64,000 nucleotides of DNA, taken from contig JAFVFN010000006.1 in assembly GCA_017475405.1 (NCBI GenBank), positions 62,001 to 126,000 on the forward strand, given 5' to 3'. Positions 1 through 64,000 of the stretch are shown here, one piece after another (position 1 is the stretch's first letter; every line of letters starts with the position of its first letter). The position numbers and the translations under genes were made by a program. Below the pieces are notes generated by a model. That model was given only the letters and a program-made list of their open reading frames with translations, made no database searches and had not been told where the DNA came from. The stretch comes from Elusimicrobiaceae bacterium. GTDB lineage: Bacteria > Elusimicrobiota > Elusimicrobia > Elusimicrobiales > Elusimicrobiaceae.

Positions 1-389
1 GAGATTAAGTCTGACTTTTGTAACTCGGGGTAAAAACTTTTATTGCCCGGATCCTGGGGATCGTTAATCCATTTCACAAAATCATCTACCGCTTTTTGGG
101 GACGATACGAATCCCATACTAAGATCCGATACCCCTGCGCACGCAAGTCGGCAGCCGCTTTGGAAAGTGCCTGCAAGGCTTCTTTGGTCATATAGGCAAT
201 CGGAGCTTTATAGCCTGTGATTTTGTGTCCGGTAAAATTGTACGGCGAATAATAACGCAAATCAAATACCGCGTCGTCAATCACATTGTAAATTTTGTCA
301 AAACCACTTTTGTCCGTAGAAACGGTATCTGCCTGCACCATGGGCAACAGTCCTACCAGTAACACAAACAATAAACTTATTTTTTTCAT
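1..389 (-). CDS. VanX/DdpX-like D-Ala-D-Ala dipeptidase, C-terminus outside window
   Basis: Translating the minus strand from the ATG at 389 gives a signal peptide (residues 1-20, hydrophobic core LLFVLLVGLLP) followed by the start of an M15D peptidase domain: DLRYYSPYNFTGHKITGY near residue 43, a helix rich in Ala and Leu, and ILVWDSYRPQKAVDDFVKW, the YRP segment typical of VanX/DdpX. The family hydrolyses D-alanyl-D-alanine in the periplasm. The zinc-binding SxHxxGxAxD and later His lie beyond base 1, so activity cannot be judged. AGGAG lies 9 nt before the ATG. A vancomycin-resistance role is not implied; recycling of peptidoglycan dipeptide is the more usual role of solitary copies. Confidence 0.8.
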   Translation of the reverse strand, partial: MKKISLLFVLLVGLLPMVQADTVSTDKSGFDKIYNVIDDAVFDLRYYSPYNFTGHKITGYKAPIAYMTKEALQALSKAAADLRAQGYRILVWDSYRPQKAVDDFVKWINDPQDPGNKSFYPELQKSDLI

Positions 390-434
390 GTTTTTACTCC
401 TAAGCATGTTTTTATAAATGAAGGTTTCAGTAAA

Positions 435-1163
435 TTATTTTGCTTCCGCGGCCGGTTCTGATAACTGTTTTTCGGCCGGTTGGCGAGTTTCTGTAGGTAG
501 AGTTGCGACTGCATCCTCGTGCTTTAAAACGTTCGTTTTTTGGAGTCCCTGCGTATATTGCGCCCGGGCATCTACAATTTCCAGCAACAGCATTACTTGA
601 CGTAAATCGGTTTTTTCCGTTTCACTGAGTTGTTCATTAGCTGCCAAATAACTGGCAACAGCCCGTCCATCTGGTGTTACAAACGCCGGGTCTGCATGGG
701 CAATCAAAAGGGTCTTAATTACAGACAATGTATTATGACGGACAGCCATCAGCAATGCCTTATTTTTATTTTGCTGTTGGGCCGATGAAGTACCGCCCTG
801 CCGGGCCAGTACTTTGGTAATGACAGGGTTTGGATTATAGGCGGCCGCTATCATCAAGGGAGTATTTCCTTGTTTATCAGTAGCAAACGTATCCGCACCG
901 GCTAAGATTAATTTATGGATAATCTGTGGCTGGGAGGCATGGCGCGCCGCATAAAAAAGGGCTGTCTGTCCAGATTTATCGCGCATATTTACAGCATGCG
1001 AAGTTAGTAAATCATCCATTCTAGTCATATCGTTTTCTTCTAGGGCACGCATCAAACGTGTGGCGCCTCTAGAATCCGTTTCCTGAGCGAAATGACGATA
1101 GAGCAGTCCCCCGGAAATTAACCCTATAATGATACCTATCAATACCCATGTACTTTTTTTCAT
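435..1163 (-). CDS. Membrane-anchored ankyrin-repeat protein
   Basis: The 242-residue product starts with a single hydrophobic segment (residues 5-23, WVLIGIIIGLISGGLLY), then at least three ankyrin-type units between about 33 and 175: SGQTALFYAARHA, QGNTPLMIAAA and NKALLMAVRHN followed by VIKTLLIAHADP. The tail (about 195-242) is charged and rich in Pro, Ala and Glu and looks disordered. The expected topology is an N-in anchor with the repeats in the periplasm or on the cytoplasmic face; the sequence does not decide which. Ankyrin repeats mediate protein binding; the partner is unknown. No Shine-Dalgarno sequence precedes the ATG; instead TAAAAT ends 6 nt upstream, suggesting a leaderless mRNA. 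Confidence 0.8.
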   Translation of the reverse strand: MKKSTWVLIGIIIGLISGGLLYRHFAQETDSRGATRLMRALEENDMTRMDDLLTSHAVNMRDKSGQTALFYAARHASQPQIIHKLILAGADTFATDKQGNTPLMIAAAYNPNPVITKVLARQGGTSSAQQQNKNKALLMAVRHNTLSVIKTLLIAHADPAFVTPDGRAVASYLAANEQLSETEKTDLRQVMLLLEIVDARAQYTQGLQKTNVLKHEDAVATLPTETRQPAEKQLSEPAAEAK

Positions 1164-1169
1164 ACTTGT

Positions 1170-1175
1170 ATTTTA
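1170..1175 (-). promoter_or_regulatory. -10 box for a leaderless ankyrin-protein mRNA
   Basis: Read on the minus strand this is TAAAAT, followed by six bases and then the ATG at 1163. No good -35 is seen. The spacing puts the predicted transcription start on the A of the ATG. Confidence 0.5.
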
Positions 1176-1232
1176 GCACATTGGCAGGGATAAATTGTAA
1201 AATATAAGTAATTACTTATACAGAGGTATTGT

Positions 1233-2744
1233 ATGGCTGAACAACAACACAACAATGCGCTGGACGCAATCATTAAACAGCGCTATGCGGAGGTCAACGA
1301 AATCCGCCAAATGGGGATTACCCCCTATCCGAACCACTGCGACAAACAAATTTCCTGTGCAGACGCCAAAAATCTGGCCGAAAACGCCGATGCCGTAACA
1401 GCCGGACGTCTGATGCAAATTCGTTTAATGGGTAAAGCTGCCTTTGCACACCTGCGTGATTTTTCGGGTCGCATCCAACTCTACGTAGCCAAGGATAATT
1501 TGGGCGAAGAAGCGTATACATTTTTCAAAAAACATATGGCCGTCGGTGATTTTGTGTCTGTAACCGGACACATTTTTGTTACCAAAACTGGCGAAAAAAC
1601 TATTAAAGTTACAAAAATGACCTTGTTGTCCAAAGCCATTCGTCCCATGCCGGAAAAATATCACGGCCTGCAAGACACTGAGGTACGCTTTCGCAAACGC
1701 CACTTGGATTTAATTGCCAATGAAGACGTAAAAGAAATCTTTGTCAAACGCGCCAAGATTATTTCTTCTATCCGAAAGACCCTGGACGAAAAAGGTTTCT
1801 TAGAAGTAGAAACCCCCATTTTAAACCCGGATTCCGGCGGTGCCGTGGCACGTCCGTTTGAAACGTTCCACAACGCACTTAAAATGCCGCTCTACATGCG
1901 TATCGCTTTGGAACTCTACCACAAACGTCTGATTATCGGCGGACTGGACCGCATTTATGAAATCGGTCATATGTTCCGCAACGAGGGGATTGATACTACC
2001 CACAATCCCGAGTTTACCATGATGGAACTCTACCAGGCCTATGGTGACGTAAACACCATGGCAGATTTATTTGATGAAATTTTAGGTAATGCCGCCAAGG
2101 CCATCGGCGTGGAAAAAGTACAGTTCCGCGGATATGAAGTAGACTTACGCCCTCCGTATAAACGCCTTTACATTCCGGTTGCCTGGCAAGAAAAATTCGG
2201 CCGCGATATCCACGAAGTATTGGACGGCCGCAAATTTAACCGCGCCAAACTCGAAGAAGTAGCCCGTGAACAGGGTGTCAAGTTCTCGGCCGATGATTCG
2301 GACAGCGCGATTTTTGACGAACTGTTTGAAGGCAAACTTTTGGCTGAATACCACAACCCGATCATTGCACTGGATTACCCCACGGCTGTCAGTCCGTTCT
2401 CCAAAACCAAACCCGGTGACCCGGAACTGGTGGAACGCTTTGAAGTATTTGTAAACGGGCAGGAACTGGGAAACGCTTACACTGAGCTTAATGACCCGGC
2501 CGACCAATTACAGCGCCTTAAAGACCAAGCCGCCGCCAAAGCAGTGGCCAAGGGGGAAGACGCCGAAAATGCCGATATCCTGGACGCGGATTATATTGAG
2601 GCCATGGAATCGGGTATGCCGCCGACCGGTGGTATGGGTATCGGAATTGACCGTATCATTATGATGCTTACGGGACAGGATTCTATAAGAGAGATTATTT
2701 TCTTCCCCACACTTAAAAAGTTAGAGGAAGAAGAGAGAAAATAG
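1233..2744 (+). CDS. lysS: Lysine--tRNA ligase, class II
   Basis: The 503-residue length is normal for bacterial LysS. An N-terminal OB-fold anticodon-binding domain (about 58-140, KAAFAHLRDFSGRIQLYVA) is followed by the class II catalytic core: motif 1 near GFLEVETPIL (188-197), motif 2 with FRNEGIDTTHNPEFTMMELY (from 248) and motif 3 GMGIGIDRIIM close to the C-terminus. It charges tRNA-Lys with lysine in the cytosol. AGAGG lies 9 nt before the ATG. The gene stands alone; a strong bidirectional terminator follows, shared with the convergent pilin gene. Confidence 0.97.
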   Translation: MAEQQHNNALDAIIKQRYAEVNEIRQMGITPYPNHCDKQISCADAKNLAENADAVTAGRLMQIRLMGKAAFAHLRDFSGRIQLYVAKDNLGEEAYTFFKKHMAVGDFVSVTGHIFVTKTGEKTIKVTKMTLLSKAIRPMPEKYHGLQDTEVRFRKRHLDLIANEDVKEIFVKRAKIISSIRKTLDEKGFLEVETPILNPDSGGAVARPFETFHNALKMPLYMRIALELYHKRLIIGGLDRIYEIGHMFRNEGIDTTHNPEFTMMELYQAYGDVNTMADLFDEILGNAAKAIGVEKVQFRGYEVDLRPPYKRLYIPVAWQEKFGRDIHEVLDGRKFNRAKLEEVAREQGVKFSADDSDSAIFDELFEGKLLAEYHNPIIALDYPTAVSPFSKTKPGDPELVERFEVFVNGQELGNAYTELNDPADQLQRLKDQAAAKAVAKGEDAENADILDADYIEAMESGMPPTGGMGIGIDRIIMMLTGQDSIREIIFFPTLKKLEEEERK

Positions 2745-2768
2745 TTTCCGACAACGCAATTTTAGGAT

Positions 2769-2805
2769 GCAGGCCTTCAGCTCCCTCTGAAGGCCTGCTT
2801 GTTTT
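2769..2805. terminator. Bidirectional intrinsic terminator between lysS and pilin 1
   Basis: The 12-bp stem GCAGGCCTTCAG / CTGAAGGCCTGC (2769-2780 with 2787-2798) is followed on the plus strand by TTGTTTT. Its position between convergent stops suggests use by both genes, although the minus-strand run is poorer in T. Confidence 0.8.
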
Positions 2806-3367
2806 AATATAGTTCGTAACACTTACTCCCTGTTCCACCACAAGAATAAGGGTTCCCTATTGATCTACAAAATTCTTTGCCAAAAGAACTTCCATTACTT
2901 TGCCAACAAGCACGAGTACCGGGATAGGCAAACTGACTGGTTGAATGGGCAGACCCAAACTCTATAATAAAATCTCTGTGTTCACTACAGGCTTCATAGG
3001 TTGTATTATAGCCTGGACAATAACTAGCGGCCACGCTTCCGGTATTATTAGCTGACGTATTTACTACAAAATCATTTCCACATCCCCAAAAATGACCTTC
3101 CAACCCACTTGCTTCCGAAGGTGGAAGTAGAGTGCAAGCTTCGGGAGTAATATCTAATGTCCGTGCATCAGTGGCATATTCTCCATTGGACAAATAATAA
3201 GCCTCCTGTGCTTTAAGTATATTCGCCAACATCGGCAAAATCGTACCGACCCGCGATTTTACGACTGCTTTTTTATACTGCGGTAACGCTACCGCTGCCA
3301 AAATACCTATAATCAGCACTACCACTAATAATTCGATCAACGTAAACGCCTTTTTATTTGGTTTCAT
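2804..3367 (-). CDS. Type IV pilin-like protein (pilE-like), copy 1
   Basis: Start chosen at 3367 (MKPNKKA, with GGAG 8 nt upstream). An in-frame ATG at 3568 would add 67 residues, but those codons lie across the structured RNA leader and do not resemble a pilin. The 187-residue product has a 7-residue leader ending in Ala (KKA|FTLIE, with Glu at +5), the hydrophobic helix [19 protein letters not shown], and the family motif AYYLSNGEYATDARTLDI. The distal half is unique and rich in Cys, Gly and Asn; near the end FCRSIGNPYSC supplies Cys likely to close a disulfide loop. It is probably an inner-membrane pilin or pseudopilin cut by a PilD-type peptidase. The Ala at -1 is atypical. The gene is solitary, convergent to lysS. 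Confidence 0.9.
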   Translation of the reverse strand: MKPNKKAFTLIELLVVVLIIGILAAVALPQYKKAVVKSRVGTILPMLANILKAQEAYYLSNGEYATDARTLDITPEACTLLPPSEASGLEGHFWGCGNDFVVNTSANNTGSVAASYCPGYNTTYEACSEHRDFIIEFGSAHSTSQFAYPGTRACWQSNGSSFGKEFCRSIGNPYSCGGTGSKCYELY

Positions 3368-3416
3368 AAATTTCTCCTTTTCCTTTTTCAACTCTCTATT
3401 ATGAAACCCATAAAGA

Positions 3417-3603
3417 ACGGCTGTCATGCCAAGCTTCACCAAAGCCCCAAGCACAACAGCCGTAGTTTCCTGCACAAAGCAGGAAACATTCGGCACAGTC
3501 AGGGCTCGAGACCTAACCGTACCTAAATCGGCTATTTTTGGACTTGGTGAAGCGTTTGGACTTTCCATACGGCTCCGTATTCTTTATACGGTTCCAAAAA
3601 CAG
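3417..3603 (-). promoter_or_regulatory. Structured pilin leader RNA element, copy A
   Basis: This 187-nt leader ends 49 nt before the pilin start. P1: CTGTTTTTGG with CCAAAAATAG. P2: CCGTAT with ATACGG. P2b: GTATGGA with TCCAAAC (one mismatch). P3, a pseudoknot joining the P1 loop to the P6 loop: GCTTCACCAA with TTGGTGAAGC. P4: GGTACGGTTAGG with CCCTGACTGTGCC. P5: GTTTCCTGC with GCAGGAAAC. P6: ACGGCTGTTGTGC with GCATGACAGCCGT, followed by TCTTTATG. The unpaired core AGCCGATTTAGGTAC is shared with the other copies. Which transcript uses it and what it senses are unknown. Confidence 0.8.
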
Positions 3604-3635
3604 ATAAATTGTAATAGCATTGTAACAAATTTTGC

Positions 3636-3641
3636 TACAAT
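3636..3641 (+). promoter_or_regulatory. -10 box for leaderless lolC mRNA
   Basis: TACAAT is followed by six bases (ATACAC) and then the lolC ATG at 3648. No Shine-Dalgarno sequence is present. The -35 region is weak and overlaps the upstream end of the divergent pilin leader. Confidence 0.5.
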
Positions 3642-3647
3642 ATACAC

Positions 3648-4868
3648 ATGAATTTTGCACGCTCAGTAGCTACGCGCTATTTAACCCGTAAACAGGGCCT
3701 GTTTGCCTTTATTACCACCCTCATTGGCGTGGCCGGAGTATCTGTCGGGGTAGCTGCTCTTATTACTACACTCTCTGTAATGAACGGCTTTCAAACAGAC
3801 ATTAAAGACAAAGTCATCGGTGCTCAAAGTCATATTTTGGTATTCGGACGCATGAGCCCGGAAGTATACAAAAAAAATATCGCTTTAATTGAAGAACTCC
3901 CGCAGGTGGCTGCCGCGGCTCCGCATATCTACGGACAGGCTATTTTGACTCATGCCGGGCAAAGCTTAGGTATTATTATTCGCGGACTGGACCCGCAGCA
4001 GGAACAAAAAATCAATAATCTGGCAGACTCTTTGGTGGAAGGTGCTTTTGAACCCGCCGACTGGGACAGTAATGCTCCCGCACCACTGGTGTTGGGCACG
4101 GAATTGGCCGCCAATATGGGAGCTGACATCGGTGATGACGTGGTATTAATCTCTCCGCAATCGATTTCCACATCGGCCGGGATGTTCCCCAAAATGAAAA
4201 AATTTCGTATCAGCGGCCTTTTAAAAACCGGTTATTATGAGTTTGACAATACCATTGCCTATACCACCCTGCCACATGCCAGTGAATTTTTAGGCCTTAA
4301 ACAAGGCACAACCGGCGTTGCCGTTAAACTGCACAACATCAACCATGCCGAGAAAGTAGCTGAAGAAATCTCCGAAAAAATCGGTTACGGCTATAATGTG
4401 CGTACATTTGCACAGTTAAACAGTACGCTCTACGCAGCCCTTAAACTGGAAAAAACCATGATGTTTATTATCCTGTTCTTAATCATCGGGGTAGCCTCGT
4501 TAAATATTGCCAGCAACCTAATTTTACTGGGCACCGAAAAACTGCGCGACATCGGTATCATGCGCGCTATCGGGGCCAGTCCCAAAATGATACGCAGTAT
4601 TTTTATGTGGGAAGCCATGGTCATTGCTACCCTGGGAATCGTGCTTGGGATATTACTGGCCTGTCTGTTATGCTGGATTATTGCCACGTTTAATATCGTG
4701 GAGCTGCCCGGTGATATTTATTACCTTACGAAAGTTCCTGTACGGATGCAATGGGGTGATATTGTAGCTGTAGTAGGCGGCAGTTATATTATTTGTTTTG
4801 TAGCCGGACTTTACCCGGCCTTAAAAGCATCACGCGTTCACCCCACAGATGCCATACGGTATGGTTAA
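3648..4868 (+). CDS. lolC: Lipoprotein-releasing ABC transporter permease (LolC/LolE family)
   Basis: The 406-residue protein has the family layout: TM1 near residues 20-48 (LFAFITTLIGVAGVSVGVAA), a large periplasmic domain (about 50-265), and three C-terminal TMs (about 273-297, 320-350, 370-395) typical of FtsX/MacB-fold permeases. SVMNGFQTDIKDKVIGAQSHILVFG after TM1 is characteristic of LolC/E. With the downstream ATPase it would extract lipoproteins from the inner membrane toward LolA. Only one permease gene is present here, so it may act as a homodimer (LolF-like) or its partner lies elsewhere. lolD starts 2 nt after the stop. Confidence 0.88.
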   Translation: MNFARSVATRYLTRKQGLFAFITTLIGVAGVSVGVAALITTLSVMNGFQTDIKDKVIGAQSHILVFGRMSPEVYKKNIALIEELPQVAAAAPHIYGQAILTHAGQSLGIIIRGLDPQQEQKINNLADSLVEGAFEPADWDSNAPAPLVLGTELAANMGADIGDDVVLISPQSISTSAGMFPKMKKFRISGLLKTGYYEFDNTIAYTTLPHASEFLGLKQGTTGVAVKLHNINHAEKVAEEISEKIGYGYNVRTFAQLNSTLYAALKLEKTMMFIILFLIIGVASLNIASNLILLGTEKLRDIGIMRAIGASPKMIRSIFMWEAMVIATLGIVLGILLACLLCWIIATFNIVELPGDIYYLTKVPVRMQWGDIVAVVGGSYIICFVAGLYPALKASRVHPTDAIRYG

Positions 4869-4870
4869 TT

Positions 4871-5536
4871 ATGATTGAACTCAAACACGTTACCAAGATT
4901 TATAACCCCGGCAAAGAAGATTTATGCGTACTGGAAGACGTATCGCTTACCATTGCGCGCGGTAAATTTACAGTACTCCTGGGTCCCAGCGGATCCGGCA
5001 AAAGTACTCTTTTAAATTTAATTGCCATGTTAGACGTCCCTACCAGCGGTCAAATTTGGGTGGACGGCAAAAATATTACAGCATTAAAGAGCGAGTCTGC
5101 ACGTTCCAAACTGCGTCTAACTAAAATGGGATTTGTATTCCAATTTGACGGGCTGCTGCCGGAGTTTTCACTCTTGGAAAACGTCGAGATGCCGGCCCGC
5201 ATGCTCGGCAAGTCCAGTCCTAAAAAAGCACAATCTCTTTTAGAACGTTTTGGACTGGGTCACATGGTGCACAAACTGCCTGCCGATTTATCCGGCGGTG
5301 AAAAACAACGCGCCAGTATTGCCCGGGCGCTACGCAATAACCCCGTGTTGCTACTGGCCGATGAGCCCACCGGCAACTTAGACGCACAGCGCAAAATCCA
5401 GGTATTTGAGGATTTTGCACGCATGAGTCGCAGCGAAAAACTCACGATTTTAATGGTAACTCACGACGTACATGCCGCTGACTTTGCCGATGAAGTATTT
5501 ACCTTACAGAACAAACAGTTAATAAAAACAAAATAG
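4871..5536 (+). CDS. lolD: Lipoprotein-releasing ABC transporter ATP-binding protein LolD
   Basis: The 221-residue ATPase starts MIELKHVTKIY. Walker A GPSGSGKST is at 38-46, the signature LSGGEKQR near 140, Walker B LLLADEPTGNLD near 160, and the H-loop THD near 195. An in-frame ATG at 4793 lies inside lolC and is rejected: the ATG at 4871 gives the normal family N-terminus and follows the lolC stop (TAA at 4866-4868) closely. It powers lipoprotein release together with the upstream permease, and ends just before the Sel1 gene. Confidence 0.93.
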   Translation: MIELKHVTKIYNPGKEDLCVLEDVSLTIARGKFTVLLGPSGSGKSTLLNLIAMLDVPTSGQIWVDGKNITALKSESARSKLRLTKMGFVFQFDGLLPEFSLLENVEMPARMLGKSSPKKAQSLLERFGLGHMVHKLPADLSGGEKQRASIARALRNNPVLLLADEPTGNLDAQRKIQVFEDFARMSRSEKLTILMVTHDVHAADFADEVFTLQNKQLIKTK

Positions 5537-5544
5537 GAGCTTTT

Positions 5545-6144
5545 ATGGAACCGATCATTGAAACCAATATGGCGTTTACCTGTATTTTCCTGCTAGCTGT
5601 AGCTTGGTTTTTGTTACGTAAATTTTCTGCCAATCCCTTTGAAGACACCCTCAAACGCGCCATGGGCGGTAACCCGCAGGCCCAATACGATATGGGGTAT
5701 TTTTATTATCAGGGCAAAAAAGTAAAACAAAATCTGACCCAGGCATTTAACTGGTTTGACACGGCAGCCAAGCAGGGACATGTACGCGCTCTGGTGGCGG
5801 TAGCGGGTCTGTACAATGAGGGGAAAGGGTGTAACAAAAACCCGCAAAAAGCTTTTGAATGCTATGAACAGGCCGCACAGACCGGCGATTTTGAGGCGCG
5901 TGTCAATTTGGCTACCTGCTATTTGCAGGGCATCGGTACCGAAAAGAACGAAACCAAAGGAGCTGAGATCCTCAAACAAGCTGCCGATGATAAAAGTCCG
6001 CTTGCTCAAACTTTAATGGGCGATTTGTATGAACGCGGGGTAGGCGTAGCCAAAGACGAAAATGCTGCCATGAGTTATTATTTAAAGGCTGCCAAACAGG
6101 GTGAACCGCTAGCCCGGAAAAAACTGGAAAGTCGGCGCAAATAA
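5545..6144 (+). CDS. Membrane-anchored Sel1-repeat protein
   Basis: The 199-residue product has one N-terminal hydrophobic segment (about 9-24, AFTCIFLLAVAWFLL) and then four Sel1-type TPR units of about 36 residues: AQYDMGYFYYQGKKVKQN, ALVAVAGLYNEGKGCNKN, ARVNLATCYLQGIGTEKN and AQTLMGDLYERGVGVAKD. Such repeats are protein-binding scaffolds. AGGAG precedes the ATG and only 8 nt separate it from lolD, so it is the third gene of the Lol operon; a role in envelope assembly is an inference from that context. Confidence 0.82.
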   Translation: MEPIIETNMAFTCIFLLAVAWFLLRKFSANPFEDTLKRAMGGNPQAQYDMGYFYYQGKKVKQNLTQAFNWFDTAAKQGHVRALVAVAGLYNEGKGCNKNPQKAFECYEQAAQTGDFEARVNLATCYLQGIGTEKNETKGAEILKQAADDKSPLAQTLMGDLYERGVGVAKDENAAMSYYLKAAKQGEPLARKKLESRRK

Positions 6145-6167
6145 ACTGTTTGCTGCATTTGCACCGC

Positions 6168-8528
6168 TTATAAAGCGATCTTTAGTTTGCGGGCCAGGGC
6201 ACGCAAAATATCTTTTTTCTTAGCATCTTCTCCCAAGGCTTTCAGTCCAAAATACACAAACTCCTGTGCTTTGACAGTGTCGGGAGAAAACCCAAAAATT
6301 TCAATATAGTTTAAGAACTCCACTAACTTGTGGGCCGCCGCTTTATCCTGCGGGTTACGGGCAAACGCAAAGGCCAAAAACGTCAGTTTATCACTTACAG
6401 CCCGTGCAACTTGTCCCTGAGAAACATCCAGTCCGAGCGTTTTCACATCTTCCATCAGCTCTTCAACATCACTGACATTGACATCCGCCGCCCGAAACTC
6501 GGCTACCAAATCGTTACTCAGTACAAACTCCGCCGCCGTCAAAAAAGTGCGCGGGATCGGCGTACCCAACAGTTGCAGTCCCCGCACCACGGGATATTGT
6601 TTTTCAAACAGTTCTGTGCATACCTGTGCAGTAGCTTCATTCATGCGCTTAAGGACCTGCTCGACTACTTTGCGCCGTACATCCATAAACATGTCGGTTA
6701 ACGGAACTTCCTGTCTAAATTGTTGGCGAATCCATACCGCACATTCTTCATACTTCTGCGCTTCAAAGAGTTCTTTAAGCTTGGCAAATACCGACTCGGT
6801 GTTATCGGTACCCGCCGCACACGTCAGACTGGCTGTACCGCGGCGCAGCAGCGCAAAGGGGATATTACGCTCTTCCAATGTAATACGTGACTTAAGCGCA
6901 ATATGACCATACCATAACGTCATGTTAGACGTCGTTAACTTCGTCGGTTCGTATTTTAAGACATCACAGGCATAGGCCTTGCTGGGATTGGTCGTTTCAT
7001 CGGCCAGTAACGTTACGAGGTGAGAAAGCGCCATTTTTTCCAAACTGGCAGCCTGCGGTTTTACGTAACGCACATACGCCACTGCACCATTTTTAAGTTC
7101 CGGTAAATTACTGGGTGCCTGCTCTAGCATTTTAATAAAGGTAGGTTCCAAATCATGACCGCTAAGAGCCCGGTTGAGCTCCATAGCCCGGCATGCGTAC
7201 TGCATAATTTGCGTGGTCTCTAGGCCACTCACTTCATCAAAAAACCAGCCGCACGAAGTATACATGAGCATGGCCATGCGCTGCATTTCCAGTAACATTA
7301 GAGCCGTTGAGCGGTCATTCCAGGCTTTCTCGGTAGCATGACGCAAGAAAAACTTATGCTGCGCATCCAACGAACGGTCTAAAATGAGTTCAATGTAATC
7401 GTTACGAGCAGCCCATACATTTTTAAAATATTCACGGCCGGTGTTTTCAAAGGTTTTAATCATCTCGTCACGGATAAAATCAAGCGCACTGCGTAGCGGT
7501 CCGCGCCATTTTTGGTTCCATCCGCCGTGCATCCCGGAATTACATCCGCAATCCGCCCGCCAGCGTTCTACCCCGTGGAAACAGCTCCAGGAGGTGTTTT
7601 CCCGGATTTGGGCCTCATATTGCGGGGGATTTTTTTCTAAAAACTCCCCATATACCGTTAACTGCACATCGGGTTTTTCCTGTACGGTTTTTAAACAATA
7701 AGCCAGTGCCATCTCGGCAAATTTCTGGTGGTGTCCGTAGGTTTCTCCGTCTGTTGCGATATGCATGAGCTGCGCTTCCTGCGTATTGTTGTAAGTACTC
7801 AGTAAGCGAGAGGCAAATTTTTCGCCGGAAGACAGCGTATCAGAAAAAGCAATGCCCTGTGAAATCGGTCCATCATAAAAAAATAATGTAATTTTTAGTC
7901 CGCTAGGCAGGTTGCATAAATAAGCACGTTTCGGATCTACCCCGCCGCCTATTTCCTGCCACTTGTCGTCTCCGATTTTACGGATCCGGGCACATTGCCC
8001 CGGAGCCAAAATGACAAACTTCATACCGTTGGCAGCCAATACTTCTAATGTTTCGGTATTGCAGGCCGTCTCGGCAAGCCATAAGGCTTCGGGCTTGCGG
8101 CCAAAACGCTTTTCAAAATCGTAAATACCCCATTTAATTTGGGTTTCTTTATCGTGTCCGTTGGCAAGCGGCAAAATCATGTGATTGTAGCATTGGGCAA
8201 TAGCGCTACCGTGACCGGAAAAATGTGTCCGGCTTTGACGATCGGCCTCTAAAATAGCCTGATAAACTTCGGGTTCTTTTGCTTCCATCCAGGAAAGCAG
8301 TGTCGGCCCAAAGTTAAAACTGATATGCGAATAATTATTAACCAAATCGGTTAATTCTTTATTGCCGTTTAATACGCGCGCTAAAGCATTGGGCGAATAA
8401 CATTCCGCACAAATACGTGCGTTCCAGTCGTGATAAGGACGGGCACTTTCCTGCAGTTCAATCTCTTCCAGCCACGCATTTTCGCGGGGCGGTTGATAAA
8501 AATGGCCATGGATACAAAGGTATTTCAT
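6168..8528 (-). CDS. GH57 alpha-glucan-active glycosidase with DUF3536-type C-terminus
   Basis: The 786-residue enzyme begins with HGHFYQPPRE (His7, His9), a GH57 signature. The probable nucleophile is Glu153 in ALWLAETACNTE and the probable acid Asp260 in MHIATDGETYGHH, matching the conserved GH57 motifs. There is no signal peptide, so it should act in the cytosol. The C-terminal half (about 400-786) is alpha-helical and resembles the DUF3536 region of large GH57 proteins. Probable substrate is glycogen or maltodextrin, consistent with the glycogen phosphorylase at 34804; amylase, branching or transferase activity cannot be told apart here. It converges with the Sel1 gene. Confidence 0.85.
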   Translation of the reverse strand: MKYLCIHGHFYQPPRENAWLEEIELQESARPYHDWNARICAECYSPNALARVLNGNKELTDLVNNYSHISFNFGPTLLSWMEAKEPEVYQAILEADRQSRTHFSGHGSAIAQCYNHMILPLANGHDKETQIKWGIYDFEKRFGRKPEALWLAETACNTETLEVLAANGMKFVILAPGQCARIRKIGDDKWQEIGGGVDPKRAYLCNLPSGLKITLFFYDGPISQGIAFSDTLSSGEKFASRLLSTYNNTQEAQLMHIATDGETYGHHQKFAEMALAYCLKTVQEKPDVQLTVYGEFLEKNPPQYEAQIRENTSWSCFHGVERWRADCGCNSGMHGGWNQKWRGPLRSALDFIRDEMIKTFENTGREYFKNVWAARNDYIELILDRSLDAQHKFFLRHATEKAWNDRSTALMLLEMQRMAMLMYTSCGWFFDEVSGLETTQIMQYACRAMELNRALSGHDLEPTFIKMLEQAPSNLPELKNGAVAYVRYVKPQAASLEKMALSHLVTLLADETTNPSKAYACDVLKYEPTKLTTSNMTLWYGHIALKSRITLEERNIPFALLRRGTASLTCAAGTDNTESVFAKLKELFEAQKYEECAVWIRQQFRQEVPLTDMFMDVRRKVVEQVLKRMNEATAQVCTELFEKQYPVVRGLQLLGTPIPRTFLTAAEFVLSNDLVAEFRAADVNVSDVEELMEDVKTLGLDVSQGQVARAVSDKLTFLAFAFARNPQDKAAAHKLVEFLNYIEIFGFSPDTVKAQEFVYFGLKALGEDAKKKDILRALARKLKIAL

Positions 8529-8569
8529 ATTTTTTTACCTAAATAATGCTACAATGAAAACAAGGGAAC

Positions 8570-8602
8570 TTGATTTTGCCCTTTACAGGATTATACTATA
8601 AT
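8570..8602 (+). promoter_or_regulatory. Promoter of the PhoH gene
   Basis: TTGATT (8570-8575) and TATACT (8592-8597) are 16 nt apart; an overlapping TATAAT (8597-8602) is a second possible -10. GGAGG follows before the ATG at 8629. Confidence 0.55.
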
Positions 8603-8628
8603 TACACCGTTCTTGCACGGAGGGGAAT

Positions 8629-9954
8629 ATGAAAAAAACTTTTATCTTAGACACCAACGTATTACTGCACGATGTAAACTGCTTACGGGCATTCGATGAT
8701 AACTCCATTATTATCCCCATGGCTGTTATTGAAGAGCTTGATGCTTTTAAAACCGAGGGAGATACCCGCGGTAAAAATGCACGTATGGTATCGCGCATGT
8801 TGGATGAGCTGCGCAAAAAGGGACGTCTCAACGAGGGCGTCAAACTAGATGATGGCGGTACCCTTAAAATCGTCATGGACCTGCCTAATTCGCTGCCGTA
8901 TTCCATGGCATTTAATAAAGCCGATAACGCCATTTTAAATATTGCGTATACAATGGGAAAAAAAGAAGGTTCGTACAAGAAAAACGCTGCCCCCGTCATC
9001 GTAGTCACCAAAGATATTAACATGCGCCTTAAAGCCGAAGCATTAGGCTTAGACGCACAGGATTATACCACCGATAAGGTCAATGTAGATGAACTCTATA
9101 CCGGGGTAGCCGAACTGGAAGTATCGCCCGCCGAAATTGATGCTTTTTACCACAACAAGCAACTGCCGGTGGATGAAGCGCAGTTTATGGCCAACCAGTT
9201 TGTTATTTTAAAAACCAATGACGGCAGCAAAAAATCTGCCATTGGCCGCGTGGCCAATAACGGCGATTTTGTCTTGCGGCCTCTCTCTTCCCAAGAACCC
9301 ATGGCCTGGGGCATTAAACCCTTAAACAAAGAACAACGCTTTGCCATGGAATTGTTATTAGATGACAGTTTAGACTTGGTTACACTCGTTGGTACTGCCG
9401 GTACCGGTAAAACACTTATTACCCTGGCCACCGGTTTGCAGCGCACGATGGATGACAATGCTTACCGCCGCATGGTGGTATGCCGGTCTATTGTACCGGT
9501 CGGTAAAGATTTGGGATTTTTGCCGGGTACTAAAGAAGAAAAACTCGAAGCCTGGATGGGTGCCATCTACGATAACTTAGCGTTCCTGGCAGATCGTAAA
9601 AATCCGGACGAAGGTGAAGAAAAAGCGCATTATCTCTTAGACAGCGGTAAAATTGAAATCGCCTCTGTCACTCATATGCGCGGACGCTCACTGCCCGGAC
9701 AATATATGATCGTAGACGATGCCCAGAACTTGACCCCGCACGAAATGAAAACTATTTTAACTCGTGCAGGTGAAGGTACTAAAGTGGTGGTTACAGGAGA
9801 CCCATACCAAATTGATACGCCTTATTTGGATGTGGAATCCAATGGACTTACCTACTTGGTGGACCGCTTAAAAGGTCAAAAGAACTACGGCCATATTACG
9901 TTTACCAAGACCGAACGTAGCCGCTTAGCTGATCAGGCTTCTCGGTTACTGTAA
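8629..9954 (+). CDS. PIN domain-PhoH ATPase fusion (YlaK/PhoH2 type)
   Basis: The 441-residue protein has an N-terminal PIN nuclease-like domain (MKKTFILDTNVLLHD, with acidic residues at Asp8, Glu36 and Asp99) and a C-terminal PhoH ATPase domain with Walker A GTAGTGKT (255-262) and MIVDDAQNLTPHEMK as the Walker B region. PhoH2 proteins act as RNA helicase/RNase in RNA turnover in the cytosol. Length and domain order are normal. GGAGG lies 7 nt before the ATG. It is monocistronic with its own promoter and terminator. Confidence 0.92.
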   Translation: MKKTFILDTNVLLHDVNCLRAFDDNSIIIPMAVIEELDAFKTEGDTRGKNARMVSRMLDELRKKGRLNEGVKLDDGGTLKIVMDLPNSLPYSMAFNKADNAILNIAYTMGKKEGSYKKNAAPVIVVTKDINMRLKAEALGLDAQDYTTDKVNVDELYTGVAELEVSPAEIDAFYHNKQLPVDEAQFMANQFVILKTNDGSKKSAIGRVANNGDFVLRPLSSQEPMAWGIKPLNKEQRFAMELLLDDSLDLVTLVGTAGTGKTLITLATGLQRTMDDNAYRRMVVCRSIVPVGKDLGFLPGTKEEKLEAWMGAIYDNLAFLADRKNPDEGEEKAHYLLDSGKIEIASVTHMRGRSLPGQYMIVDDAQNLTPHEMKTILTRAGEGTKVVVTGDPYQIDTPYLDVESNGLTYLVDRLKGQKNYGHITFTKTERSRLADQASRLL

Positions 9955-9973
9955 GCAAATGCTGTACGATTTA

Positions 9974-10005
9974 TAAGGGCTAAACCAAAAGTTTAGCCCT
10001 TCTTT
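9974..10005 (+). terminator. Intrinsic terminator of the PhoH gene
   Basis: The 11-bp stem AAGGGCTAAAC / GTTTAGCCCTT has the loop CAAAA and is followed by CTTTCT. Confidence 0.7.
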
Positions 10006-10006
10006 C

Positions 10007-10504
10007 TCAATGTATAACAAATACATCATACACGCCGCTAGCCACACCCATATAAGAACCCATTGTCTGACATACTTTTTTCCCACGTGAACTGTAGCTT
10101 CGACAGAAATACTGTCCTTTATAGACGCCAAAGTTCGCCGTACCTCTAAATGCCATTAAATGCACTGAGGCCGAACTAATTCCACACAAAACATACTCTC
10201 CAGAAATATCATACCAGGTCCCATTTTTCATTACACGTTGCAAATCTCCATTTACTTCAGATGGTTTCCCTGGAAAATCTATATCTAACTCGGAAAAACC
10301 TGATGCTAATTGCCCATTGGCTAAATAATAGGCCTCTTCTGCCGCTCGTAATGTTTTTAAACCTGACATACATTCAGCTGCTTTACTTTTATCTACTGCC
10401 AATTGATATTGTGGCAAAGCTACCGAAGCTAGAATTCCTATTATCAGTACCACAACTAAAAGTTCTATTAGCGTGAAGCCCCGCCGGGACCTTATTGTAT
10501 ACAT
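10007..10504 (-). CDS. Type IV pilin-like protein (pilE-like), copy 2
   Basis: The 165-residue product has a 9-residue basic leader ending in Gly (RRG|FTLIE, canonical type IV prepilin site with Glu+5), then [19 protein letters not shown]. The conserved AEEAYYLANGQ and ELDIDFPGK follow, then a variable region, and a C-terminal pair YFCRSYSSRGKKVCQTMG likely to form a disulfide loop. GGAG lies 11 nt before the ATG. It is a solitary gene facing away from the Nudix gene, with structured leader copy B upstream. Role in a pilus, a type II secretion pseudopilus or something else cannot be told. Confidence 0.9.
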   Translation of the reverse strand: MYTIRSRRGFTLIELLVVVLIIGILASVALPQYQLAVDKSKAAECMSGLKTLRAAEEAYYLANGQLASGFSELDIDFPGKPSEVNGDLQRVMKNGTWYDISGEYVLCGISSASVHLMAFRGTANFGVYKGQYFCRSYSSRGKKVCQTMGSYMGVASGVYDVFVIH

Positions 10505-10546
10505 TTTTATACGCTCCTGTTACTCTATTTCAGAACATACAAAAAT

Positions 10547-10732
10547 ACGGCCGTTATATCGGATCTCTGAAGAGAAATTCAATATAACAGCCGTGGTCTC
10601 CCATTCCAATGAATAGGAAATACTCGGCACAGAAAAGACTGCAGATCTTATCTGTACCTAAATCGGCTATTTTTGACCCTTCAGAGTACTTCGTTAGAAG
10701 TATCCCGTATTCTTCATACGGTTCAAAAATAG
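10547..10732 (-). promoter_or_regulatory. Structured pilin leader RNA element, copy B
   Basis: This 186-nt leader ends 42 nt before the pilin start. P1: CTATTTTTGA with TCAAAAATAG (perfect). P2: CCGTAT with ATACGG. P2b: TACTTC with GAAGTA. P3: CTCTGAAG with CTTCAGAG. P4: GGTACAGA with TCTGTGCC plus AAGA with TCTT. P5: TTTCCTATTC with GAATGGGAGA. P6: ACGGCTGTTATAT with ATATAACGGCCGT, followed by ATTTTTG. The core AGCCGATTTAGGTAC is identical to copy A, although P3, P4 and P5 differ in sequence. Confidence 0.8.
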
Positions 10733-10785
10733 ATAAAATTTTTTTACTACACCTTTATTCGACATAATTTCTTGCCAAAATAGAT

Positions 10786-10816
10786 AGGGTTTCAAACCTC
10801 GTGTGTTTGAAACCCT
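10786..10816 (-). terminator. Intrinsic terminator downstream of the Nudix gene
   Basis: The 12-bp inverted repeat AGGGTTTCAAAC / GTTTGAAACCCT is followed on the minus strand by ATCTATTTT. It separates the gatC-gatA-Nudix operon from pilin 2. Confidence 0.6.
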
Positions 10817-10846
10817 TCATTCTCGTGCTACACTCAAATTTTACGT

Positions 10847-11293
10847 CTATTCTTCTTCCGCTTCCGGGGTATCGTGCGGAGTAATATGCATGGAAGCTAA
10901 GAGCATATCTACCAACCGGATATCACTGGGATATTGCACCAGTTCATGCGCTTTAAGAAGAGATACCCACCGAATGGACAAAATCTCACTGGCATCGTGC
11001 TTGCCGATACGGCCGAGCTTTTTCATCAGATACCACTGTACCATTTTCTTGACATAATTGCCCTGGAACGTAAACGCGTATTTCACACGAATCATGGGCC
11101 GGATAATCACGGCTTTGTAACCGGTTTCTTCTAACACTTCGCGTAACGCCGCCTGGCGGGGTGTTTCACCCGCCTCTATATGACCTTTGGGGAAGGTCCA
11201 AATCTTCTTGCCTTTCATGTTCTTGACTTGCACCAATAATACTTTACGCCCGTCAAGGATCACGCCCCCGCATGAAAATTCCGATACAATCAT
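10847..11293 (-). CDS. Nudix hydrolase
   Basis: The 148-residue protein carries a complete Nudix box, GHIEAGETPRQAALREVLEETGY (about residues 37-59; pattern Gx5Ex7REUxEExGU), preceded by CGGVILDGRKVLLVQ. The family cleaves nucleoside diphosphates linked to another group; the substrate (oxidised dNTP, Ap4A or nucleotide sugar) is not visible. The C-terminus is acidic. The ATG overlaps the gatA stop by 4 nt (ATGA), so it is the third gene of the gatC-gatA operon and probably translationally coupled. Confidence 0.9.
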   Translation of the reverse strand: MIVSEFSCGGVILDGRKVLLVQVKNMKGKKIWTFPKGHIEAGETPRQAALREVLEETGYKAVIIRPMIRVKYAFTFQGNYVKKMVQWYLMKKLGRIGKHDASEILSIRWVSLLKAHELVQYPSDIRLVDMLLASMHITPHDTPEAEEE

Positions 11294-12705
11294 TTGGTAG
11301 TTTTCTCTAAATGATACGCGGCATTTAAGATTTTGTCTTCTTCTAAAATCGGCCCATAAAACTGCACTCCGATCGGCAGCCCGTTCTCATCTTTTCCAAA
11401 CGGCACACTGATGCCTGCAAGTCCGCCGATATTACCCTGACAGGTGTAAAGGTCTGCCAAATACAAAGATAATGGATTTTTATCCTGCTCGCCGATTTTA
11501 AACGCCGTCGTGGGCGAAGTAGGCGTTAAAATAACATCGACCTGTGAAAACGCTTTTTTGAAATCTTCTTTAATCAGTTCACGTACTTTCATGGCCTTTA
11601 AAAAGCATTCTTCATATCTTTCCGAAGTAAGTGCGTACGTACCGATAATAATACGTTTTTTCACTTCCAGTCCAAAAGGGGCCCGAGAAGCTTCGTAATA
11701 CGATTTCAAATCCTTGGCTGTTTTATCCGCATAACCATACCGAATACCGTCATAACGTCCTAAATTTGAACTGGCCTCAGCACTGGTAATAATATAGTAA
11801 CAGGGAGCCGAATATTTGGCCAACGGCACATCCACTTCAATAAGCTCAGCCCCCAGTTCTTGCAATTTCTGAGCGGCCAGTTCTGTTTGTTTTTTAATCG
11901 TCGGATTTAAACCGTCTAAAAATCCTTTAGGGAGTCCTACTTTGACTCCTTTTAGGTCTTGTGTAAAGACCTGCGTATAATGGGGAACCGGAGCTTCTAA
12001 AGACGTAGAATCATGCGCGTCTTTACCAGAAATCACTTCCATCACCGTGGCGGCATCCGCCACATTCCCGGCAAGTACCCCCACCTGATCGGCACTGGAA
12101 GCAAACGCAATCACTCCGTAACGAGAAATCCGTCCGTAGCCGGGTTTTACCCCAACCACGCCGCAAAATCCCGCCGGTTGACGCACAGATCCACCCGTAT
12201 CCGTGCCGAGGGCCGCAGGCACCATCCCAGCCGCTACAGCGGCTGCTGAACCTCCGGAAGAACCACCGGGTACACGCTCCAAGTCTACCGGGTTATGTAC
12301 TATCCCACAGGCAGAAGTTTGGTTGGAGCTACCCATAGCAAACTCGTCCATATTTGTGCGTCCGATAATCACAGCGTCCGCAGCTAAGAGCTTTTCAACC
12401 ACTGTAGAAGTATAAGCTGCCGTATAATTAGCTAGCATCTTAGAACAACAGGTAGCTTTATGCCCCTTGTACAAAATGTTGTCTTTAATGGCAACGGGTA
12501 CGCCGGCCAGCACGCCCAGTTTTTCACCGTGTGCTTTCTTAGCATCCACTGCCTTGGCCTGCGCTAGGGCATCTTGCTCAAATACTTCTACAAACGCATT
12601 GATTTGCGGGTTTTTTTGAGCGATTTGCGCTAAATAATAGCGGGTAATTTCTTCGGCAGTTTTAGTACCGTTTTCAATAGCAGCAATAATTTCAAAAATC
12701 GTCAT
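11290..12705 (-). CDS. gatA: Asp-tRNA(Asn)/Glu-tRNA(Gln) amidotransferase subunit A
   Basis: The 471-residue amidase has the catalytic Lys in AIKDNIL (about residue 73) and the amidase signature GGSSGGSAAAVAAGM followed by GTDTGGSVRQPAGFCGVVG, which holds the cis-Ser and the nucleophile Ser. Length is normal. With GatB and GatC it amidates mischarged Glu-tRNA(Gln) and/or Asp-tRNA(Asn); the organism therefore probably lacks GlnRS and/or AsnRS. gatC lies immediately upstream; gatB is not in the window. Confidence 0.95.
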   Translation of the reverse strand: MTIFEIIAAIENGTKTAEEITRYYLAQIAQKNPQINAFVEVFEQDALAQAKAVDAKKAHGEKLGVLAGVPVAIKDNILYKGHKATCCSKMLANYTAAYTSTVVEKLLAADAVIIGRTNMDEFAMGSSNQTSACGIVHNPVDLERVPGGSSGGSAAAVAAGMVPAALGTDTGGSVRQPAGFCGVVGVKPGYGRISRYGVIAFASSADQVGVLAGNVADAATVMEVISGKDAHDSTSLEAPVPHYTQVFTQDLKGVKVGLPKGFLDGLNPTIKKQTELAAQKLQELGAELIEVDVPLAKYSAPCYYIITSAEASSNLGRYDGIRYGYADKTAKDLKSYYEASRAPFGLEVKKRIIIGTYALTSERYEECFLKAMKVRELIKEDFKKAFSQVDVILTPTSPTTAFKIGEQDKNPLSLYLADLYTCQGNIGGLAGISVPFGKDENGLPIGVQFYGPILEEDKILNAAYHLEKTTK

Positions 12706-12706
12706 A

Positions 12707-12985
12707 TTAGAGCACCTTCTTAACCTTGGCCTGATCGTTTAACTCTTCGCCAAACATGGCACGCAGATTGGCAGCCGCCTGTTCATCGGTTACGGCTTGA
12801 TCCTTACGCATATGCGCAGCTAAGGTTGCATTGGTAAGTTTTACGTCCTCTGTATTGATGGCGGACAACTCTTTTACCCAACCGAACAGGGCTTTGAGCT
12901 GTCCCTCATAAATGTCAGCTTCCTCGGTACTGACTGTCATACGGGCCAATTTACCGGCCAGTTCTACATCTTGTTTGGTAATCAT
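12707..12985 (-). CDS. gatC: Asp-tRNA(Asn)/Glu-tRNA(Gln) amidotransferase subunit C
   Basis: The 92-residue protein has the usual GatC features: ITKQDVELAGKLARMTVSTEE at the N-terminus, a helix around FGWVKELSAINTEDV and the C-terminal VKKVL. It acts as the clamp between GatA and GatB. GAGAGG lies 6 nt before the ATG, and gatA starts 1 nt after the stop, so this is the first gene of the gatC-gatA-Nudix operon. Confidence 0.93.
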   Translation of the reverse strand: MITKQDVELAGKLARMTVSTEEADIYEGQLKALFGWVKELSAINTEDVKLTNATLAAHMRKDQAVTDEQAAANLRAMFGEELNDQAKVKKVL

Positions 12986-13059
12986 AAAAACCTCTCTTAG
13001 ATTTATTTTATATAATAATGGGGATTATTGACAACGCCACGCTACAAAGGAGAGATCCC

Positions 13060-13350
13060 ATGAACAAACAAAACTTAAATACCCATTTCGTACTGGTAGT
13101 TATTGCGATTATTATTTCTTGTTTGGGCGGGTTTTGGACCATTCCGCTTGCTTTGGCGGGGTTGGTATTTTCGTTAAGAGCCAGTGATTTGGTGTATCAG
13201 AAACGTTTGGAAGAGGCCAAAAATATGGCGTGGTGGGCCGGGTTATTTGGTTGGCTGACCATCGCGATTGCATTAATCCCAATTGTTTTAGTGGTTATTT
13301 TTAGCGGAACGATTTTGGCTTTGCTGGGGGCCGCCATTGCAGCTGGATAG
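13060..13350 (+). CDS. CD225/dispanin-like two-TM protein
   Basis: The start at 13060 (MNKQNLNTHF) is preferred over the in-frame ATG at 13018 because GGAG lies 7 nt upstream and it removes a non-conserved extension. The 96-residue product has a first hydrophobic segment (about 9-35, LVVIAIIISCLGGFWTIPLALAG), a loop with VFSLRASDLVYQKRLEEAKNMAWWAG, and a second segment (about 60-90). This is the CD225/dispanin layout. Function is unknown in bacteria. It stands between the divergent gatC operon and the convergent GH3-like gene. Confidence 0.75.
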   Translation: MNKQNLNTHFVLVVIAIIISCLGGFWTIPLALAGLVFSLRASDLVYQKRLEEAKNMAWWAGLFGWLTIAIALIPIVLVVIFSGTILALLGAAIAAG

Positions 13351-13353
13351 AAG

Positions 13354-14304
13354 CTATTTCTTTTGAAAATCTTTTTCTGCTAGGTTAAACGCGTCTTTGA
13401 TAGAAAGCGGTTCCGGTCCGGCAGATACTTTGCTTAAAAACATTTCGTGATTAGAGATGGCATGGATAATTTCATCCATTAGAAACCCTTTATCCATTTC
13501 ACGTTCTACGGCATCAATGACCTGTTCGGCATCGTGGGGAGCAAAAATATTTTCGACTTTGGAGTGCAACATTTTCACGGCACTGGGCCCTTCGTATTTG
13601 AGGTGCCCCTTAAATAATGGGAAACTGACCACGCACCCTTTGTAATTGAGGCGTTTTTTAAGGAGTCCCTGAATCATCTTATCGGAAAGCATGGCCTGAT
13701 TATCATTATCAATGTTGGGGAAAATCATATCTGAGGGCATAATGGCATCGGCGCGGCGAAACATGTGTTTATAGGGTACAAATTCCGCATCTTCCATTTG
13801 CGCGAGTGTTTTAAGTACCCCCGAAACACCGGGAAAATACTTAATACAATTTAGTGCTCCGCCGTTGGAAAGTCCGGCACTAAAGTCACCGGCCATTTGA
13901 GTTACTTTAAAAGGCTCATCACTAAACGCAGAAGTGTTGTATCCCAAATCTACCACGGGGGCTAATACCCAGTTAATCCCCGCTGCCAAGGCCATACGAG
14001 CGGTCAAATAGCCCTTGCGGTACGCAACATCCTGGGGGTATTCATACGTTAAAATTTTCGAATTAGACGGAAGTACAGGGGCATCGGTTAATACTTCGCA
14101 TAAGTTATCGGATATATCGGCGCAAAATAACAATCGTCCATACGGAGACACATCCTGCATATGTTTGACAAAATCCTGCGCTTTTTGAGCCGTAGCACCG
14201 TATAAGCAAAACCCTCCCACTCCGCGGCGAGCTAAATCTTCTGCTTTTTTAATACTGCTTTTGCCAAACCAAAAACCCGGAAAAACAATACGTGCTGGCT
14301 TCAT
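13354..14304 (-). CDS. GH3-like (NagZ-related) protein with degenerate active site
   Basis: The 316-residue TIM-barrel-like product follows the NagZ/GH3 order: GVGGFCLYG (28-36), ALAAGINWVLAPVVDLGYN (about 105-123), IKYFPGVSGV (154-163, where active enzymes have KHFPGHG) and LSDKMIQGLLKKRLNYKGCVVSFPL (206-230, where active enzymes have a TDD motif containing the nucleophile Asp). The His of the KHFPGHG motif and the nucleophile Asp are both missing, so beta-N-acetylglucosaminidase activity is unlikely. No signal peptide is seen, so it is cytosolic. GGAG lies 6 nt before the ATG. It is followed upstream by the hydrolase-like gene on the same strand with a 20-nt gap. Confidence 0.7.
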   Translation of the reverse strand: MKPARIVFPGFWFGKSSIKKAEDLARRGVGGFCLYGATAQKAQDFVKHMQDVSPYGRLLFCADISDNLCEVLTDAPVLPSNSKILTYEYPQDVAYRKGYLTARMALAAGINWVLAPVVDLGYNTSAFSDEPFKVTQMAGDFSAGLSNGGALNCIKYFPGVSGVLKTLAQMEDAEFVPYKHMFRRADAIMPSDMIFPNIDNDNQAMLSDKMIQGLLKKRLNYKGCVVSFPLFKGHLKYEGPSAVKMLHSKVENIFAPHDAEQVIDAVEREMDKGFLMDEIIHAISNHEMFLSKVSAGPEPLSIKDAFNLAEKDFQKK

Positions 14305-14324
14305 AGATGCTCTCCTTTACGACC

Positions 14325-15182
14325 TTAGTCTAATAACACTGAAGGTACCAACGCCTGCTCCGTCTGTGAAGCAGTCTGCGACCGCTGCACACCGGTATGG
14401 GGTTGCAGTGACGCGGCTTTTACATCCGGGGCACTTTCAGGTTTACGAGGGGTACCGATCCATTGTACCACTGATTGCGTAATATATTTATCTAACAGTT
14501 CGTGTCCCGTAAAATCATACGCGGTTAAAAAAGTAACATTCCCCTCTCCCGCTGTTAAAAAAGCCACATTACGCAAAATGCTTGCCTCTAAAAATCCTTT
14601 ACGGTCTCCCGCACTGGCGGCAATCAGTACGGCTCCTTTATAGGTACGCAACGCCGGGACGGGCAGTACATCCCGAATATTTACATTAGGACTGATTAAG
14701 GCAATCCCGTTCACATCCGGCACTAGTTGAGCCGTTTTGGCAGCGACATTGGCCCCCAGTCCAGTACCCAGTAAAATGATTTGATCCAAAGAGATCCCTT
14801 TGCTGCGCAAAAAACTGACAGCCGTTTGTCCGTCTTGCACCATTTGATTAAACGGATTATCGGCACCTTCACGGGCGAATTTTTTATACTCGCCGTTACC
14901 AGTGCTTTGACCATGACCCCGCAGGTCAACAGCCAAATACCCAAATCCCATTTTAACAAGTGCCCGTTCAAAAGAGGTAAACTCTTCTTTTTTCTTACCA
15001 AAATCATGCAACAAAATAACCGTTGTCTCTTTCGTGGTGGCCGGTTGGTATTCTGCAGCCAGTTTCCAACCATCTTGCGTAGACAACGTAACGGATTGTG
15101 CTTTAGGTGCAGCCTGCACCGGGAGCATCATTCCCATGAGGAGTATACTGAACCAAATGTTTTTAAAACACTTTGCACACAT
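14325..15182 (-). CDS. Secreted alpha/beta-hydrolase-fold protein lacking the nucleophile Ser
   Basis: The 285-residue protein has a signal peptide (about residues 1-25, ending PVQAA) and an alpha/beta-hydrolase core: TVILLHDFGKKKEEF (54-68), GFGYLAVDLRGHGQSTGNG (79-97) and IILLGTGLGANVA (135-147). The last is the nucleophile elbow, normally GxSxG; here it reads G-T-G-L-G, so the Ser is replaced by Gly141. A late His (GHELL, 226-230) and Asp193 remain. It is therefore probably not a classical esterase. The C-terminal 35 residues are low in complexity. Its ATG overlaps the ndk stop by one base, giving an ndk-hydrolase pair. Confidence 0.72.
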   Translation of the reverse strand: MCAKCFKNIWFSILLMGMMLPVQAAPKAQSVTLSTQDGWKLAAEYQPATTKETTVILLHDFGKKKEEFTSFERALVKMGFGYLAVDLRGHGQSTGNGEYKKFAREGADNPFNQMVQDGQTAVSFLRSKGISLDQIILLGTGLGANVAAKTAQLVPDVNGIALISPNVNIRDVLPVPALRTYKGAVLIAASAGDRKGFLEASILRNVAFLTAGEGNVTFLTAYDFTGHELLDKYITQSVVQWIGTPRKPESAPDVKAASLQPHTGVQRSQTASQTEQALVPSVLLD

Positions 15183-15640
15183 TAGGCATCCAACACTTCT
15201 TGCGGTTTAAACCAAAGCGCAATTTCCCGCTCGGCATCCTGCGCTGAATCCGAAGCATGCACACAGTTATACACAATATCAGCCGCTTTATCAAACTTAC
15301 CAAAACTGCCACGGATGGTCCACGGGGCAGCATTGTCAGGGTTGGTGGCACCTAATGCGGTACGGATTTTGCTGACAGCGTTTTCACCCTGGAAAACAAA
15401 AGCGATTATTTTATGATTGGGGACGTGATTATAGTCACCCATCATATAGCGCACAACACTTTCCAAAAACGGTTTACCCGCTAAATGCGCGTAATGTTTG
15501 CGGATTAAATCTTCGGTAATGGCGAGTGTTTTGGAAGCTACGATATCTAACTCCTGGCGTTCCAAACGATCCACCACCAGACCCGTAAGGCGTTTTTCAA
15601 TCGCATCGGGTTTGATTAGCACTAAGCAACGTTCTTTCAT
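15182..15640 (-). CDS. ndk: Nucleoside-diphosphate kinase
   Basis: The 152-residue protein starts MKERCLVLIKPDAIEKRL and has the phospho-acceptor His in YNCVHASDSAQDAE. It transfers gamma-phosphate between NTPs and NDPs in the cytosol. Slightly longer than the 140-residue norm because of an insertion around GDYNHVPNHK. There is no Shine-Dalgarno sequence; a good promoter ends 6 nt before the ATG, so the mRNA is probably leaderless. Confidence 0.95.
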   Translation of the reverse strand: MKERCLVLIKPDAIEKRLTGLVVDRLERQELDIVASKTLAITEDLIRKHYAHLAGKPFLESVVRYMMGDYNHVPNHKIIAFVFQGENAVSKIRTALGATNPDNAAPWTIRGSFGKFDKAADIVYNCVHASDSAQDAEREIALWFKPQEVLDA

Positions 15641-15646
15641 ACAAAC

Positions 15647-15674
15647 ATTATACTAATCTTGGGGGAAGTGTCAA
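15647..15674 (-). promoter_or_regulatory. Promoter of ndk, leaderless layout
   Basis: On the minus strand TTGACA (15674-15669), a 16-nt spacer and TATAAT (15652-15647) are followed by six bases and the ATG. It is the best-matched example of the -10/6-nt/ATG pattern in this window. Confidence 0.75.
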
Positions 15675-15719
15675 ACAAATTCGCACTCGCTACTAGGAGA
15701 ACATTTATTTTGTTCAATT

Positions 15720-16223
15720 CTATGGTAACCGAAAACAGGTATATTCTCCTAAATAAGGACAAGAAACAGCTTTTCCAAAAGTTTTGCAAATTTTCATAGA
15801 TTTACTATCTGCATTGTGGGCTTCGCAATACATCGTATCGTCAGTTAAGGAATATACAATATACCATCTACCATCATCCTTAGACTGTCCCTGTCCTGTT
15901 CTTGCTGCAAATACACGCTCATTTTTTATATTCTTCACTTGCCCCAAAGAAAGATACCAATAGTTCTGATGGACCTCTATCCCTCTATTGCTTCCCAAAA
16001 AATCTATATCCAAATCTGCAAATGAATTGGTATATTCCCCATTAGCAAGATAATATACTTTTTCTGCATCAGCTAAAGCCTTCACCTGTGTAATGGCCTC
16101 AGAGGCATGTGCCTTTTCCACCGCCAATTGATATTGCGGTAACGCCACGGCCGCTAAAATTCCTATTATAAGCACAACTACTAAGAGCTCTATGAGTGTA
16201 AATGCTTGTTTATTTTGATACAT
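15720..16223 (-). CDS. Type IV pilin-like protein (pilE-like), copy 3
   Basis: The 167-residue product has the leader MYQNKQA and site A|FTLIE (Ala at -1, Glu+5), then [19 protein letters not shown]. The family motif VYYLANGEYTNSFADLDIDF follows; the distal half is variable and ends with MYCEAHNADSKSMKICKTFG and a further Cys pair. AAGGAG lies about 11 nt before the ATG. Unlike most copies it has no structured RNA leader; it uses a promoter with a twelve-T spacer, shared with the pilin at 39746. It lies upstream of ndk on the same strand with no clear terminator between. Confidence 0.9.
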   Translation of the reverse strand: MYQNKQAFTLIELLVVVLIIGILAAVALPQYQLAVEKAHASEAITQVKALADAEKVYYLANGEYTNSFADLDIDFLGSNRGIEVHQNYWYLSLGQVKNIKNERVFAARTGQGQSKDDGRWYIVYSLTDDTMYCEAHNADSKSMKICKTFGKAVSCPYLGEYTCFRLP

Positions 16224-16267
16224 TTATTTCATTCTCCTTATATTATGATTTTTATCCCTATAAAGAG

Positions 16268-16295
16268 AAAATATCAAAAAAAAAAAATGCGTCAA
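16268..16295 (-). promoter_or_regulatory. Pilin promoter with T12 homopolymer spacer, copy 1
   Basis: On the minus strand: TTGACG, then CA, twelve T, GA (16-nt spacer), then TATTTT. From the T-run through CTCTTTATAGGG the sequence is identical to that before the pilin at 39746. Homopolymer spacers of this kind vary in length by slipped-strand mispairing in known phase-variable promoters. Confidence 0.55.
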
Positions 16296-16351
16296 GCGAA
16301 ATTTTAGGCGCAAGTTTTCTACGTTATAACAGCGCGTGTTTCAAAAATATG

Positions 16352-16357
16352 TATAAT
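16352..16357 (+). promoter_or_regulatory. -10 box of the lpxB operon
   Basis: TATAAT lies 17 nt before the lpxB ATG. No clear -35 is seen. AAGG follows 8 nt before the ATG. Confidence 0.45.
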
Positions 16358-16374
16358 GTAAAAAAGGTACGCGT

Positions 16375-17532
16375 ATGGAAAATACTCCGAACACTGTTTC
16401 AAAAGGTAAAACTGTTTTTGTTTCCGCAGGAGATGTCTCCGGTGATATCCATGCTGCTCACTTGGTAGAGGCTCTTAAAGAGCTAGATCCCTCCGTGCAT
16501 ATCATTGCCATTGGTGGACCGCGGCTTAAAGAGTTGGCAGATGAGTTCATTTTGGACTTGGCTAGCCAAGGCGTACTCGGGTTTGTAGAACCGCTTAAAA
16601 AATTACCTTTATTTGCCAAACTTATTAAACAGGTTCGACATATTTTTCAGACGCAGCGTCCCAATGCTTTTGTAGCCGTTGATTTTTATGGACTCAACCA
16701 TCAATTTTTAAACGCAGCTAAAGCCGAAAATATCCCGGCATATTATTACGTTACTCCGCAAGTATGGGCCTCACGCCAATACCGGGCCAAGCAGTTAGCT
16801 GCGCTGACCCGCAAAATGTATGTCATTTACCCCTTTGAACCCGAATTCCACAAAGCGCGCGGCGGTAATGCCGTATTTTTGGGCAATCCACTCCTGGATA
16901 ACATGCCGGCAGCAAAACCCAAAAATTTTGAAGTGTCTGATCCCAAAACCCATGCGTGGAAACTGGGTCTTCTGCCCGGCAGTCGACACGGAGAGATTAC
17001 ACGTCTTTTACCGATTTTTTACCAGACATTTAAAGAAGTATGCAAAGAGTTCCCCCATACGCAGGCTTATATTTTCCTGTTGCCCAATGCCGATGAACAA
17101 ATATTCCTTAAACTCATGGGTGAGCAACAACTTCCGGCCCATGTACATTTTGTAAAAGAAACCGATTATAAACTGCGCAGCCAAATGGACTTTTTACTGG
17201 CCTGCAGCGGGACCGCTACTTTGGAAAATGCCCTTTTAGGTGTGCCGATGTTGGTAGCTTATCAGCTGTTTTGGCCGACTTATATCATTGCCCGTCTGGT
17301 AGCTAAAGTAAAATACATTTCACTGGTCAATTTACTGGCAGACAAACCTTTGGTACAGGAACTGATCCAAATGGATGCGAATGTGCAACATTGTGCCGAT
17401 ATTACCAAAAATTTTTTCGCGCATCCAGAGCGATTGGCCTCTTTACACAAAAAACTACTTGAACTGCGCGCTTCATTGGGACAGCCCGGTGTAGCCAAAC
17501 GCGCAGCCGCGGATATTTTGGGGGATTTATGA
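16375..17532 (+). CDS. lpxB: Lipid-A-disaccharide synthase
   Basis: The 385-residue GT19 enzyme starts after a 12-residue extension with VFVSAGDVSGDIHAAHLVEAL, and carries IGGPRLKE, YYYVTPQVWASRQYRAKQL (about 122-140), VFLGNPLLD and LLPGSRHGEITRLLPIF, all standard LpxB motifs. It condenses UDP-2,3-diacylglucosamine with lipid X on the cytoplasmic face of the inner membrane, showing that the organism makes lipid A. The stop overlaps the downstream rsh start by 4 nt. Confidence 0.95.
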   Translation: MENTPNTVSKGKTVFVSAGDVSGDIHAAHLVEALKELDPSVHIIAIGGPRLKELADEFILDLASQGVLGFVEPLKKLPLFAKLIKQVRHIFQTQRPNAFVAVDFYGLNHQFLNAAKAENIPAYYYVTPQVWASRQYRAKQLAALTRKMYVIYPFEPEFHKARGGNAVFLGNPLLDNMPAAKPKNFEVSDPKTHAWKLGLLPGSRHGEITRLLPIFYQTFKEVCKEFPHTQAYIFLLPNADEQIFLKLMGEQQLPAHVHFVKETDYKLRSQMDFLLACSGTATLENALLGVPMLVAYQLFWPTYIIARLVAKVKYISLVNLLADKPLVQELIQMDANVQHCADITKNFFAHPERLASLHKKLLELRASLGQPGVAKRAAADILGDL

Positions 17533-18980
17533 ACGCACCGGATTTACAGGAACTCTTAGCCAAGTTTAAAGAGTACAGCCCGAACCAAGATACCTCCCTG
17601 ATTGAGAAGGCCTATCACTTTGCAAAAAATGCACATCAAGATCAAAAACGAGAAAGCGGGGAACCGTATTTCACGCACTGTTGCCATGTAGCTAATATTT
17701 TGATGGATTTTAACCTAGATGCAGATACCATTTGTGCGGGACTGCTGCACGATACGGTGGAAGATACTAAAATTACGTTGGAAGATTTACGCAAAGAATT
17801 TAATAAAGAAATCGCTCACATGGTACAGGGAGTCACTAAAATCAGTGACTTGAAGTTTTCTTCCACCGATGAAGAAACCGTAGAAAACTGGCGTAAAATG
17901 CTGGTGGCCGTAGCAGAAGACGTACGCGTTATTTTAATTAAACTGGCGGACCGTACCCATAACATGCGTACTCTGGAATATATGCCGCCCGAAAAACAAA
18001 AATTTAAAGCCTATGAAACGATTTCTTTGTATGCTCCGCTTGCCCAACGTTTGGGGATGTTTACCATCAAAACCGATTTAGAAGATTTGTCCTTTAAATA
18101 TTTACACCCCGAACAATATGAAGATATCAAAAGCCAGGTAGAGGCCCGCACGGCCGACCGGCAGGCTGCTTTGGAAGCATTCAAACAGGCATTGGCTCCT
18201 GCCTTGAAAGCCGAAAATCTAGATTCTCGTATTTTGGCTCGCGCCAAAAATTATTATTCCATTTACCGTAAAATGCAAAAACATAATTGCACCTTTGCGG
18301 AAATCCAAGATTCTTTGGGCGTACGTATTATTACCAAGAACATCCCCGATTGTTACCGGGCATTGGGACTGGTGCACAGCGTATTTAAACCGATTGCCGG
18401 TACGTTTACCGATTATATTGCCACCCCGAAAGCCAACATGTACCAAAGTATCCATACCACAGTGCTTTCTCCAACAGGAGATATTATCGAGATCCAAATC
18501 CGTACCGAAGAGATGCACAAAACCTGTGAATACGGTATCGCCGCGCACTGGCGCTATAAACTGGGTAACGTTAAACAAGACAAAAACTTTGATGAAAAAA
18601 TCAACTGGATCCGCCGTTGGATTGAATGGCAACAGGATTTGACGGCTCCCCGTGAATTTTTAGAGGGTTTTAAAACAGACGTAAACCTGCAACAGATTTT
18701 TGTATTTACACCGCGCGCTGATGTAAAATCACTGCCGGAGGGTTCTACCCCCATTGATTTTGCCTACGCCATCCACACGGATATTGGAGATCATTACGTA
18801 GGGGCACGTGTGAATAATCGCATGGTACGCATGGATTATGCGTTTAAAACGGGAGATGTTTGTGAAATTATTACCCGCAAAAACGGTGAACCCAAACGCG
18901 ATTGGCTGGAATTTGCCAAAACGGCCAATGCTCGCAGCCACATTAAACGGTTCCTACGCAGTAAAGGGATTGATTTATGA
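17529..18980 (+). CDS. RelA/SpoT-type (p)ppGpp synthetase/hydrolase without C-terminal ACT region
   Basis: The 483-residue protein has an HD hydrolase domain (about 25-175, with THCCHVA at 49-55 and LLHDTVEDT at 72-80), a synthetase domain (about 235-345, YYSIYRKMQKHN, CEYGIAAHWRYK) and a TGS domain (about 394-455, IFVFTPRADVKSLPEGSTPIDFAYAIH). It then ends, lacking the helical, zinc-finger and ACT modules of roughly 720-residue long RSH enzymes. The segment normally RFKD (bifunctional) or EFDD (synthetase-only) reads TFTD at 292-295. It overlaps lpxB and the next gene by 4 nt each. Confidence 0.9.
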   Translation: MNAPDLQELLAKFKEYSPNQDTSLIEKAYHFAKNAHQDQKRESGEPYFTHCCHVANILMDFNLDADTICAGLLHDTVEDTKITLEDLRKEFNKEIAHMVQGVTKISDLKFSSTDEETVENWRKMLVAVAEDVRVILIKLADRTHNMRTLEYMPPEKQKFKAYETISLYAPLAQRLGMFTIKTDLEDLSFKYLHPEQYEDIKSQVEARTADRQAALEAFKQALAPALKAENLDSRILARAKNYYSIYRKMQKHNCTFAEIQDSLGVRIITKNIPDCYRALGLVHSVFKPIAGTFTDYIATPKANMYQSIHTTVLSPTGDIIEIQIRTEEMHKTCEYGIAAHWRYKLGNVKQDKNFDEKINWIRRWIEWQQDLTAPREFLEGFKTDVNLQQIFVFTPRADVKSLPEGSTPIDFAYAIHTDIGDHYVGARVNNRMVRMDYAFKTGDVCEIITRKNGEPKRDWLEFAKTANARSHIKRFLRSKGIDL

Positions 18981-19309
18981 GCGAAATAACTAACACGATT
19001 TTCCAAGAACCGTTGTTTTGTTCACGTTGTCATGCTGAAATACGCGACACGGATAACTATTGCCACGCCTGCGGTAAAAGTTTAAAACCGGGACGCGGTT
19101 TTTTGTTTACCCATACCGGCATTATCATTATGGCACTGGTGCTGGGACCGCTTGCCCTGCCATTTGTATGGATCAGCAAAGCTATCAGTTTTACAGCTAA
19201 AATCATCTATACGATTGTACTGTGCCTGATGGGAATATATATTGCCTATGCCCTGTGGCAGGCTGTTATGCTTATCAATCAATCTTTCCAAGCCATCAGC
19301 ACGTTCTAA
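18977..19309 (+). CDS. Zinc-ribbon two-TM membrane protein
   Basis: The 110-residue protein has an N-terminal zinc ribbon with four Cys (FCSRCHAEI and YCHACGKSL, about 14-36), followed by two hydrophobic segments (about 45-68 and 72-98). This zinc-ribbon plus TM layout is common and of unknown function. It overlaps the rsh stop by 4 nt (ATGA), so it is the last gene of the lpxB-rsh operon. Confidence 0.75.
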   Translation: MSEITNTIFQEPLFCSRCHAEIRDTDNYCHACGKSLKPGRGFLFTHTGIIIMALVLGPLALPFVWISKAISFTAKIIYTIVLCLMGIYIAYALWQAVMLINQSFQAISTF

Positions 19310-19383
19310 AAACCTGTACGGGCTCCGTCATAATTTTGTAAAATAATTAGGTACCTTGTTTTTAGATTAGTAAGGAGAAAGAA

Positions 19384-20691
19384 ATGACTTCACAAGTAGT
19401 AAAAACGGATAGACAGCCTACGGGTCTGTATGTGCTGTTTTTAACCGAAATGTGGGAACGCTTCAGCTATTATGCGATGCGCGGTATTTTAGTATTGTAT
19501 TTGATTAAAGTACTGCAGTTTTCCGAATCCCACGCCAGCAAATTATACGGGTTAGTGACCAGTTTAATTTACTTAAGCCCCCTAATCGGCGGGTATATTG
19601 CCGATAAATTCTGGGGACAACGTCGTGCCATTATCGTAGGTGGTATTTTAATTGCCGTAGGGCAGTTTGCGCTTGCTTCCAATCCTACCTTGTCGTTCTT
19701 GTATGCAGGGTTGTTCTTCCTGATTTTGGGAAACGGTTTATTTAAACCCAATATTTCTACCATTGTAGGGGAACTTTACGAACAAAACGATCCGCGCCGC
19801 GATGCCGGGTTTACCATTTTTTACATGGGTATTAACTTGGGTGCGTTTATCTGCAACTTCATTGCCGGTACGTTAGCCGAAAAAATCGGATTTGGTTGGG
19901 GTTTTGCCACCGCCGGATTTGGTATGATTATCGGCTTGGCCATCTTTATTTGGGGTAAAAACAAACACTTGCAAGGGCAGGGCAAAAAACCCAAAAAACT
20001 GACCAAACAAGAAAAACTCGAACACCCCAATGCTCCGTTAACCACCGCTGAAAAACAACGTATTGCCGTTATCTTTATTATGGCGTTCTTCAGCATCTTC
20101 TTCTGGTCCGCTTTTGAACAGGCCGGAGCTTCGTTAACCATCTTTGCCGAAAAGTTCACGGACCGCGTGATCTTCGGTTGGCAGATGCCGACCTCTTGGT
20201 TCCAAAGCGTTAACCCGATGTTTATCATCCTGTTCGCGCCTATCTTCTCTAAAATGTGGTTGAACTTAGCCAAAAAAGGCATGGAACCTTCTACCCCTGC
20301 CAAGTTTGTATGGGCATTTATGGCACTGGCTTTCGGGTTTTTAATCCTGGTAGCCGCCTCTTACGTCATCCAAACCACCGGAGCCAAAGTAGGTATTTTT
20401 TGGTTGATTTTCGCCTATATGTTCCATACCATGGGTGAATTATGTTTAAGCCCTGTAGGTTTGTCGTTAGTAACCAAGTTAGCGCCTTTGCGCTTTGCCT
20501 CTCTACTTATGGGGACTTGGTTCTTGGCTAATGCTTTGGCTAACTTTACGGCGGGGTTTTACTCTGGGTACTTTGGACATATTTCCAATGTACGGTTCTT
20601 CACCACCTTGGTTATTATGCCGCTCATAGGCGGACTCTTGCTCTTTAGCATTAAGAAGTATGTAATCAAGTGGATGAACGGAATCCGTTAA
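19384..20691 (+). CDS. Proton-dependent oligopeptide transporter (POT/PTR family)
   Basis: The 435-residue protein has the POT signature on TM1, EMWERFSYYAMRGILVLYL (ExxERFxYY type), the PTR2 motif around GFTIFYMGINLGAF, and FHTMGELCLSPVGLSLVTKLAP in the C-terminal half; hydrophobicity fits 12 or more TMs with a cytoplasmic linker near GQGKKPKKLTKQEK. It imports di- and tripeptides with protons, fitting a peptide-fermenting organism. AGGAG lies 9 nt before the ATG. A strong terminator follows. Confidence 0.93.
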   Translation: MTSQVVKTDRQPTGLYVLFLTEMWERFSYYAMRGILVLYLIKVLQFSESHASKLYGLVTSLIYLSPLIGGYIADKFWGQRRAIIVGGILIAVGQFALASNPTLSFLYAGLFFLILGNGLFKPNISTIVGELYEQNDPRRDAGFTIFYMGINLGAFICNFIAGTLAEKIGFGWGFATAGFGMIIGLAIFIWGKNKHLQGQGKKPKKLTKQEKLEHPNAPLTTAEKQRIAVIFIMAFFSIFFWSAFEQAGASLTIFAEKFTDRVIFGWQMPTSWFQSVNPMFIILFAPIFSKMWLNLAKKGMEPSTPAKFVWAFMALAFGFLILVAASYVIQTTGAKVGIFWLIFAYMFHTMGELCLSPVGLSLVTKLAPLRFASLLMGTWFLANALANFTAGFYSGYFGHISNVRFFTTLVIMPLIGGLLLFSIKKYVIKWMNGIR

Positions 20692-20715
20692 TCTCACGCA
20701 AAACAATTGGTTTTG

Positions 20716-20748
20716 AAAAAGTGCACATTGAAAAATGTGCACTTTTTT
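20716..20748 (+). terminator. Intrinsic terminator of the POT gene
   Basis: The stem AAAAAGTGCACATT / AATGTGCACTTTTT has a 4-nt loop and runs into a T-tract. The right arm overlaps the spacer of the putative promoter of pilin 4. Confidence 0.85.
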
Positions 20749-20756
20749 ACTATACT
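20728..20756 (+). promoter_or_regulatory. Possible promoter of pilin leader copy C
   Basis: TTGAAA (20728-20733) and TATACT (20751-20756) are exactly 17 nt apart, just upstream of leader copy C. The TTGAAA lies in the loop and arm of the POT terminator, so it is only a candidate. Confidence 0.45.
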
Positions 20757-20772
20757 GTTAATACAATTTATT

Positions 20773-20967
20773 CTGTTTTTGGAACCGTTTAAGAAACGGT
20801 GCGCTTTGGAAACAAACGCAGGATTGAAGACCAAAAACAGTCGTTTTAGGTACATAACAAAGAGAATTGCAAGCTCACTGCTATGTACTGAATGTTTATC
20901 GCTTTTTTGTGATAAACTACGGCTGTTATAACCAGGGCACTTCAATCCTCCTGCGAGTAGCAGCCGT
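20773..20967 (+). promoter_or_regulatory. Structured pilin leader RNA element, copy C
   Basis: This 195-nt leader ends 41 nt before the pilin start. P1: 20773-20782 with 20831-20840 (CTGTTTTTGG / CCAAAAACAG, perfect). P2: 20784-20790 with 20794-20800 (ACCGTTT / AAACGGT). P2b: 20801-20808 with 20813-20819. P3 pseudoknot: 20821-20829 with 20940-20948 (GGATTGAAG / CTTCAATCC). P4: 20849-20856 with 20882-20889. P5: 20894-20900 with 20911-20917 (GTTTATC / GATAAAC). P6: 20919-20925 with 20961-20967 (ACGGCTG / CAGCCGT), then TTTTATT. It is the most diverged copy, so its preserved pairing is the strongest evidence for the fold. Confidence 0.85.
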
Positions 20968-21008
20968 TTTTATTGGATTTTATAAACAGAAAATATAAGG
21001 AGAAGAGG

Positions 21009-21512
21009 ATGAAACATAATAAAGATGGATTCACACTTATTGAATTGCTGGTCGTTGTGCTGATAATAGGTATTTTAGCAGCAGTGGCATTACCACAATA
21101 TCAACTGGCGGTAGAAAAAACAAGGTTATCAACTTTGTTACCTGTCATTAAAAGTTTGTCTGATGCACAACAAATCTATTTTCAGACAAATGGAGAGTTT
21201 GCACCACGATTAGATATCTTGGATATTGAGTTGCCTGCTGGAGGAAACTTAAATGAACAGGGTACAAAGATCAATTATCCAAACGGCAATGTGATTGATA
21301 TTTGGGTCGGGCAAGCAGAAGGCGATAATAGCAGTTCTGTTCGGGGACTCATTGATACAAATGCTTCTTATTTAGTGGAGTATTACAATGACGGACGCCG
21401 GATGTGCTATGCTAAAAAAGGAAACTCCCTAGCTAATAAAGTATGTAAAAGTTTAGCTAAAGGAGATGCAACACCTATCGAAGGGACAACTCATATTGAG
21501 TACGCTCTTTAA
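21009..21512 (+). CDS. Type IV pilin-like protein (pilE-like), copy 4
   Basis: Start chosen at 21009 (MKHNKDG), with AAGGAGAAG upstream; an in-frame ATG at 20973 would add 12 unrelated residues. The 167-residue product has the canonical site [26 protein letters not shown], then a conserved-position QIYFQTNGEFAPRLDILDIEL (a variant of YYLANGEY). The distal half is unique; near the end RMCYAKKGNSLANKVCKSLA supplies the Cys pair. It is solitary, with leader copy C upstream and its own terminator downstream. Confidence 0.9.
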   Translation: MKHNKDGFTLIELLVVVLIIGILAAVALPQYQLAVEKTRLSTLLPVIKSLSDAQQIYFQTNGEFAPRLDILDIELPAGGNLNEQGTKINYPNGNVIDIWVGQAEGDNSSSVRGLIDTNASYLVEYYNDGRRMCYAKKGNSLANKVCKSLAKGDATPIEGTTHIEYAL

Positions 21513-21517
21513 AAAGA

Positions 21518-21558
21518 GTACCCCGTGCTTTACCAAGTAACGGGGTACTTCCTTTTTT
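21518..21558. terminator. Bidirectional terminator between pilin 4 and nfnA
   Basis: GTACCCCGT / ACGGGGTAC (21518-21526 with 21540-21548) is followed by TTCCTTTTTT on the plus strand and TCTTTTT on the minus strand, so it can serve both convergent genes. Confidence 0.8.
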
Positions 21559-21581
21559 ATGATTTTGAACTATAATTCTTT

Positions 21582-22436
21582 TCAATGCAAACCGCACTTA
21601 CATACATGGTCTTTTTGGTAGTTTTCCAGACTCTGTTTTTCTAAGGGTTTGTATTCACTGGTTCGCCGGATGAGCTCGTCAAAATCAATCGTTTTTGACG
21701 GGAACATCGGCCCGTCCACACAGGCAAATTTTACCTTCCCCTCTACTGTAACCCGGCAGCATCCGCACATACCTGTCCCGTCTAACATAATGGGGTTTAA
21801 ACTCGCATGTGGGTTCATATTGAGTTTGTCCATCAAACGGGAGGTAAATTTCATCATAGGAATAGGCCCAATAATAAACCCGGCGTTGATAGTCTCTCCC
21901 TGATCATGAAGCTGCTGGATAGCATCGGTTACCATCCCTTTCATGCCGTAAGAACCGTCATCAGTCGTGGAAACTGTCTTATCGCACAACGCAGTCATTT
22001 CAGGCTCCAAAATCAGTAAGTCCTTTGTGCGTGCTCCCAGTACGGCAATCACTTTATTACCGGCGTCTTTAAGAGCCCTGGCAATCGGGTATACTTCGGC
22101 GATACCTACCCCGCCGCCTACCACAGCTACCGTACCGTAATTTTTGATTTCTACAGGGGTCCCCAACGGGCCGGCTACGTTTAAAAACACTTCGCCTTTC
22201 TGCAGATTGTTAAACATAGATGTGGATTTTCCAATGGCTTGGATAATCACGGTAATGGTGCCTTTCTGGGCATCCCAATCTACCAAGGTAACCGGTACCC
22301 GCTCACCGCCTTCACGGCCACGTAAAATAACGAACTGCCCGGCTTTGGCAGACTTAGCGATGAAAGGTTTATAAATAACAAACTTTACAACTACATCGTT
22401 TAATTGTTCACGTTCTAAAATGGTGTTTTCCTGCAT
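21582..22436 (-). CDS. nfnA: NADH-dependent ferredoxin:NADP+ oxidoreductase, small subunit (NfnA)
   Basis: The 284-residue protein has a ferredoxin-reductase FAD domain (RGREGGERVPVTLVDWD), an NAD-binding domain (VAVVGGGVGIAEVYPIARALK) and a C-terminal [2Fe-2S] cluster site with GTGMCGCCRVTVEGKVKFACVDGP. This order matches NfnA (NfnS) and the related SudB. With NfnB it couples NADH, NADPH and ferredoxin by flavin-based electron bifurcation. It follows nfnB by 2 nt. A GltB-type role is excluded because no large glutamate synthase subunit is present. Confidence 0.88.
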   Translation of the reverse strand: MQENTILEREQLNDVVVKFVIYKPFIAKSAKAGQFVILRGREGGERVPVTLVDWDAQKGTITVIIQAIGKSTSMFNNLQKGEVFLNVAGPLGTPVEIKNYGTVAVVGGGVGIAEVYPIARALKDAGNKVIAVLGARTKDLLILEPEMTALCDKTVSTTDDGSYGMKGMVTDAIQQLHDQGETINAGFIIGPIPMMKFTSRLMDKLNMNPHASLNPIMLDGTGMCGCCRVTVEGKVKFACVDGPMFPSKTIDFDELIRRTSEYKPLEKQSLENYQKDHVCKCGLH

Positions 22437-22438
22437 AA

Positions 22439-23827
22439 TTATTTCCCCTCCAGGTAAGCGTTGATGCGTTTGGCGGCCTCGATACCGTCTTTCATGGCAA
22501 GCAATACCGTAGCACCGCCGCGAATAATATCTCCCCCTGCATATACGCCAGGCAGAGAGGTTTTCCCCTGTTCGTCCATTTCCAGTACACCGCGCTCGGT
22601 GGTTTTTAATTCAGGTGTGGTTTTAGCAATAATCGGATTAGGACGCTGCCCGATAGCCACAATAATGGTATCAGCCGGCATGACAAATTCCGATCCCGGA
22701 ATCTCAATAGGACGGCGGCGTCCCTTGGCATCAGGTTCGCCCAATTCATTACGAGTAAATTTTAGTCCGCTCACACGCCCTGTTTCATCGGTGAGTACTT
22801 CCTTGGGAGTCAGTAAGAACTCAAAGGCAATCCCCTCTTCCTTGGCATGTTCTACTTCTGCAGCACGTGCCGGCATTTCCGCGGCACTTCGTCGGTAGGC
22901 AATCGTGACACTGTCCGGCCCCAGACGCATGGCACAGCGCGCCGCGTCCATGGCACTGTTACCGGCTCCTAAGACAATGACGTGCTTGCCGATTTTAATC
23001 GGAGTATCTGTTTGCGGGAATTTATAAGCCTGCATCAGATTAATACGGGTTAAAAACTCATTGGCACTGTACACGCCTACGGCGTTCTCACCGGGAATAC
23101 CCGTCATGGTAGGCAGCCCAGCTCCGCTTCCGACATATACGGCATCAAACTCTTTTAGCAGTTCCTCAACGGTTTGTGTCGCGCCCACCAATACATCCGG
23201 AACAAACTTAACACCCATGGATTTAACGGTTTCAATTTCATGATCAATGACTTCGCGCGGCAACCGAAACGACGGGATCCCGTAGCGAAGTACGCCGCCA
23301 AATGCATGTAGTGCCTCAAATACGGTTACTTCATGTCCGGCACGCGCCAGTTCGGCCGCGGCGGCAATGGAAGACGGTCCGGAACCGATACATACGACTT
23401 TTTTACCCGTTTTGGAAGCCGTTTGCGGGGTTTTGAGCAGCCCGTTTTTACGGGCAGTATCGGCTGTATAACGCTCTAACATGCCGATATTCACCGAACC
23501 AAATTTTTCTTTTAAAATACAATTGCCCTCACAGTGTTTTTCCTGCGGGCAAACGCGTCCGCAAATCGCCGGAAGCAAGCTCGTTTCCATGATTTTACCT
23601 ACCGCTTCACCGATTTTCCCCTCTTTTACATAAGCAATAAAATCCGGGATCTGTACCCCTACCGGGCAATTGGCCTGACAGCGGGCATTTTTACAATGCA
23701 AACAGCGATCGGCCTCGGCACGGGCCTGTTCGTCGGTAAATGAATGCGCTACTTCTTCAAAAGTATGTTTGCGTACTTCGGGGGATTCTTGATGTCCGTT
23801 ATTACGCGGGGCAGACGGATTGGGCAT
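22439..23827 (-). CDS. nfnB: NADH-dependent ferredoxin:NADP+ oxidoreductase, large subunit (NfnB)
   Basis: The 462-residue GltD-like flavoprotein starts with two [4Fe-4S] cluster motifs (CLHCKNARCQANCPVG and CGRVCPQEKHCEGNC), then a first FAD-binding GxGPSS motif (CIGSGPSSIAAAAELARAG) and an NADPH-binding GAGNSAMDAARCAMRLG, ending with GVYAGGDIIRGGATV. Alone it could be a glutamate synthase small subunit, but the directly adjacent nfnA makes NfnB the likely call. GAGAGG lies 8 nt before the ATG. Confidence 0.88.
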   Translation of the reverse strand: MPNPSAPRNNGHQESPEVRKHTFEEVAHSFTDEQARAEADRCLHCKNARCQANCPVGVQIPDFIAYVKEGKIGEAVGKIMETSLLPAICGRVCPQEKHCEGNCILKEKFGSVNIGMLERYTADTARKNGLLKTPQTASKTGKKVVCIGSGPSSIAAAAELARAGHEVTVFEALHAFGGVLRYGIPSFRLPREVIDHEIETVKSMGVKFVPDVLVGATQTVEELLKEFDAVYVGSGAGLPTMTGIPGENAVGVYSANEFLTRINLMQAYKFPQTDTPIKIGKHVIVLGAGNSAMDAARCAMRLGPDSVTIAYRRSAAEMPARAAEVEHAKEEGIAFEFLLTPKEVLTDETGRVSGLKFTRNELGEPDAKGRRRPIEIPGSEFVMPADTIIVAIGQRPNPIIAKTTPELKTTERGVLEMDEQGKTSLPGVYAGGDIIRGGATVLLAMKDGIEAAKRINAYLEGK

Positions 23828-23857
23828 AAAACAAAACCTCTCTAATTAAAAATTAAG

Positions 23858-23887
23858 TTGGCAAAAAAATAAATTTTTCACTATACT
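23858..23887 (+). promoter_or_regulatory. Possible promoter of the YtxH-like gene
   Basis: TTGGCA (23858-23863) and TATACT (23882-23887) are 18 nt apart. The leader to the ATG at 23957 is about 60 nt and includes AGGAGG. Confidence 0.5.
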
Positions 23888-23956
23888 ATCAGTACGATGA
23901 CTATATTATATTGTAAAATATATATACCAATTTAGCAAAAAACAGGAGGAAAGTAT

Positions 23957-24277
23957 ATGTGTGACAGATGCAGAGCAGCAGGTACAGGATTAGCAGCTTT
24001 TTTACTGGGCGCCGTAGTAGGCGCAGCGGCTGGCTTATTATTAGCACCGGCACGCGGAGAAACCACCCGTAAACGTTTAAAACGCTGGGCCAACGATACT
24101 TATGAAGATAACAAAGAGTATATGTTGGAACATGCTCAGGAACTTAAAGAAAAAGCCAAAGAACACTTTGAAAATGCGCGGGAAAAATTCAATGACGGCA
24201 AAGAAAAAGTCGTAAAAGAATTTAACCGCCGCAAAGATGAAGTGACTGCAAAGTTCAAAAAAGAAGACGACAAATAA
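23957..24277 (+). CDS. YtxH-domain general stress-type protein
   Basis: The 106-residue protein has an N-terminal glycine- and alanine-rich hydrophobic segment (about 9-31, GTGLAAFLLGAVVGAAAGLLLAP) followed by ARGETTRKRLKRW and a long charged coiled coil rich in Lys and Glu. That is the YtxH family layout. A CxxC lies at residues 2-5 (CDRC). Bacterial YtxH proteins are membrane-associated stress proteins of unknown mechanism. AGGAGG lies 8 nt before the ATG. It is monocistronic. Confidence 0.82.
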   Translation: MCDRCRAAGTGLAAFLLGAVVGAAAGLLLAPARGETTRKRLKRWANDTYEDNKEYMLEHAQELKEKAKEHFENAREKFNDGKEKVVKEFNRRKDEVTAKFKKEDDK

Positions 24278-24290
24278 AAACTCTCAACAT

Positions 24291-24330
24291 AAAAATCCCC
24301 GCCCGGTTATAAAATCAGGCGGGGATTTTT
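24291..24330. terminator. Bidirectional terminator between the YtxH gene and the large orphan
   Basis: AAAAATCCCCGCC / GGCGGGGATTTTT is a 13-bp stem ending in T on both strands; it lies between convergent genes. Confidence 0.85.
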
Positions 24331-24340
24331 CAGTTCAAAC

Positions 24341-27300
24341 TTATTCTTCTTGTCCAGCATTCGGATCAAATGAGGCACCGTACCCAATATTTTGATATTG
24401 GAACTGCAATTCAATTGCAATCTGATACAAAATTCCTTGAAATTGCTGCTCAGCCTGTGCCACTTGCGCGGCCTGTGCTTGTTGATTGGTTACCTGCAAA
24501 GCTTCGCAGCGTTGTGTAGCATAGGTTCGAGCGGCTTGGCGAATGCGTTGCTGTACGGCCGGGCTTACGATATCTGGCATAGCAGAATAGTCCGCTTTGA
24601 ACTGTGCAATTAACGATTCAGCTTCTTTCAAGGCACCGTCCCAAATTGCAGCCTGTAAAATTAATGTTTCCGTGTTTTGGTTAAAGCGCTCGCCCGCTTG
24701 CGTGGCTTCTTCCTGTGTTGCGCAAGCCAAGAATTCCTGCGCATAGGTTTGATAAGCACGGTGCAAGTCCTTTTTTACCTGCGGCAGTGCGGCAAAGCCT
24801 TTTGCGTACATAGCCAGCAATTGCTGCTCACTGGACTCAATTAAAGCACGTTGTTCCTGTTGCCACTGGGCAGTTGCCTTTTTATTTTCAGTAAACTGGT
24901 TATGTCGCTGTGTTAAAAGGGCCCGATTCAAATCAACGCGGTGTGCCTGATAGGCATAATCCACTTTCGTGGCATCATCCAAAAACGACCTCCCGGCTAT
25001 CCGGCTCGCCGACACAATAGGAGCGGTAATCAACATCCCTTCATTCTGAGGTTTTTGCGCCTGCATAACAGCTTCATAGGTGCCCATTGCACGCTGATCC
25101 GACAAATCAACTCCTAAATCCTGCAACAGCAGTTCATCCATCTTGGCACGCTGCGGATCAAACGTATCACCGTATTTTGCAATCTCGGCATTGGCATCTT
25201 TGAGAGCTTCGTTTTGCATCCATCCTAGAAACGGAGAAGATACTACATAATCGGCCCCATACCAGGCACCTAATACCCCCGTGGAAATACTAAACCGGTT
25301 ACGCCATAACATCTGAGGCAATAACTGTACTCCTAAAGCTGGATTCGCGCGCACAGAATTCCAAAAAGTAGCAGATGGCACATAATCGGGCAAGAAAGTT
25401 TTGCTGATTGTGTTTTGCCAATTCATCGGTCTAAAATACGCATCAAACATCTGGCGACGCAGATTTCCGGTCATTACATCAGCACCCGTAGTATAAAAAC
25501 CGGGCAGCAATTCTGGTACATTCGCAATTCCTTCAGGATCCATAATGCGGCTTGAACTACTACGCGTAAAATTAAGAGCCGTCCGCGGAGCTACATAGAA
25601 AGGCATCTTACCACTTACAATAGGTGACATGCCTTGCGGATGCATTCCCCAGCGCATATTCCACCATTTTGTGGTTGCCCCCACAGTCCCTGCTTGTTGG
25701 GCCGATTCCCCCATCGGGACCCATAAATCTACTTGATTTTTAAGCGAGGACTCTAAACCGCCAAGCAACATTTGTTCCGTCTGAGCCTGACGCAAATCCA
25801 AGATAGCCTGCCAATAAGGTTTGGTTTCATAGACCATGGCCGAGGCAGGGTCATTAACTAGACGTAATTGACTCCATGCTTGCTCAATATCTCTCATGGA
25901 ATGAAAGCCGCTAACGGGTTGTTCAAATGTAGTTTCTGCTACGGTAGTTTTAAACCCAGGTTCTAGACGAGTTACACGCATTCCCACTATATTCTGTTGC
26001 GGTTGCATTCCAACCCAACGTTTAGGGTTCCAATGCGAATATTGACCTTGCAACTGATAGGTATGATTAACCGGGCGCGCCTCAATGGTAGGAGAAACTG
26101 AACGTACGGGACCTACTTCAGTAGTACGAGCGGCAGAAACTCCTTTTACGGCTTGAGGTTCTTTTTCTACTAGCAACTCTACAAAATAACCTTGTTGGTT
26201 TTTGTTCTTATACACCCAGTTTGCAAATTTGGCCCCTTGGCGAATTTCCGCATTAAACGCAGCCACACGCTCTCCGTTGGCAGCTACCCGGAAAGCACGC
26301 CCTGCCTTGGGGAGTGCCGCCACGGCTCCGCGCGTTAAACGAAATGCCGTTCCCACAAATGCGAATAATTCTCCGCCGTACACCCAAAATATAGCCTCTG
26401 CCGTAAATACAAAGAAAGCCGTTCGATATTCGTCATTTTTCTTGGTACGATTGGGTTCGTTTTTCAGTGTAATATGACACTGGGTACTTGGATAATTAGC
26501 ACGAGCCTGTGTACTGGCCGGTTTATCTGCATCCTCAAAAAACGCCGTATGAATATCATAAAACCCGTCATAAATATAAGCCAATTTATCAGCCAAAGCC
26601 TGCATTTGTTGCGAATCCAATCCGTAACTTTGCATACCGTAAGTAGACTGGTTGGTTAACGGACAATACAACTCAGCTACACGGGCCGCAAACAAACGAC
26701 GCAGGTTTTCATCGGGTTTATTTAAATTAAGCGGTGCAAAGACAGCAAACGCCGGTTGCGTATTTTGCGTATTAAACGAGTCCTGATTAAACGGACGGAA
26801 TAACAATCCTGCCGCTTCTAAGGCAAAAATACGGGTAGGAAGTGAATATTTTTCCGGATCGGAAAAATCCGTTAATAAAGACAATACCTTTTGAGTCTTC
26901 GCTTCACTCATCGCAGCATACCGTGTATTTTCAAAAACGGTTGTAAAAATCGCGTTTAAAATCGGAGAATAATCTCTGTTAAAATCACCAGCCTTCACTT
27001 TACCGTGCAAATCATGTTTGACCCCTTCATCAAAGATACTCACAATATCTTTTACGACTTCCGGCTTATATTCCAGTGCATAGGCCGTTGCGTATTCGGC
27101 CAATGCTTGTAAATAGCGATATTCATAGGACCCTTGATCCGGCTTGTCATTTTTGGCCTGCCTTAATTCCGACATAAACAGATTCATAAAAGCTGCCAAA
27201 TTCCCATGTTCCGCTACGGTCTGGGCTGCTTTTCTTTTGGCAGTTGCTTGCGCTTGTCTCTTTTGACTCTCTGTTTGCTGAGGTGCACGTAAAGTTCTGC

Positions 27301-28156
27301 GATCCCCCTCTAAAGAAACCAACAAATTAGGTCTTTGAGATGCCATCATTTGGCGACTTAACATTTCGGTCTGATAAGCATCGGCAGGATCTTCCAGTCC
27401 CTTGGTTTGATAAAATTGATGGATCTTAAACAAAGTCATACGCAGCGTGCCCATAGCCATCGCGTGTTCAATAGAATTACTACCATACGTCGGCTGCAGG
27501 GCCGCGCGGGATAACGATACAGGAGTTTTAGCTGTGTTAGCCGTATAAGAAGGAGCCTCAAAGCCTAACAAAGCCATACGCCATAACAACCGAGCTTCTA
27601 TTTGCGGCAAAACTTTTTGCAATTCACTTGAATCATACTGTGAAGCGTCTAGTTGAATCGCCTCACTCACAGTATTTCCGATGATTTCCGCGGCATAGGC
27701 AATCGTCGTTAAATCATTATTTTCTATGGCCGGATCCATTGGATCGGCATACTCAATGAGTTCTTCAAACGAAATCTCGTTATTTTCCACTTTTCGTAAA
27801 AAAGTTTTTGCAGGGGAAAGAAGCTTTCGTTGTAGCGGTGCCACGCGCGGAGCCACATAGGTAGAACTAGCCACTGCCGTATAAGAAGGATTTAAAGCAG
27901 CCTGGTTGCGTTGCTGGGCAGCCAACGAATCTGCCTGCGCAAAGCGTTCCTGATGCGCCTGACGCGCCGCGGCATCGGCTTTGGCAAACAGTGCCGCCGG
28001 AGAATTATCCTCCTGGGCCTTTTGAACTTGTTGATTAACGCGCGTATCCAACGACCGAGCGTTGGAACGACTAGTCGTCTGTCCCCACCCGGCCGAGGGA
28101 ACACAACAATTCACTAAAAATGTAAACGCCAATACGCGACAAAAGAATGTATGCAT
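24341..28156 (-). CDS. Very large secreted protein of unknown function
   Basis: I do not recognise this 1271-residue protein. It has a signal peptide (residues 1 to about 26, with hydrophobic VLAFTFLVNCCVP and a likely cut after GWGQ). The N-terminal half is helical and rich in Ala, Gln and Leu. Around 590-640 a hydrophobic stretch, FVFTAEAIFWVYGGELFAFVGTAF, could be a TM pair or amphipathic region. The C-terminal 300 residues are Gln- and Ala-rich coiled coil (for example QAQAAQVAQAEQQFQGILYQ). There is one AGGAG 6 nt before the ATG. It is flanked by a terminator and a promoter-sized gap and is probably monocistronic. Signal and size suggest a periplasmic or surface protein, possibly lineage-specific. 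Confidence 0.8.
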   Translation of the reverse strand: MHTFFCRVLAFTFLVNCCVPSAGWGQTTSRSNARSLDTRVNQQVQKAQEDNSPAALFAKADAAARQAHQERFAQADSLAAQQRNQAALNPSYTAVASSTYVAPRVAPLQRKLLSPAKTFLRKVENNEISFEELIEYADPMDPAIENNDLTTIAYAAEIIGNTVSEAIQLDASQYDSSELQKVLPQIEARLLWRMALLGFEAPSYTANTAKTPVSLSRAALQPTYGSNSIEHAMAMGTLRMTLFKIHQFYQTKGLEDPADAYQTEMLSRQMMASQRPNLLVSLEGDRRTLRAPQQTESQKRQAQATAKRKAAQTVAEHGNLAAFMNLFMSELRQAKNDKPDQGSYEYRYLQALAEYATAYALEYKPEVVKDIVSIFDEGVKHDLHGKVKAGDFNRDYSPILNAIFTTVFENTRYAAMSEAKTQKVLSLLTDFSDPEKYSLPTRIFALEAAGLLFRPFNQDSFNTQNTQPAFAVFAPLNLNKPDENLRRLFAARVAELYCPLTNQSTYGMQSYGLDSQQMQALADKLAYIYDGFYDIHTAFFEDADKPASTQARANYPSTQCHITLKNEPNRTKKNDEYRTAFFVFTAEAIFWVYGGELFAFVGTAFRLTRGAVAALPKAGRAFRVAANGERVAAFNAEIRQGAKFANWVYKNKNQQGYFVELLVEKEPQAVKGVSAARTTEVGPVRSVSPTIEARPVNHTYQLQGQYSHWNPKRWVGMQPQQNIVGMRVTRLEPGFKTTVAETTFEQPVSGFHSMRDIEQAWSQLRLVNDPASAMVYETKPYWQAILDLRQAQTEQMLLGGLESSLKNQVDLWVPMGESAQQAGTVGATTKWWNMRWGMHPQGMSPIVSGKMPFYVAPRTALNFTRSSSSRIMDPEGIANVPELLPGFYTTGADVMTGNLRRQMFDAYFRPMNWQNTISKTFLPDYVPSATFWNSVRANPALGVQLLPQMLWRNRFSISTGVLGAWYGADYVVSSPFLGWMQNEALKDANAEIAKYGDTFDPQRAKMDELLLQDLGVDLSDQRAMGTYEAVMQAQKPQNEGMLITAPIVSASRIAGRSFLDDATKVDYAYQAHRVDLNRALLTQRHNQFTENKKATAQWQQEQRALIESSEQQLLAMYAKGFAALPQVKKDLHRAYQTYAQEFLACATQEEATQAGERFNQNTETLILQAAIWDGALKEAESLIAQFKADYSAMPDIVSPAVQQRIRQAARTYATQRCEALQVTNQQAQAAQVAQAEQQFQGILYQIAIELQFQYQNIGYGASFDPNAGQEE

Positions 28157-28220
28157 AAAAGTCTCCTATGCGTTATATATCTTAAGTATAAACGGAAAGT
28201 TTTTGTTTTTCAAGGATAGA

Positions 28221-28252
28221 TGGGCCTACACTCCGAGGGACTAAAAGGCCCA
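28221..28252 (-). terminator. Weak hairpin downstream of pcrA
   Basis: TGGGCCT / AGGCCCA (28221-28227 with 28246-28252) lies 20 nt after the helicase stop on the minus strand. The following T-run is poor, so termination may be weak. Confidence 0.35.
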
Positions 28253-28272
28253 AATTATACTAAGAAATTCTC

Positions 28273-30741
28273 CTATAAAATTTCCAAGGGAGCAAATTTA
28301 AGCATAAATGTTCGACGTGTTCCATTACCAAAGAGTACGGTAATTTTTTTACTCTCATCCTCTCCCACTACCTGTACAATCTTGCCCTGCCCAAATACGC
28401 CGTGTTTAACCAGTCCCCCAACAGCAATACCATCTTTATCTTTGGGCCCGGGTTTGGCAGGCACTTTGATTTCGGGTTCCTGAATAAAACCAGGTACCCG
28501 GCGCGGATCTGCCAAACGAGGGACAGATGTTTTAGGTTTGGCATACAAAGACCCTACAGACGGAATATCATCAAATGCCGGGAAATCGTTGTCATCATTG
28601 GGTTCGATTTCATATCCGTCCTCATCATAGTGCTTTTGAAAACGACTCTTGGAAGCATATCCTCCAAACCCGCCATAACTGCTGCCAGACGAATACCCTT
28701 CGGAAAACTGACGTTTTCGTTGATTAAACCGTTCGTAGTTACCTCCGGCGTAGGAACTGTCTGCCCCCCAGGCAAACCGGGGACGGGACTGTTGCAGTTC
28801 TTCCTCCGTTACCAGCCCGCTTTCAAATAAGAACCGGGAAGGCGGATTTTCCTGCACCTGTCCGAACTTACGCCGTCGTTGCGCATACGTTAAAAAGAGC
28901 TTTTCCTTGGCCCGGGTCATAGCTACATAGCACAGCCGACGTTCTTCTTCCGTATCATCTTCGTTGTCACATCCGATCGGGAACAAATTTTCCTCCAATC
29001 CCGTTACAAAGACATTGTTAAATTCAAGTCCTTTGGCCAAATGTACGGTCATCAATGTAACAGAACCGCTCTCACCGGCCTGAGTTTCATCTTCTCCGGA
29101 TGCCAAAGACACTTCCTGCAAAAAGTCGGCCACGCCGGGTTGTTTTTCTCCGCGTTCGCAACGTTCTTCGTATTCTTTGACAGCACTGATGAGCGAGCTT
29201 AAGTTCTCCAGTCGACTCTGTGCATCCGGGTCTTTTTCTATTTCCGCTTTTACGGCTTCTAAATAACCGGATTCATTCAAAATTTTATTAAATATATCCG
29301 TAGGGGCCGTCAATATATCTCGGCGCCAACTTTCAAACAATGCTGATAATCTAACTGCTGATTTCACGGCCGCGCTGCTCAGGCCCGGCACATAAGCCGC
29401 CTTACCCAGGGCATCATATAAGCTCATGTGGTTTTCATCGGCATACGCAAGCAGTCGGTCCTGTGCCACTTTACCAAGGCCGCGCGTAGGCGTATTAATA
29501 ATACGCAGAAAACTCACGTTATCGGCTGGGTTGACCAATAAACGCGCATAGCATATAATATCCTTGATTTCTTTACGGTCATAGAAGCGTACGGTACCAA
29601 TCAGCCGATACGGGATTTGGTATTTTCTAAAATAATCTTCAAAAGAACGGCTCTGGGCATTGGTTCGATAAAAAACCGCCATATCTTTGAGTTCGGCTCC
29701 ATTTTCTTCTACCAACTCCTGGATTTGCTGACTGACCCATTTAGCCTCGTCCCCTTCCGTCATGCATTGCCGCACAACAATTGGCTCTCCGGCATCTTTA
29801 TCGGTAAACAGGTTTTTGTCCTTGCGTTTTTTGTTCTTGGTAATCAGTCGATTGGACGCCTCCAAAATAGCTTTGGTGGAGCGGTAATTTTGCTCCAGGG
29901 TAATTACTTTGGCGTCCCTAAAATCTTTTTCAAAATCCAAAATGTTGCGGATATTGGCTCCGCGCCAAGAATAAATACTCTGATCAGGATCCCCGACCAC
30001 GCACAATTTACGGGTCTTGGCTGTTAAGTATTTTGTGATCATGTACTGCGTGCGGTTGGTATCCTGATACTCATCCACAAGCACATATTGGAAAAAATCC
30101 TGATAATATTCACGAATATCCGCATGATCACGTAGCAAAACCACTGTTTTAACTAGCAGATCCCCAAAGTCCAATGCACCGGCTTCTTTGAGTTTTTGCT
30201 CATATCGGCGGTAGATTTCCGCAGCCCGGATTTTACTGTCCAGTCCTGATGCCGTTGCACTTTGCATGAGTCCATCCGGAGTTACCATATCATCCTTGGC
30301 CCGGGAAATAATCCCTACAATTTGGTTTACTTCTTTCTTGGGTTCTTTGACTCCCATTTGTTCCAACAGCATCGTTACTACTTTTTTCTGATCGCTGTCA
30401 TCGTAAATGGCAAAATCCTTGGTCAAACCCAGTTTTTCGGCATTTTGGCGTAAAATACGCACTCCGAAGGAGTGGAACGTATGGATCCATACCCGACGGC
30501 CGGCACCGGGAACAAGAGCTTCTACACGCTCGCGCATTTCACCGGCCGCTTTATTGGTAAACGTGACCGCCAAAATACGCGCCGGATGATATCCGTCTGC
30601 AATTAATTTGGCTATTTTAGTGGTCAGGGTTTTGGTCTTACCGGTTCCTGCACCGGCTACAATCAGACACGGACCGCCGTCATATAAGGCGGCTTCTTTT
30701 TGTTGCGGATTTAATGAGTTAATAGTTTCTTCTATAGTCAT
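28273..30741 (-). CDS. pcrA: ATP-dependent DNA helicase UvrD/PcrA
   Basis: The 822-residue SF1A helicase has the Q motif LNPQQKEAALYD, Walker A VAGAGTGKTKTL (about 29-40), motif II VLVDEYQDTN, motif III GDPDQSIYSWRGAN, and motifs V/VI with VTLMTVHLAKGLEF and CYVAMTRAKEKL. The C-terminal region is Gly-, Ser- and Tyr-rich (GYSSGSSYGGFGG) and ends in a Tudor-like fold (GGLVKHGVFGQGKIVQVVGE) as in PcrA. It unwinds DNA with 3'-5' polarity in repair and replication restart. It is the last gene of the ychF-rlmD-RDD-pcrA operon, starting 3 nt after the RDD stop. Confidence 0.95.
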   Translation of the reverse strand: MTIEETINSLNPQQKEAALYDGGPCLIVAGAGTGKTKTLTTKIAKLIADGYHPARILAVTFTNKAAGEMRERVEALVPGAGRRVWIHTFHSFGVRILRQNAEKLGLTKDFAIYDDSDQKKVVTMLLEQMGVKEPKKEVNQIVGIISRAKDDMVTPDGLMQSATASGLDSKIRAAEIYRRYEQKLKEAGALDFGDLLVKTVVLLRDHADIREYYQDFFQYVLVDEYQDTNRTQYMITKYLTAKTRKLCVVGDPDQSIYSWRGANIRNILDFEKDFRDAKVITLEQNYRSTKAILEASNRLITKNKKRKDKNLFTDKDAGEPIVVRQCMTEGDEAKWVSQQIQELVEENGAELKDMAVFYRTNAQSRSFEDYFRKYQIPYRLIGTVRFYDRKEIKDIICYARLLVNPADNVSFLRIINTPTRGLGKVAQDRLLAYADENHMSLYDALGKAAYVPGLSSAAVKSAVRLSALFESWRRDILTAPTDIFNKILNESGYLEAVKAEIEKDPDAQSRLENLSSLISAVKEYEERCERGEKQPGVADFLQEVSLASGEDETQAGESGSVTLMTVHLAKGLEFNNVFVTGLEENLFPIGCDNEDDTEEERRLCYVAMTRAKEKLFLTYAQRRRKFGQVQENPPSRFLFESGLVTEEELQQSRPRFAWGADSSYAGGNYERFNQRKRQFSEGYSSGSSYGGFGGYASKSRFQKHYDEDGYEIEPNDDNDFPAFDDIPSVGSLYAKPKTSVPRLADPRRVPGFIQEPEIKVPAKPGPKDKDGIAVGGLVKHGVFGQGKIVQVVGEDESKKITVLFGNGTRRTFMLKFAPLEIL

Positions 30742-30744
30742 AAG

Positions 30745-31032
30745 TTATTTATTTTGGGCTGGATCTTGCTGCACAACTTGCATACCCATTAGTCTTTTAC
30801 CGAGGGTCTTACCCCATACACTTTCACAAATGGAAAAATATAATAAAACAGAACTTATAAAAGTCCCAACACCTACAACAATAATCCAATTGCCTCCGCT
30901 ACGCAACATGACTATGTAACCTAACGCCAATACCCACATCACTAAATACTCAAGGACCACCCCTATAACACTAATGAACAAAAAATCAACAATATAGGCA
31001 CCTAGTAGTCGCCAAAAACCGGGGCTTTTCAT
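30745..31032 (-). CDS. RDD family membrane protein (short)
   Basis: The 95-residue protein has FWRLLGAYIVDFLFISVIGVVLEYLV (TM1), YIVMLRSGGNWIIVVGVGTFISSVLLYFSI (TM2) and the C-terminal WGKTLGKRLMGMQVV, which is the RDD family ending. RDD proteins are small membrane proteins, some linked to Na+ efflux. It is shorter than many RDD proteins (about 130-170). It lies in the operon between rlmD and pcrA. Confidence 0.78.
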   Translation of the reverse strand: MKSPGFWRLLGAYIVDFLFISVIGVVLEYLVMWVLALGYIVMLRSGGNWIIVVGVGTFISSVLLYFSICESVWGKTLGKRLMGMQVVQQDPAQNK

Positions 31033-31040
31033 AAAATCTC

Positions 31041-32276
31041 CTATTTTAATTTCAGTTGTACAAATGTCTCAATATGCTCACTATGCGGGAAAAAATCAAA
31101 CGCTTCTACATGTAAAATTTCATAGTATTGCGTTAAGATTTTAAGATCATTGGCCAACGTAACCGGATTGCAGGAAATATACAATACGTTTTCTACACCG
31201 CTTTGTGCTACCGCTTTGGCAGCCCGCGGGTGCATCCCGCCGCGAGGCGGATCTAAGATAATTAGTGCATCTTTACGCTCAATTGGTTGCTCACGTACAA
31301 AATCTTCTACGCGTGAGCAAAAAAACTGCACAGTGGTTACATCGTTTAGTTTGGCGTTTTCAATACCGTTATAAATGGCTGGCGCGACGGACTCCACGCA
31401 AATACTTTTCTCACACAGATCCGCACAAGACAGAGAAAAACTCCCCGCCCCACCGTATAAGTCATAAATGCGTTTGGGTGCTAACTGTTTGACCACTCTA
31501 CGTACCCGGGAATACATCTTTTGTGCTGTTTTGGTATTGGTCTGGAAAAACGATTGCGGAGAAAGTTTAAAAATGACTGTCCGTTCAGTTTGTCCCTGTT
31601 CGTTTGTCAGAATAATCTTTTCAAAAATATGGTCTTTACCTTTAAGAACTCGCAGGCTCTCGGGTTCTGCCGTATCGGCCAGTCCGTTATTCACAGCTGC
31701 CATAATGTTCGCCTGTGGTAACACCGACTCTACGGCTGCTATAAATGTTTTTTCATTAAAATCATCGGTCACAAACAGCACGACAATTTCTTCACCGGTA
31801 TTTTTCCCCTCCCGTACCATCAGGTGGCGTAAAATCCCGGTATGTTTGCGTTGATCATAGTATGGAAGATTCTCGTTAGCGGCCCACGTCCGAATAGCCG
31901 ATACTAGCGGGACCAACTTCTCATTAAATAACAGGCATTCTTCTAAATCTACCGCTCGGTCCCAACGACCTTTTAATTTAAATCCGAGTGTTTGTTCAAA
32001 CTCTAACGGACGGGTCTTATTGGCAGGATCTTTTTTATCGTAATTCTCGCGCCATTTGACCTGATGACAAAATCCGAGTTCCACTTTATTGCGAAAATAC
32101 ACCGGATCCTCAGTCACGGTAACCGGGATCTCCTGTTGCCAAAAATCTTTTAAGGTTTCCTGCAACTTAGCCTGTTTTTTGGCCACCTGCTTTTCATAAG
32201 GCAAGTTAAGTAACGAACACCCGCCGCAATTCCCAAAATGTTTACAATTAAGCATTGATTTTAAACAGGCAAACAT
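31041..32276 (-). CDS. rlmD: 23S rRNA (uracil-5-)-methyltransferase, RumA/RlmD family
   Basis: The 411-residue protein has a [4Fe-4S] motif CKHFGNCGGC near the N-terminus, the methyltransferase core YDLYGGAGSFSLSCADLC, LDPPRGGMHPRAAKAV and the catalytic Cys in YISCNPVTLANDL. It methylates a specific uridine in rRNA (U1939-type) using SAM. The start is uncertain: the ATG at 32276 has AGGA 5 nt upstream but overlaps ychF by 29 nt; the ATG at 32255 gives [10 protein letters not shown] with no ribosome site. RlmD versus TrmFO-like RlmC specificity cannot be settled by eye. Confidence 0.85.
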   Translation of the reverse strand: MFACLKSMLNCKHFGNCGGCSLLNLPYEKQVAKKQAKLQETLKDFWQQEIPVTVTEDPVYFRNKVELGFCHQVKWRENYDKKDPANKTRPLEFEQTLGFKLKGRWDRAVDLEECLLFNEKLVPLVSAIRTWAANENLPYYDQRKHTGILRHLMVREGKNTGEEIVVLFVTDDFNEKTFIAAVESVLPQANIMAAVNNGLADTAEPESLRVLKGKDHIFEKIILTNEQGQTERTVIFKLSPQSFFQTNTKTAQKMYSRVRRVVKQLAPKRIYDLYGGAGSFSLSCADLCEKSICVESVAPAIYNGIENAKLNDVTTVQFFCSRVEDFVREQPIERKDALIILDPPRGGMHPRAAKAVAQSGVENVLYISCNPVTLANDLKILTQYYEILHVEAFDFFPHSEHIETFVQLKLK

Positions 32277-33321
32277 CGCCGTCCTTTACAATATATTCTT
32301 TGCCTTCGGAACGAATTAAACCGTGCTCCCGTAAAGCCTTCTCGGAACCGTATTTTTCCAAGTCGTCAAAGGTATATACGTCTGCCCGGATAAACCCTTT
32401 TTCAAAATCGCTGTGGATTTTACCCGCTGCCTGCGGCGCCGTACAACCTACGGGGATTAACCAACTGCGCACCTCCACTTCCTCTCCAGCCGTAAAATAA
32501 GTACAGAGGTTTAGTAATTTCATCCCTTCCCGTACAATTTTCTCAAGTCCTGTATAATCGCTGCCCGTTTCTGCCAAGAATGCTTTCTTTTCTTCTTCGC
32601 TAAACTCGGCAATATCAGCTTCAAACTTTACAGACAGCTCTACAAATCCGGATCCATTTTCTTTGGCATATGCCGCTACTTTGGCTGCATTGGCTTCGTT
32701 GCGTACTTCGGAATTATTTCCTACATAGAGTACCGGTTTGGAAGTTAAAAATTGGTATTCCTTAAGCTCTTCCGGCTCCAATCCCAGCGAAGAAACAGGC
32801 TTGCCGTTTTCAAGAGCGGCTTTGATTTCTTTCATGCGCTCCCAGGCGGCTACAGCATCTTTCTTACCGGATTTGGCGTTGGAGGCCAAACGGTCACAAA
32901 TTTTAGTAGCACTTTCCAGATCTGCCAACATAAGTTCTGTATTGATTACCTCAATATCGCGCAACGGATCTACAGAGTTCATCACATGGGTCACGTTTTC
33001 ATCTTCAAATAAACGCACTACGTGGATAATGGCATCTACTTCCCGAATATTGGCTAAAAATTTATTGCCGAGACCTTCTCCCTGACTGGCCCCTTTTACA
33101 ATACCTGCGATATCTACAAATTTGATGAACGCGGCGGTTTTCTTGGGCGGTTTGAACATTTCAAATAATTTATCCAATCGTTTATCGGGGATAGCGACAA
33201 TCCCCACATTGGGCTCAATAGTACAAAACGGGTAATTACTGGCCTCTGCTCCGGCACAAGTAAGGGCATTAAACAGGGTGGATTTACCCACATTGGGCAA
33301 TCCGACAATACCAATTTCCAT
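32248..33321 (-). CDS. ychF: Redox-regulated ATPase YchF
   Basis: The 357-residue Obg-family protein has the G1 motif [15 protein letters not shown] (7-21), G3 [24 protein letters not shown] and a C-terminal TGS domain ([17 protein letters not shown]). YchF prefers ATP and binds ribosomes. The product is normal length. AGGAG lies 8 nt before the ATG. It is the first gene of a four-gene operon, and a hairpin in the leader may affect expression. Confidence 0.95.
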
Positions 33322-33340
33322 AGTATGATACTCCTAAATA

Positions 33341-33379
33341 CAAAATGCTAAACGTCTATATGGACATTTTAGCATTTTG
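33341..33379. repeat. 12-bp inverted repeat in the ychF leader
   Basis: CAAAATGCTAAA (33341-33352) and TTTAGCATTTTG (33368-33379) are perfect complements around a 15-nt loop that itself has GTC/GAC complementarity. There is no T-run on the ychF-strand side, so it is not an intrinsic terminator; a leader hairpin or operator is possible. The rest of 33380-33564 shows only an AT-rich region before the tRNA. Confidence 0.5.
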
Positions 33380-33564
33380 AAAGGATAGGTGCAGAATACA
33401 TTTAAAATATACCCAAATCTATTGTTGTTCTGGTATTTTGCTTGAAGACAAAGGTTATTCCTACGCAAAAAACAGCAAGAATCCAAAGTTTTTATAGTTT
33501 TAATACAGAAACTCTTTTCAAATTTTCTGTTCGTATGCAAAATATGCTAAAATAATAATAAGAT

Positions 33565-33638
33565 GTCCCGTTCGTCTAGTGGCCTAGGACGCCGCCCTCT
33601 CAAGGCGGAGATCACGAGTTCGAATCTCGTACGGGACG
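33565..33638 (+). tRNA. tRNA-Glu (CTC)
   Basis: Acceptor GTCCCGT pairs with ACGGGAC; the anticodon stem CCGCC / GGCGG encloses the loop CTCTCAA with anticodon CTC; the T arm ACGAG-TTCGAAT-CTCGT is standard. No CCA is encoded. T-run TTTTTT follows directly and could serve as a terminator. Confidence 0.97.
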
Positions 33639-33665
33639 TTTTTTAATGCATTTTTCGGGGGATAT

Positions 33666-34724
33666 ATGGAACTTTCCACGTTGCAAACTGTATTACTTTC
33701 TGCTTTAATCGTAGCTGTTCTCGTTTTACCGCTAACGGTACATAAAATAGAAGAAAACCTGGAAGCGTTTTTATTTTTATGCGGAGCCTTTGCAGTTACC
33801 GTATCGCATGTATGGAGCGGGCATTTAGTTGCTACGGCCCTCAAAGACCCTATCAAAATTACCTTGGCCGTACTGATTGCCGGGTTATTATTTCGTAAAT
33901 TCAATACTCACTTACAACACCTGACCCAAAAAGCAGTCAAGGCTATCGGCCTGCGATGGACCCTGTTTTTAATTGTAGTTATTTTGGGACTTACTTCCAG
34001 CATTATTACGGCTATCATTGCCGCATTAGTGTTGGCTGAAATCGCTGTCATGTTGCCGTTGGAACGCGCAGGACGTATTAAACTGGTTACTTTTTCCTGC
34101 TATGCCATCGGGATGGGAGCCGTATTAACCTCTATTGGAGAACCTTTGGGAACAGTCGTTATCTCCAAGCTGTCCGGTGAACCGCATAATGCAGGTTTTT
34201 TTTATTTAATTCAACACTTGGGCTGGTTCGTATTGGGCGGCGTTCTTTTCATGGCCGGGATGGCCAGTTCTATCCGTGAAAGCGTGGTCAAACACGCTCC
34301 TGGCGCCAAAGCAGCCGCAACCGGCAGCGACAGCACCCTTAAGGGGATTGCCGTACGGGCCGGGAAAGTATACCTGTTTGTCATGGCACTTACTTTCTTG
34401 GGAGACGGGTTAAAACCCCTCGCATTAAAAACGATTACCCACTTAAGCGCCTCTTGGCTCTATTGGATCAATATGCTCTCGGCCGTATTAGACAATGCCA
34501 CCTTGGCAGCCATTGAAGTGACCCCGGCTATCAGTGACCGCACTTTAACATTCCTGCTAATGAGCTTGGTAATCTCCGGAGGTATGCTGATCCCGGGCAA
34601 TATCCCCAATATTATTTGTGCTTCCAAATTGGGTATTAAAAGCAAAGAATGGGTCAAAGCAGCCTTTGGACTGGGACTGGCCCTGATGATTGCCTACTTT
34701 GTAATTTTAACGGCAGTCTTATAA
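33666..34724 (+). CDS. DUF1646 family membrane transporter
   Basis: The 352-residue, very hydrophobic protein has about ten TMs. MLPLERAGRIKLVTFSCYAIGMGAVLTSIGEPLGTVV and GGMLIPGNIPNIICASKLGI are features of DUF1646, a family of putative cation (Na+/H+-type) antiporters related to the ion-transporter superfamily. The substrate is not shown by the sequence. GGGGG lies 6 nt before the ATG. It is monocistronic with a good terminator. Confidence 0.8.
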   Translation: MELSTLQTVLLSALIVAVLVLPLTVHKIEENLEAFLFLCGAFAVTVSHVWSGHLVATALKDPIKITLAVLIAGLLFRKFNTHLQHLTQKAVKAIGLRWTLFLIVVILGLTSSIITAIIAALVLAEIAVMLPLERAGRIKLVTFSCYAIGMGAVLTSIGEPLGTVVISKLSGEPHNAGFFYLIQHLGWFVLGGVLFMAGMASSIRESVVKHAPGAKAAATGSDSTLKGIAVRAGKVYLFVMALTFLGDGLKPLALKTITHLSASWLYWINMLSAVLDNATLAAIEVTPAISDRTLTFLLMSLVISGGMLIPGNIPNIICASKLGIKSKEWVKAAFGLGLALMIAYFVILTAVL

Positions 34725-34736
34725 CTTAAATTTTAC

Positions 34737-34767
34737 AACCGTCCTGTCAAACAGGACGGTTTTTTTA
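34737..34767 (+). terminator. Intrinsic terminator of the DUF1646 gene
   Basis: AACCGTCCTGT / ACAGGACGGTT with a 3-nt loop is followed by TTTTTT. Confidence 0.9.
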
Positions 34768-34803
34768 TATAATCTAAATAACTTAAAATTCAGGGAGAAA
34801 ACG

Positions 34804-37359
34804 ATGAAAATCCATTCGTTTAATGTCCAGCCCAATTTGCCGGACAACATTAAATTTTTAGAAGAACTGGCCAGTGACATGTGGTTTACGTGGAATGCCC
34901 ACGCCATCAGCTTATTTGTACAAATTGATCCACAACTTTGGACGGCCGCCAAACGCAACCCCAAATGGTTTTTGGGCTGCGTGCCGCAACAACGTTTTGA
35001 GGAACTGAGCAAAGACCAAAATTTCATCAATTTATTGAACCAAGTCAAAGACAGCTATTACGCCTACAAAAGCGAGAAACATACATGGTACAATGATAAC
35101 CACAAAGAAAACGGCAATCTGCTAACTGCTTATTTTTCCATGGAATACGGGATCGGTGAGGGATTGCCGATCTACTCGGGCGGTTTGGGTATGTTGGCCG
35201 GGGATCATATTAAATCGGCCAGTGATTTAGGTATGCCGATTATCGGAGTAGGTCTTTTTTACAAACAGGGATATGTACAGCAAGTTATCAACCGCGAAGG
35301 TTGGCAAAACGAAGAGTACCCTGATAACGACTGGGCGCACATGCCTGTCGAGCGTGTCCAAAAAGACGGCAAAGATATTACCGTGGATATCCCGCTGGGC
35401 GGTGAAAACGTCAAAGCCTGCATTTGGCGCGTACCCGTAGGACGTACTTCATTATACTTACTGGATACCAATTTGCAAGAAAATACACCGGCTCAACGAG
35501 CGATTACCGAAAAACTCTATGGCGGCGACCGTGAAAACCGCATCCGTCAGGAAGTTGTGTTAGGCATTGGCGGGGTCAAAGCCTTAACTGCCATGGGTAT
35601 CCAACCGACCGTTTATCATATTAACGAAGGGCACAGTGCGTTCTTGTTATTCCAGCGCATCATTGATTTGATGCATGGTGAAAAACTAACGTTTGAACAG
35701 GCCCGGGAAAAAGTTTGGACCACTTCTGTATTTACTACCCATACCCCGGTCATTGCCGGTAACGAGCATTTTGATCCAGCATTGGTACGCAAATATATGG
35801 ATTATTACGCAAACGAAATGGGTATCGGTTGGGACCGTTTTCTGGAAATTGGTAAAGAAACCCCGCAATCTCCCATGTACTGCATGACGGTAGTGGCACT
35901 TCGTTTATCCGCTTTTTGTAACGGGGTAGCCAAACTGCACGGTGAAGTAAGTCGTGAAATGTGGCATAATTTGTGGCCCGGATTGCCTCAAGCCGAAGTA
36001 CCAATTACCAGTATTACCAACGGTATCCACAGCTCCTCCTGGATTTCACATGAACTCAATGACTTGTACCGAAAATACCTCTTTGGCAACAACCTGCAGG
36101 GCAATCCGGATCCTTCCAACGTTGCTTCCTGGCAAAAGATGGATGATATCCCTGATGCCGAGTTATGGAACATCCACGCGATTCGTAAAAACAAACTGAT
36201 TAACATGGTACGCAACCGTCTGCAACGGCAACTAACTCGTCAGGGATTGGACGTTATGAGCATTAAGAAAGCCTCCAACGTGCTGCAGCCCGACGTGTTG
36301 ACTATCGGATTTGCGCGCCGGTTTGCCACTTACAAACGGGCCACCCTGTTGTTTAAAGATTTAAACCGGTTGGATAAGATTATTAATAACCCCGCTCGTC
36401 CGGTTCAATTTGTATTTGCCGGTAAAGCGCATCCCGCTGATACGGCCGGAAAAGAATTCATTAAACTCATTGTAGGACTGACCCAAAACGATCCCCGGTT
36501 TAAGGGTAAAATCGTGTTTGTGGAAGACTACAATATGAACGTAGCCCGCTACATGGTACAAGGGGTAGACGTATGGCTCAACAACCCCATCCGCCCCATG
36601 GAAGCCAGCGGTACCAGCGGTATGAAAGCCGCGTTAAACGGGGCTTTGGCGTTATCTATTTTAGACGGTTGGTGGGATGAAGTTGGACCGTGTGACTTTG
36701 GTTGGTCCATCGGCGGCAACGAAAACTATAAATCTGACGCCGAGCGCGACGCGGTAGAAGCCGAATCGCTCTACAGCCTCATTGAGCAGGATATAGCTCC
36801 CGCTTATTATGCCAAAGGTGGAAATGAAACGTTCTCAGCCCCGTGGGTAGCGCTCATGAAAGAATCCGTCAAGCATATTGCGCCGTTCTTTAATACCAAC
36901 CGCATGGTCAAAGAATACTATGAAACTTTCTATGTACCGGCCCATAATTACGGCCTGGGTTTAAATGAACCCGGCAAAGTGGCCTCCGTCGCAGACTGGC
37001 GTAAACAGATTGCCGACAATTGGTACCGGGTCAGTATTAAAGACATTACCCAGGCCCCTGAACAGGCTATCTTAATGGGTGATAAAGTGAACTTTAAAGC
37101 CCAAGTATCCCTGGGCAACTTAAAACCCGAAGAAGTACAGGTAGAGCTCTTTTTGGGCCAACGCGGCAACATCGGCGGAATGGTCAAAACAGCTACCGTA
37201 CCAATGGGATGCAAAGGTAAAGACGGAGAAACCTACATATACGAAGCGGCTGTGTCACCCATTAACAGCGGACGCCAGGACTATGCACTGCGCGTGCTGC
37301 CCAAAAATGACAGTTTGCCGCACATATTAACGCCGCTCTATATTCGCTGGGAAGAATAA
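34804..37359 (+). CDS. glgP: Alpha-glucan (glycogen) phosphorylase, GT35
   Basis: The 851-residue enzyme belongs to the shorter DUF3417-containing phosphorylases: N-terminal ELASDMWFTWNAHAISLF, then TAYFSMEYGIGEGLPIYSGGLGMLAGDH, the helix-rich core TIGFARRFATYKRATLLF, and the PLP region RPMEASGTSGMKAALNGALA with the cofactor Lys. A C-terminal beta domain follows. It releases glucose-1-phosphate from glycogen or maltodextrin in the cytosol. AGGGAG lies 7 nt before the ATG. It is monocistronic and complements the GH57 enzyme at 6168 in glucan use. Confidence 0.95.
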   Translation: MKIHSFNVQPNLPDNIKFLEELASDMWFTWNAHAISLFVQIDPQLWTAAKRNPKWFLGCVPQQRFEELSKDQNFINLLNQVKDSYYAYKSEKHTWYNDNHKENGNLLTAYFSMEYGIGEGLPIYSGGLGMLAGDHIKSASDLGMPIIGVGLFYKQGYVQQVINREGWQNEEYPDNDWAHMPVERVQKDGKDITVDIPLGGENVKACIWRVPVGRTSLYLLDTNLQENTPAQRAITEKLYGGDRENRIRQEVVLGIGGVKALTAMGIQPTVYHINEGHSAFLLFQRIIDLMHGEKLTFEQAREKVWTTSVFTTHTPVIAGNEHFDPALVRKYMDYYANEMGIGWDRFLEIGKETPQSPMYCMTVVALRLSAFCNGVAKLHGEVSREMWHNLWPGLPQAEVPITSITNGIHSSSWISHELNDLYRKYLFGNNLQGNPDPSNVASWQKMDDIPDAELWNIHAIRKNKLINMVRNRLQRQLTRQGLDVMSIKKASNVLQPDVLTIGFARRFATYKRATLLFKDLNRLDKIINNPARPVQFVFAGKAHPADTAGKEFIKLIVGLTQNDPRFKGKIVFVEDYNMNVARYMVQGVDVWLNNPIRPMEASGTSGMKAALNGALALSILDGWWDEVGPCDFGWSIGGNENYKSDAERDAVEAESLYSLIEQDIAPAYYAKGGNETFSAPWVALMKESVKHIAPFFNTNRMVKEYYETFYVPAHNYGLGLNEPGKVASVADWRKQIADNWYRVSIKDITQAPEQAILMGDKVNFKAQVSLGNLKPEEVQVELFLGQRGNIGGMVKTATVPMGCKGKDGETYIYEAAVSPINSGRQDYALRVLPKNDSLPHILTPLYIRWEE

Positions 37360-37365
37360 TATTTC

Positions 37366-37395
37366 AAGGCCGGGAATACTCCCGGCCTTCTTTCT
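37366..37395 (+). terminator. Intrinsic terminator of glgP, abutting trmL
   Basis: AAGGCCGGGA / TCCCGGCCTT with a 4-nt loop is followed by CTTTCT. The trmL ATG begins immediately after the T-run. Confidence 0.8.
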
Positions 37396-37863
37396 ATGTT
37401 AAATATTGTACTCATCAACCCAGAAATACCGTTCAATACGGGAAATATCGGTCGCTCGTGCGTAGCCACTGGAACGCGCTTACACCTCGTTGGGAAACTG
37501 GGCTTTAAAATCGCTTCCAAAGAAATCCGCCGCAGCGGACTAGACTACTGGCCTAATCTGGATTACCGGCGCTATGAAACCTGGGAAGATTTTTTGACAC
37601 ACGAACAACCCGCCCAGGAAAAACTATTCTTCTTATCCACCAAAGGTAAAACTGCCTATTGGGATGTTTCGATCCCTGCCGATGCGTTTTTATGTTTCGG
37701 GGCGGAAGGGTTCGGCCTGCCCAAAGAGTTTTATGAAATCTATCAAGACCGATTATTTACCATCCCCATGACTGGACCCGTACGGTCTTTAAACTTGTCC
37801 AGTTCGGCCGCCATCGTACTTTTTGAAACCCTGCGTCAACATAAAACCAAAACGGACTCCTAA
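37396..37863 (+). CDS. trmL: tRNA (cytidine(34)-2'-O)-methyltransferase, SPOUT family
   Basis: The 155-residue TrmL/YibK-type protein has INPEIPFNTGNIGRSCVATG at the N-terminus and the knotted SAM-binding region FGAEGFGLPKEF and VRSLNLSSSAAIVLFE. It methylates the wobble nucleotide of leucine tRNAs. There is no Shine-Dalgarno sequence: the ATG sits directly after the glgP terminator T-run. Translation could be by reinitiation, or the true start or promoter is different; no other in-frame ATG is better. Confidence 0.9.
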   Translation: MLNIVLINPEIPFNTGNIGRSCVATGTRLHLVGKLGFKIASKEIRRSGLDYWPNLDYRRYETWEDFLTHEQPAQEKLFFLSTKGKTAYWDVSIPADAFLCFGAEGFGLPKEFYEIYQDRLFTIPMTGPVRSLNLSSSAAIVLFETLRQHKTKTDS

Positions 37864-37877
37864 AGAGTCCGTTTTTG
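37851..37877 (+). terminator. Intrinsic terminator overlapping the end of trmL
   Basis: AACGGACTC / GAGTCCGTT (37851-37859 with 37865-37873) runs into TTTTT. The left arm is inside the trmL coding sequence. Confidence 0.8.
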
Positions 37878-37898
37878 ATATTCGTATCCGATGCCGTT

Positions 37899-38309
37899 TT
37901 AGTTGTTTAACAAATTGCCAATCAAATCCAATTGAGTACACACATCTTCACTTCCCGTATTAGCACACGTAATACTGGATAAGGATCCTTCCCCATCGTT
38001 ACTCGCGGTAAACTTATATCCCCAACTACTGGTACGAATAATAGTCACATTACCATTCGTCTGATCAATAGACGGTGCGGAAAAAAATCTATTTTTGATT
38101 TGATCGGTCGACGGTAAAGAAGCAGGATACTCTCCGGTAGCTATATATTTGGCATTAGCATATTCGGCTGCATATTGTACATTACGCAGTCCTTCCAAAG
38201 CGCGTCCGCGCTCCAAGGCGCGTTGATATTTAGGCAAAGCGATGGTAACCAACGTTCCAACCAATACCATTACAATTAATAATTCAATTAACGTAAAACC
38301 TTTTTTCAT
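37899..38309 (-). CDS. Divergent type IV pilin-like protein, second gene of a pair
   Basis: The 136-residue product has a very short leader KKG|FTLIE (Gly at -1, Glu+5) and the hydrophobic helix LLIVMVLVGTLVTIALPKY. It diverges from the main set: the motif is AKYIATGEYPASLPSTDQI instead of YYLANGEYT with LDIDxP, and the C-terminus has one Cys pair spaced CANTGSEDVC. AGGAG lies 7 nt before the ATG. It starts 10 nt after the small prepilin-like gene, so the two are an operon. No structured RNA leader is present. Confidence 0.85.
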   Translation of the reverse strand: MKKGFTLIELLIVMVLVGTLVTIALPKYQRALERGRALEGLRNVQYAAEYANAKYIATGEYPASLPSTDQIKNRFFSAPSIDQTNGNVTIIRTSSWGYKFTASNDGEGSLSSITCANTGSEDVCTQLDLIGNLLNN

Positions 38310-38319
38310 AGAGTACTCC

Positions 38320-38523
38320 TTACAAATTTTCTAACTGTCGTTGACGGGCTGCTTGTTGGGCATTTAATTGCTGTTGTACTTGCTCTGCCTGCCGCAACAG
38401 TTGCTGTTGTTGCGTGTGCTGAACCTGCACTGTTTTGGTATACTTGGGCAACATAACGGCTAATAAGGTCATTACAATCACCAGTGTAATCAGTATCCCT
38501 ATTAATCCGAACCCGTTTTTCAT
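38320..38523 (-). CDS. Very short prepilin-like protein lacking Glu+5
   Basis: The 67-residue product begins MKNG|FGLIGILITLVIVMTLLAVMLPKY, which resembles a prepilin N-terminus but has Gly at +5 instead of Glu, and then only a Gln-rich coil (QQQQLLRQAEQVQQQLNAQQ). It has no globular domain. In type II secretion, the minor pseudopilin GspK is the usual one without Glu+5, but it is far longer. It could be a minor or tip pilin, a regulator of the neighbouring pilin, or a degraded gene. TATAAT ends 7 nt before the ATG with no Shine-Dalgarno site. Confidence 0.6.
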   Translation of the reverse strand: MKNGFGLIGILITLVIVMTLLAVMLPKYTKTVQVQHTQQQQLLRQAEQVQQQLNAQQAARQRQLENL

Positions 38524-38530
38524 ATATTTT

Positions 38531-38536
38531 ATTATA
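38531..38536 (-). promoter_or_regulatory. -10 box before the short prepilin gene
   Basis: TATAAT on the minus strand is followed by seven bases and the ATG at 38523. This near-leaderless layout resembles that at ndk and others. Confidence 0.4.
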
Positions 38537-38576
38537 CAAAATCCAACCTTTTATTTTATAGAATAAAAGAAAACCC

Positions 38577-39764
38577 ATGAAAATCAAGCGGCTTTTTCTT
38601 ATTTTATTTTTGCTTAACCTGCTTAACTACATTGACAGGCAGGTGCTTTATGCCGTTTTCCCGTTGCTTCAAAACGATTTAGGATTAAATGATTTGCAAC
38701 TAGGCACCCTGGCCTCTGCCTTTATGCTGATTTACATGTGCTACGCCCCTGTCATAGGGTACTTGGCAGATCGGATGAACCGACCTAAACTGATTGCCCT
38801 GAGTGCTCTTCTTTGGAGTGGAGCCACCCTGGCCTGTGCAACGGCTAAAAACTATGTTTCTTTGCTAATTCCGCGGGCATTGATTGGCGTAGGAGAAGGC
38901 GGGTTTACCACCATCGCGCAGCCCTTTTTGGCAGAGCATTATCCCAAAGAAAAGCACGCTTCTTTGTTGGCCATCTTCGGACTGGCGCTTCCCGTTGGCA
39001 GTGCCCTGGGGTATGTGCTAGGCGGTGTAGTAGGAAAGCACTGGGGTTGGCGTATTGCCTTTATGGCGGCCGGGATCCCCGGCGTATTTTTAGCTATATT
39101 GGCCTGGGTTTTTTTAAAAGACAAGTCACGCGAAATCCAAACTGTACGACCTACTTTAAAAGATTATTTCCCCTTATTTAAAAACAAACCGTTTTTAAGT
39201 GTATGTTTTGCACAGGCCATGAGTACATTTGTCATGGGAGGGCTGTCTGCGTGGATGCCCATGTATTTACACCGTTATTTACATGTAGATGCCGCGCAGG
39301 CAGGCCTGCAATTTGGCATTCTGGTCATTGTATGCGGAGCAGCCGGTACCTATCTGGGCGGTAGAACAGCGGCCTGGCTACTTACACGTACTCAAAATGT
39401 CTATTATAAACTGATCGCAGGTTGTTTTTTGGCGACACTTCCTTTTTGTTGGCTGACACTCTCTATGACACATACACTTAGCGTACTGACTTGTTTGGGA
39501 ATAGCACTTATTCTGCTGTTCATGCCGACAGGAGCCATTGCAGCAGCCTTGGTAGATACTACGTCACAAAATATTCGTTCTATGGCGTTTGCCGTAAATA
39601 TTTTTATTATCCATTTACTAGGTGATGCGATATCACCTACACTCGTAGGGTTGGTATCTGATATGTGGAGTTTAAAAATAGCAGTATTTTGTGCCAGTTT
39701 AATGCTTGTGCCAGGGGCTTGGGTAAGTATACGTACCCAAAAAAATCAATTAATTACAAAATAA
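38577..39764 (+). CDS. MFS transporter, Spinster-like
   Basis: The 395-residue protein has 12 predicted TMs. NYIDRQVLYAVFPLLQNDLG in TM1, GYLADRMNRPKLIALSALLWSG as the MFS signature between TM2 and TM3, and PRALIGVGEGGFTTIAQPFLAEHYP are features of the Spinster-like branch of MFS. The substrate is unknown; Spinster homologues carry lysolipids or sphingosine phosphates in eukaryotes, and bacterial relatives are diverse. No Shine-Dalgarno sequence is clear. Its last 19 bp overlap the end of the convergent pilin at 39746. Confidence 0.82.
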   Translation: MKIKRLFLILFLLNLLNYIDRQVLYAVFPLLQNDLGLNDLQLGTLASAFMLIYMCYAPVIGYLADRMNRPKLIALSALLWSGATLACATAKNYVSLLIPRALIGVGEGGFTTIAQPFLAEHYPKEKHASLLAIFGLALPVGSALGYVLGGVVGKHWGWRIAFMAAGIPGVFLAILAWVFLKDKSREIQTVRPTLKDYFPLFKNKPFLSVCFAQAMSTFVMGGLSAWMPMYLHRYLHVDAAQAGLQFGILVIVCGAAGTYLGGRTAAWLLTRTQNVYYKLIAGCFLATLPFCWLTLSMTHTLSVLTCLGIALILLFMPTGAIAAALVDTTSQNIRSMAFAVNIFIIHLLGDAISPTLVGLVSDMWSLKIAVFCASLMLVPGAWVSIRTQKNQLITK

Positions 39765-40270
39765 TTACCGACGGCCCAACTATAGTGATCCCAACCTGTA
39801 AACAAAATACCTCCCATACTTTGGCAAATAGATTTTACGCTTTCGTTCTTCTTGCCGCTACTTCCTAAATGACAAAAAAATTTACTGCCACTATCATTTA
39901 CTCCGTGTTTTTCACGATAAAAATTGAATTCAAAATTTGGCATATTGGCATTTCCTGTATGAGCAGCACAATAATTTATTGTGCAGGTATAGACATAACT
40001 GTTCTCCGGTAACTCTTCTCCAGAATCCTCTATCAAACCACTGGGGACTTCTATATCCAACTCACTAATATCTGCTGTATGCTCTCCATTTGCCAAATAA
40101 TATACTTCTTGCGCTTGGACAATAGTTTTTAACATGGTTAAGGCCTCTGTCGCACGGCTCTTATAAACCGCTTTTTGATACTGAGGAACCGCTATGACCG
40201 CTAAAATACCTATGATGAGCACAACTACCAAAAGCTCAATTAATGTAAATGCTCTTTGATTTCTTTGCAT
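39746..40270 (-). CDS. Type IV pilin-like protein (pilE-like), copy 5
   Basis: The 174-residue product has leader MQRNQRA and site A|FTLIE, then [23 protein letters not shown]. The motif VYYLANGEHTADISELDIEVP follows; distal variable region has YTCTINYCAAHTG and the C-terminal pair FFCHLGSSGKKNESVKSICQSMG. GGAG lies 8 nt before the ATG. The stop is inside the convergent MFS gene by 19 bp, with no terminator between. Like the pilin at 15720 it has the T12-spacer promoter and lacks the structured leader. Confidence 0.9.
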   Translation of the reverse strand: MQRNQRAFTLIELLVVVLIIGILAVIAVPQYQKAVYKSRATEALTMLKTIVQAQEVYYLANGEHTADISELDIEVPSGLIEDSGEELPENSYVYTCTINYCAAHTGNANMPNFEFNFYREKHGVNDSGSKFFCHLGSSGKKNESVKSICQSMGGILFTGWDHYSWAVGNYFVIN

Positions 40271-40307
40271 ATATCTCTCCTTATAAAGTTTTAAGCCCTA
40301 TAAAGAG

Positions 40308-40335
40308 AAAATATCAAAAAAAAAAAACAATGCAA
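40308..40335 (-). promoter_or_regulatory. Pilin promoter with T12 homopolymer spacer, copy 2
   Basis: On the minus strand: TTGCAT, then TG, twelve T, GA (16-nt spacer), then TATTTT and CTCTTTATAGGG. Spacer length, T count and the sequence downstream are the same as at 16268-16295, whereas the -35 region differs. Confidence 0.55.
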
Positions 40336-40403
40336 GTAAAATCCAGGCGCCCGACGAGCGCATAATCGTTACCAACAAACTATCGGGAAAAAACAGCTAA
40401 TAC

Positions 40404-40865
40404 TTAAAGACGTGTGTTTTGAATAAATAATTGCACAGCCTGCTCTAAGTTGCTTTGATCATCTTGGTCAAAACGTCCCAGTTGCGGGGAATCTATATCC
40501 AATACACCCCATACTTGACCATCTTTGAAAACAGGAACTACAATTTCACTGTTAGACGCACTGTCACAGGCAATATGCCCTGCAAATTGATGTACATTCG
40601 CTACAAGCTGCGTTTGACCTGTTTGGGCGGCAGTTCCACATACGCCTTTGCCCAGCGGGATTCGCACGCAGGCGGGGTTTCCCTGGAAAGGCCCCAATAC
40701 GAGCGTATGCTCACGCAACACATAAAAGCCGGCCCAATTGATTTGAGACAGTCCGTGAAACAATACGGCTGCCATATTAGACATATTGGCTACCGGATCA
40801 GTTTCCATAGAAAGGATACTTTCCAATTGGCGCAACAATAACGTATAAGAGGCTGTTTTAGTCAT
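40404..40865 (-). CDS. msrC: Free methionine-(R)-sulfoxide reductase (GAF domain)
   Basis: The 153-residue GAF protein has the fRMsr layout with three catalytic-region Cys: GNPACVRI (Cys66), GKGVCGTAA (Cys76) and HIACDSASNSEIVVP (Cys100). NWAGFYVL and VWGVLDIDSP are conserved. It reduces free Met-R-SO to Met in the cytosol, giving oxidative-stress protection. The mRNA is probably leaderless: TACAAT ends 6 nt before the ATG and a -35 TTGCAC is 17 nt further up. The promoter overlaps that of the divergent 2-oxoacid oxidoreductase operon. Confidence 0.92.
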   Translation of the reverse strand: MTKTASYTLLLRQLESILSMETDPVANMSNMAAVLFHGLSQINWAGFYVLREHTLVLGPFQGNPACVRIPLGKGVCGTAAQTGQTQLVANVHQFAGHIACDSASNSEIVVPVFKDGQVWGVLDIDSPQLGRFDQDDQSNLEQAVQLFIQNTRL

Positions 40866-40871
40866 ATAAGT

Positions 40872-40900
40872 ATTGTACTATTATTGCATTTGTAGTGCAA
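40872..40900 (-). promoter_or_regulatory. Promoter of msrC, leaderless layout
   Basis: On the minus strand TTGCAC (40900-40895), a 17-nt spacer and TACAAT (40877-40872) are followed by six bases and the ATG. Confidence 0.7.
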
Positions 40901-40912
40901 AAGACCTAAAAT
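40884..40912 (+). promoter_or_regulatory. Promoter of the 2-oxoacid oxidoreductase operon
   Basis: TTGCAT (40884-40889), a 17-nt spacer and TAAAAT (40907-40912). It interleaves with the divergent msrC promoter; TTGCA-N7-TGCAA spans the -35 region of both and may be an operator. Confidence 0.65.
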
Positions 40913-40953
40913 AATAGTAGGGACGGTTTGACCCCCGTTCCTATAGGAGACTT

Positions 40954-41160
40954 ATGCCAAGAATAGAAGTGGACGCAAACCGCTGCAAGGCGTGTTACCT
41001 GTGCGTCAACGTATGCCCTAAACAATGTTTGGGCAAATCTAAAACCATCAGCAAAAAAGGATACTTCCCCGCGGAGCAAGAACGCCCGCAAGATTGTATC
41101 GGGTGCAAAATGTGTTATGTAATGTGCCCCGATGTCGCCATTACCGTGCTGAAGGATTAA
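40954..41160 (+). CDS. 2-oxoacid:ferredoxin oxidoreductase, ferredoxin-like (delta) subunit
   Basis: The 68-residue protein has two [4Fe-4S] motifs, CKACYLCVNVCPKQC and CIGCKMCYVMCP. It passes electrons from the thiamine-diphosphate subunits to ferredoxin. It is the first gene of a four-gene operon (delta, alpha, beta, gamma). AGGAG lies 8 nt before the ATG. Confidence 0.93.
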   Translation: MPRIEVDANRCKACYLCVNVCPKQCLGKSKTISKKGYFPAEQERPQDCIGCKMCYVMCPDVAITVLKD

Positions 41161-41171
41161 GGAATTTTATC

Positions 41172-42338
41172 ATGATCACTGAAAAAACATTACGAAAAGG
41201 AAACGAAGCGTTGGCCGAAGGCGCGATCCGCGCGGGTGTACGCTTCTTTGCCGGGTATCCCATTACCCCGCAAAACGAAGTACCTGAATTTATGTCTGCG
41301 CACATCGCAGACGCAGGTGGTGCATTTGTACAGGCTGAAAGCGAAGTAGCCGCCATTAACATGGTATACGGAGCAGCTTCCACAGGCACACGCAGTATGA
41401 CCTCCTCTTCCTCGCCGGGCGTCAGCCTTAAACAAGAAGGGATTACCTATTTGGCCAGTGCTGATTTACCGTGCCTTATCGTCAACGTCATGCGCGGCGG
41501 CCCGGGGCTTGGCAGTATTGCCGGGGCGCAGGGGGATTATTTCCAAGCTACACGCGGCGGCGGTAACGGAGATTACCATATCATCGTACTTGCCCCCAAC
41601 TCCGTAGAAGAACTGGGAAATTTCCCGAAATTAGCTTTTGATCTAGCTGAAAAATACCGTATGCCAGCGATGATTTTAGCCGACGGGATTTTGGGACAGA
41701 TGATGGAAAGCATGTCGTTTAACTTTGAGCCTGTAGACCCCAACAAACTGGGTAAATTTGACTGGGCTGTAGACATCCACAAAAACGGACGTGCCAAAAA
41801 CAATGTGTTTTCCTATAAAGGCGATCATTTGATTGCCGATGTAGTCGAACGCGCCAAACGCTATGGTCTGATTGAACAAACCGAACAGCGCTACGAAGAA
41901 CGTAACTGCGAAGATGCCGATGTGATTTTAGTAGCATACGGACTGTCTTCCCGTGCGTGTTTAGAAGCTGTCAACCATGCCAAAGAACAAGGTCTGAAAG
42001 TGGGACTCTTCCGCCCTATTACGTTATGGCCGTTCCCGTCCAAACGTTTGGCCGAACTAGCTGCTCAAACCAAAGGGATTTTGGTCGTAGAGCAAAGCCT
42101 AGGACAACTCGTCCAAGATGTCAAACTAGCCGTAGGGGATAAAGTACCCGTAGGGTTAAATGCGTATCCGGCCGGCGGACAACCGGACGGCACCCAAATC
42201 TTAACGGCAGCTCATTCGCTCTTAACCGGCAAAAAAGAGGGGTTATTTACACTCAAAGACCATGCCGAAGGATTTACCTATAACTGCCAACGCGATACCA
42301 ACTTAGGCATACAAGGCGATCGCAAGGGGGCTAACTGA
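41172..42338 (+). CDS. vorB: 2-oxoacid:ferredoxin oxidoreductase, alpha subunit (VorB-like)
   Basis: Start chosen at 41172 (MITEKTLRKGNEAL); the in-frame ATG at 41094 lies inside the delta gene. The 388-residue protein reads KGNEALAEGAIRAGVRFFAGYPITPQNEVP then AESEVAAINMVYGAASTGTRSMTSSSSPG and MRGGPGLGSIAGAQGDYFQATRGGG. This closely fits the alpha subunit annotated VorB (branched-chain 2-oxoacids, from Val, Leu and Ile) rather than pyruvate:ferredoxin oxidoreductase; a 2-oxoglutarate enzyme (KorA) is the alternative. Its stop overlaps the beta start by one base. Confidence 0.85.
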   Translation: MITEKTLRKGNEALAEGAIRAGVRFFAGYPITPQNEVPEFMSAHIADAGGAFVQAESEVAAINMVYGAASTGTRSMTSSSSPGVSLKQEGITYLASADLPCLIVNVMRGGPGLGSIAGAQGDYFQATRGGGNGDYHIIVLAPNSVEELGNFPKLAFDLAEKYRMPAMILADGILGQMMESMSFNFEPVDPNKLGKFDWAVDIHKNGRAKNNVFSYKGDHLIADVVERAKRYGLIEQTEQRYEERNCEDADVILVAYGLSSRACLEAVNHAKEQGLKVGLFRPITLWPFPSKRLAELAAQTKGILVVEQSLGQLVQDVKLAVGDKVPVGLNAYPAGGQPDGTQILTAAHSLLTGKKEGLFTLKDHAEGFTYNCQRDTNLGIQGDRKGAN

Positions 42339-43084
42339 TGACTACCATTTTAGCTAAAAAACCAAACGCTTTGACCAATGTACCGATGCACTACTGTCCC
42401 GGTTGCGGACACGGTATTGTGCATCGTTTGATTGGCGAAACTTTAGAAGAACTGCACATTGACGACCGCGCCATCGGGGTAGCTCCGGTAGGATGCGCGG
42501 TATTTGCCGACTCTTATTTTGCCTGTGACTGTGTGCAGGGCGCTCACGGACGCGGTCCGGCTATCGCTACGGGCATTAAACGCTCTAAACCGCAGGCCAT
42601 TGTGTTTTCTTATCAAGGCGACGGTGATCTGGCCTCTATCGGGATGGCAGAAATCGTACACGCGGCCGTGCGTAATGAAAACATTACGGTAATTTTTATT
42701 AATAACGCGATTTACGGAATGACTGGTGGCCAAATGGCTCCGACCACTTTGGTAGGCCAGGTAGCTACCACCGCCCCCAAAGGACGTGATCCGAAACTGC
42801 AGGGTTGGCCGATTAACATGTGCGAAATGCTTTCCCAAATTACGGGTAGTAAATTTTTAGCACGCGGTGCAGTAGATACCCCGCAAAACGTACTTAAAAC
42901 CAAACAATACCTCAAAAAAGCCTTTGAAAATCAGGTAAACAATATCGGATTTTCCATGGTAGAGGTCATCAGCCAGTGCCCGACCAATTGGCATGCCGAT
43001 GTCCAACAGGCGTTAGAATTTGTACGCACTAAAATGATCCCGCAATATCCGTTGGGTGTATTTAAAGACGAGGGGGCCAAGTAA
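42338..43084 (+). CDS. 2-oxoacid:ferredoxin oxidoreductase, beta subunit
   Basis: The 248-residue subunit carries the thiamine-diphosphate motif: YCPGCGHGIVHRLI near the N-terminus and YQGDGDLASIGMAEIVHAA (GDG near residue 91) followed by NNAIYGMTGGQMAPTT. It is the catalytic partner of the alpha subunit. It starts in TGATG, overlapping the alpha stop by one base, and is followed by gamma with a 1-nt gap. Confidence 0.93.
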   Translation: MTTILAKKPNALTNVPMHYCPGCGHGIVHRLIGETLEELHIDDRAIGVAPVGCAVFADSYFACDCVQGAHGRGPAIATGIKRSKPQAIVFSYQGDGDLASIGMAEIVHAAVRNENITVIFINNAIYGMTGGQMAPTTLVGQVATTAPKGRDPKLQGWPINMCEMLSQITGSKFLARGAVDTPQNVLKTKQYLKKAFENQVNNIGFSMVEVISQCPTNWHADVQQALEFVRTKMIPQYPLGVFKDEGAK

Positions 43085-43085
43085 T

Positions 43086-43622
43086 ATGTACCAAGGAATC
43101 AGAATCGCCGGATTTGGCGGACAAGGGGTGATTTCGGCCGGTATTTTACTGGCACAAGCCGGTGTGGAAAATAAACTTAATGCGAGCTGGCTTCCTTCTT
43201 ACGGTCCAGAAATGCGCGGCGGAACCGCAAACTGTTCGGTGGTGGTTTCGGATGGGGAAGTATATACGCCGATTGTGTCCCGCCCGGATACGGTGATTGT
43301 TATGAACGAACCGTCACTTCCCAAGTTTGAGCCGATGCTTAAACCAGGCGGACTTTTAATCTTAAATAGTTCGTTAATTAACTCCCGTCCTACTCGCACG
43401 GATATCCAACTCGTATGCGTCCCTTGCAACGAGATCGCCCAACAATTGGGCATGGACCGCATTGCAAACTTGGTAGCTTTGGGAGCGTTTATTAAGCTGA
43501 CAGGCGCTGTAACGGTAGATGCCGTGGCAGACGCTATGAAAAAAGTATACAAGCGCGCCAAACCGGAAATGTTAGCACTTAACAAGAAAGCATTGGAAGC
43601 CGGATTTAACGCGGTTAAGTAG
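43086..43622 (+). CDS. 2-oxoacid:ferredoxin oxidoreductase, gamma subunit
   Basis: Start chosen at 43086 (MYQGIRIAGFGGQGVISAG), the normal family N-terminus; an in-frame ATG at 43056 lies in the beta gene. The 178-residue protein has GFGGQGVISAGILLAQAG and WLPSYGPEMRGGTANCSVVVSD, standard for the gamma domain that binds the beta/alpha dimer. It completes the delta-alpha-beta-gamma operon. Confidence 0.93.
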   Translation: MYQGIRIAGFGGQGVISAGILLAQAGVENKLNASWLPSYGPEMRGGTANCSVVVSDGEVYTPIVSRPDTVIVMNEPSLPKFEPMLKPGGLLILNSSLINSRPTRTDIQLVCVPCNEIAQQLGMDRIANLVALGAFIKLTGAVTVDAVADAMKKVYKRAKPEMLALNKKALEAGFNAVK

Positions 43623-43629
43623 TTTTAAA

Positions 43630-43668
43630 ATACAAAATTAGTTGCCTTAATGGCAACTAATTTTGTAT
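43630..43668 (+). terminator. Terminator-like 17-bp inverted repeat after the gamma gene
   Basis: TACAAAATTAGTTGCC / GGCAACTAATTTTGTA (43631-43646 with 43652-43667) is a perfect hairpin followed by TTATATATA. It may also overlap a tRNA-Phe promoter: TTGCCT and TATTAT are 18 nt apart. Confidence 0.6.
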
Positions 43669-43682
43669 TATATATAGGTAAT

Positions 43683-43754
43683 GCCGAGGTAGCTCAGTGG
43701 TAGAGCACTGGTCTGAAAAACCAGGTGTCGACAGTTCGATCCTGTCCCTCGGCA
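43683..43754 (+). tRNA. tRNA-Phe (GAA)
   Basis: Acceptor GCCGAGG pairs with CCTCGGC plus discriminator A; the anticodon stem CTGGT / ACCAG encloses CTGAAAA with anticodon GAA; the T arm ACAGTTCGATCCTGT is standard. No CCA is encoded. The 72-nt length is normal. Confidence 0.95.
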
Positions 43755-43772
43755 TTTCGCTTTTTGTGTGCT

Positions 43773-44300
43773 CTATTTATCCAACCAATATACATAGTCC
43801 CATCCATTCTTCCAGGGAAGTTCCTGTCCTATTCCTAAAGAACGACAAACATTCCGTTGGAATTCTCCTCCTGCCGATAAACATAGTCTATCGCCTTTTT
43901 GTGCTTGCCAAACATCATCATCTTGAAAAAACTCTACATAGCGAATATTCTTGATCCCCACTTGTACATTTGTTGGGCCATCAAATACTCCATAAGTCCA
44001 AAGACCATTTTTCCCCTCGCTACATTTATAATATTCTGCTTTCTCATTATGATAATAATTACAGTTATCTATCGGCATATCAATATCCAACTTTGTTAAA
44101 TCAGTGGTATATTCTCCGTTTGCTAAAAAGTAGGATTCTTCCGCTTGTAATAATGACCTTGCTACAAAAAGCACTCTAGATAATTCAGCTTTCTTCACAG
44201 CCTTCTGATACTGAGGTACAGCGACTGCCGCTAGTATTCCTATAACCAAGACTACCACTAAAAGTTCAATTAACGTGAACCCATTTTGTATTTTTTTCAT
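43773..44300 (-). CDS. Type IV pilin-like protein (pilE-like), copy 6
   Basis: Start chosen at 44300 (MKKIQNG), with AAGGAA upstream; an in-frame ATG at 44522 would add 74 residues encoded by leader copy D. The 175-residue product has NG|FTLIE (canonical), [23 protein letters not shown] and SYFLANGEYTTDLTKLDIDMP, then a variable part and RLCLSAGGEFQRNVCRSLG near the end. It is solitary, downstream of rlmI on the same strand without a clear terminator between them. Confidence 0.9.
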   Translation of the reverse strand: MKKIQNGFTLIELLVVVLVIGILAAVAVPQYQKAVKKAELSRVLFVARSLLQAEESYFLANGEYTTDLTKLDIDMPIDNCNYYHNEKAEYYKCSEGKNGLWTYGVFDGPTNVQVGIKNIRYVEFFQDDDVWQAQKGDRLCLSAGGEFQRNVCRSLGIGQELPWKNGWDYVYWLDK

Positions 44301-44343
44301 ACTTATATTCCTTTTGTCTGTTTTCGGCCCTAGGGCATAAAAA

Positions 44344-44527
44344 ACGGCTATTATACCCGGGCAACAAAACAGTCCCAAAATATAACAGCCGTAATTTCCC
44401 ACCTTTACAGGCAGGAAACATTCGATAACCGTACGCTTGCAATCGCACGGGTACCTCAATCGGCTATTTTGGCGTTTTGTTGTGTGGCACAGGGCCACAA
44501 CTACTGCTTTGAGCAGTTCCAAAATAG
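44344..44527 (-). promoter_or_regulatory. Structured pilin leader RNA element, copy D
   Basis: This 184-nt leader ends 43 nt before the pilin start. P1: CTATTTTGG with CCAAAATAG. P2: ACTGCT with AGCAGT. P2b: GTTGTGGC with GCCACACAAC. P3: CAACAAAAC with GTTTTGTTG. P4: CCGTGCG with CGTACGG plus GGTA with TATC. P5: GTTTCCTGCC with GGTGGGAAAT. P6: ACGGCTGTTATA with TATAATAGCCGT, 12 bp, followed by a run of T that makes it the most terminator-like of the six. The core reads AGCCGATTGAGGTAC. Confidence 0.82.
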
Positions 44528-44577
44528 TTTAAATTATGTGTTTGCGTCTAGCGCAGTTTAGAAAAATCCTCCTTCTG

Positions 44578-45750
44578 TTATTTTACTTGTATTAACGCAA
44601 AATGCAAGTATTCCGTTTCGGGCATACCAATTAAAATCGGATGGTCCTTGGCCTGCCCCCGCAGTTCTACAAGCACTGCTTGGCGCCCGGCTTTACTGGC
44701 CCCTTGGCGGATAATATCTACAAACAGTTCCCGTGAAATATGGTGGCTGCAGGTAGAAAACGCCAAATAACTACCGGCTTTCATACCCTCCAGAGCCATT
44801 TTGACCAGTTTTACATACAGACCTACTGCCTGCGGCAAAGCCTTGCGGCTTTTGACAAACGCCGGCGGGTCCAATAAAATCATATCCGGCTGATCCGGTA
44901 GTTCCCCTTTCTTAAGAGCAGAAAGCAACCGCTCGGCATCATCGCGGTGGAACACTACCGTGTCCTTCACTCCGTTTAGTTCAGCGTTCTTTTGGGCACA
45001 TTCCACGGCTGCGGCTGAAGAATCACATCCCCATACCTGACTGGCCCCAGCTAACGCCGCCGTAATGCCAAATGCTCCGATATAGGAATACAAATCCAAC
45101 ACCAGTTTATCTTTAAAATACGGTTTTAAAAACTCACGATTTTCACGTTGATCAAAGTAAAAACCTGTTTTTTGACCGCCACGCAACGGAACGTTATATT
45201 TCACCCCGTTTTCTTCAATTTCCACAGAGTCCGGGACTTCCCCGATAATCTCAGGCGTATTGGTCAGCCCTTCCAGTGCCCGAAAGGCACTGTCGTTTTT
45301 GTAATAAATCCCCGTAGGTTTAAAAATTTTCTGCAAAGCTTTGGTAATTTGCGGTTTAAGCTTTTCCATACCCGCAGTCAATACATCTACTACTAATACG
45401 TCTCCGTAACGATCTACCACCAAGCCGGGCATACGGTCTGCTTCGCCGTAACACATACGACCGTATTTGCGTACGCCGATTTCTTTACGATAAGCATACG
45501 CGTTATCCAAGTTTTCAAAAACAAAATCTTCCGGAAGATCTTCTTCCCCCTTTTGCAACATGCGAACAGCAATTAAGCTGTGCGGGTTAAAATACCCGTA
45601 ACCTACCTGTTTCCCTTCGTGCGATAAAACCCGCACCAAGGTACCGGGGTCAATAGATGTATCCAACCCGTCAATCTCATTAGAAAAAATCCACCAATGC
45701 CCCGCATTTAAACGGCGCTCTTCTTTGGCTTTTAACCGAATCTCAATCAC
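44578..45750 (-). CDS. rlmI: 23S rRNA (cytosine-C5)-methyltransferase RlmI family, PUA domain
   Basis: The 390-residue protein has an N-terminal PUA domain (IEIRLKAKEERRLNAGHWWIFSNEI) and a C-terminal SAM methyltransferase: VLDLYSYIGAFGITAALAGAS, ILLDPPAFVKSRKALPQAV and STCSHHISRELF. It is probably an rRNA m5C methyltransferase (RlmI/YccW type). Its ATG overlaps the pyrE stop by 4 nt. It is the last gene of the lplA-pyrE-rlmI strand group. Confidence 0.9.
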   Translation of the reverse strand: MIEIRLKAKEERRLNAGHWWIFSNEIDGLDTSIDPGTLVRVLSHEGKQVGYGYFNPHSLIAVRMLQKGEEDLPEDFVFENLDNAYAYRKEIGVRKYGRMCYGEADRMPGLVVDRYGDVLVVDVLTAGMEKLKPQITKALQKIFKPTGIYYKNDSAFRALEGLTNTPEIIGEVPDSVEIEENGVKYNVPLRGGQKTGFYFDQRENREFLKPYFKDKLVLDLYSYIGAFGITAALAGASQVWGCDSSAAAVECAQKNAELNGVKDTVVFHRDDAERLLSALKKGELPDQPDMILLDPPAFVKSRKALPQAVGLYVKLVKMALEGMKAGSYLAFSTCSHHISRELFVDIIRQGASKAGRQAVLVELRGQAKDHPILIGMPETEYLHFALIQVK

Positions 45751-46322
45751 TTCATTTCCTCCATTTGGGTAAACGGAATTTTAGCCGCACACAACGGACA
45801 CTCTGTCGCTGTAAATGTCTGTACGGGGTATGACAACAAGGCGCGCAGCGGCACCGTCAACGGTAAATACCCCATGGAACGGTCTACAATGACTCCCACC
45901 CCGATTACGTCGCCTCCCAAACGAGCTACCAGGTCAATGGCGCGGTTAATCTTACGACCGGATACAGCCACGTCATCTACAATCAAAACATTTTCACCGG
46001 GCTTAATGGTGAAGTTATGCTTTAAAATCATTTCCCCGTTATCGTCTTTAGAAGCGAAAATGGCACGTACGCCGCGTACGCGGGCTACTTCCTGTGCCAG
46101 GACGGAATCGGAAGGCGTCAATGCCAAAATAACATCGGCTTTTTTCGTAAATTTTTCGGACAGTGCCCCGGCCAATTTTTGGGCCAAATTGGGATGCTGC
46201 AACAGCAAAGACGTTTGGATATACGTCTGACTGTGAAAACCCGAAGGCATTTCAAAATGGCCTTCTACAATAGCCCCGTGCTCTTGGAGCAAACAAAGGA
46301 CGTCGATATTATTTCGTGGCAT
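45747..46322 (-). CDS. pyrE: Orotate phosphoribosyltransferase
   Basis: The 191-residue protein has the PRPP motif VLIVDDVAVSGRKINRAID and the N-terminal HFEMPSGFHSQTYIQTSLLLQHP of PyrE. The C-terminal segment ATECPLCAAKIPF resembles the Cys-containing tail of the thermophile-type PyrE. It converts orotate and PRPP to OMP in pyrimidine synthesis. It overlaps the AsmA stop by 14 nt and rlmI by 4 nt. Confidence 0.93.
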   Translation of the reverse strand: MPRNNIDVLCLLQEHGAIVEGHFEMPSGFHSQTYIQTSLLLQHPNLAQKLAGALSEKFTKKADVILALTPSDSVLAQEVARVRGVRAIFASKDDNGEMILKHNFTIKPGENVLIVDDVAVSGRKINRAIDLVARLGGDVIGVGVIVDRSMGYLPLTVPLRALLSYPVQTFTATECPLCAAKIPFTQMEEMK

Positions 46323-48612
46323 GGAAGTCTCCTTGGATAAATGTTGATACCTGACTAAAATCGGTGTTTACGCCCTTTTGTTGGGCATTACGAATGGTTT
46401 TACCGGCCTGTTTGGCACGCAGCATTTCCAGCTTAGGTTTGGTCATGGAAGACGATACGCGAAACGCAAGTGCCGGGTTACCGGACTCATCAGTTAAGTT
46501 TTCGGCCAGTACGCCGCTCTTGGACGTATTGGTAAACATAGTATAAATCGTTAAATCAAAATTCTCTTTGACCCAGTCCGTATTCCCGCTGACTGCCGCG
46601 GAAATCGTAGGTCCTACCGTATAGGCGTTATTAATTTGCATGGCTCCGTTTGTAAAATCCACCGACGCGGCCAGTTCATTTACTTCTACATCTCGAAGCA
46701 CTCTGCCCACACTAAAGCTTCCGGCTCGTTCCATACGGTGCATCATGATAAACGGCTGGAATGTTACGTTGAGGGCTTCCTGTTCGGCTGCCAGTTTTTC
46801 CATCTGGTGGATCACTCCGTCCTGCAACATCAGTTCAATGGGGCCGGATAATTTTTTGACACCGGCCTGCAGTCCGGTTAACTTAAATTCCGCGTTAAAA
46901 TGGTTTCCCGACAATACGGTCGAAGAAAACGTATCGGCAGATAAAGTCCCGGCAAAGTTAGGCATAAAATCCGGTAAACGGTCCCTAAAATTACGAAGCC
47001 ATGCCAGTTCGCCCTGTACTTCGGGAGTGGGTTCTCCCGCATGAGTTAAGGGAGTAATCACCGTCACAAAATCCTGCACAGTACCAATAAATGCCAAGGG
47101 ATCAAAATTACCAAAATGTAAATTAGCCGTGATTTTACGGCTATCTTTTTTAAGATTATCCACCCGAAGACGTAGTTTCAAAGACTCTTTATTAAGCTCG
47201 CTAGACGCAATATATGCATACAAATTACCTTTGCGCCAGGTACCGCTTAATTGGAGTTTATCGAAAGTAGAACGGGCAATGGTTACTTTCCCGGTTTTTG
47301 TGCGCGCATACAAATCGGTAAAATTATTTTTAGCCTGGAACTCTCCGCTTACCCCGTCTGCCTTAAACCCGTAAAAATTACCGGACACGTCATTTGCCTG
47401 TACGGTCAAAAGCGGCAAATTGATTTTGCCTTTACTGCGCGCAATTTGCCCGCCCACGGCAGCACGGCCCGTTAACTTATACGGTGCCAAGAAAGCCAGC
47501 AAATCTTCTTTACCGGGCAGGGTAAAAAGCTGCGTGGAAAAATTCGCCTGCAAGGTAAAAGGATCCTGCGCAAAATCTGCCGTTCCGTTTCCGGAAAGTA
47601 CAATATCCCCGGCCTTGGCAGTGAGACTGGAAATAGATAACTGATGGTAGTTTTCGGTTAATTTCCCCTCTGCCGTTACAGTAGCCGGAGGCACAGAAAA
47701 AGAAAACTTATCAACCCCGAAAACCGATACATCTTTGGCACTAAACGCCGGTGCCGAGGCAGACAACTTAAAAGAGGGGTCGGCCATATTATCAACATCT
47801 AATTCTACGTCTACGGGATTTTTAAATAAATACACTTGTGTTTTTACACTGCGCAGTGCAAAATGGCGCCAATTAAAATTAGCGAAATTCACGTGCCCCG
47901 CCACATTGATCTCCATTTCGGAGATATTACCCTGCCATTGGTTACGCAGCACAGTGTCTAATTTAAAACGGGACAGCTCATCCAACCTCAAATCATCAAA
48001 TTTGGCATTAATATCATACAGAGCATGCGCAGCACCGGATACATGGTCTTTTAAACTAAGTACCCCGTTTTTAATGCTCCAGTCTTCAATACTAATGGTA
48101 AATTTCCGGCCCGAAGCGTTGGTATAAGTAGAGGGTTTATTGGAAACCTGCACTTGCGGGATATTATAGTTCCCCTCTTTGCTGCGTACAAAATTAAACC
48201 GAGGAGCATTCAAAGCAACCTCGTGGATGACTAATTTATTTTCCAGTAACGGCAGTAAATCAAAGCTCAGCGTAACTGAGTCTGCCGAAACGAATGCTTT
48301 GCCCGGTTCCCCGTAAGTATCTATTACGTAAAATCCTTTTAGTTCCAGGGTATTTAAAAACTTAAGTTCCAACGATGAAATCATGACCGGTCGATTTAAT
48401 TTTTGCTCCAATTGACTGGTAATGACCTCGCTGATATGCTGTGCATTAAATGCCCGCACAAATATAATCCACGCCGCACAGCACAGCAACAGGCCCAACA
48501 TGATAATAAACAATATCATGCGCCAAACCGTTAAAAAACTGGCTTGTGTGACACGTTTTGTTTTGCGCAGAAAAAGGCGTTTTTTCGCTCGCTTGCGGTT
48601 GGGAGTGGGCAT
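46309..48612 (-). CDS. AsmA-family envelope protein
   Basis: The 767-residue protein has a basic N-terminus, one TM (about 28-51, LTVWRMILFIIMLGLLLCCAAWIIFV) and an AsmA N-terminal domain (FNAQHISEVITSQLEQKLNRPVMISSLELKF), then a long beta-rich periplasmic region as in AsmA/YhdP/TamB bridge-like lipid-transfer proteins. It probably helps move phospholipid or maintain the outer membrane; the function is inferred from the family. It is downstream of the M50-like gene by 1 nt. Confidence 0.82.
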   Translation of the reverse strand: MPTPNRKRAKKRLFLRKTKRVTQASFLTVWRMILFIIMLGLLLCCAAWIIFVRAFNAQHISEVITSQLEQKLNRPVMISSLELKFLNTLELKGFYVIDTYGEPGKAFVSADSVTLSFDLLPLLENKLVIHEVALNAPRFNFVRSKEGNYNIPQVQVSNKPSTYTNASGRKFTISIEDWSIKNGVLSLKDHVSGAAHALYDINAKFDDLRLDELSRFKLDTVLRNQWQGNISEMEINVAGHVNFANFNWRHFALRSVKTQVYLFKNPVDVELDVDNMADPSFKLSASAPAFSAKDVSVFGVDKFSFSVPPATVTAEGKLTENYHQLSISSLTAKAGDIVLSGNGTADFAQDPFTLQANFSTQLFTLPGKEDLLAFLAPYKLTGRAAVGGQIARSKGKINLPLLTVQANDVSGNFYGFKADGVSGEFQAKNNFTDLYARTKTGKVTIARSTFDKLQLSGTWRKGNLYAYIASSELNKESLKLRLRVDNLKKDSRKITANLHFGNFDPLAFIGTVQDFVTVITPLTHAGEPTPEVQGELAWLRNFRDRLPDFMPNFAGTLSADTFSSTVLSGNHFNAEFKLTGLQAGVKKLSGPIELMLQDGVIHQMEKLAAEQEALNVTFQPFIMMHRMERAGSFSVGRVLRDVEVNELAASVDFTNGAMQINNAYTVGPTISAAVSGNTDWVKENFDLTIYTMFTNTSKSGVLAENLTDESGNPALAFRVSSSMTKPKLEMLRAKQAGKTIRNAQQKGVNTDFSQVSTFIQGDFHATK

Positions 48613-48613
48613 A

Positions 48614-49294
48614 TTACTTTTTAATTTTCTCCAGTATATAGTTTACTATAATTTGTCCGCCCTTGCTTAGCTGTTCTGTCACTTGTCTTACGGCTTCTAA
48701 TAAGAATACATCTTGTGGGAACAAAATTTTCAGCACTGCGGCCAATACCAACATATTGGCCAGTACAATGGTTACACACGAAAAAAACTTCCCTCCCGCG
48801 AGCTGTAAATCCGGTTGTTCGGCCTCCCACAGCGTATGAAAGGTCTGAATAAAGTGAAACGCCATAAAAAACCCAACTAAAAACAATACTACCTGTCGGT
48901 ACGCAGTTACGTCCATAAACAAACTAAATAATAAATACAATATGGCTACGATAATGACATACCCCGGCACAAAATAGGGGGCTAGGGCAATAAACGTATT
49001 GGTCCGTGTCATTTTGACATAGCCGCTTTGCGCGCCCACCCGTATGTCTTTAATGCGCACTCCGCATAAAATAGCCGCCACAGCATGGGTCATTTCATGG
49101 ATAAATACATATGACCGGGAAAAATCATAAAACTTATAATGCACCACGCTATACAACACACCCCCCAATACAAAACTAATCGCAGCACTTAAATGCTCCA
49201 GTACACCCAGTAAAATACGCAAATCCTGCCAGATAACTAAACAGGTTAACGGTAATAAAATAAGCGCTAATAAGAATTTCCAGAACTTTGCCAT
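48614..49294 (-). CDS. Membrane metalloprotease-like protein (M50-like, HExxH)
   Basis: Start chosen at 49294 (MAKFWKFLL), coupled by TGATG to lplA; an in-frame ATG at 49363 lies inside lplA. The 226-residue protein has about five TMs. SYVFIHEMTHAVAAILCGVRI (residues near 66-87) holds the zinc motif HEMTH in a TM segment, as in site-2 protease relatives; the second metal ligand is less clear. It may be an intramembrane protease or an inactive homologue. Neighbours are lplA and the AsmA gene. Confidence 0.72.
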   Translation of the reverse strand: MAKFWKFLLALILLPLTCLVIWQDLRILLGVLEHLSAAISFVLGGVLYSVVHYKFYDFSRSYVFIHEMTHAVAAILCGVRIKDIRVGAQSGYVKMTRTNTFIALAPYFVPGYVIIVAILYLLFSLFMDVTAYRQVVLFLVGFFMAFHFIQTFHTLWEAEQPDLQLAGGKFFSCVTIVLANMLVLAAVLKILFPQDVFLLEAVRQVTEQLSKGGQIIVNYILEKIKK

Positions 49295-49992
49295 CAGAAC
49301 TTCTCCGTCCAACCAAGGGTGTTGTATTGAGTCTTTGCCAACTGCTGGGCCTGAGTTAGCCACTCCGCTCGGGCAGGACCAATCTGTAAATCGCTGTTTA
49401 AAAAACTACGCACAGCCTGAATGAGTGCTTGTTTATAGGCCGGATTATGGCGCGCACCCGGAACCTGCAAAGAGCCCTGATATAAGATGGTTGTGCCAAA
49501 ACGGCGAATGGCACCCCCTAACATTTTTTGACCGTTGGGTAAAAGTAAATCGTTTTCAACGGGGTTTACAAAACAGGCACTGGCCGTATGACGCTGACTG
49601 GGCGCATAGGCACTGGCCGGAAGTTTTTGATCAAAGACTTGGGCCGATAACCCGCTTAGGGTGAGTGCCGCATGAACAGTTCCGTGTAACTGTTTATAGA
49701 TTTCGGCGGGTCTTTCTTGTGACGGAAAAATAAGCGAAAAAGTTAAATCATCCTGATGATAGACAACCCCACCTCCGGTAGGTCGACGGCATACGTCTCC
49801 TCCAAAGGAGTTTGCTTGTAATCCTCGACGAACCTCGCTTATAAACTGGGCATATCCAAAAGTAACTGCCGAAATTTCTGTCCAATTATAAAAGCGCAGG
49901 GTACTTTCCCCCGCACGGCTATGCACAAGCACTTCATCCAGTGCCATGTGCTCAAATACATTCAAAGCAGAGGTAGTAATCAGTAAGTTCAT
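49294..49992 (-). CDS. lplA: Lipoate--protein ligase A family protein
   Basis: The 232-residue protein has the lipoate/biotin ligase motifs CRRPTGGGVVYHQDDLTFSLI (about 68-88) and LPNGQKMLGGAIRRFGTTILYQGSL. It attaches lipoate to target Lys residues. GcvH at 53750 is the only lipoyl-domain protein in the window and is the likely client. TATAAT lies 22 nt upstream with no clear ribosome site. It leads the lplA-M50-AsmA-pyrE-rlmI series. Confidence 0.88.
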   Translation of the reverse strand: MNLLITTSALNVFEHMALDEVLVHSRAGESTLRFYNWTEISAVTFGYAQFISEVRRGLQANSFGGDVCRRPTGGGVVYHQDDLTFSLIFPSQERPAEIYKQLHGTVHAALTLSGLSAQVFDQKLPASAYAPSQRHTASACFVNPVENDLLLPNGQKMLGGAIRRFGTTILYQGSLQVPGARHNPAYKQALIQAVRSFLNSDLQIGPARAEWLTQAQQLAKTQYNTLGWTEKF

Positions 49993-50087
49993 AAGCGGAG
50001 TTTTCGTCTAAGAAATTATATCAAATTGCGGACTATCCTACTGAACAGAATTTATGTTATAATAAAAAAGAAGTAAAAAATTTGAAT

Positions 50088-50271
50088 CTATTTTTGAGCC
50101 GTATAGAGAATACGGGATTGCTTCGCAAGAAGTACTCAGGTAAGTCAGAAATAGCCGATTTAGGTGCAAAATGGCGACGGTCATTTTGTGCCAAGTGTTT
50201 CCTACCCGCAAGGGCAGGAAACTACGGCTGTTATGTTGGGCATCTTACCTGAGGTCTGACGTAGCAGCCGT
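50088..50271 (+). promoter_or_regulatory. Structured pilin leader RNA element, copy E
   Basis: This 184-nt leader ends 42 nt before the pilin start; TATAAT lies at 50058-50063. P1: CTATTTTTG with CAGAAATAG (one G-U). P2: CCGTAT with ATACGG. P2b: CTTC with GAAG, loop GCAA. P3: CTCAGGTAAG (50135-50144) with CTTACCTGAG (50244-50253). P4: GGTGCAAAATG with CATTTTGTGCC. P5: GTTTCCTACCC with GGGCAGGAAAC. P6: ACGGCTGTTATG with CGTAGCAGCCGT, followed by CATTTTAG. Core AGCCGATTTAGGTGC. Confidence 0.82.
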
Positions 50272-50313
50272 CATTTTAGATACCTCAAGATAGAAAAAAG
50301 AGAGGTAAATAAA

Positions 50314-50856
50314 ATGAATATCAAAAATAAGTGGAATGGTTTCACGCTCATAGAATTACTCGTAGTTGTGCTCATAATAGGCATCTTAGCTGCGGTAGCA
50401 GTCCCGCAATATCAAAAAGCAGTAGAAAAAAGTAAAACAAGTGAAGTACTTTCTCTTTTAAAATCCCTGGGCCAAGCGCAACGAGCATATTATTTGGCTA
50501 ATGGAAAATATGCTACTACTTTTGAAGAATTAGATATAGAAATACCCTCTTCTTTTTCTGGTACCTCACATTGCATAACCTATCCCAATGCGGTACGTTC
50601 TAACCAAGATTGGGCAATAGAAATTATCAATAATGGAGTTCAAATAGAAGTATGTCGCATATCCGGAAAATATGCAGGAGGAGCTTTTTGGTGGAACGCC
50701 GGAGATGATACTATACTATGTATGGAACGAGGAAACAATAGCGGCCTTATCACATTGGCAGATACAGATAAAGGACTTTTTTGTAAAAATCTTTTAAATA
50801 AATCTTTTGTCACGAACATCTCAAATGGATTTATACGTCAATACTCTAGAATTTAA
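50314..50856 (+). CDS. Type IV pilin-like protein (pilE-like), copy 7
   Basis: The 180-residue product has a 9-residue leader ending [31 protein letters not shown] and [21 protein letters not shown], then a variable region rich in Asn, Gly and Trp, and [27 protein letters not shown] near the end, with a wider Cys spacing than its relatives. GAGAGG lies 8 nt before the ATG. It is solitary, between lplA (divergent) and the gcv operon (convergent). Confidence 0.9.
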
Positions 50857-50872
50857 AAAACTGGTCTAATGG

Positions 50873-50917
50873 TCAAAAAGCAACATAACCACTCCCTCAA
50901 AAAGGAGTGGTTATGTT
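50873..50917 (-). terminator. Terminator of the gcv operon
   Basis: AACATAACCACTCC / GGAGTGGTTATGTT is a 14-bp stem. On the minus strand it is followed by GCTTTTTG; on the plus strand there is no T-run, so it mainly serves gcvPB. Confidence 0.75.
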
Positions 50918-50929
50918 AGTACGACAAAG

Positions 50930-52375
50930 TTACCACCGCAAGTTCGGGTTTCTGGCCGCACTTACCTCGTCAATACGTTTGACAGGTTGGTTATGTGGAG
51001 CCTCTTTGACCAATTGTGGATCCGTTTGGATTTCTTCGTAGATTTTCTCCATCGCAGTCACAAAGGCATCCAACATATCTTTGTTTTCCGTTTCGGTCGG
51101 CTCTACCATTAATGCTTCCGGCACAATAAGCGGGAAGTAAATGGTAGGCGCGTAAAACCCATAATCCAGTAGTCTTTTGGCAATATCACTGGTATGTACT
51201 TCCGTTGCATGCGGATCGGGCGGAGTCAGCACACACTCGTGCATACAATTACGGTCAAAGTAAGCATTAAACTTACCTTTAAGACAAGCACGTACATAGT
51301 TGGCATTTAAAATAGCATTTTCAGCAATGTCTTTAAGCGTAGCAGCGTCAAACTGGCGCAGGTAACAATACCCGCGAATGACCACAGCCATATTGCCATA
51401 GAAGGCTTTCATTTTGCCTAAACTTTGAGCATAGTCCCCTTGTAGCGTATAGCGCCCGTTTTCACAAGCCACCATCGGATGAGGCAGGAACGGTGCCACA
51501 TGCTTGGCAGCTCCTACCGGCCCAGAACCCGGGCCGCCACCGCCATGCGGAGCAGCAAAGGTTTTATGCAAATTAAGATGCATAATATCGACCCCAAAGT
51601 CTGCCGGTTTGGCTAATCCAATTAATGCATTAAAATTCGCCCCGTCCATATATAGAAGTGCTCCTACTTGATGCACCATATCAGCGATTTCTGCAATGTC
51701 CGGTTCAAACAACCCGACCGTATTAGGAACGGTCAACATGACGACAGCGGTTTTTTCGGATAAGGCCGCCTTGAGGGCTTCTTTATCCACGCATCCATTA
51801 GAAGCTGATTTAATATTTACTACCCGGTAGCCTGCCATGTTGGCTGTCGCCGGGTTAGTACCATGAGCCGTGTCCGGCACGATGACTTCCGTGCGGCCTT
51901 TGCCATCATGGGCATCGTGATAAGCACGGGCCGTTAAAATACCCGTAAGTTCCCCATGCGCTCCGGCTGCCGGCTGCAGAGTAAATGCCGAAAGTCCTGT
52001 AATTTGTTTGAGCAGTTCTTGCAGGTTATAGGCCAGTTCTAAAGTACCTTGTACGGCAGATTCCGGAGCAAAAGGATGAGCTCCTGCAAAACCGGGCAGT
52101 ACGCTTAATGTATCATACGCTTTGGGGTTATACTTCATGGTACAAGACCCCAACGGGTAAAACTGTGCATCCAGACTGTAGTTTTGTTGAGACAAGCGCG
52201 TAAAATGACGCACTGTATCAAATTCGCTCAACTCCGGCAAACGCGGTGCGCCTTTGCGTAAATATTGCGCAGACAAATAATCCGTGGCATGTTTTTTTAC
52301 GGGTTCAAAACGCACTCCTCGACGATCCGATCGGGATTTTTCAATAGACAGTTCGTTCTTTAAAATCTCTTGCAT
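50930..52375 (-). CDS. gcvPB: Glycine dehydrogenase (decarboxylating) subunit 2
   Basis: Start chosen at 52375 (MQEILKNELSIEKS), 1 nt after the gcvPA stop; an in-frame ATG at 52447 lies inside gcvPA. The 481-residue subunit has FYPLGSCTMKYNPK, GANFNALIGLAKPADFGVD and the PLP-Lys region MHLNLHKTFAAPHGGGGPG. With gcvPA it decarboxylates glycine and loads the aminomethyl group on GcvH. The split P-protein is typical of anaerobes and archaea. Confidence 0.95.
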   Translation of the reverse strand: MQEILKNELSIEKSRSDRRGVRFEPVKKHATDYLSAQYLRKGAPRLPELSEFDTVRHFTRLSQQNYSLDAQFYPLGSCTMKYNPKAYDTLSVLPGFAGAHPFAPESAVQGTLELAYNLQELLKQITGLSAFTLQPAAGAHGELTGILTARAYHDAHDGKGRTEVIVPDTAHGTNPATANMAGYRVVNIKSASNGCVDKEALKAALSEKTAVVMLTVPNTVGLFEPDIAEIADMVHQVGALLYMDGANFNALIGLAKPADFGVDIMHLNLHKTFAAPHGGGGPGSGPVGAAKHVAPFLPHPMVACENGRYTLQGDYAQSLGKMKAFYGNMAVVIRGYCYLRQFDAATLKDIAENAILNANYVRACLKGKFNAYFDRNCMHECVLTPPDPHATEVHTSDIAKRLLDYGFYAPTIYFPLIVPEALMVEPTETENKDMLDAFVTAMEKIYEEIQTDPQLVKEAPHNQPVKRIDEVSAARNPNLRW

Positions 52376-52376
52376 A

Positions 52377-53702
52377 TTAAATCCCTCCCAAAGCGTCTGC
52401 ATATGCCTGTAAATCTTCCGGAGTTCGCAGCTCTGTAGCACAAACAAGCAGACAATTTTTCATTTGCACGCAGGTGCTGCCCAAATCATATCCGGCGGCA
52501 ATTCCTTTAGCTTCCAATTTACTGATTACTTCTGTAGCCGGAACCGGACATTGCACGACAAATTCATTGAAAAACGGTGTTTTCATATTGACTTGGAACC
52601 CTTTGACAGCGTTAATCTTCTCGGCTAACTGATGAGCGCGTTCCAAGTTCAGCTCAGCTACCTCTTTGAGCCCCTGCGGCCCAAGCAACGTTAAATAAAT
52701 GACCGCATTCAATGCGCAAAGTGCTTCGTTGGAACAAATATTAGAGGCCGCTTTTTCACGGCGGATATGCTGCTCGCGCGCCTGCAGGGTCAGTACAAAA
52801 GCACGTTTCCCGTCCTTATCTTGGGCAATCCCCACCATACGGCCCGGCAATTGACGTACATACGCTTTTTTAGCCGTCATCACTCCCAGGCCGGGGCCGC
52901 CAAAATTCATCGGGGTCCCCAGTGGTTGCCCCTCACACACGGCAAAATCGGCATCATATTCACCGGGAGTTTGCACAACACCCAGCGAAACAGGATTTAC
53001 TACAGCTACCAACAGGGCTCCTTTAGCATGGACCACAGCTGAAACCGCTTGAGCGTCTTCCAAGTTTCCTAAAAAGTTCGGTGTGGGTAATACAAAACAA
53101 GCCGTTTTATCGGTAATTTGTTCCTGTAAGGCGTTAATATCTAGAACCCCGTCCTGCGTATTTTTTGCCTCTGCCAGGGTAATCCCCATATGTTGAGTAT
53201 AGGTCTTTAGGACTTCCTTATAATGCGGATGCAATAATGAAGAAACAATAATTTCTGTTCTTCCTGTGACGCGGTGGGCAGCCAGGGCAGCTTCTGTCAT
53301 GGCAGTGGCTCCGTCATAATGGGAGGCCATAGCCACGTCCATATTTAGTAGCGCACACATACAACTTTGGAACTCATAAATCGTTTGCAAAGTACCCTGA
53401 CTGGCTTCGGCTTGGTACGGCGTATAAGCAGTTAAAAATTCGCCGCGAGACGAGAGTGCCGGTACGGCTTCGGGAATAAAGTGTTCATACATCCCGGCTC
53501 CGATAAAGTTCTTAAGTGGCTGATTTTTGGCGGCCAGATCATGGATATGAGCCGTCAGCTCCGCTTCGGTTAAGGCTTTGGGCAAGTCCAAGGCCGGGTA
53601 TAAGAACCGGGTCGGTATTTGAGCCAATAGCTCTTTAATATCTTTAACACCGATTTTATCCAACATGGCTTGTTGGTCTTGTTTGGTATTGGGAATAAAC
53701 AT
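52377..53702 (-). CDS. gcvPA: Glycine dehydrogenase (decarboxylating) subunit 1
   Basis: Start chosen at 53702 (MFIPNTKQDQQAML), with AGGA 8 nt upstream; an ATG at 53732 would put ten residues on the terminator hairpin. The 441-residue subunit has FIGAGMYEHFIPEAV, YTPYQAEASQGTLQTIYEFQ and NFGGPGLGVMTAKKAYVRQLPGR. An intrinsic terminator lies between it and gcvH, so gcvPA-gcvPB may be made at a lower level than gcvT-gcvH. Confidence 0.95.
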   Translation of the reverse strand: MFIPNTKQDQQAMLDKIGVKDIKELLAQIPTRFLYPALDLPKALTEAELTAHIHDLAAKNQPLKNFIGAGMYEHFIPEAVPALSSRGEFLTAYTPYQAEASQGTLQTIYEFQSCMCALLNMDVAMASHYDGATAMTEAALAAHRVTGRTEIIVSSLLHPHYKEVLKTYTQHMGITLAEAKNTQDGVLDINALQEQITDKTACFVLPTPNFLGNLEDAQAVSAVVHAKGALLVAVVNPVSLGVVQTPGEYDADFAVCEGQPLGTPMNFGGPGLGVMTAKKAYVRQLPGRMVGIAQDKDGKRAFVLTLQAREQHIRREKAASNICSNEALCALNAVIYLTLLGPQGLKEVAELNLERAHQLAEKINAVKGFQVNMKTPFFNEFVVQCPVPATEVISKLEAKGIAAGYDLGSTCVQMKNCLLVCATELRTPEDLQAYADALGGI

Positions 53703-53716
53703 AAATGGTCCTGTAT

Positions 53717-53745
53717 AAAAAGCCCCCGCCAAAAGCGGGGGTTTT
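53717..53745. terminator. Intrinsic terminator inside the gcv operon
   Basis: CCCCCGC / GCGGGGG with a five-base loop (CAAAA) is followed on the minus strand by CTTTTTAT. It lies between gcvH and gcvPA, both on the minus strand. On the plus strand the T-run TTTTC also follows. Confidence 0.8.
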
Positions 53746-53749
53746 CAAA

Positions 53750-54130
53750 TTACTTTCCAATGGTAGCGTTATAGGCAGCCAAGTCTAACAAAGCGTTCAT
53801 TTCGCTCGGATCAGACATTTTAATTTTAAACAGCCAACCGCCCGCATGCGGTTCCCGGTTTACTAGAGCCGGATCACCGTTTAAAGCTTCATTTACAGCT
53901 ATAATTTCACCGGATACGGGTGCATAAATTTCACTGGCAGATTTCACAGATTCAATGACGCAGCAGTTTTCACCGGCTTTGACCACACGACCTACTTTAG
54001 GCAAGTCCACAAAGACGATGTCGCTGATTTCTTCTTGGGCGTGGTTGGAAATACCCACCACGGCGTTTTCACCCTCTGCAAAAGCCCATTCATGGGTTTT
54101 TAAAAAACGGCAAGTTTCTTCGTTATACAT
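53750..54130 (-). CDS. gcvH: Glycine cleavage system H protein
   Basis: The 126-residue protein has the lipoyl-Lys motif VIESVKSASEIYAPVSGE and the usual N-terminus RFLKTHEWAF. Lipoate on this Lys carries the aminomethyl group between P, T and L proteins. The L protein is not in the window. lplA at 49294 is the likely lipoylating enzyme. It starts 9 nt after gcvT. Confidence 0.95.
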   Translation of the reverse strand: MYNEETCRFLKTHEWAFAEGENAVVGISNHAQEEISDIVFVDLPKVGRVVKAGENCCVIESVKSASEIYAPVSGEIIAVNEALNGDPALVNREPHAGGWLFKIKMSDPSEMNALLDLAAYNATIGK

Positions 54131-54139
54131 ATTTACTCC

Positions 54140-55216
54140 TTAAACTCTATTTTTATAAAACGGTGTTTTAACAACTTCAGCCGGTACTTTGCGGCCATGG
54201 ATTTCAATTTCCACTTCGGCCCCTAATGGGATTTCAGTGGAAGCATATCCTACAGCGATTCCTTTAAATAACGGTGAAAAGGTTCCGCTAGTCAGCGTCC
54301 CGGTTTCGACTCCGTTATAAAAAACTTTGCAGCCCTCCCGCGGCACACCGGGGTTTTTTAATTTAAAAGCACGAAGCTTCGTGGCAAAACCAGCCGCCTT
54401 TTTAGTTTCCAAGGCCATTTTGCCGATAAATTCTTCTTTAGTCAGCTTTACTACCCAACCACAATTGGCCTCATACGGGGTTTTGGTTTGATCGGCATCG
54501 GCTCCGTTAAGCAAATACCCCGCCTCCAAACGCAGCACATCCCGAGCTCCCAAACCGCACGGTTTAACACCTAATTTTAATAGGGTGCTCCATAAAGTTT
54601 CAATTTGTGCATTGGGCAACATAATTTCTACACCGTCTTCGCCGGTATAGCCAGTACGGGTTACATACCCTTTAGCACCAAACAGGGAAATCTCCTTAAT
54701 GTGAAAGCGTAGCAAATCCAATACACCGGGCAAAATCTTATCCGCGGTTTCCACGGCCGTAGGCCCTTGCAGAGCAATCATACTCCATTGGTCACTTTCA
54801 TTGGAAACTTTTACGGCAAACGTAGCTGCTTGTTTGGTCAACCAAGCAAAATCTTCGTCTATGCAGGCCGCGTTGACTACTACTAAAAAATCGGTCTCAT
54901 TAATGCAAAAAGCAATAGCATCGTCAATAATCGTGCCTTGCTCGGTTAAAATATGGAAATAAGTACCAGCCGCTGGTGTATTTTTAATAATATTACAGCT
55001 GATATGCTGTAAAAATTTCCAAGCATCTGCCCCCGTTACACGGATTTGTCCCATATGAGATACATCAAACATACCGGCCGCATTGCGCACGGCTTTGTGT
55101 TCGGCGATAATACTGTCAAACTGGACGGGTAATAACCATCCGTGAAAATCTACCATCTTACCGCCGGCTTGTTCGCAAGAACTGCATAAGGCGGTTTTTT
55201 TCAAAGTGTGTGTCAT
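54140..55216 (-). CDS. gcvT: Aminomethyltransferase (glycine cleavage T protein)
   Basis: The 358-residue protein has MVDFHGWLLPVQFDSIIAEHKAVRNAAGMFDVSHMGQI, the folate-binding SMIALQGPTA, GYTGEDGVEIMLPN and a C-terminal beta barrel. It moves the one-carbon unit to tetrahydrofolate. It is the first gene of the gcvT-H-PA-PB operon. TACAAT ends 6 nt before the ATG with no Shine-Dalgarno site, so the mRNA may be leaderless; no glycine riboswitch fits. Confidence 0.95.
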   Translation of the reverse strand: MTHTLKKTALCSSCEQAGGKMVDFHGWLLPVQFDSIIAEHKAVRNAAGMFDVSHMGQIRVTGADAWKFLQHISCNIIKNTPAAGTYFHILTEQGTIIDDAIAFCINETDFLVVVNAACIDEDFAWLTKQAATFAVKVSNESDQWSMIALQGPTAVETADKILPGVLDLLRFHIKEISLFGAKGYVTRTGYTGEDGVEIMLPNAQIETLWSTLLKLGVKPCGLGARDVLRLEAGYLLNGADADQTKTPYEANCGWVVKLTKEEFIGKMALETKKAAGFATKLRAFKLKNPGVPREGCKVFYNGVETGTLTSGTFSPLFKGIAVGYASTEIPLGAEVEIEIHGRKVPAEVVKTPFYKNRV

Positions 55217-55222
55217 AAAACC

Positions 55223-55228
55223 ATTGTA
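55223..55228 (-). promoter_or_regulatory. -10 box for leaderless gcvT mRNA
   Basis: TACAAT on the minus strand is followed by six bases and the ATG at 55216. No consensus -35 is seen at the right distance. The region also holds the divergent pilin promoter (TATAAT at 55263-55268). Confidence 0.45.
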
Positions 55229-55283
55229 TAAAATTATACAGTCAAAAAAACAATACTTATGATATAATGTAAGTACAATTTAA

Positions 55284-55480
55284 CTGTTTTTGAATCGTAT
55301 TAAAGAATACGAGTTAACTTACAAAAGTTATACACAGAGGTCAAAAACAGCCGAATTAGGCACAAGATAAAAGGCTTTATAACCCTGATATTTTGTGTTG
55401 AGTGTTTGTTACTTGCAAAAGTAACCAACCACGGCTGTTATGTTTAGAGACTCTCTGTGTACTCTAGGTGTGGCAGCCGT
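55284..55480 (+). promoter_or_regulatory. Structured pilin leader RNA element, copy F
   Basis: This 197-nt leader ends 37 nt before the pilin start. P1: CTGTTTTTGA with TCAAAAACAG (perfect). P2: TCGTATT with AATACGA. P2b: TAACTT with AAGTTA. P3: TACACAGAG (55331-55339) with CTCTGTGTA (55453-55461). P4: GGCACAAGATA with TATTTTGTGTT. P5: GTTTGTTACTT with AAGTAACCAAC. P6: ACGGCTG with CAGCCGT, extended to 11 bp with wobbles, followed by TCTTTTATT. Core AGCCGAATTAGGCAC. Confidence 0.83.
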
Positions 55481-55517
55481 TCTTTTATTGCAAAAACAGG
55501 AATTGTAAGGAGAAATT

Positions 55518-56039
55518 ATGAAAAATAAACAAGCATTTACGCTCATTGAGTTACTTGTCGTTGTACTAATTATAGGAATATTGGCGGCAGTTGCACTGCC
55601 ACAATATCAAAAAGCTGTATTAAAAAGCCGATATAGCACTATGAAACCAATTGTAAAAGCGCTTATAGAGGCAGAAGAAGTTTATTATTTAGCCAATGGA
55701 GATTATACTCTGGATTTAACAGAATTAGATGTCGAACTGCCAACCCCCGACTTTTTAGATACGACTTCACAAACATATCCAATTTTTGAGTATAAGTGGG
55801 GAAAGTGTTTTAGCAATTTGAAGGGAATAGTTACATGTAAATTAACTCCTACTTCCATAAGCTATGCTATAGGGGCGCTACACCTTTCGTCCCCTTCATA
55901 TCTAGCATGGATCGGCAAACAAGTCTGTCAGGCTAGAACTTCCAATATTTATGCCAAACAAATCTGCCAACAAGAGTCTGGGGCTATAACACCCTCTGGC
56001 TTAACACCTACTGAACTTACGGAATATTACGTATGGTAA
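55518..56039 (+). CDS. Type IV pilin-like protein (pilE-like), copy 8
   Basis: The 173-residue product has the shortest leader, KNKQA|FTLIE (Ala at -1), then [23 protein letters not shown] and VYYLANGDYTLDLTELDVELP. The distal half is variable, with CFSNLKGIVTC and a C-terminal QVCQARTSNIYAKQICQQES. AAGGAG lies 8 nt before the ATG. It is solitary between gcvT (divergent) and the YgjP-like gene; there is no clear terminator after it. Confidence 0.9.
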   Translation: MKNKQAFTLIELLVVVLIIGILAAVALPQYQKAVLKSRYSTMKPIVKALIEAEEVYYLANGDYTLDLTELDVELPTPDFLDTTSQTYPIFEYKWGKCFSNLKGIVTCKLTPTSISYAIGALHLSSPSYLAWIGKQVCQARTSNIYAKQICQQESGAITPSGLTPTELTEYYVW

Positions 56040-56101
56040 AAAAACACATTTGTATCAAAAATTTATCTCTGAAGTTAGAATAACATCTGGCATAAGTTTA
56101 G

Positions 56102-56107
56102 TATAAT
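56102..56107 (+). promoter_or_regulatory. -10 box for leaderless YgjP-like mRNA
   Basis: TATAAT is followed by six bases (ATAATC) and the ATG at 56114. No -35 or Shine-Dalgarno is clear. Confidence 0.5.
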
Positions 56108-56113
56108 ATAATC

Positions 56114-56794
56114 ATGTCAGACACACAAACCGTCATTAGTGACGTTAAACTATTTTTGCAACGTCTAAAAAAAGATTTACCTGAAGTATTTGGTACAACT
56201 GCCACAAACACCAAAGAAGGTGCTCCCAAAGCAGAAGTTCCGCGTGACAATAAAGTACTGTATAACGGCGATCTTTTTGCAGCACAAATGTATGTAACAC
56301 CGGATCAAGAACCGGGCGTTGCTTTTGACGGGAATGTGTTTCACGTATATTTACAGACAGAGCAGGATGACCCTGCCGCTTTAGTAACCGATTGGCTCAA
56401 AAATAAAGCCAAGGAAACCATAACAGCCAAAACAACTGCATGGGCACAAAAAATGGGTGTGGAATTTAACCAGATTTTCATTAAAGACCAACGCACCTTA
56501 TGGGCCAGTTGCTCAGGAAAAAAGAATTTAAACTTTTCATATCGTATCGTCAAAATGCCACTAGCTGTGCAAGATTATCTCATGATTCACGAGTTAGGAC
56601 ATTTAACGTATATGAACCATGGCCAAGAATACTGGGCACTGGTAGCACAGTTCTGCCCAGACTATAAACTGCACCGCCGATGGCTTAATGAAAACAAAGA
56701 CGCTATTTTTGCTGATGTAGAACTCACCTATCAGCCGGAAAGGCCTGCGGAAGCACCTACCGAACCGCCTGCAGAAGATTCTCAAGCCAATTAG
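56114..56794 (+). CDS. YgjP/SprT-like zinc metallopeptidase (DUF45)
   Basis: The 226-residue protein has the DUF45 domain near its C-terminus: WASCSGKKNLNFSYRIVKMP and the zinc motif YLMIHELGHLTYMNHGQEYWALV (HExxH with a following NHG that gives the third ligand). The N-terminal 60 residues are polar and probably disordered; the C-terminal tail is Pro- and Glu-rich. Cytosolic; the function is unproven. Its mRNA is probably leaderless. Confidence 0.88.
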   Translation: MSDTQTVISDVKLFLQRLKKDLPEVFGTTATNTKEGAPKAEVPRDNKVLYNGDLFAAQMYVTPDQEPGVAFDGNVFHVYLQTEQDDPAALVTDWLKNKAKETITAKTTAWAQKMGVEFNQIFIKDQRTLWASCSGKKNLNFSYRIVKMPLAVQDYLMIHELGHLTYMNHGQEYWALVAQFCPDYKLHRRWLNENKDAIFADVELTYQPERPAEAPTEPPAEDSQAN

Positions 56795-56799
56795 AAAAC

Positions 56800-56835
56800 C
56801 GCCGCAAACACTCAGTTTGCGGCGATTATTTTATT
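56800..56835 (+). terminator. Intrinsic terminator of the YgjP-like gene
   Basis: CGCCGCAAAC / GTTTGCGGCG with a five-base loop is followed by ATTATTTTATT. Confidence 0.7.
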
Positions 56836-56882
56836 ATAGGAGACTTCGTTGCGTGGCTTAAGCGCAAGAAGTATACTTCAAA

Positions 56883-57596
56883 TTAATGAATAACTGCCAG
56901 AGAATTTTCCGACACGCCTCCAAAAAATCCTTCATAACTAGTAGGTACATTTTTTACTAGAGCCATCAGTTTGCCGTCAATTACCACAGGGTCTCCGACA
57001 GACATTTTGGAAGTATGCGGCACGTATCCAATGCGGCAACTGCGGCTACGGGCCGGGATATGCTTGGACTGAAAATATTGTTTGAGTTTCTGCGTCATAG
57101 AAGATCCATGTGCATCCTGCAAGGAAGAACCTTTGCGTGTGTGGTACACGGCCAGTCCGGCCAAACCTCGGGTAGCGTTGGGCGAGATATTGATCCAGGC
57201 AATATCATTGTAACGCCCAACCGTATTTTTGCCGCCAAAGACTTCTACCCCGTTAGAAAGAGTAACTTTTACTTCTTTTAAATGTTCCAACTCAAAAGAA
57301 CTGGGTTCTAAGCAGTTTGCAACAAAATAGACTTTGTTTTCATCGGAAAAAGTCCCCGTACAAGTGGTAGTGGCATGATCCCAACGAATTACCACATCCT
57401 CGCAACGCGGTCTGCGACACATTACATCACTGATACGAACGGGCTTCTCCCAGGAAAAAGTCACTGAGGCCTTTACGGCAGATAAATTGGCAGCTGTAGC
57501 TACAGCACGTTCCACTTGGTTATTTAAAGAATTGTTTTGTGCAAATGTACCAACAGCGCACAGAAAAACTACAAACAGTAAAATAATTTTCTTCAT
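56883..57596 (-). CDS. Secreted trypsin-like (S1 fold) protein with lost His and Ser
   Basis: Start chosen at 57596 (MKKIILLFVVFLC), with GAGGAAA upstream. The 237-residue product has a signal peptide (1 to about 20) and an S1-like core: CTGTFSDENKVYFVANC (79-95) aligns with the family stretch ending AHC, DIAWINI (131-137) with the Asp region, and SVGDPVVIDGKLMALV (199-214) with the GDSGGP region. The catalytic His is Asn (ANC) and the Ser-containing GDSGGP is reduced to GDP, so it is likely a pseudoprotease. Cys pairs near 60, 65, 79, 95 and 187 would suit a periplasmic fold. Identification is by pattern only. Confidence 0.55.
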   Translation of the reverse strand: MKKIILLFVVFLCAVGTFAQNNSLNNQVERAVATAANLSAVKASVTFSWEKPVRISDVMCRRPRCEDVVIRWDHATTTCTGTFSDENKVYFVANCLEPSSFELEHLKEVKVTLSNGVEVFGGKNTVGRYNDIAWINISPNATRGLAGLAVYHTRKGSSLQDAHGSSMTQKLKQYFQSKHIPARSRSCRIGYVPHTSKMSVGDPVVIDGKLMALVKNVPTSYEGFFGGVSENSLAVIH

Positions 57597-57691
57597 GTTA
57601 ATTTCCTCTCTTGTATATATTATACAAAAGTTAGGTAAAACTAACAAGTTTTTTATTTTACCATCTTAAAAGTAATATAATTAAAGTTAGT

Positions 57692-58210
57692 TTAATATAA
57701 TAAAAGTCCCAACACGGTACTAGCCAACAGCACTGTAATGGGACCTTGTTTAAATTTCCATACGGCCAAAAAAGCCCCAACGCACAGCAGGATACTTTTA
57801 TAATCCGTAAAGTTTTCCCCGTTACATAGCGCCAATGCCGCAGAGGCAATTAAACCAATTACTACCAGTCGCAAGACTCGCCAGGCGGTACCGTATTTTT
57901 CGCGCGTCGCAAAAAGATATTTCCCGGCCAGTATAAGCAAAATAAAAGAGGGTAAACATACCGCTATAGTAGCAATAGAAGCTCCCCATATGTTCCCGCT
58001 AGCAGTATACCCCGTATAAGTAGCCAGATTAATACCGACAGGCCCCGGCGTCACCTGAGAAATAGCCACAATATCCGTAAATTCGACTGTCGAAAGCCAT
58101 GCCTGCTTATATACCACTTCATTTTGCAAAAATGAAATCATGGCATACCCGCCGCCAAAATTAAACAGTCCGATTTTAAGGAACGTAAAAAAGAGCTGTA
58201 TATAAATCAT
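57692..58210 (-). CDS. Chromate transporter family protein, half 2
   Basis: The 172-residue membrane protein has FFTFLKIGLFNFGGGYAMISFLQNE and ITGVP-like VTPGPVGINLATYTGYTASG, typical of single-domain (short-chain) CHR proteins. These work as pairs; the upstream gene is the partner. The natural substrate in an anaerobe is uncertain; chromate or sulfate-like anions are possible. The start overlaps the partner stop by 4 nt. Confidence 0.88.
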   Translation of the reverse strand: MIYIQLFFTFLKIGLFNFGGGYAMISFLQNEVVYKQAWLSTVEFTDIVAISQVTPGPVGINLATYTGYTASGNIWGASIATIAVCLPSFILLILAGKYLFATREKYGTAWRVLRLVVIGLIASAALALCNGENFTDYKSILLCVGAFLAVWKFKQGPITVLLASTVLGLLLY

Positions 58211-58740
58211 TTGGCACGCTCCTTTTTACCAAGCAGTATACCGCCACAAACAGCCAGTAATACCACATAAACTGGGGAAATCCCCAGCAGCCAAACTGCC
58301 AAGGCAACCAAAATGCTTACCCATACCGTCTTAAAATTTACTCTGGCTGACTGGGCCAAATTAAACACGGGCACCATAATAAGCGCCACTACGGCCGGGC
58401 GCACCCCCATAAACACTCGTCTCACGATGGGGTTTTCGGCAAATTTGCGAAAGAAAAGAGCGATTAGCAAAATAATAACAAAAGAAGGGACTGCCGCCCC
58501 ACAAGTGGCTAACAAAGCTCCCCATACGCCCTTTAAACGATACCCCGTTAGGATAGCCACGTTAATGGCCATAATACCTGGAGCAGATTGAGCCACAGCC
58601 GTAACATCCAAAAAGTCATCTTTGGACATATACGGTCCAACCAGTTCCCGTTCCATAAGCGGCAACATAGCATAACCGCCTCCCAGGGTAAAAAGGCCGA
58701 TTTTAGCAAAAATATAAAATAATTTAATAAGCTCTTTCAC
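58207..58740 (-). CDS. Chromate transporter family protein, half 1
   Basis: The 177-residue protein has FYIFAKIGLFTLGGGYAMLPLMERELV and AQSAPGIMAINVAILTGYRLKG, the CHR domain. It starts at GTG (58740), and TACAAT ends 6 nt before that GTG, so its mRNA may be leaderless. It forms a short-chain CHR pair with the next gene. Confidence 0.88.
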   Translation of the reverse strand: MKELIKLFYIFAKIGLFTLGGGYAMLPLMERELVGPYMSKDDFLDVTAVAQSAPGIMAINVAILTGYRLKGVWGALLATCGAAVPSFVIILLIALFFRKFAENPIVRRVFMGVRPAVVALIMVPVFNLAQSARVNFKTVWVSILVALAVWLLGISPVYVVLLAVCGGILLGKKERAK

Positions 58741-58746
58741 GAAAAT

Positions 58747-58752
58747 ATTGTA
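58747..58752 (-). promoter_or_regulatory. -10 box for leaderless chromate-transporter mRNA
   Basis: TACAAT on the minus strand is followed by six bases and GTG at 58740. No good -35 is seen. The 150-nt gap to the amidase gene holds nothing else clear besides a small GTCTA/TAGAC hairpin. Confidence 0.45.
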
Positions 58753-58892
58753 GCAATATCTGGGTCTAATAGTAGACTATCCCGGTTCTTTCCCCGAGAA
58801 TTCCAGGCTCTTTGACAAATGATTTCCCAAATTACTCTTTCTCATTGTAATTTCTTGTGGAACACACTCGAACAGTCAAACAAAATTCCTGG

Positions 58893-60635
58893 CTATTTTA
58901 TCCAGCCTTCCTGCTTGGCATAATTGACAATCCCGTTGTAAATGCCCTGGGCCATCTTTTTTTGCACGGTACTTTGTGACAGACGACCTCTGTCTTTGGG
59001 ACTGCTGATAAAGCCCATTTCAACCAAAATAGCCGGGCTTTGTACCCCTTTAAGCACATAGAAATTGGCTTGTCTGATGCAATTTTTTTGGTCTACGGAA
59101 ATCCCGATACCGGGTTGTTTGTAAACGGCATTTTTAACATAACCGGCCAATTTGGAGCTTTCATTGATGTATTCGTTCTTAGCCAACGACTGTAAGAGTG
59201 CGTCTACAAAATTATAATGGACTTCTTCATACTGCATGGCTTCGTTTTCCAAGGCAGCTGTAGCGGCAGCTTCCTTATCGGTAGCTTTTTCAGAACGGAA
59301 ATACACCTGAAATCCATTCGCCTGTGCATTTTGAGTAGAGTTCACATGCACGGATACAAACAAATCCGCTTTAAAATTATTGGCAATGCGTGATCGTTCG
59401 GACAAGGCAATAAACACATCCGTATCGCGGGTTGATTTTACTTCAAAGTTACCCTTTTTAAGTAATTTGGCCAGTTCATTGCCTACGGCTAAATTCCAAT
59501 CTTTTTCACGATATTTACCGCGCACCGCACCGGGATCCTTTCCGCCATGTCCCGGGTCTACCACAATGCGCATTTTTTTATGGGCCGTAATGGCCAACGG
59601 ATGTGGCTCTGACTTAATGACCGGGGTCACGGCAGCCACGGGAGCTGTGAGCCCCTTGGGAGCGGAAGAAGGTTCTTGTTGCGGTACTGGCGTGGCGGCC
59701 ACAGGAGTTTCATCCATTGCATCTAATACCATTTCTTCAAAATCATCTTCCTCCAATACAGAAGGATTTCCCACCGATGTCATGCTAACTGGTTCATCAG
59801 AAGCTACAATAGATAAGGGTTCTGGTTCCGCTTTGATTACCGAAGTATTCGTAGCAGCAGGAACTTTTGCTGCAGGGACCGATTTTGTCGGTAATACAGG
59901 GTTTGCCTTGGCGGCACCGGCCCTAAAAACCAGCCGGCCATCTGAAGCAGGCGTAAAACTCCAATCCTTGGCTTTATCTCCTAAAATGACTTTAATCTCT
60001 GCATCCCCGCGGACTTGGCGGACTTGGGCCGAGGCAATATAATCGGTACGCAAACGTTTGTAAAAATCTCGTTTGAGAGTCACGTCTTTTAAAGTGATCA
60101 GTATTGTATGGGGATTGGGCTGACTGGTAGAAAACGCCACTTCTTTTTGCGTATCAAATACTAATAAATTATCCGAAGTGTTTAAAACAGGTTCAGTCAA
60201 TTCCACATTATAACGGCGTTCTACTACCAAGGTATCTTTCTTAAAATCAATATACCGATTGACCGCCAATTGAAAGGAAGGCAATAAAAACACATCCACT
60301 GGTGCCATTAACTGTCCGCCGCGTATTACTACTTCACCGGGTATAGGAACATGCTTGCCGTTTACGATGACCTCATTAAGAGAAGCGGTTAAAATAGCAA
60401 AAAAACCTTTGGTGGTAATCTTGGCCTGTTTGGCAGTGGCAAACAGTTCTACCTGCGTACCCAATTTACGTGCCGTACGTTGCACTTCCACATAGGTAAT
60501 CCCGTTAAGCTCAATAGAACTGACCGCACCCGCAGGGCGCCCTTCTTCCTCAATAAACACACGCCCTTGCGCATGTGCCGCTAAAGGAAGCAACATCATC
60601 AGTCCGCTTAACAAAAGTGTCCAAACCCGTTTCAT
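58893..60635 (-). CDS. N-acetylmuramoyl-L-alanine amidase (Amidase_3) with AMIN-like domain
   Basis: Start chosen at 60635 (MKRVWTLLLSG) with GGGG 5 nt upstream; ATG at 60644 (MGFMKR) is also possible. The product is about 580 residues: signal peptide (about 1-22, ends AHA), a copper-amine-oxidase-like beta domain and an AMIN-like domain, a Pro/Ala/Glu linker, then Amidase_3 with VVDPGHGGKDPGAV, DLFVSVHVNST and ILVEMGFISS holding the zinc and catalytic residues. It cleaves peptidoglycan stems in the periplasm, probably in daughter-cell separation. It follows rng by about 30 nt. Confidence 0.92.
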   Translation of the reverse strand: MKRVWTLLLSGLMMLLPLAAHAQGRVFIEEEGRPAGAVSSIELNGITYVEVQRTARKLGTQVELFATAKQAKITTKGFFAILTASLNEVIVNGKHVPIPGEVVIRGGQLMAPVDVFLLPSFQLAVNRYIDFKKDTLVVERRYNVELTEPVLNTSDNLLVFDTQKEVAFSTSQPNPHTILITLKDVTLKRDFYKRLRTDYIASAQVRQVRGDAEIKVILGDKAKDWSFTPASDGRLVFRAGAAKANPVLPTKSVPAAKVPAATNTSVIKAEPEPLSIVASDEPVSMTSVGNPSVLEEDDFEEMVLDAMDETPVAATPVPQQEPSSAPKGLTAPVAAVTPVIKSEPHPLAITAHKKMRIVVDPGHGGKDPGAVRGKYREKDWNLAVGNELAKLLKKGNFEVKSTRDTDVFIALSERSRIANNFKADLFVSVHVNSTQNAQANGFQVYFRSEKATDKEAAATAALENEAMQYEEVHYNFVDALLQSLAKNEYINESSKLAGYVKNAVYKQPGIGISVDQKNCIRQANFYVLKGVQSPAILVEMGFISSPKDRGRLSQSTVQKKMAQGIYNGIVNYAKQEGWIK

Positions 60636-60649
60636 AAACCCCATACAGT

Positions 60650-60669
60650 TGCGGGGCCATAGCCCCGCA
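60650..60669. other. GC-rich hairpin between rng and the amidase gene
   Basis: TGCGGGGC / GCCCCGCA (60650-60657 with 60662-60669) has a 4-nt loop. No T-run follows, so it looks like an intercistronic stabilising or processing hairpin. Confidence 0.5.
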
Positions 60670-60673
60670 CTGC

Positions 60674-62137
60674 TTATTCTAATACAATTTTATAATCTTC
60701 CCACGCAAGCTGCGGATCCGCCTGGATCTTCATCGAGCGGTGGATATTTTCTTCGATATCTTCCTGGTGATGCCGAATTGCTTCTGCCAGTACAGGATGC
60801 AGTACAACCCGTAAATTACCGCCGGGACGACCATTGGTAAGATCATAAATCTCACGCTGGATTTTAATACGCATGCTCTCCGCCGATAAAACCCGTCCGG
60901 ATCCATGGCATTGCGGACATTCTTCGCTGATAAAACTGCCCGTACTGGCGCGTTTGCGTTCGCGCGTCATTTCGACAAGCCCCAATTTAGTAATGGGTAA
61001 AATACGAATTTTTGCACGGTCTCCCTGCACGGCTTTGGCTAACGCCTCTACCACCCGGTGTCGACTGGAGGCCTTTCGCATATCAATAAAGTCAATAACG
61101 ATAATACCGCCGATGTTACGTAACCGTAATTGGTGGGCGATTTCGCCGGCCGCTTCAATATTGGTTTGGGTGACGGTTTCTTCCTGCGACTTATTGCCTG
61201 TAAATTTTCCCGTATTTACATCGATCGCACACAAACTTTCGGCTTCCTGGATAATAATACTGCCCCCATTGGGAAGCGGGAGTTTAATTTTACGCAAGTT
61301 ATCAATTTCCGGCTCAATATTATAGGCCTCAAAAATCGGTGTTTTCCCTTTGTAAAGTTGTACCCGGTTAGCCAAATCCGGCGAATTTTTTTCTACAAAA
61401 TCTTTGACACGGGCATAATCTTTTTTATTATCTAGTAAATATACCTTGGCATTTTCGGACAGCACATCACGCGCTACTTGTAAAACGGCATCCATATCTT
61501 CATGCAACAAATGCGGTCCACGTACAGAATCAAATTTTTTGGAAATCGACTGCCATTGGCGATATAAGTATTTTACCTCGCGTTCCAGTTCTTCTTTGGT
61601 GGCTTCTTCCGCTTCCGTACGTACAATACAACCCATCCCGTTTAAATGCTTATCAGCTAAATCCTGCACTATATCATTTAATTTATGGCGCATATCCGCG
61701 TCTTCAATATTCTTGGAAAGTCCTACAAAACTTTGGTTGGGGGTAAGCACCAAATAACGACCCGGCAACGTGACATCCATGGTCACTTTCATCCCTTTGG
61801 TGCTGATGGCATCTTTGACCACCTGTACCATGACTTCCTGTCCTTTGCGAAGCAATTTATCGATATTTTTCTTGTCTCCACCAAGCACATCGGAAATATA
61901 CAAATAAGCATTTTTTTCATAGCCGATATTTAAAAATGCGCTGGAAATCCCCGGCAATACATTTTCCACAATACCTTTGTAGATATTGCCCACGATATTT
62001 AAAGCACCGCGGCGTTCCCATAAAATTTCATTGACGCGTTCATTTTCCAAAATGGCAATGCGCGTCTCCTCAAAAGAAGTATTTACCAATACTTCTACGG
62101 TTTTATTTTCTTCAGTTGTTACTACTTCTTGCGTCAT
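60674..62137 (-). CDS. rng: Ribonuclease G/E family endoribonuclease
   Basis: The 487-residue protein has an S1 domain (about 48-125, GNIYKGIVENVLPGISSAFL), the catalytic region AIDVNTGKFTGNK and GIIVIDFIDMRKASSRH, with the metal-binding Asp residues, and the zinc-link Cys in CPQCHGSGRV. It lacks the long C-terminal scaffold of RNase E, so it is RNase G type. It processes rRNA and mRNA. GAGAGGA lies 9 nt before the ATG. Confidence 0.94.
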   Translation of the reverse strand: MTQEVVTTEENKTVEVLVNTSFEETRIAILENERVNEILWERRGALNIVGNIYKGIVENVLPGISSAFLNIGYEKNAYLYISDVLGGDKKNIDKLLRKGQEVMVQVVKDAISTKGMKVTMDVTLPGRYLVLTPNQSFVGLSKNIEDADMRHKLNDIVQDLADKHLNGMGCIVRTEAEEATKEELEREVKYLYRQWQSISKKFDSVRGPHLLHEDMDAVLQVARDVLSENAKVYLLDNKKDYARVKDFVEKNSPDLANRVQLYKGKTPIFEAYNIEPEIDNLRKIKLPLPNGGSIIIQEAESLCAIDVNTGKFTGNKSQEETVTQTNIEAAGEIAHQLRLRNIGGIIVIDFIDMRKASSRHRVVEALAKAVQGDRAKIRILPITKLGLVEMTRERKRASTGSFISEECPQCHGSGRVLSAESMRIKIQREIYDLTNGRPGGNLRVVLHPVLAEAIRHHQEDIEENIHRSMKIQADPQLAWEDYKIVLE

Positions 62138-62168
62138 GTAAAAAATCCTCTCTTAGGCTGCTTGAGCC

Positions 62169-62864
62169 TTAAATTAGGTGCAGGTTGCCGGCAGAATCTG
62201 CCCAATACAACCCTTTCCTGATAACATTAAAACGTTCATCCGTTATATCTTCGTCGTTTAAGGAGGCTTCCCATCCCAACCACGCATAAATCACATTTAA
62301 CGGATTAACCCAACTATCTTCTACCCGGTTCAAAGTCAACTCCACCGCCTGCTCACTTAGTACACGTCCTGAACGTACAAACGGTTTTAAATCCGTGGTA
62401 AAACGCAGACCGTTAACGGCTTGACGGGTAAAGTTTAACCGGGCAGATAAAACAAAATTTTCAAACGACTGTTTGGCAGCATACGAAACAAATTCGCCCT
62501 GTACTTCATATACGGCCACACTAGCCAAATACTGCACTCCCGACAACGCAACCGGAATGCGTTTTACATCCAAAAATGTAAATCCTTTCGGCTTACTGGC
62601 TTCCAACTGCTTGCGCACTTCCTGCGCATCCATCGGCATAAGCAAGTAAATATCTACATACTCCCGTTGGGCTGACTGACCGAGTTTTAAAGACGGTCCG
62701 TAAGCAATACGCGGAACATTCGGATTTTGTTTCGCGCCTACAAACGGCAGTCCGCTGGCAAGTATCATATTGCGCAACAATCCCACTCTGTTCATATTCC
62801 CGGCCAGTTGCGGGGCCAAGTGGAACACTATACGCATTTTATAAATTTTTGACGCGTTTATCAT
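62169..62864 (-). CDS. DUF2344 (TIGR03936) protein
   Basis: The 231-residue protein has the DUF2344 layout: YKMRIVFHLAPQLAGNMNRVGLLRNMILASGLPF, NPNVPRIAYGPSLKLGQSAQREYVDIYL and ASKPKGFTFLDVKRIP. In Firmicutes this gene lies between a radical-SAM partner and rng; here it precedes rng but no radical-SAM gene is adjacent within the window. Function is unknown, possibly tRNA or nucleotide related. The start could also be the later ATG at 62837. It lies 5 nt after rodA. Confidence 0.8.
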   Translation of the reverse strand: MINASKIYKMRIVFHLAPQLAGNMNRVGLLRNMILASGLPFVGAKQNPNVPRIAYGPSLKLGQSAQREYVDIYLLMPMDAQEVRKQLEASKPKGFTFLDVKRIPVALSGVQYLASVAVYEVQGEFVSYAAKQSFENFVLSARLNFTRQAVNGLRFTTDLKPFVRSGRVLSEQAVELTLNRVEDSWVNPLNVIYAWLGWEASLNDEDITDERFNVIRKGLYWADSAGNLHLI

Positions 62865-62869
62865 CTTTT

Positions 62870-64000
62870 TTATATCCTAATACGCCGCGCATATACGGAC
62901 TGCACTATTCCCAGAGCCCATAAACTGGAGACCAAATTGGATCCCCCGTACGAGATAAAAGGAAGCGGGATACCGGCTACCGGCACAATCCCCAAGAGCA
63001 TCCCGAAATTAACCAGCATATACGTTAAAAACATCCCGAATATCCCGGCACATACCAAATACCCGTACTGGTCACTGGACATATACGCAATCACTACCGT
63101 GCGCCATAAAATTAATAAATACAACCCTAGTACCAAAAACATCCCCCAGAGCCCCAGTTCTTCTCCGGCTACCGCTAAAATAAAATCCGTATGTTTTTCC
63201 GGTACAAATCCCAAGCGGGACTGCGTACCCGAAAACAGCCCTTTTCCCAGAACCCCGCCCGAGCCCATGGCAATCTGTGCCTGTAAGACGTTATAACCGG
63301 CCCCTTGCGGATCAGCATCAGGGGCTAAAAAGGTTTCTACTCGTTTGCGTTGGTGCGGTTTCATTTGGTTTTCAATAAAAATGCCACCAAAAAGACCCGC
63401 CAGTACAACCAATGTAGCCAACACAAAATATACGGCCGGCAAAAAAATCCGCAGTTGCTTAAAAAACCACCAAGTCGCATATCCCAGTCCTACAACCAAC
63501 AGCGAAAACCCCGCCATATACCACCCATTGTGCGCCAACTGATAAAACGTTTGCCCCAACCAATACTCCGTCAGTTCCGGATGCAGGTACAGGTAAGTCC
63601 AACTGATGGTAAAAAAACCAGCTACCGCGGCAAATAGGGCTGCTAGCCCCAAGTAAAACAGATTGGCTCCCGCGCAATATAAAAGCACTGCTACTGCCGG
63701 CAACGTGACCACCACTGAGGAAAAATCCGGCTGCATCATTATCAGCCCGAAAATAGGCGCCAATAATACACACAACCAAAACAGCGTAGACGTTTCACAC
63801 ATCCGTCGGCCACGTCGGTCTAAAAAGGCGGCTACCACCAAAATTGTACAAATACGGCAGATTTCGGAGGGTTGCATGGAAAAAAACGGCAGCACAAACC
63901 AGGAACGACTGCCCCGTTGGTATGATCCGAATAATAAGACCCCCACCAGCAAAGCCAAGATAAAACCGTATATCCATTTGTACTGCTCGTTGTAAATCTG
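62870..64000 (-). CDS. rodA: RodA/FtsW-type peptidoglycan polymerase, N-terminus outside window
   Basis: The open frame runs to the right edge. The visible 377 residues have the SEDS features: GSRSWFVLPFFSMQPSEICR, MGSGGVLGKGLFSGTQSRLGFVPEKHTDFILAVAGEELGL and a C-terminal ISYGGSNLVSSLWALGIVQS. Both the FIxAxxGEE-type loop and GGS motif are present. These glycosyltransferases make peptidoglycan strands in elongation. The start codon is off the window. DUF2344 and rng follow on the same strand, so rodA-DUF2344-rng-amidase could be one transcript. Confidence 0.93.
   Translation of the reverse strand, partial: QIYNEQYKWIYGFILALLVGVLLFGSYQRGSRSWFVLPFFSMQPSEICRICTILVVAAFLDRRGRRMCETSTLFWLCVLLAPIFGLIMMQPDFSSVVVTLPAVAVLLYCAGANLFYLGLAALFAAVAGFFTISWTYLYLHPELTEYWLGQTFYQLAHNGWYMAGFSLLVVGLGYATWWFFKQLRIFLPAVYFVLATLVVLAGLFGGIFIENQMKPHQRKRVETFLAPDADPQGAGYNVLQAQIAMGSGGVLGKGLFSGTQSRLGFVPEKHTDFILAVAGEELGLWGMFLVLGLYLLILWRTVVIAYMSSDQYGYLVCAGIFGMFLTYMLVNFGMLLGIVPVAGIPLPFISYGGSNLVSSLWALGIVQSVYARRIRI

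What the first reader, a model, noticed from the sequence alone, without database searches (positions are those of the whole stretch)
16268..16295. Pilin promoter with a T12 spacer, possible phase-variation switch
Minus-strand TTGACG, a 16-nt spacer made of CA, twelve T and GA, then TATTTT, upstream of pilin 3. Homopolymer or dinucleotide runs in the -35/-10 spacer change promoter strength by slipped-strand mispairing in known phase-variable genes (for example Bordetella fim, Haemophilus hif, Neisseria porA). Here the downstream gene is also a surface-type pilin.
Basis: partly seen in the sequence, partly recalled or inferred. Interest (0 to 1): 0.72.

Follow-up and report, generated by a model that had tools for sequence, protein, structure and literature searches.

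The report
Fixed-length T-tract promoter of pilin genes
The run of twelve Ts is real, but it is a fixed part of a promoter shared by about 90 pilin genes in this gut Elusimicrobium and kept at nearly constant length across its genus, so it looks like a selected promoter element and not an on/off switch.

Summary
The genome (uncultured Elusimicrobium-type, 1.68 Mb) has at least 150 pilin-like genes, and about 90 carry this same promoter. T12 occurs 99 times genome-wide, almost all in that context. Of 91 copies read, 82 have the same 25-nt CTTG...GATA block (16-bp spacer), 5 are one base longer and 4 are short or broken. The tract hardly varies while the flanks do, and the coding starts differ at 54% of same-residue codons. 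Relatives keep the 16-bp spacer with T11 plus a longer flank, or with A11 instead of T. Two orthologous pairs between species are T12/T12. This favours a selected A/T-tract spacer over a slippage switch; short-term slippage in cells could not be tested (no reads). Nine relatives have ndk next to lpxB with no pilin between. In passing: about 80 other pilins carry an undescribed ~200-nt structured leader RNA with a private pseudoknot in nearly every copy read, and the two 5' modules are scattered at random over the pilin tree.

The parts
16268..16295 (-). Promoter core of pilin 3: -35 TTGACG (16295-16290), CA, T12 (16287-16276), GA, -10 TATTTT (16273-16268); spacer 16 bp, TG extended -10
   Evidence: same block in about 90 paralogous promoters
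16234..16239 (-). Ribosome binding site AAGGAG
   Evidence: sequence; position conserved before the ATG of paralogues
15720..16223 (-). Pilin 3, 167 aa, prepilin type ([19 protein letters not shown])
   Evidence: Pfam N_methyl PF07963 E 2e-8 and TIGR02532 above cut-offs
40308..40335 (-). Second copy of the promoter in the window: TTGCAT-TG-T12-GA-TATTTT
39746..40270 (-). Pilin gene behind the second copy (174 aa)
15647..15674 (-). ndk promoter TTGACA-N16-TATAAT: neighbouring housekeeping promoter with the same 16-bp spacing but no homopolymer
   Evidence: conserved in relatives
15641..16374 (.). ndk-lpxB intergenic region holding the pilin-3 unit; 65-112 bp and without a pilin in nine relatives
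   Evidence: exact ends of the insertion not determined

Best explanation
This is a housekeeping (sigma-70 type) promoter of a fixed architecture that this Elusimicrobium lineage uses for its very large pilin family: CTTG-type -35, then a spacer of 16 bp filled with 11-12 T (or, in sister species, 11 A), then an extended -10 of the form (G)NTANNNT. Shown here: the repeated architecture, its near-exclusive link to pilin genes, the constancy of spacer length and the purity of the tract in spite of old divergence of the genes. Inferred: the tract is kept by selection because the stiff, overwound A/T-tract DNA sets how RNA polymerase bridges the -35 and -10 (16 bp of A-tract, at about 10 bp per turn, has nearly the twist of the usual 17 bp), giving these promoters a common strength or a common response (for example to supercoiling, temperature or a DNA-binding protein). 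Slippage must happen and produces the minority of +1/-1 copies, but these are mostly removed, so the tract is not primarily an on/off switch.
For: About 90 copies: T10-GATAT 93 times genome-wide, control 0; 99 exact T12 runs genome-wide. In 635 kb, chosen around pilin genes, 90 of 95 T runs of 9 or more lie in this context, counting four pilins and one exported protein whose start the first filter missed; the only other T12 is the tail of an intrinsic terminator. Length: 82 of 91 with the 25-nt block, 5 at +1, 4 shorter or interrupted. Tract columns differ in 0.002 of pairwise comparisons, against 0.216 in the -35 part, 0.226 just downstream and 0.659 upstream. 54% of same-residue codons in the first 28 codons differ synonymously, and the most alike pilin bodies share only 65% identity, so there is no recent copying. 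One copy has C plus T11 with the total unchanged, and relatives have T11 with a 3-nt flank or T12 with a 2-nt flank for the same 16 bp. A-type promoters TTGACA-AATC-A11-C-GATAAT keep 16 bp too: 66 of 71 in G011, 26 of 28 in G032. The -10 is TA...T in all aligned copies. A neutral random walk fits the 90% only with about 0.2 or fewer accepted slips per copy.
Against: The block could be kept alike by gene conversion instead of selection. +1/-1 variants are not rare in some genomes (G011 T-type 13 of 78; G047 7 of 33; G004 A-type 5 of 9). No expression data; the structural role of the tract is inference. Why an uninterrupted, mutable tract is preferred over a mixed A/T spacer is not explained by spacing alone.
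Confidence: 0.66

Rival explanations
1. Phase variation: slipped-strand mispairing changes the T number, moving the spacer from 16 to 15 or 17 bp and switching or grading each pilin, as in the Mycoplasma hyorhinis vlp genes. With about 90 such tracts, every cell would carry its own pilin set.
For: Right place in the promoter, right kind of gene family (many surface paralogues, each with its own tract), uninterrupted tract kept pure, +1 copies in 5 of 91 and a few short ones, +1/-1 copies in relatives. Precedent: vlp, maa2 and vmm spacers (PMC2268961, PMC10502178).
Against: Length is nearly constant over paralogues and species where a free switch should scatter it. Where the flank is longer the tract is shorter, so the sum is held. 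mutS is present. A vpma T-tract at the same position in M. agalactiae was shown not to vary by slippage (PMC2268961).
Confidence: 0.17
2. Homogenisation: recombination between about 90 near-identical 5' ends keeps overwriting the promoter, so the constant T12 reflects gene conversion and not selection on the tract.
For: The 5' modules have been exchanged among pilin genes: promoter type against leader type is random on the pilin tree, 54 changes against 53.9 for shuffled labels; among 29 reciprocal best pairs 18 are mixed. Contigs often end in these repeats (places).
Against: Sequence within 10-20 bp on both sides of the tract differs at 22% of sites, and the coding start is diverged at synonymous sites; conversion would have to be confined to about 14 bp. 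Different species with different flanks keep the same spacer.
Confidence: 0.12
3. The T-tract is a binding site for a dedicated regulator or alternative sigma factor of the pilin genes, and the -35 resemblance is secondary.
For: Near-exclusive use at pilin genes plus one exported protein; the -35 hexamer varies (TTGACG, TTGCAT, TTGACT, TTGACA) while the tract does not.
Against: Sister species use A in place of T on the same strand at the same place, which a sequence-specific contact would hardly tolerate; -35 CTTG and -10 TA...T are as invariant as the tract.
Confidence: 0.05

Closest known systems
Mycoplasma hyorhinis vlp promoters (poly-A between -35 and -10)
   Same: Family of surface-protein paralogues, each with its own promoter carrying an A/T homopolymer in the spacer (PMC10502178, PMC2268961)
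   Different: vlp tracts change length and switch genes on and off; here length is nearly constant over some 90 paralogues and between species, and the family is more than ten times larger
Mycoplasma agalactiae vpma promoter T-tract
   Same: T homopolymer immediately upstream of the -10, shown not to generate variation by slippage (PMC2268961)
   Different: A single promoter moved by site-specific recombination; here about 90 fixed copies
Helicobacter pylori sabA T-tract rheostat
   Same: T-tract changes DNA shape and RNA polymerase binding; replacing T by A or C at equal length changes expression (PMC4081817)
   Different: That tract lies outside the spacer, next to UP-like elements upstream of the core promoter, and varies in length between strains
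Bordetella fim, Haemophilus hif, Neisseria porA promoter repeats
   Different: C, TA or G repeats with recorded length variation; none recorded here
Campylobacter/Helicobacter housekeeping promoters (T-rich stretch before an extended -10; from memory)
   Same: T-rich DNA directly upstream of TGNTANNNT
   Different: Those are general housekeeping promoters without a -35; here the -35 is conserved and the promoter is nearly restricted to pilins

Membership tests
Phase-variable promoters with a homopolymeric spacer (vlp type) | Homopolymer between -35 and -10 of a sigma-70-type promoter | tested here: met
Phase-variable promoters with a homopolymeric spacer (vlp type) | Surface-protein paralogues, each with its own tract | tested here: met
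Phase-variable promoters with a homopolymeric spacer (vlp type) | Tract length varies between loci or strains | tested here: not met
   82 of 91 equal, 5 at +1; two orthologous pairs equal; minority +1/-1 in relatives; no isolates or reads
Phase-variable promoters with a homopolymeric spacer (vlp type) | Expression follows tract length | not testable with these tools
   no expression data
H. pylori sabA-type rheostat | Tract upstream of the -35, outside the core promoter | tested here: not met
   tract lies between -35 and -10
Sigma-70-type promoter | -35 and -10 hexamers at 16-18 bp, conserved over copies | tested here: met
   TTG and TA...T invariant at 16 bp; neighbouring ndk promoter also 16 bp
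Type IV pilin-like proteins | Prepilin N-terminal methylation motif | tested here: met
   whether pilus subunit or pseudopilin was not resolved

The most novel reading that the evidence does not exclude
The genus runs its pilin arsenal (up to 150 or more genes per genome) as a combinatorial system: pilin bodies are re-paired during evolution with two interchangeable 5' modules, a fixed-length A/T-tract promoter or a structured leader RNA that carries a private pseudoknot code in nearly every copy. In that system the homopolymer is a selected promoter element held constant against its own mutability.
Probability: 0.35. Interest if true: 0.8.

Novelty: new variant of a known kind. Interest (0 to 1): 0.5.

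Why it matters
A homopolymer in a promoter spacer is commonly read as a contingency switch. Here a natural set of about 90 copies in one genome, and several hundred in relatives, shows the same kind of tract held at constant length and purity over old divergence. This makes the question of what an A/T-tract spacer does for a promoter directly testable, and warns against calling phase variation from one genome. It also opens a view on how a gut bacterium with over 150 pilin genes controls them.

Tried and rejected
Orthologue of pilin 3 at the lpxB locus of relatives: none; the site is empty. Same-species contigs in viral contigs: none. Conserved 3' end of the pilin units (terminal repeat, mobile element): none found. 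Rfam match for the promoter region or the leader RNA: nothing credible. A second -10 (TATAAG further downstream) was considered; the TA...T at 16 bp is the conserved one over the genus. A literature search on A-tract spacers gave nothing usable. A paper on Elusimicrobium pilin genes was looked for and not found in the library.

Full report
Observation. The minus strand reads TTGACG-CA-T12-GA-TATTTT at 16295-16268, 45 nt upstream of the ATG of a 167-aa prepilin-type protein. One T12 is not surprising by itself, but a second T12 in the window (40316-40327, minus) stands in the same context, followed by the same GATATTTTCTCTTTATAGGG and by another pilin.

The genome. The window is G000:C16:62001-126000 of a 1.68-Mb draft genome. 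Named relatives at the lpxB locus are uncultured Elusimicrobium and Elusimicrobiaceae, many from rumen metagenomes. A protein search gives at least 150 pilin-like genes (the scoring stopped at 150 of 255 candidates). I fetched 572 kb around them and found 171 prepilin starts. 86 have a T run of 9 or more just upstream (class A), and 79 of the other 85 have the inverted repeat of a leader RNA (class B).

The tract is part of a shared promoter. T10-GATAT occurs 93 times in the genome and its reversed control never; exact T12 occurs 99 times. In the fetched 635 kb (chosen around pilin genes, hence not a random sample) T runs of 9 or more number 95. Of these 86 precede a recognised pilin start, and the four or five further promoter copies precede pilins with variant motifs or one 295-aa exported protein without a Pfam match. 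The only T12 outside this context is the tail of an intrinsic terminator. So the promoter is close to a pilin-family signature.

Length and purity. From CTTG to GATA 82 copies have 25 nt (spacer 16 bp), 5 have 26, and 4 are shorter or interrupted (L027, L032, L033, L046; I removed GGTA-type chance matches by eye). The tract columns differ in 0.2% of pairwise comparisons. The -35 segment differs in 21.6%, the 16 bases after the block in 22.6%, and the bases upstream of it in 65.9%, that is, they are unrelated. The genes are old: 54% of same-residue codons in the first 28 codons differ, and the most similar pilin bodies reach only 65% identity. A random walk of slips would leave 90% at the original length only if about 0.2 or fewer slips per copy had been accepted; homopolymers of this size usually slip far more often than single bases mutate (general knowledge). 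Hence something holds the length, and something else holds the T identity.

The sum is held, not the T count. In G011 the block is CTTGACATCG-T11-GCTA, with one more flank base and one T fewer: 65 of 78 at 25 nt, 6 at 24, 7 at 26 (my count of the list; context). Copies in which a flank base became T, or a T became C, keep 25 nt. G047 has 26 of 33 at 25 nt. Sister species also have A-type promoters, TTGACA-AATC-A11-C-GATAAT, again 16 bp: 66 of 71 in G011, 26 of 28 in G032, but only 4 of 9 in G004 (my counts). Two orthologous pilins between species (97.5 and 97.6% identity) have T12 on both sides. The downstream parts of these promoters are quite different between species, so the architecture, not the sequence, is the conserved thing. 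A neighbouring housekeeping promoter, that of ndk, also has 16 bp, so 16 bp is a normal spacing here.

Interpretation. I read the tract as a selected A/T-tract spacer of an ordinary sigma-70-type promoter. The structural role (twist and stiffness of A-tract DNA compensating for a 16-bp spacer) is inference. In H. pylori, tract composition at constant length changes RNA polymerase binding (PMC4081817), though at another place in the promoter. In M. agalactiae a T-tract next to the -10 does not slip to any visible effect (PMC2268961), while the vlp, maa2 and vmm spacers of other mycoplasmas do switch (PMC2268961, PMC10502178). The data cannot exclude slippage within populations: an assembly shows only the majority length, and +1/-1 copies exist. 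mutS is present.

How the gene came here. In nine relatives ndk and lpxB are neighbours with 65-112 bp between them and no pilin (no pilin in any of those loci). The pilin-3 unit was therefore gained at this spot in the window's lineage or lost in all the others; gain is the simpler reading. No conserved 3' end or terminal repeat marks the units.

5' modules are exchangeable. On a tree of 161 pilins the two 5' types need 54 changes, against 53.9 for shuffled labels; well-supported branches alone force 11 (quick tree, many weak branches). Of 29 reciprocal best pairs, 18 differ in type. The promoter is thus not inherited with the pilin body. This would allow homogenisation by recombination as an alternative cause of constant T12, but the flanks next to the tract are too diverged for that to be the main cause.

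Verdict. Observation confirmed; the phase-switch reading is not excluded but not favoured. New variant of a known kind (homopolymer-spacer promoters), interesting mainly for its number, its constancy and its gene family.

Noticed in passing
window 20771-20971 (+), 50086-50277 (+), 55282-55486 (+), 3412-3605 (-) and about 75 further copies in the genome: About 80 pilin genes have a ~200-nt structured leader RNA: P1 CTGTTTTTGGA/TCCAAAAACAG enclosing two hairpins, three more helices, the last a terminator-like hairpin before the RBS (fold z-score -7.6). 54 of 55 have a 7-nt or longer exact complement between the P1 interior and the last loop (mean 9.9 nt, permuted partners 3.9), different in each copy shown. 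No Rfam match.
   Followed up: partly
90 genomes of the family: The outer helix pattern of this leader is found in 56 of 90 genomes of the family, reversed control 0; whether all lie before pilins was not checked.
   Followed up: partly
G000, 161 pilin genes: Promoter type and leader type are distributed at random over the pilin protein tree, as if 5' modules were swapped among genes.
   Followed up: partly
   Followed up: partly
window 15641-16374: Pilin 3 lies between ndk and lpxB, which are direct neighbours without a pilin in nine relatives.
   Followed up: yes
L191:1006-1893 (-), G000:C10: The one non-pilin gene found behind a T12 promoter encodes a 295-aa protein with a signal-peptide-like start, without a Pfam match.
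   Followed up: partly
G004: A-tract promoters in this genome vary in length much more (26-30 nt) than in its relatives; a place to look for real slippage or for decay.
   Followed up: no

What the first reader, a model, noticed from the sequence alone, without database searches (positions are those of the whole stretch)
20821..20948. Long-range pseudoknot (P3) joining two loops, conserved by complete sequence turnover
In all six leaders a strand between P2b and the P1 3' arm is complementary to a strand inside the P6 loop: GCTTCACCAA/TTGGTGAAGC, CTCTGAAG/CTTCAGAG, GGATTGAAG/CTTCAATCC, CAACAAAAC/GTTTTGTTG, CTCAGGTAAG/CTTACCTGAG and TACACAGAG/CTCTGTGTA. The sequences are unrelated from copy to copy yet pair over 8-10 bp every time. 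This makes a compact pseudoknotted fold very likely, as found in ligand-binding or catalytic RNAs.
Basis: seen in the sequence. Interest (0 to 1): 0.85.

Follow-up and report, generated by a model that had tools for sequence, protein, structure and literature searches.

The report
Pseudoknotted RNA leader on pilin genes

Summary
The P3 pairing is real. It is present in 118 of 118 copies tested from this genome (of about 127 found) and in 29 of 29 from other species. It is 7-14 bp long, every strand is different, and all four Watson-Crick pair types occur at each of nine positions. Helices P1 and P6, which P3 crosses, also show evidence of pairing, so the pseudoknot stands. P3 also fits a second, nested fold.

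The element is a 5' leader, 114 of 118 times before a type IV pilin-like gene and otherwise before polysaccharide genes. In our searches it occurs only in Elusimicrobiota, and it matches no Rfam family.

Best reading: a bistable transcription attenuator. P6 is followed by a U-rich run. Its 5' arm can instead pair with the 3' strand of P1 (P7), and the 5' strand of P1 has a second partner before the ribosome site (P0). P7 is re-made with new sequence in a sister genus. The signal is unknown.

Unexpected: 111 of 118 P4 tips carry a palindrome (about 15 kinds), and six of the other seven are GACG tetraloops, a known self-kissing loop. This predicts pairing between leader RNAs. No experiment supports either mechanism yet.

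The parts
20728..20756 (+). sigma-70-like promoter, TTGAAA-17-TATACT; predicted start about 10 nt before P1
   Evidence: consensus match only; one found, about 1.2 expected by chance; similar TATA boxes upstream of other copies
20773..20971 (+). the leader RNA element at the named locus
   Evidence: R1 covariance model, 168.7 bits, E 3e-44; the locus is a member of the model's training set
20773..20782 (+). P1 5' strand CUGUUUUUGG (also part of the 5' strand of alternative helix P0)
20785..20799 (+). P2a hairpin CCGUUU/AAACGG
20801..20819 (+). P2b hairpin
20820..20829 (+). P3 5' strand AGGAUUGAAG
20831..20840 (+). P1 3' strand CCAAAAACAG
20836..20843 (+). P7 5' strand AACAGUCG (alternative, antiterminator-like)
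20849..20889 (+). P4 long hairpin; apical loop AAUUGCAAG at 20865-20873 with palindrome UUGCAA 20867-20872
20892..20918 (+). P5 hairpin with outer R-Y pair (A20892-U20918) beyond a one-base bulge
   Evidence: (R-Y pair in 118 of 118)
20919..20967 (+). P6 hairpin (ACGGCUGUUA ... UAGCAGCCGU), terminator-like with U-rich tail 20967-20974
   Evidence: the simple terminator scan did not flag it (its loop is longer than the scan allows)
20920..20927 (+). P7 3' strand CGGCUGUU (= P6 5' arm)
20940..20949 (+). P3 3' strand CUUCAAUCCU in the apical loop of P6
20975..20989 (+). P0 3' strand GGAUUUUAUAAACAG, complementary to the start of the leader
20997..21002 (+). ribosome-binding site AAGGAG
   Evidence: read from sequence
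21009..21512 (+). type IV pilin-like gene (N_methyl)
   Evidence: Pfam PF07963 E 3.7e-9
3413..3603 (-). copy before the pilin-like gene in ORF 2804-3568 (-)
10543..10732 (-). copy before pilin-like gene 10007-10504 (-)
44340..44527 (-). copy before the pilin-like gene in ORF 43773-44522 (-); that ORF's TTG start lies inside the leader
50088..50275 (+). copy before pilin-like gene 50314-50856 (+); P4 tip is a GACG tetraloop
55284..55484 (+). copy before pilin-like gene 55518-56039 (+)

Best explanation
It is a cis-acting 5' leader RNA of about 200 nt that works as a bistable transcription attenuator. In one state (OFF, inferred) P1, P2, P4, P5 and P6 form and P3 ties the P6 loop to the strand next to P1; P6 with its U-rich tail then stops RNA polymerase before the pilin gene. 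In the other state (ON, inferred) the P1 3' strand pairs with the P6 5' arm (P7), which destroys the terminator, and the freed P1 5' strand pairs with a strand just before the ribosome site (P0). P3 can persist in both states as a hinge. P4 presents a self-complementary loop and probably makes a kissing contact with another leader RNA carrying the same loop. Shown by comparison: P3, P2, P4, P5 and P6 pairing, and the P4 palindromes. Supported but weaker: P1, P7 and P0. Inferred: termination, which state is ON, dimer formation. The signal is unknown.
For: P3. Other helices pair better within than between copies: P4, P5 and P2b in 97-99% of copies, P2a 92%, P6 upper part 87%, P1 83%. P7: 8 of 8 pairs in 101 of 118 copies; where the CCG part carries a wobble, an extra T facing the A of ACGG appears (53 of 59 against 1 of 46; p 7e-22) with no correlated partner elsewhere. 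In sister genus g13 both P7 strands have changed together to UAAUCG-type with CGAUUA- or CGGUUA-type sequences, and P6 is followed by a T run (L302, L303, pairing read by eye). P0: within-copy duplex -11.6 kcal/mol against -10.3 between copies and -6.3 shuffled. U-rich tail: at least 5 T in the 9 nt after CCG in 117 of 118. Energies: cut at the P6 end, 95% of copies fold P1+P6; extended to the ribosome site, about 35% switch to P0+P3+P7. Location: promoter-like box just upstream at the named locus, gene just downstream. Self-pairing P4 tip.
Against: No expression, probing or termination data. The U run is short or interrupted in many copies (leading run under 4 in 44 of 118) and the simple terminator scan did not flag P6. 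The P7 strands barely vary in this genus, so support comes mostly from one-sided changes and two loci of another genus; the wobble/T association could be inherited by lineage. P0 is weak in some copies and covaries only modestly. The commonest P4 palindromes (UAAUUA, UUAUAA) are all A-U and predicted weak (about -0.5 kcal/mol as plain duplexes).
Confidence: 0.6

Rival explanations
1. A true riboswitch: the P1/P4/P5/P6 junction binds a small molecule that chooses between the two states. A second messenger such as cyclic di-GMP would suit pili and polysaccharides. This is the best explanation with a specific kind of signal.
For: Conserved unpaired bases at the junctions (near-invariant bases in J1/4 and an invariant A in J4/5); surface-structure regulon (pilins, outer-membrane barrels, glycosyltransferases); three GGDEF matches in the genome; cyclic di-GMP riboswitches precede such genes elsewhere (general knowledge).
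Against: Few invariant unpaired bases for an aptamer; no similarity to any Rfam riboswitch even at E 5; no biosynthesis or transport gene that would name a ligand.
Confidence: 0.3
2. A protein-binding leader: a dedicated RNA-binding protein or antitermination factor recognises the fold, as RfaH/LoaP-type or EAR-type systems do for polysaccharide and pilus operons.
For: Same kinds of genes; an RNA in the leader; conserved junction bases.
Against: Only one NusG-family gene was found, so no NusG paralogue; the targets in this genome look mostly like single short genes, where processive antitermination is of little use.
Confidence: 0.2
3. A dimerisation and mRNA-fate element: kissing of P4 tips links mRNAs and sets their stability or location; P6 is only a structural stem.
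For: 32 of 32 distinct P4 loops of 6 nt or more contain a palindrome of at least 4; six further copies have GACG kissing tetraloops; the 5' end can be closed by P0.
Against: Does not explain P7 or the U-rich run after P6; A-U-only kisses may be too weak.
Confidence: 0.2
4. A small mobile or repeated DNA element, with the P1 5' strand and the downstream strand as terminal inverted repeats.
For: About 127 copies; the ends are imperfect inverted repeats.
Against: Copies are diverged yet paired at RNA level, and 114 of 118 are oriented toward the start of one kind of gene; structural conservation reaches across genera and two families.
Confidence: 0.03
5. A self-cleaving ribozyme.
For: Compact pseudoknotted fold.
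Against: No match to any ribozyme family in Rfam; invariant bases lie mostly in P1, P5 and the base of P6, not in a catalytic-looking core.
Confidence: 0.03

Closest known systems
Transcription-attenuating riboswitches and leader RNAs with terminator-linked folds or pseudoknots (for example the HMP-PP 'thiS' riboswitch, preQ1, SAM-II)
   Same: 5' leader, pseudoknot or terminator-embedded structure, terminator-like hairpin with a mutually exclusive partner
   Different: No family match; no known ligand; more copies in one genome than I recall for any riboswitch class; self-complementary P4 tip
OLE and GOLLD/ROOL RNAs (PMC12286853)
   Same: A loop whose palindrome switches between GGCC, GAUC and AGCU across copies, used there as evidence of contacts between identical RNAs; all three occur here
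   Different: Those are long noncoding RNAs with cryo-EM structures; this is a 200-nt mRNA leader with no structure
HIV-1 DIS and MoMuLV/MoMuSV SL1/SL2 kissing hairpins (PMC7357161)
   Same: Six-base palindrome in an apical loop, often with two flanking bases before and one after; GACG tetraloops
   Different: Retroviral genome packaging, GC-rich palindromes; here many tips are A-U rich and the role is unknown
Cyclic di-GMP riboswitches (GEMM-I/II)
   Same: Many copies per genome, before pilin and surface genes (general knowledge)
   Different: Different fold; no Rfam hit
EAR element and RfaH/LoaP leaders
   Same: Structured leader before polysaccharide or pilus genes (general knowledge)
   Different: Mostly single-gene targets here; one NusG gene only; no family match
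Termite-flg and Termite-leu motifs (listed in PMC2864571)
   Same: Orphan structured RNAs from termite gut communities, where Elusimicrobiota live
   Different: No match to either Rfam family

Membership tests
Any Rfam 15 family | covariance-model score above the gathering cut-off | tested here: not met
   only two tRNAs in the window; at the locus nothing relevant up to E 5
cis-acting transcription attenuator | terminator-like hairpin with U tract between promoter and gene | tested here: inconclusive
   P6 plus U-rich tail in 117 of 118, gene downstream, promoter-like box; but the U run is interrupted in many copies and the simple scan was negative
cis-acting transcription attenuator | conserved mutually exclusive pairing that disrupts the terminator | tested here: met
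   P7, 101 of 118 complete, re-made in a sister genus
cis-acting transcription attenuator | regulated termination | not testable with these tools
   needs in vitro transcription
riboswitch | direct binding of a small molecule | not testable with these tools
   no ligand data
homodimeric kissing RNA | self-complementary apical loop kept through sequence change | tested here: met
   32 of 32 distinct loops against 12 expected; controls P5, P2a, P2b at chance
homodimeric kissing RNA | dimer in solution | not testable with these tools
   needs native gel or mass photometry
c-di-GMP riboswitch | GEMM-I or -II covariance match | tested here: not met
RfaH/LoaP-dependent leader | NusG paralogue in the genome | tested here: not met
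   one NusG match only; genome 93% complete
self-cleaving ribozyme | match to a known ribozyme family | tested here: not met
   cleavage itself is not testable here

The most novel reading that the evidence does not exclude
A genome-wide network of more than a hundred mRNA leaders that recognise each other through about 15 alternative self-complementary P4 tips: leaders with the same tip form kissing pairs that bias the attenuator, so expression of pilins and other surface genes depends on which other pilin mRNAs are present, while the private P3 of each copy keeps the folds from cross-pairing.
Probability: 0.2. Interest if true: 0.92.

Novelty: new variant of a known kind. Interest (0 to 1): 0.76.

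Why it matters
It adds an apparently undescribed regulatory RNA class, found here in one phylum only and used on a very large scale (about 127 copies, 25 kb, in a 1.68 Mb genome), next to pilus and other surface genes of gut bacteria. So many paralogues in one cell give an unusually deep natural covariation data set and a direct test of whether self-complementary loops make mRNA leaders pair with each other, something documented mainly for viruses and a few large noncoding RNAs.

Tried and rejected
Rfam at gathering and at E 5: nothing. Literature searches on Elusimicrobia or Endomicrobia with pilin, riboswitch or RNA motif: nothing on this element; the library lacks most subscription papers. 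A P0 test on contiguous pairs alone gave almost no within/between difference (7.0 against 6.8); only gapped duplex energies did, so P0 is held as weaker. One formal pair count was sent one column off and serves only as a slid control. A pairing of the CCAA of P1 with the UUGG of P6 was considered and dropped: the UUGG is not kept across copies (read). Mobile-element and ribozyme readings: see rivals. NusG-paralogue antitermination: only one NusG gene.

Full report
OBSERVATION. At the named locus the helix is AGGATTGAAG (20820-20829) with CTTCAATCCT (20940-20949), ten Watson-Crick pairs. Each of the six copies precedes a gene with the Pfam N_methyl motif of type IV pilins.

COPIES. A DNA search of the window's own genome (1.68 Mb, 30 contigs) scored 40 candidate places, its limit, and found copies throughout. 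A covariance model, R1, built from 46 copies with the nested helices only and without P3, finds 127 full-length copies with E of 1e-16 or less, 25 kb in all. I fetched and aligned 118. In 114 of 118 a pilin-like reading frame starts 0-130 nt downstream. The four exceptions precede polysaccharide genes: two group 1 glycosyltransferases by Pfam, and a family 2 glycosyltransferase and an ATP-grasp-like gene by eye.

P3. Within-copy complementarity between the strand before P1 3' and the P6 loop has mean score 10.0, minimum 7; between copies 4.75. All 118 5' strands differ. Every position from 1 to 9 uses all four Watson-Crick types. Interior G-U pairs are 1.0%, against 14-15% in P4 and P5 and 2-5% in P2a and P2b; P3 is almost purely Watson-Crick. 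P3 diverges faster than P2b, P4 and P5 between similar copies. Independent copies hold it too: 29 of 29 in other species, 48 of 52 in a phylum-wide set. A formal count on the 29-species alignment gives 52 of 73 pairs with two-sided changes and none of 500 shuffles as good; all ten P3 pairs change on both sides.

FOLD. P1, P2a, P2b, P4, P5 and P6 all pair better within than between copies. P5 is closed by an R-Y pair across a one-base bulge in 118 of 118. P3 ends 0-1 nt from P1 in every copy, which suggests that P1 and P3 stack; I infer a P6-P3-P1 rod, not shown. P3 crosses both P1 and P6, so together with them it is a pseudoknot.

SWITCH. Two strands have second partners. The P1 3' strand with the next three bases (AACAGYYG) can pair with the P6 5' arm CGGCUGUU: complete in 101 of 118. 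Copies with a wobble in YYG carry an extra T that can pair with the A of ACGG (53 of 59 against 1 of 46), and this T has no other correlated partner. In the sister genus both strands have changed together (L302, L303, read by eye). Second, the start of the leader can pair with GGTTTCATAAACAG-like sequence before the ribosome site (P0). P6 is followed by a U-rich stretch. Cut at the P6 end, 95% of leaders fold P1 and P6; extended to the ribosome site, about a third prefer P0, P3 and P7. That is the layout of a transcription attenuator. Which state is ON is inferred from P6 being the terminator-like one. A consensus scan found the promoter (10 of 12) but not the terminator, whose loop is longer than the scan allows.

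P4 TIP. In P4, 84 of 118 copies have a central palindrome of at least 6 nt and 111 of at least 4, against 23 and 74 in shuffles. Counting each distinct loop once, with the 29 other-species copies included: 32 of 32 loops of 6 nt or more hold a palindrome of at least 4 and 23 of at least 6; shuffles give 12 and 2; loops of P5, P2a and P2b are at chance. About 15 kinds occur, among them UAAUUA, UUAUAA, UUCGAA, UUGCAA, UCAUGA, CUCGAG, CAGCUG, GGCC, GAUC, AGCU and GUAC. Many sit in 9-nt loops with two bases before and one after. Of the seven copies without one, six have a GACG tetraloop, the self-complementary loop of MoMuLV SL1/SL2 (PMC7357161). Switching among GGCC, GAUC and AGCU was used as evidence of contacts between OLE RNAs (PMC12286853). 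I therefore predict kissing between leader RNAs with like tips. It is unmeasured, and A-U-only tips may be weak.

DISTRIBUTION. R1 hits 33 of 61 genomes among the close relatives (own included), all in the same genus, and 84 of 295 genomes of the phylum: two genera of family f1 and five of family f15, none elsewhere in that sample. Filters there are strict, and a laxer search then found weak copies in genus g13. Named contigs are Elusimicrobium, Elusimicrobiaceae and Endomicrobia-type MAGs, mostly from guts and rumens. Copy number varies from a few to about 90 or more. Other species put the leader before pilins, outer-membrane barrels, lipoprotein-like genes, a zinc-ribbon membrane protein and glycosyltransferases: a cell-surface set.

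WHAT IT IS. A cis-regulatory leader RNA class that I could not find described. The pseudoknot is established by comparison; attenuation is the best-supported mechanism (0.6); P4 dimerisation is a strong structural prediction; the signal is open. Three GGDEF matches keep cyclic di-GMP possible; a single NusG gene argues against an RfaH-like factor.

Noticed in passing
window 16265-16284 (-) and 40305-40324 (-); 54 places in the genome: Pilin-like genes without the leader (15720-16223, 39746-40270) have a shared upstream T(9+)GATATT[TC]TCTC about 35-60 nt before ATG; 54 exact copies in the genome, none of the reversed control. A T homopolymer inside a promoter-like spacer suggests slipped-strand phase variation.
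   Followed up: partly
window 20820-20829 / 20940-20949 and all copies: P3 has almost no G-U pairs (1.0% interior against about 15% in P4 and P5) despite complete sequence turnover, so changes rarely seem to pass through a wobble.
   Followed up: partly
L157 from 304; L158 downstream of the copy at 451-684 (-): Two polysaccharide-locus copies are followed by a hairpin AGGATTCCAAgaaaTTGGGATCCT plus T run whose 5' arm is complementary to the leader's own start, and by a second, degenerate leader-like stretch with another P4-like tip.
   Followed up: partly
window 24341-28156 (-): 1271-aa reading frame with no Pfam match at E 0.001.
   Followed up: no
   Followed up: no
L302 1501-1670: A single diverged copy in a one-contig 1,643,562-bp genome of the sister genus precedes a zinc-ribbon membrane protein gene, the same kind of gene as in L081, L209 and L265.
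   Followed up: partly
J1/4 of all copies (window 20841-20844): CCGA against TCGT/CTGT: two nearly exclusive classes with no correlated partner elsewhere in the leader.
   Followed up: partly
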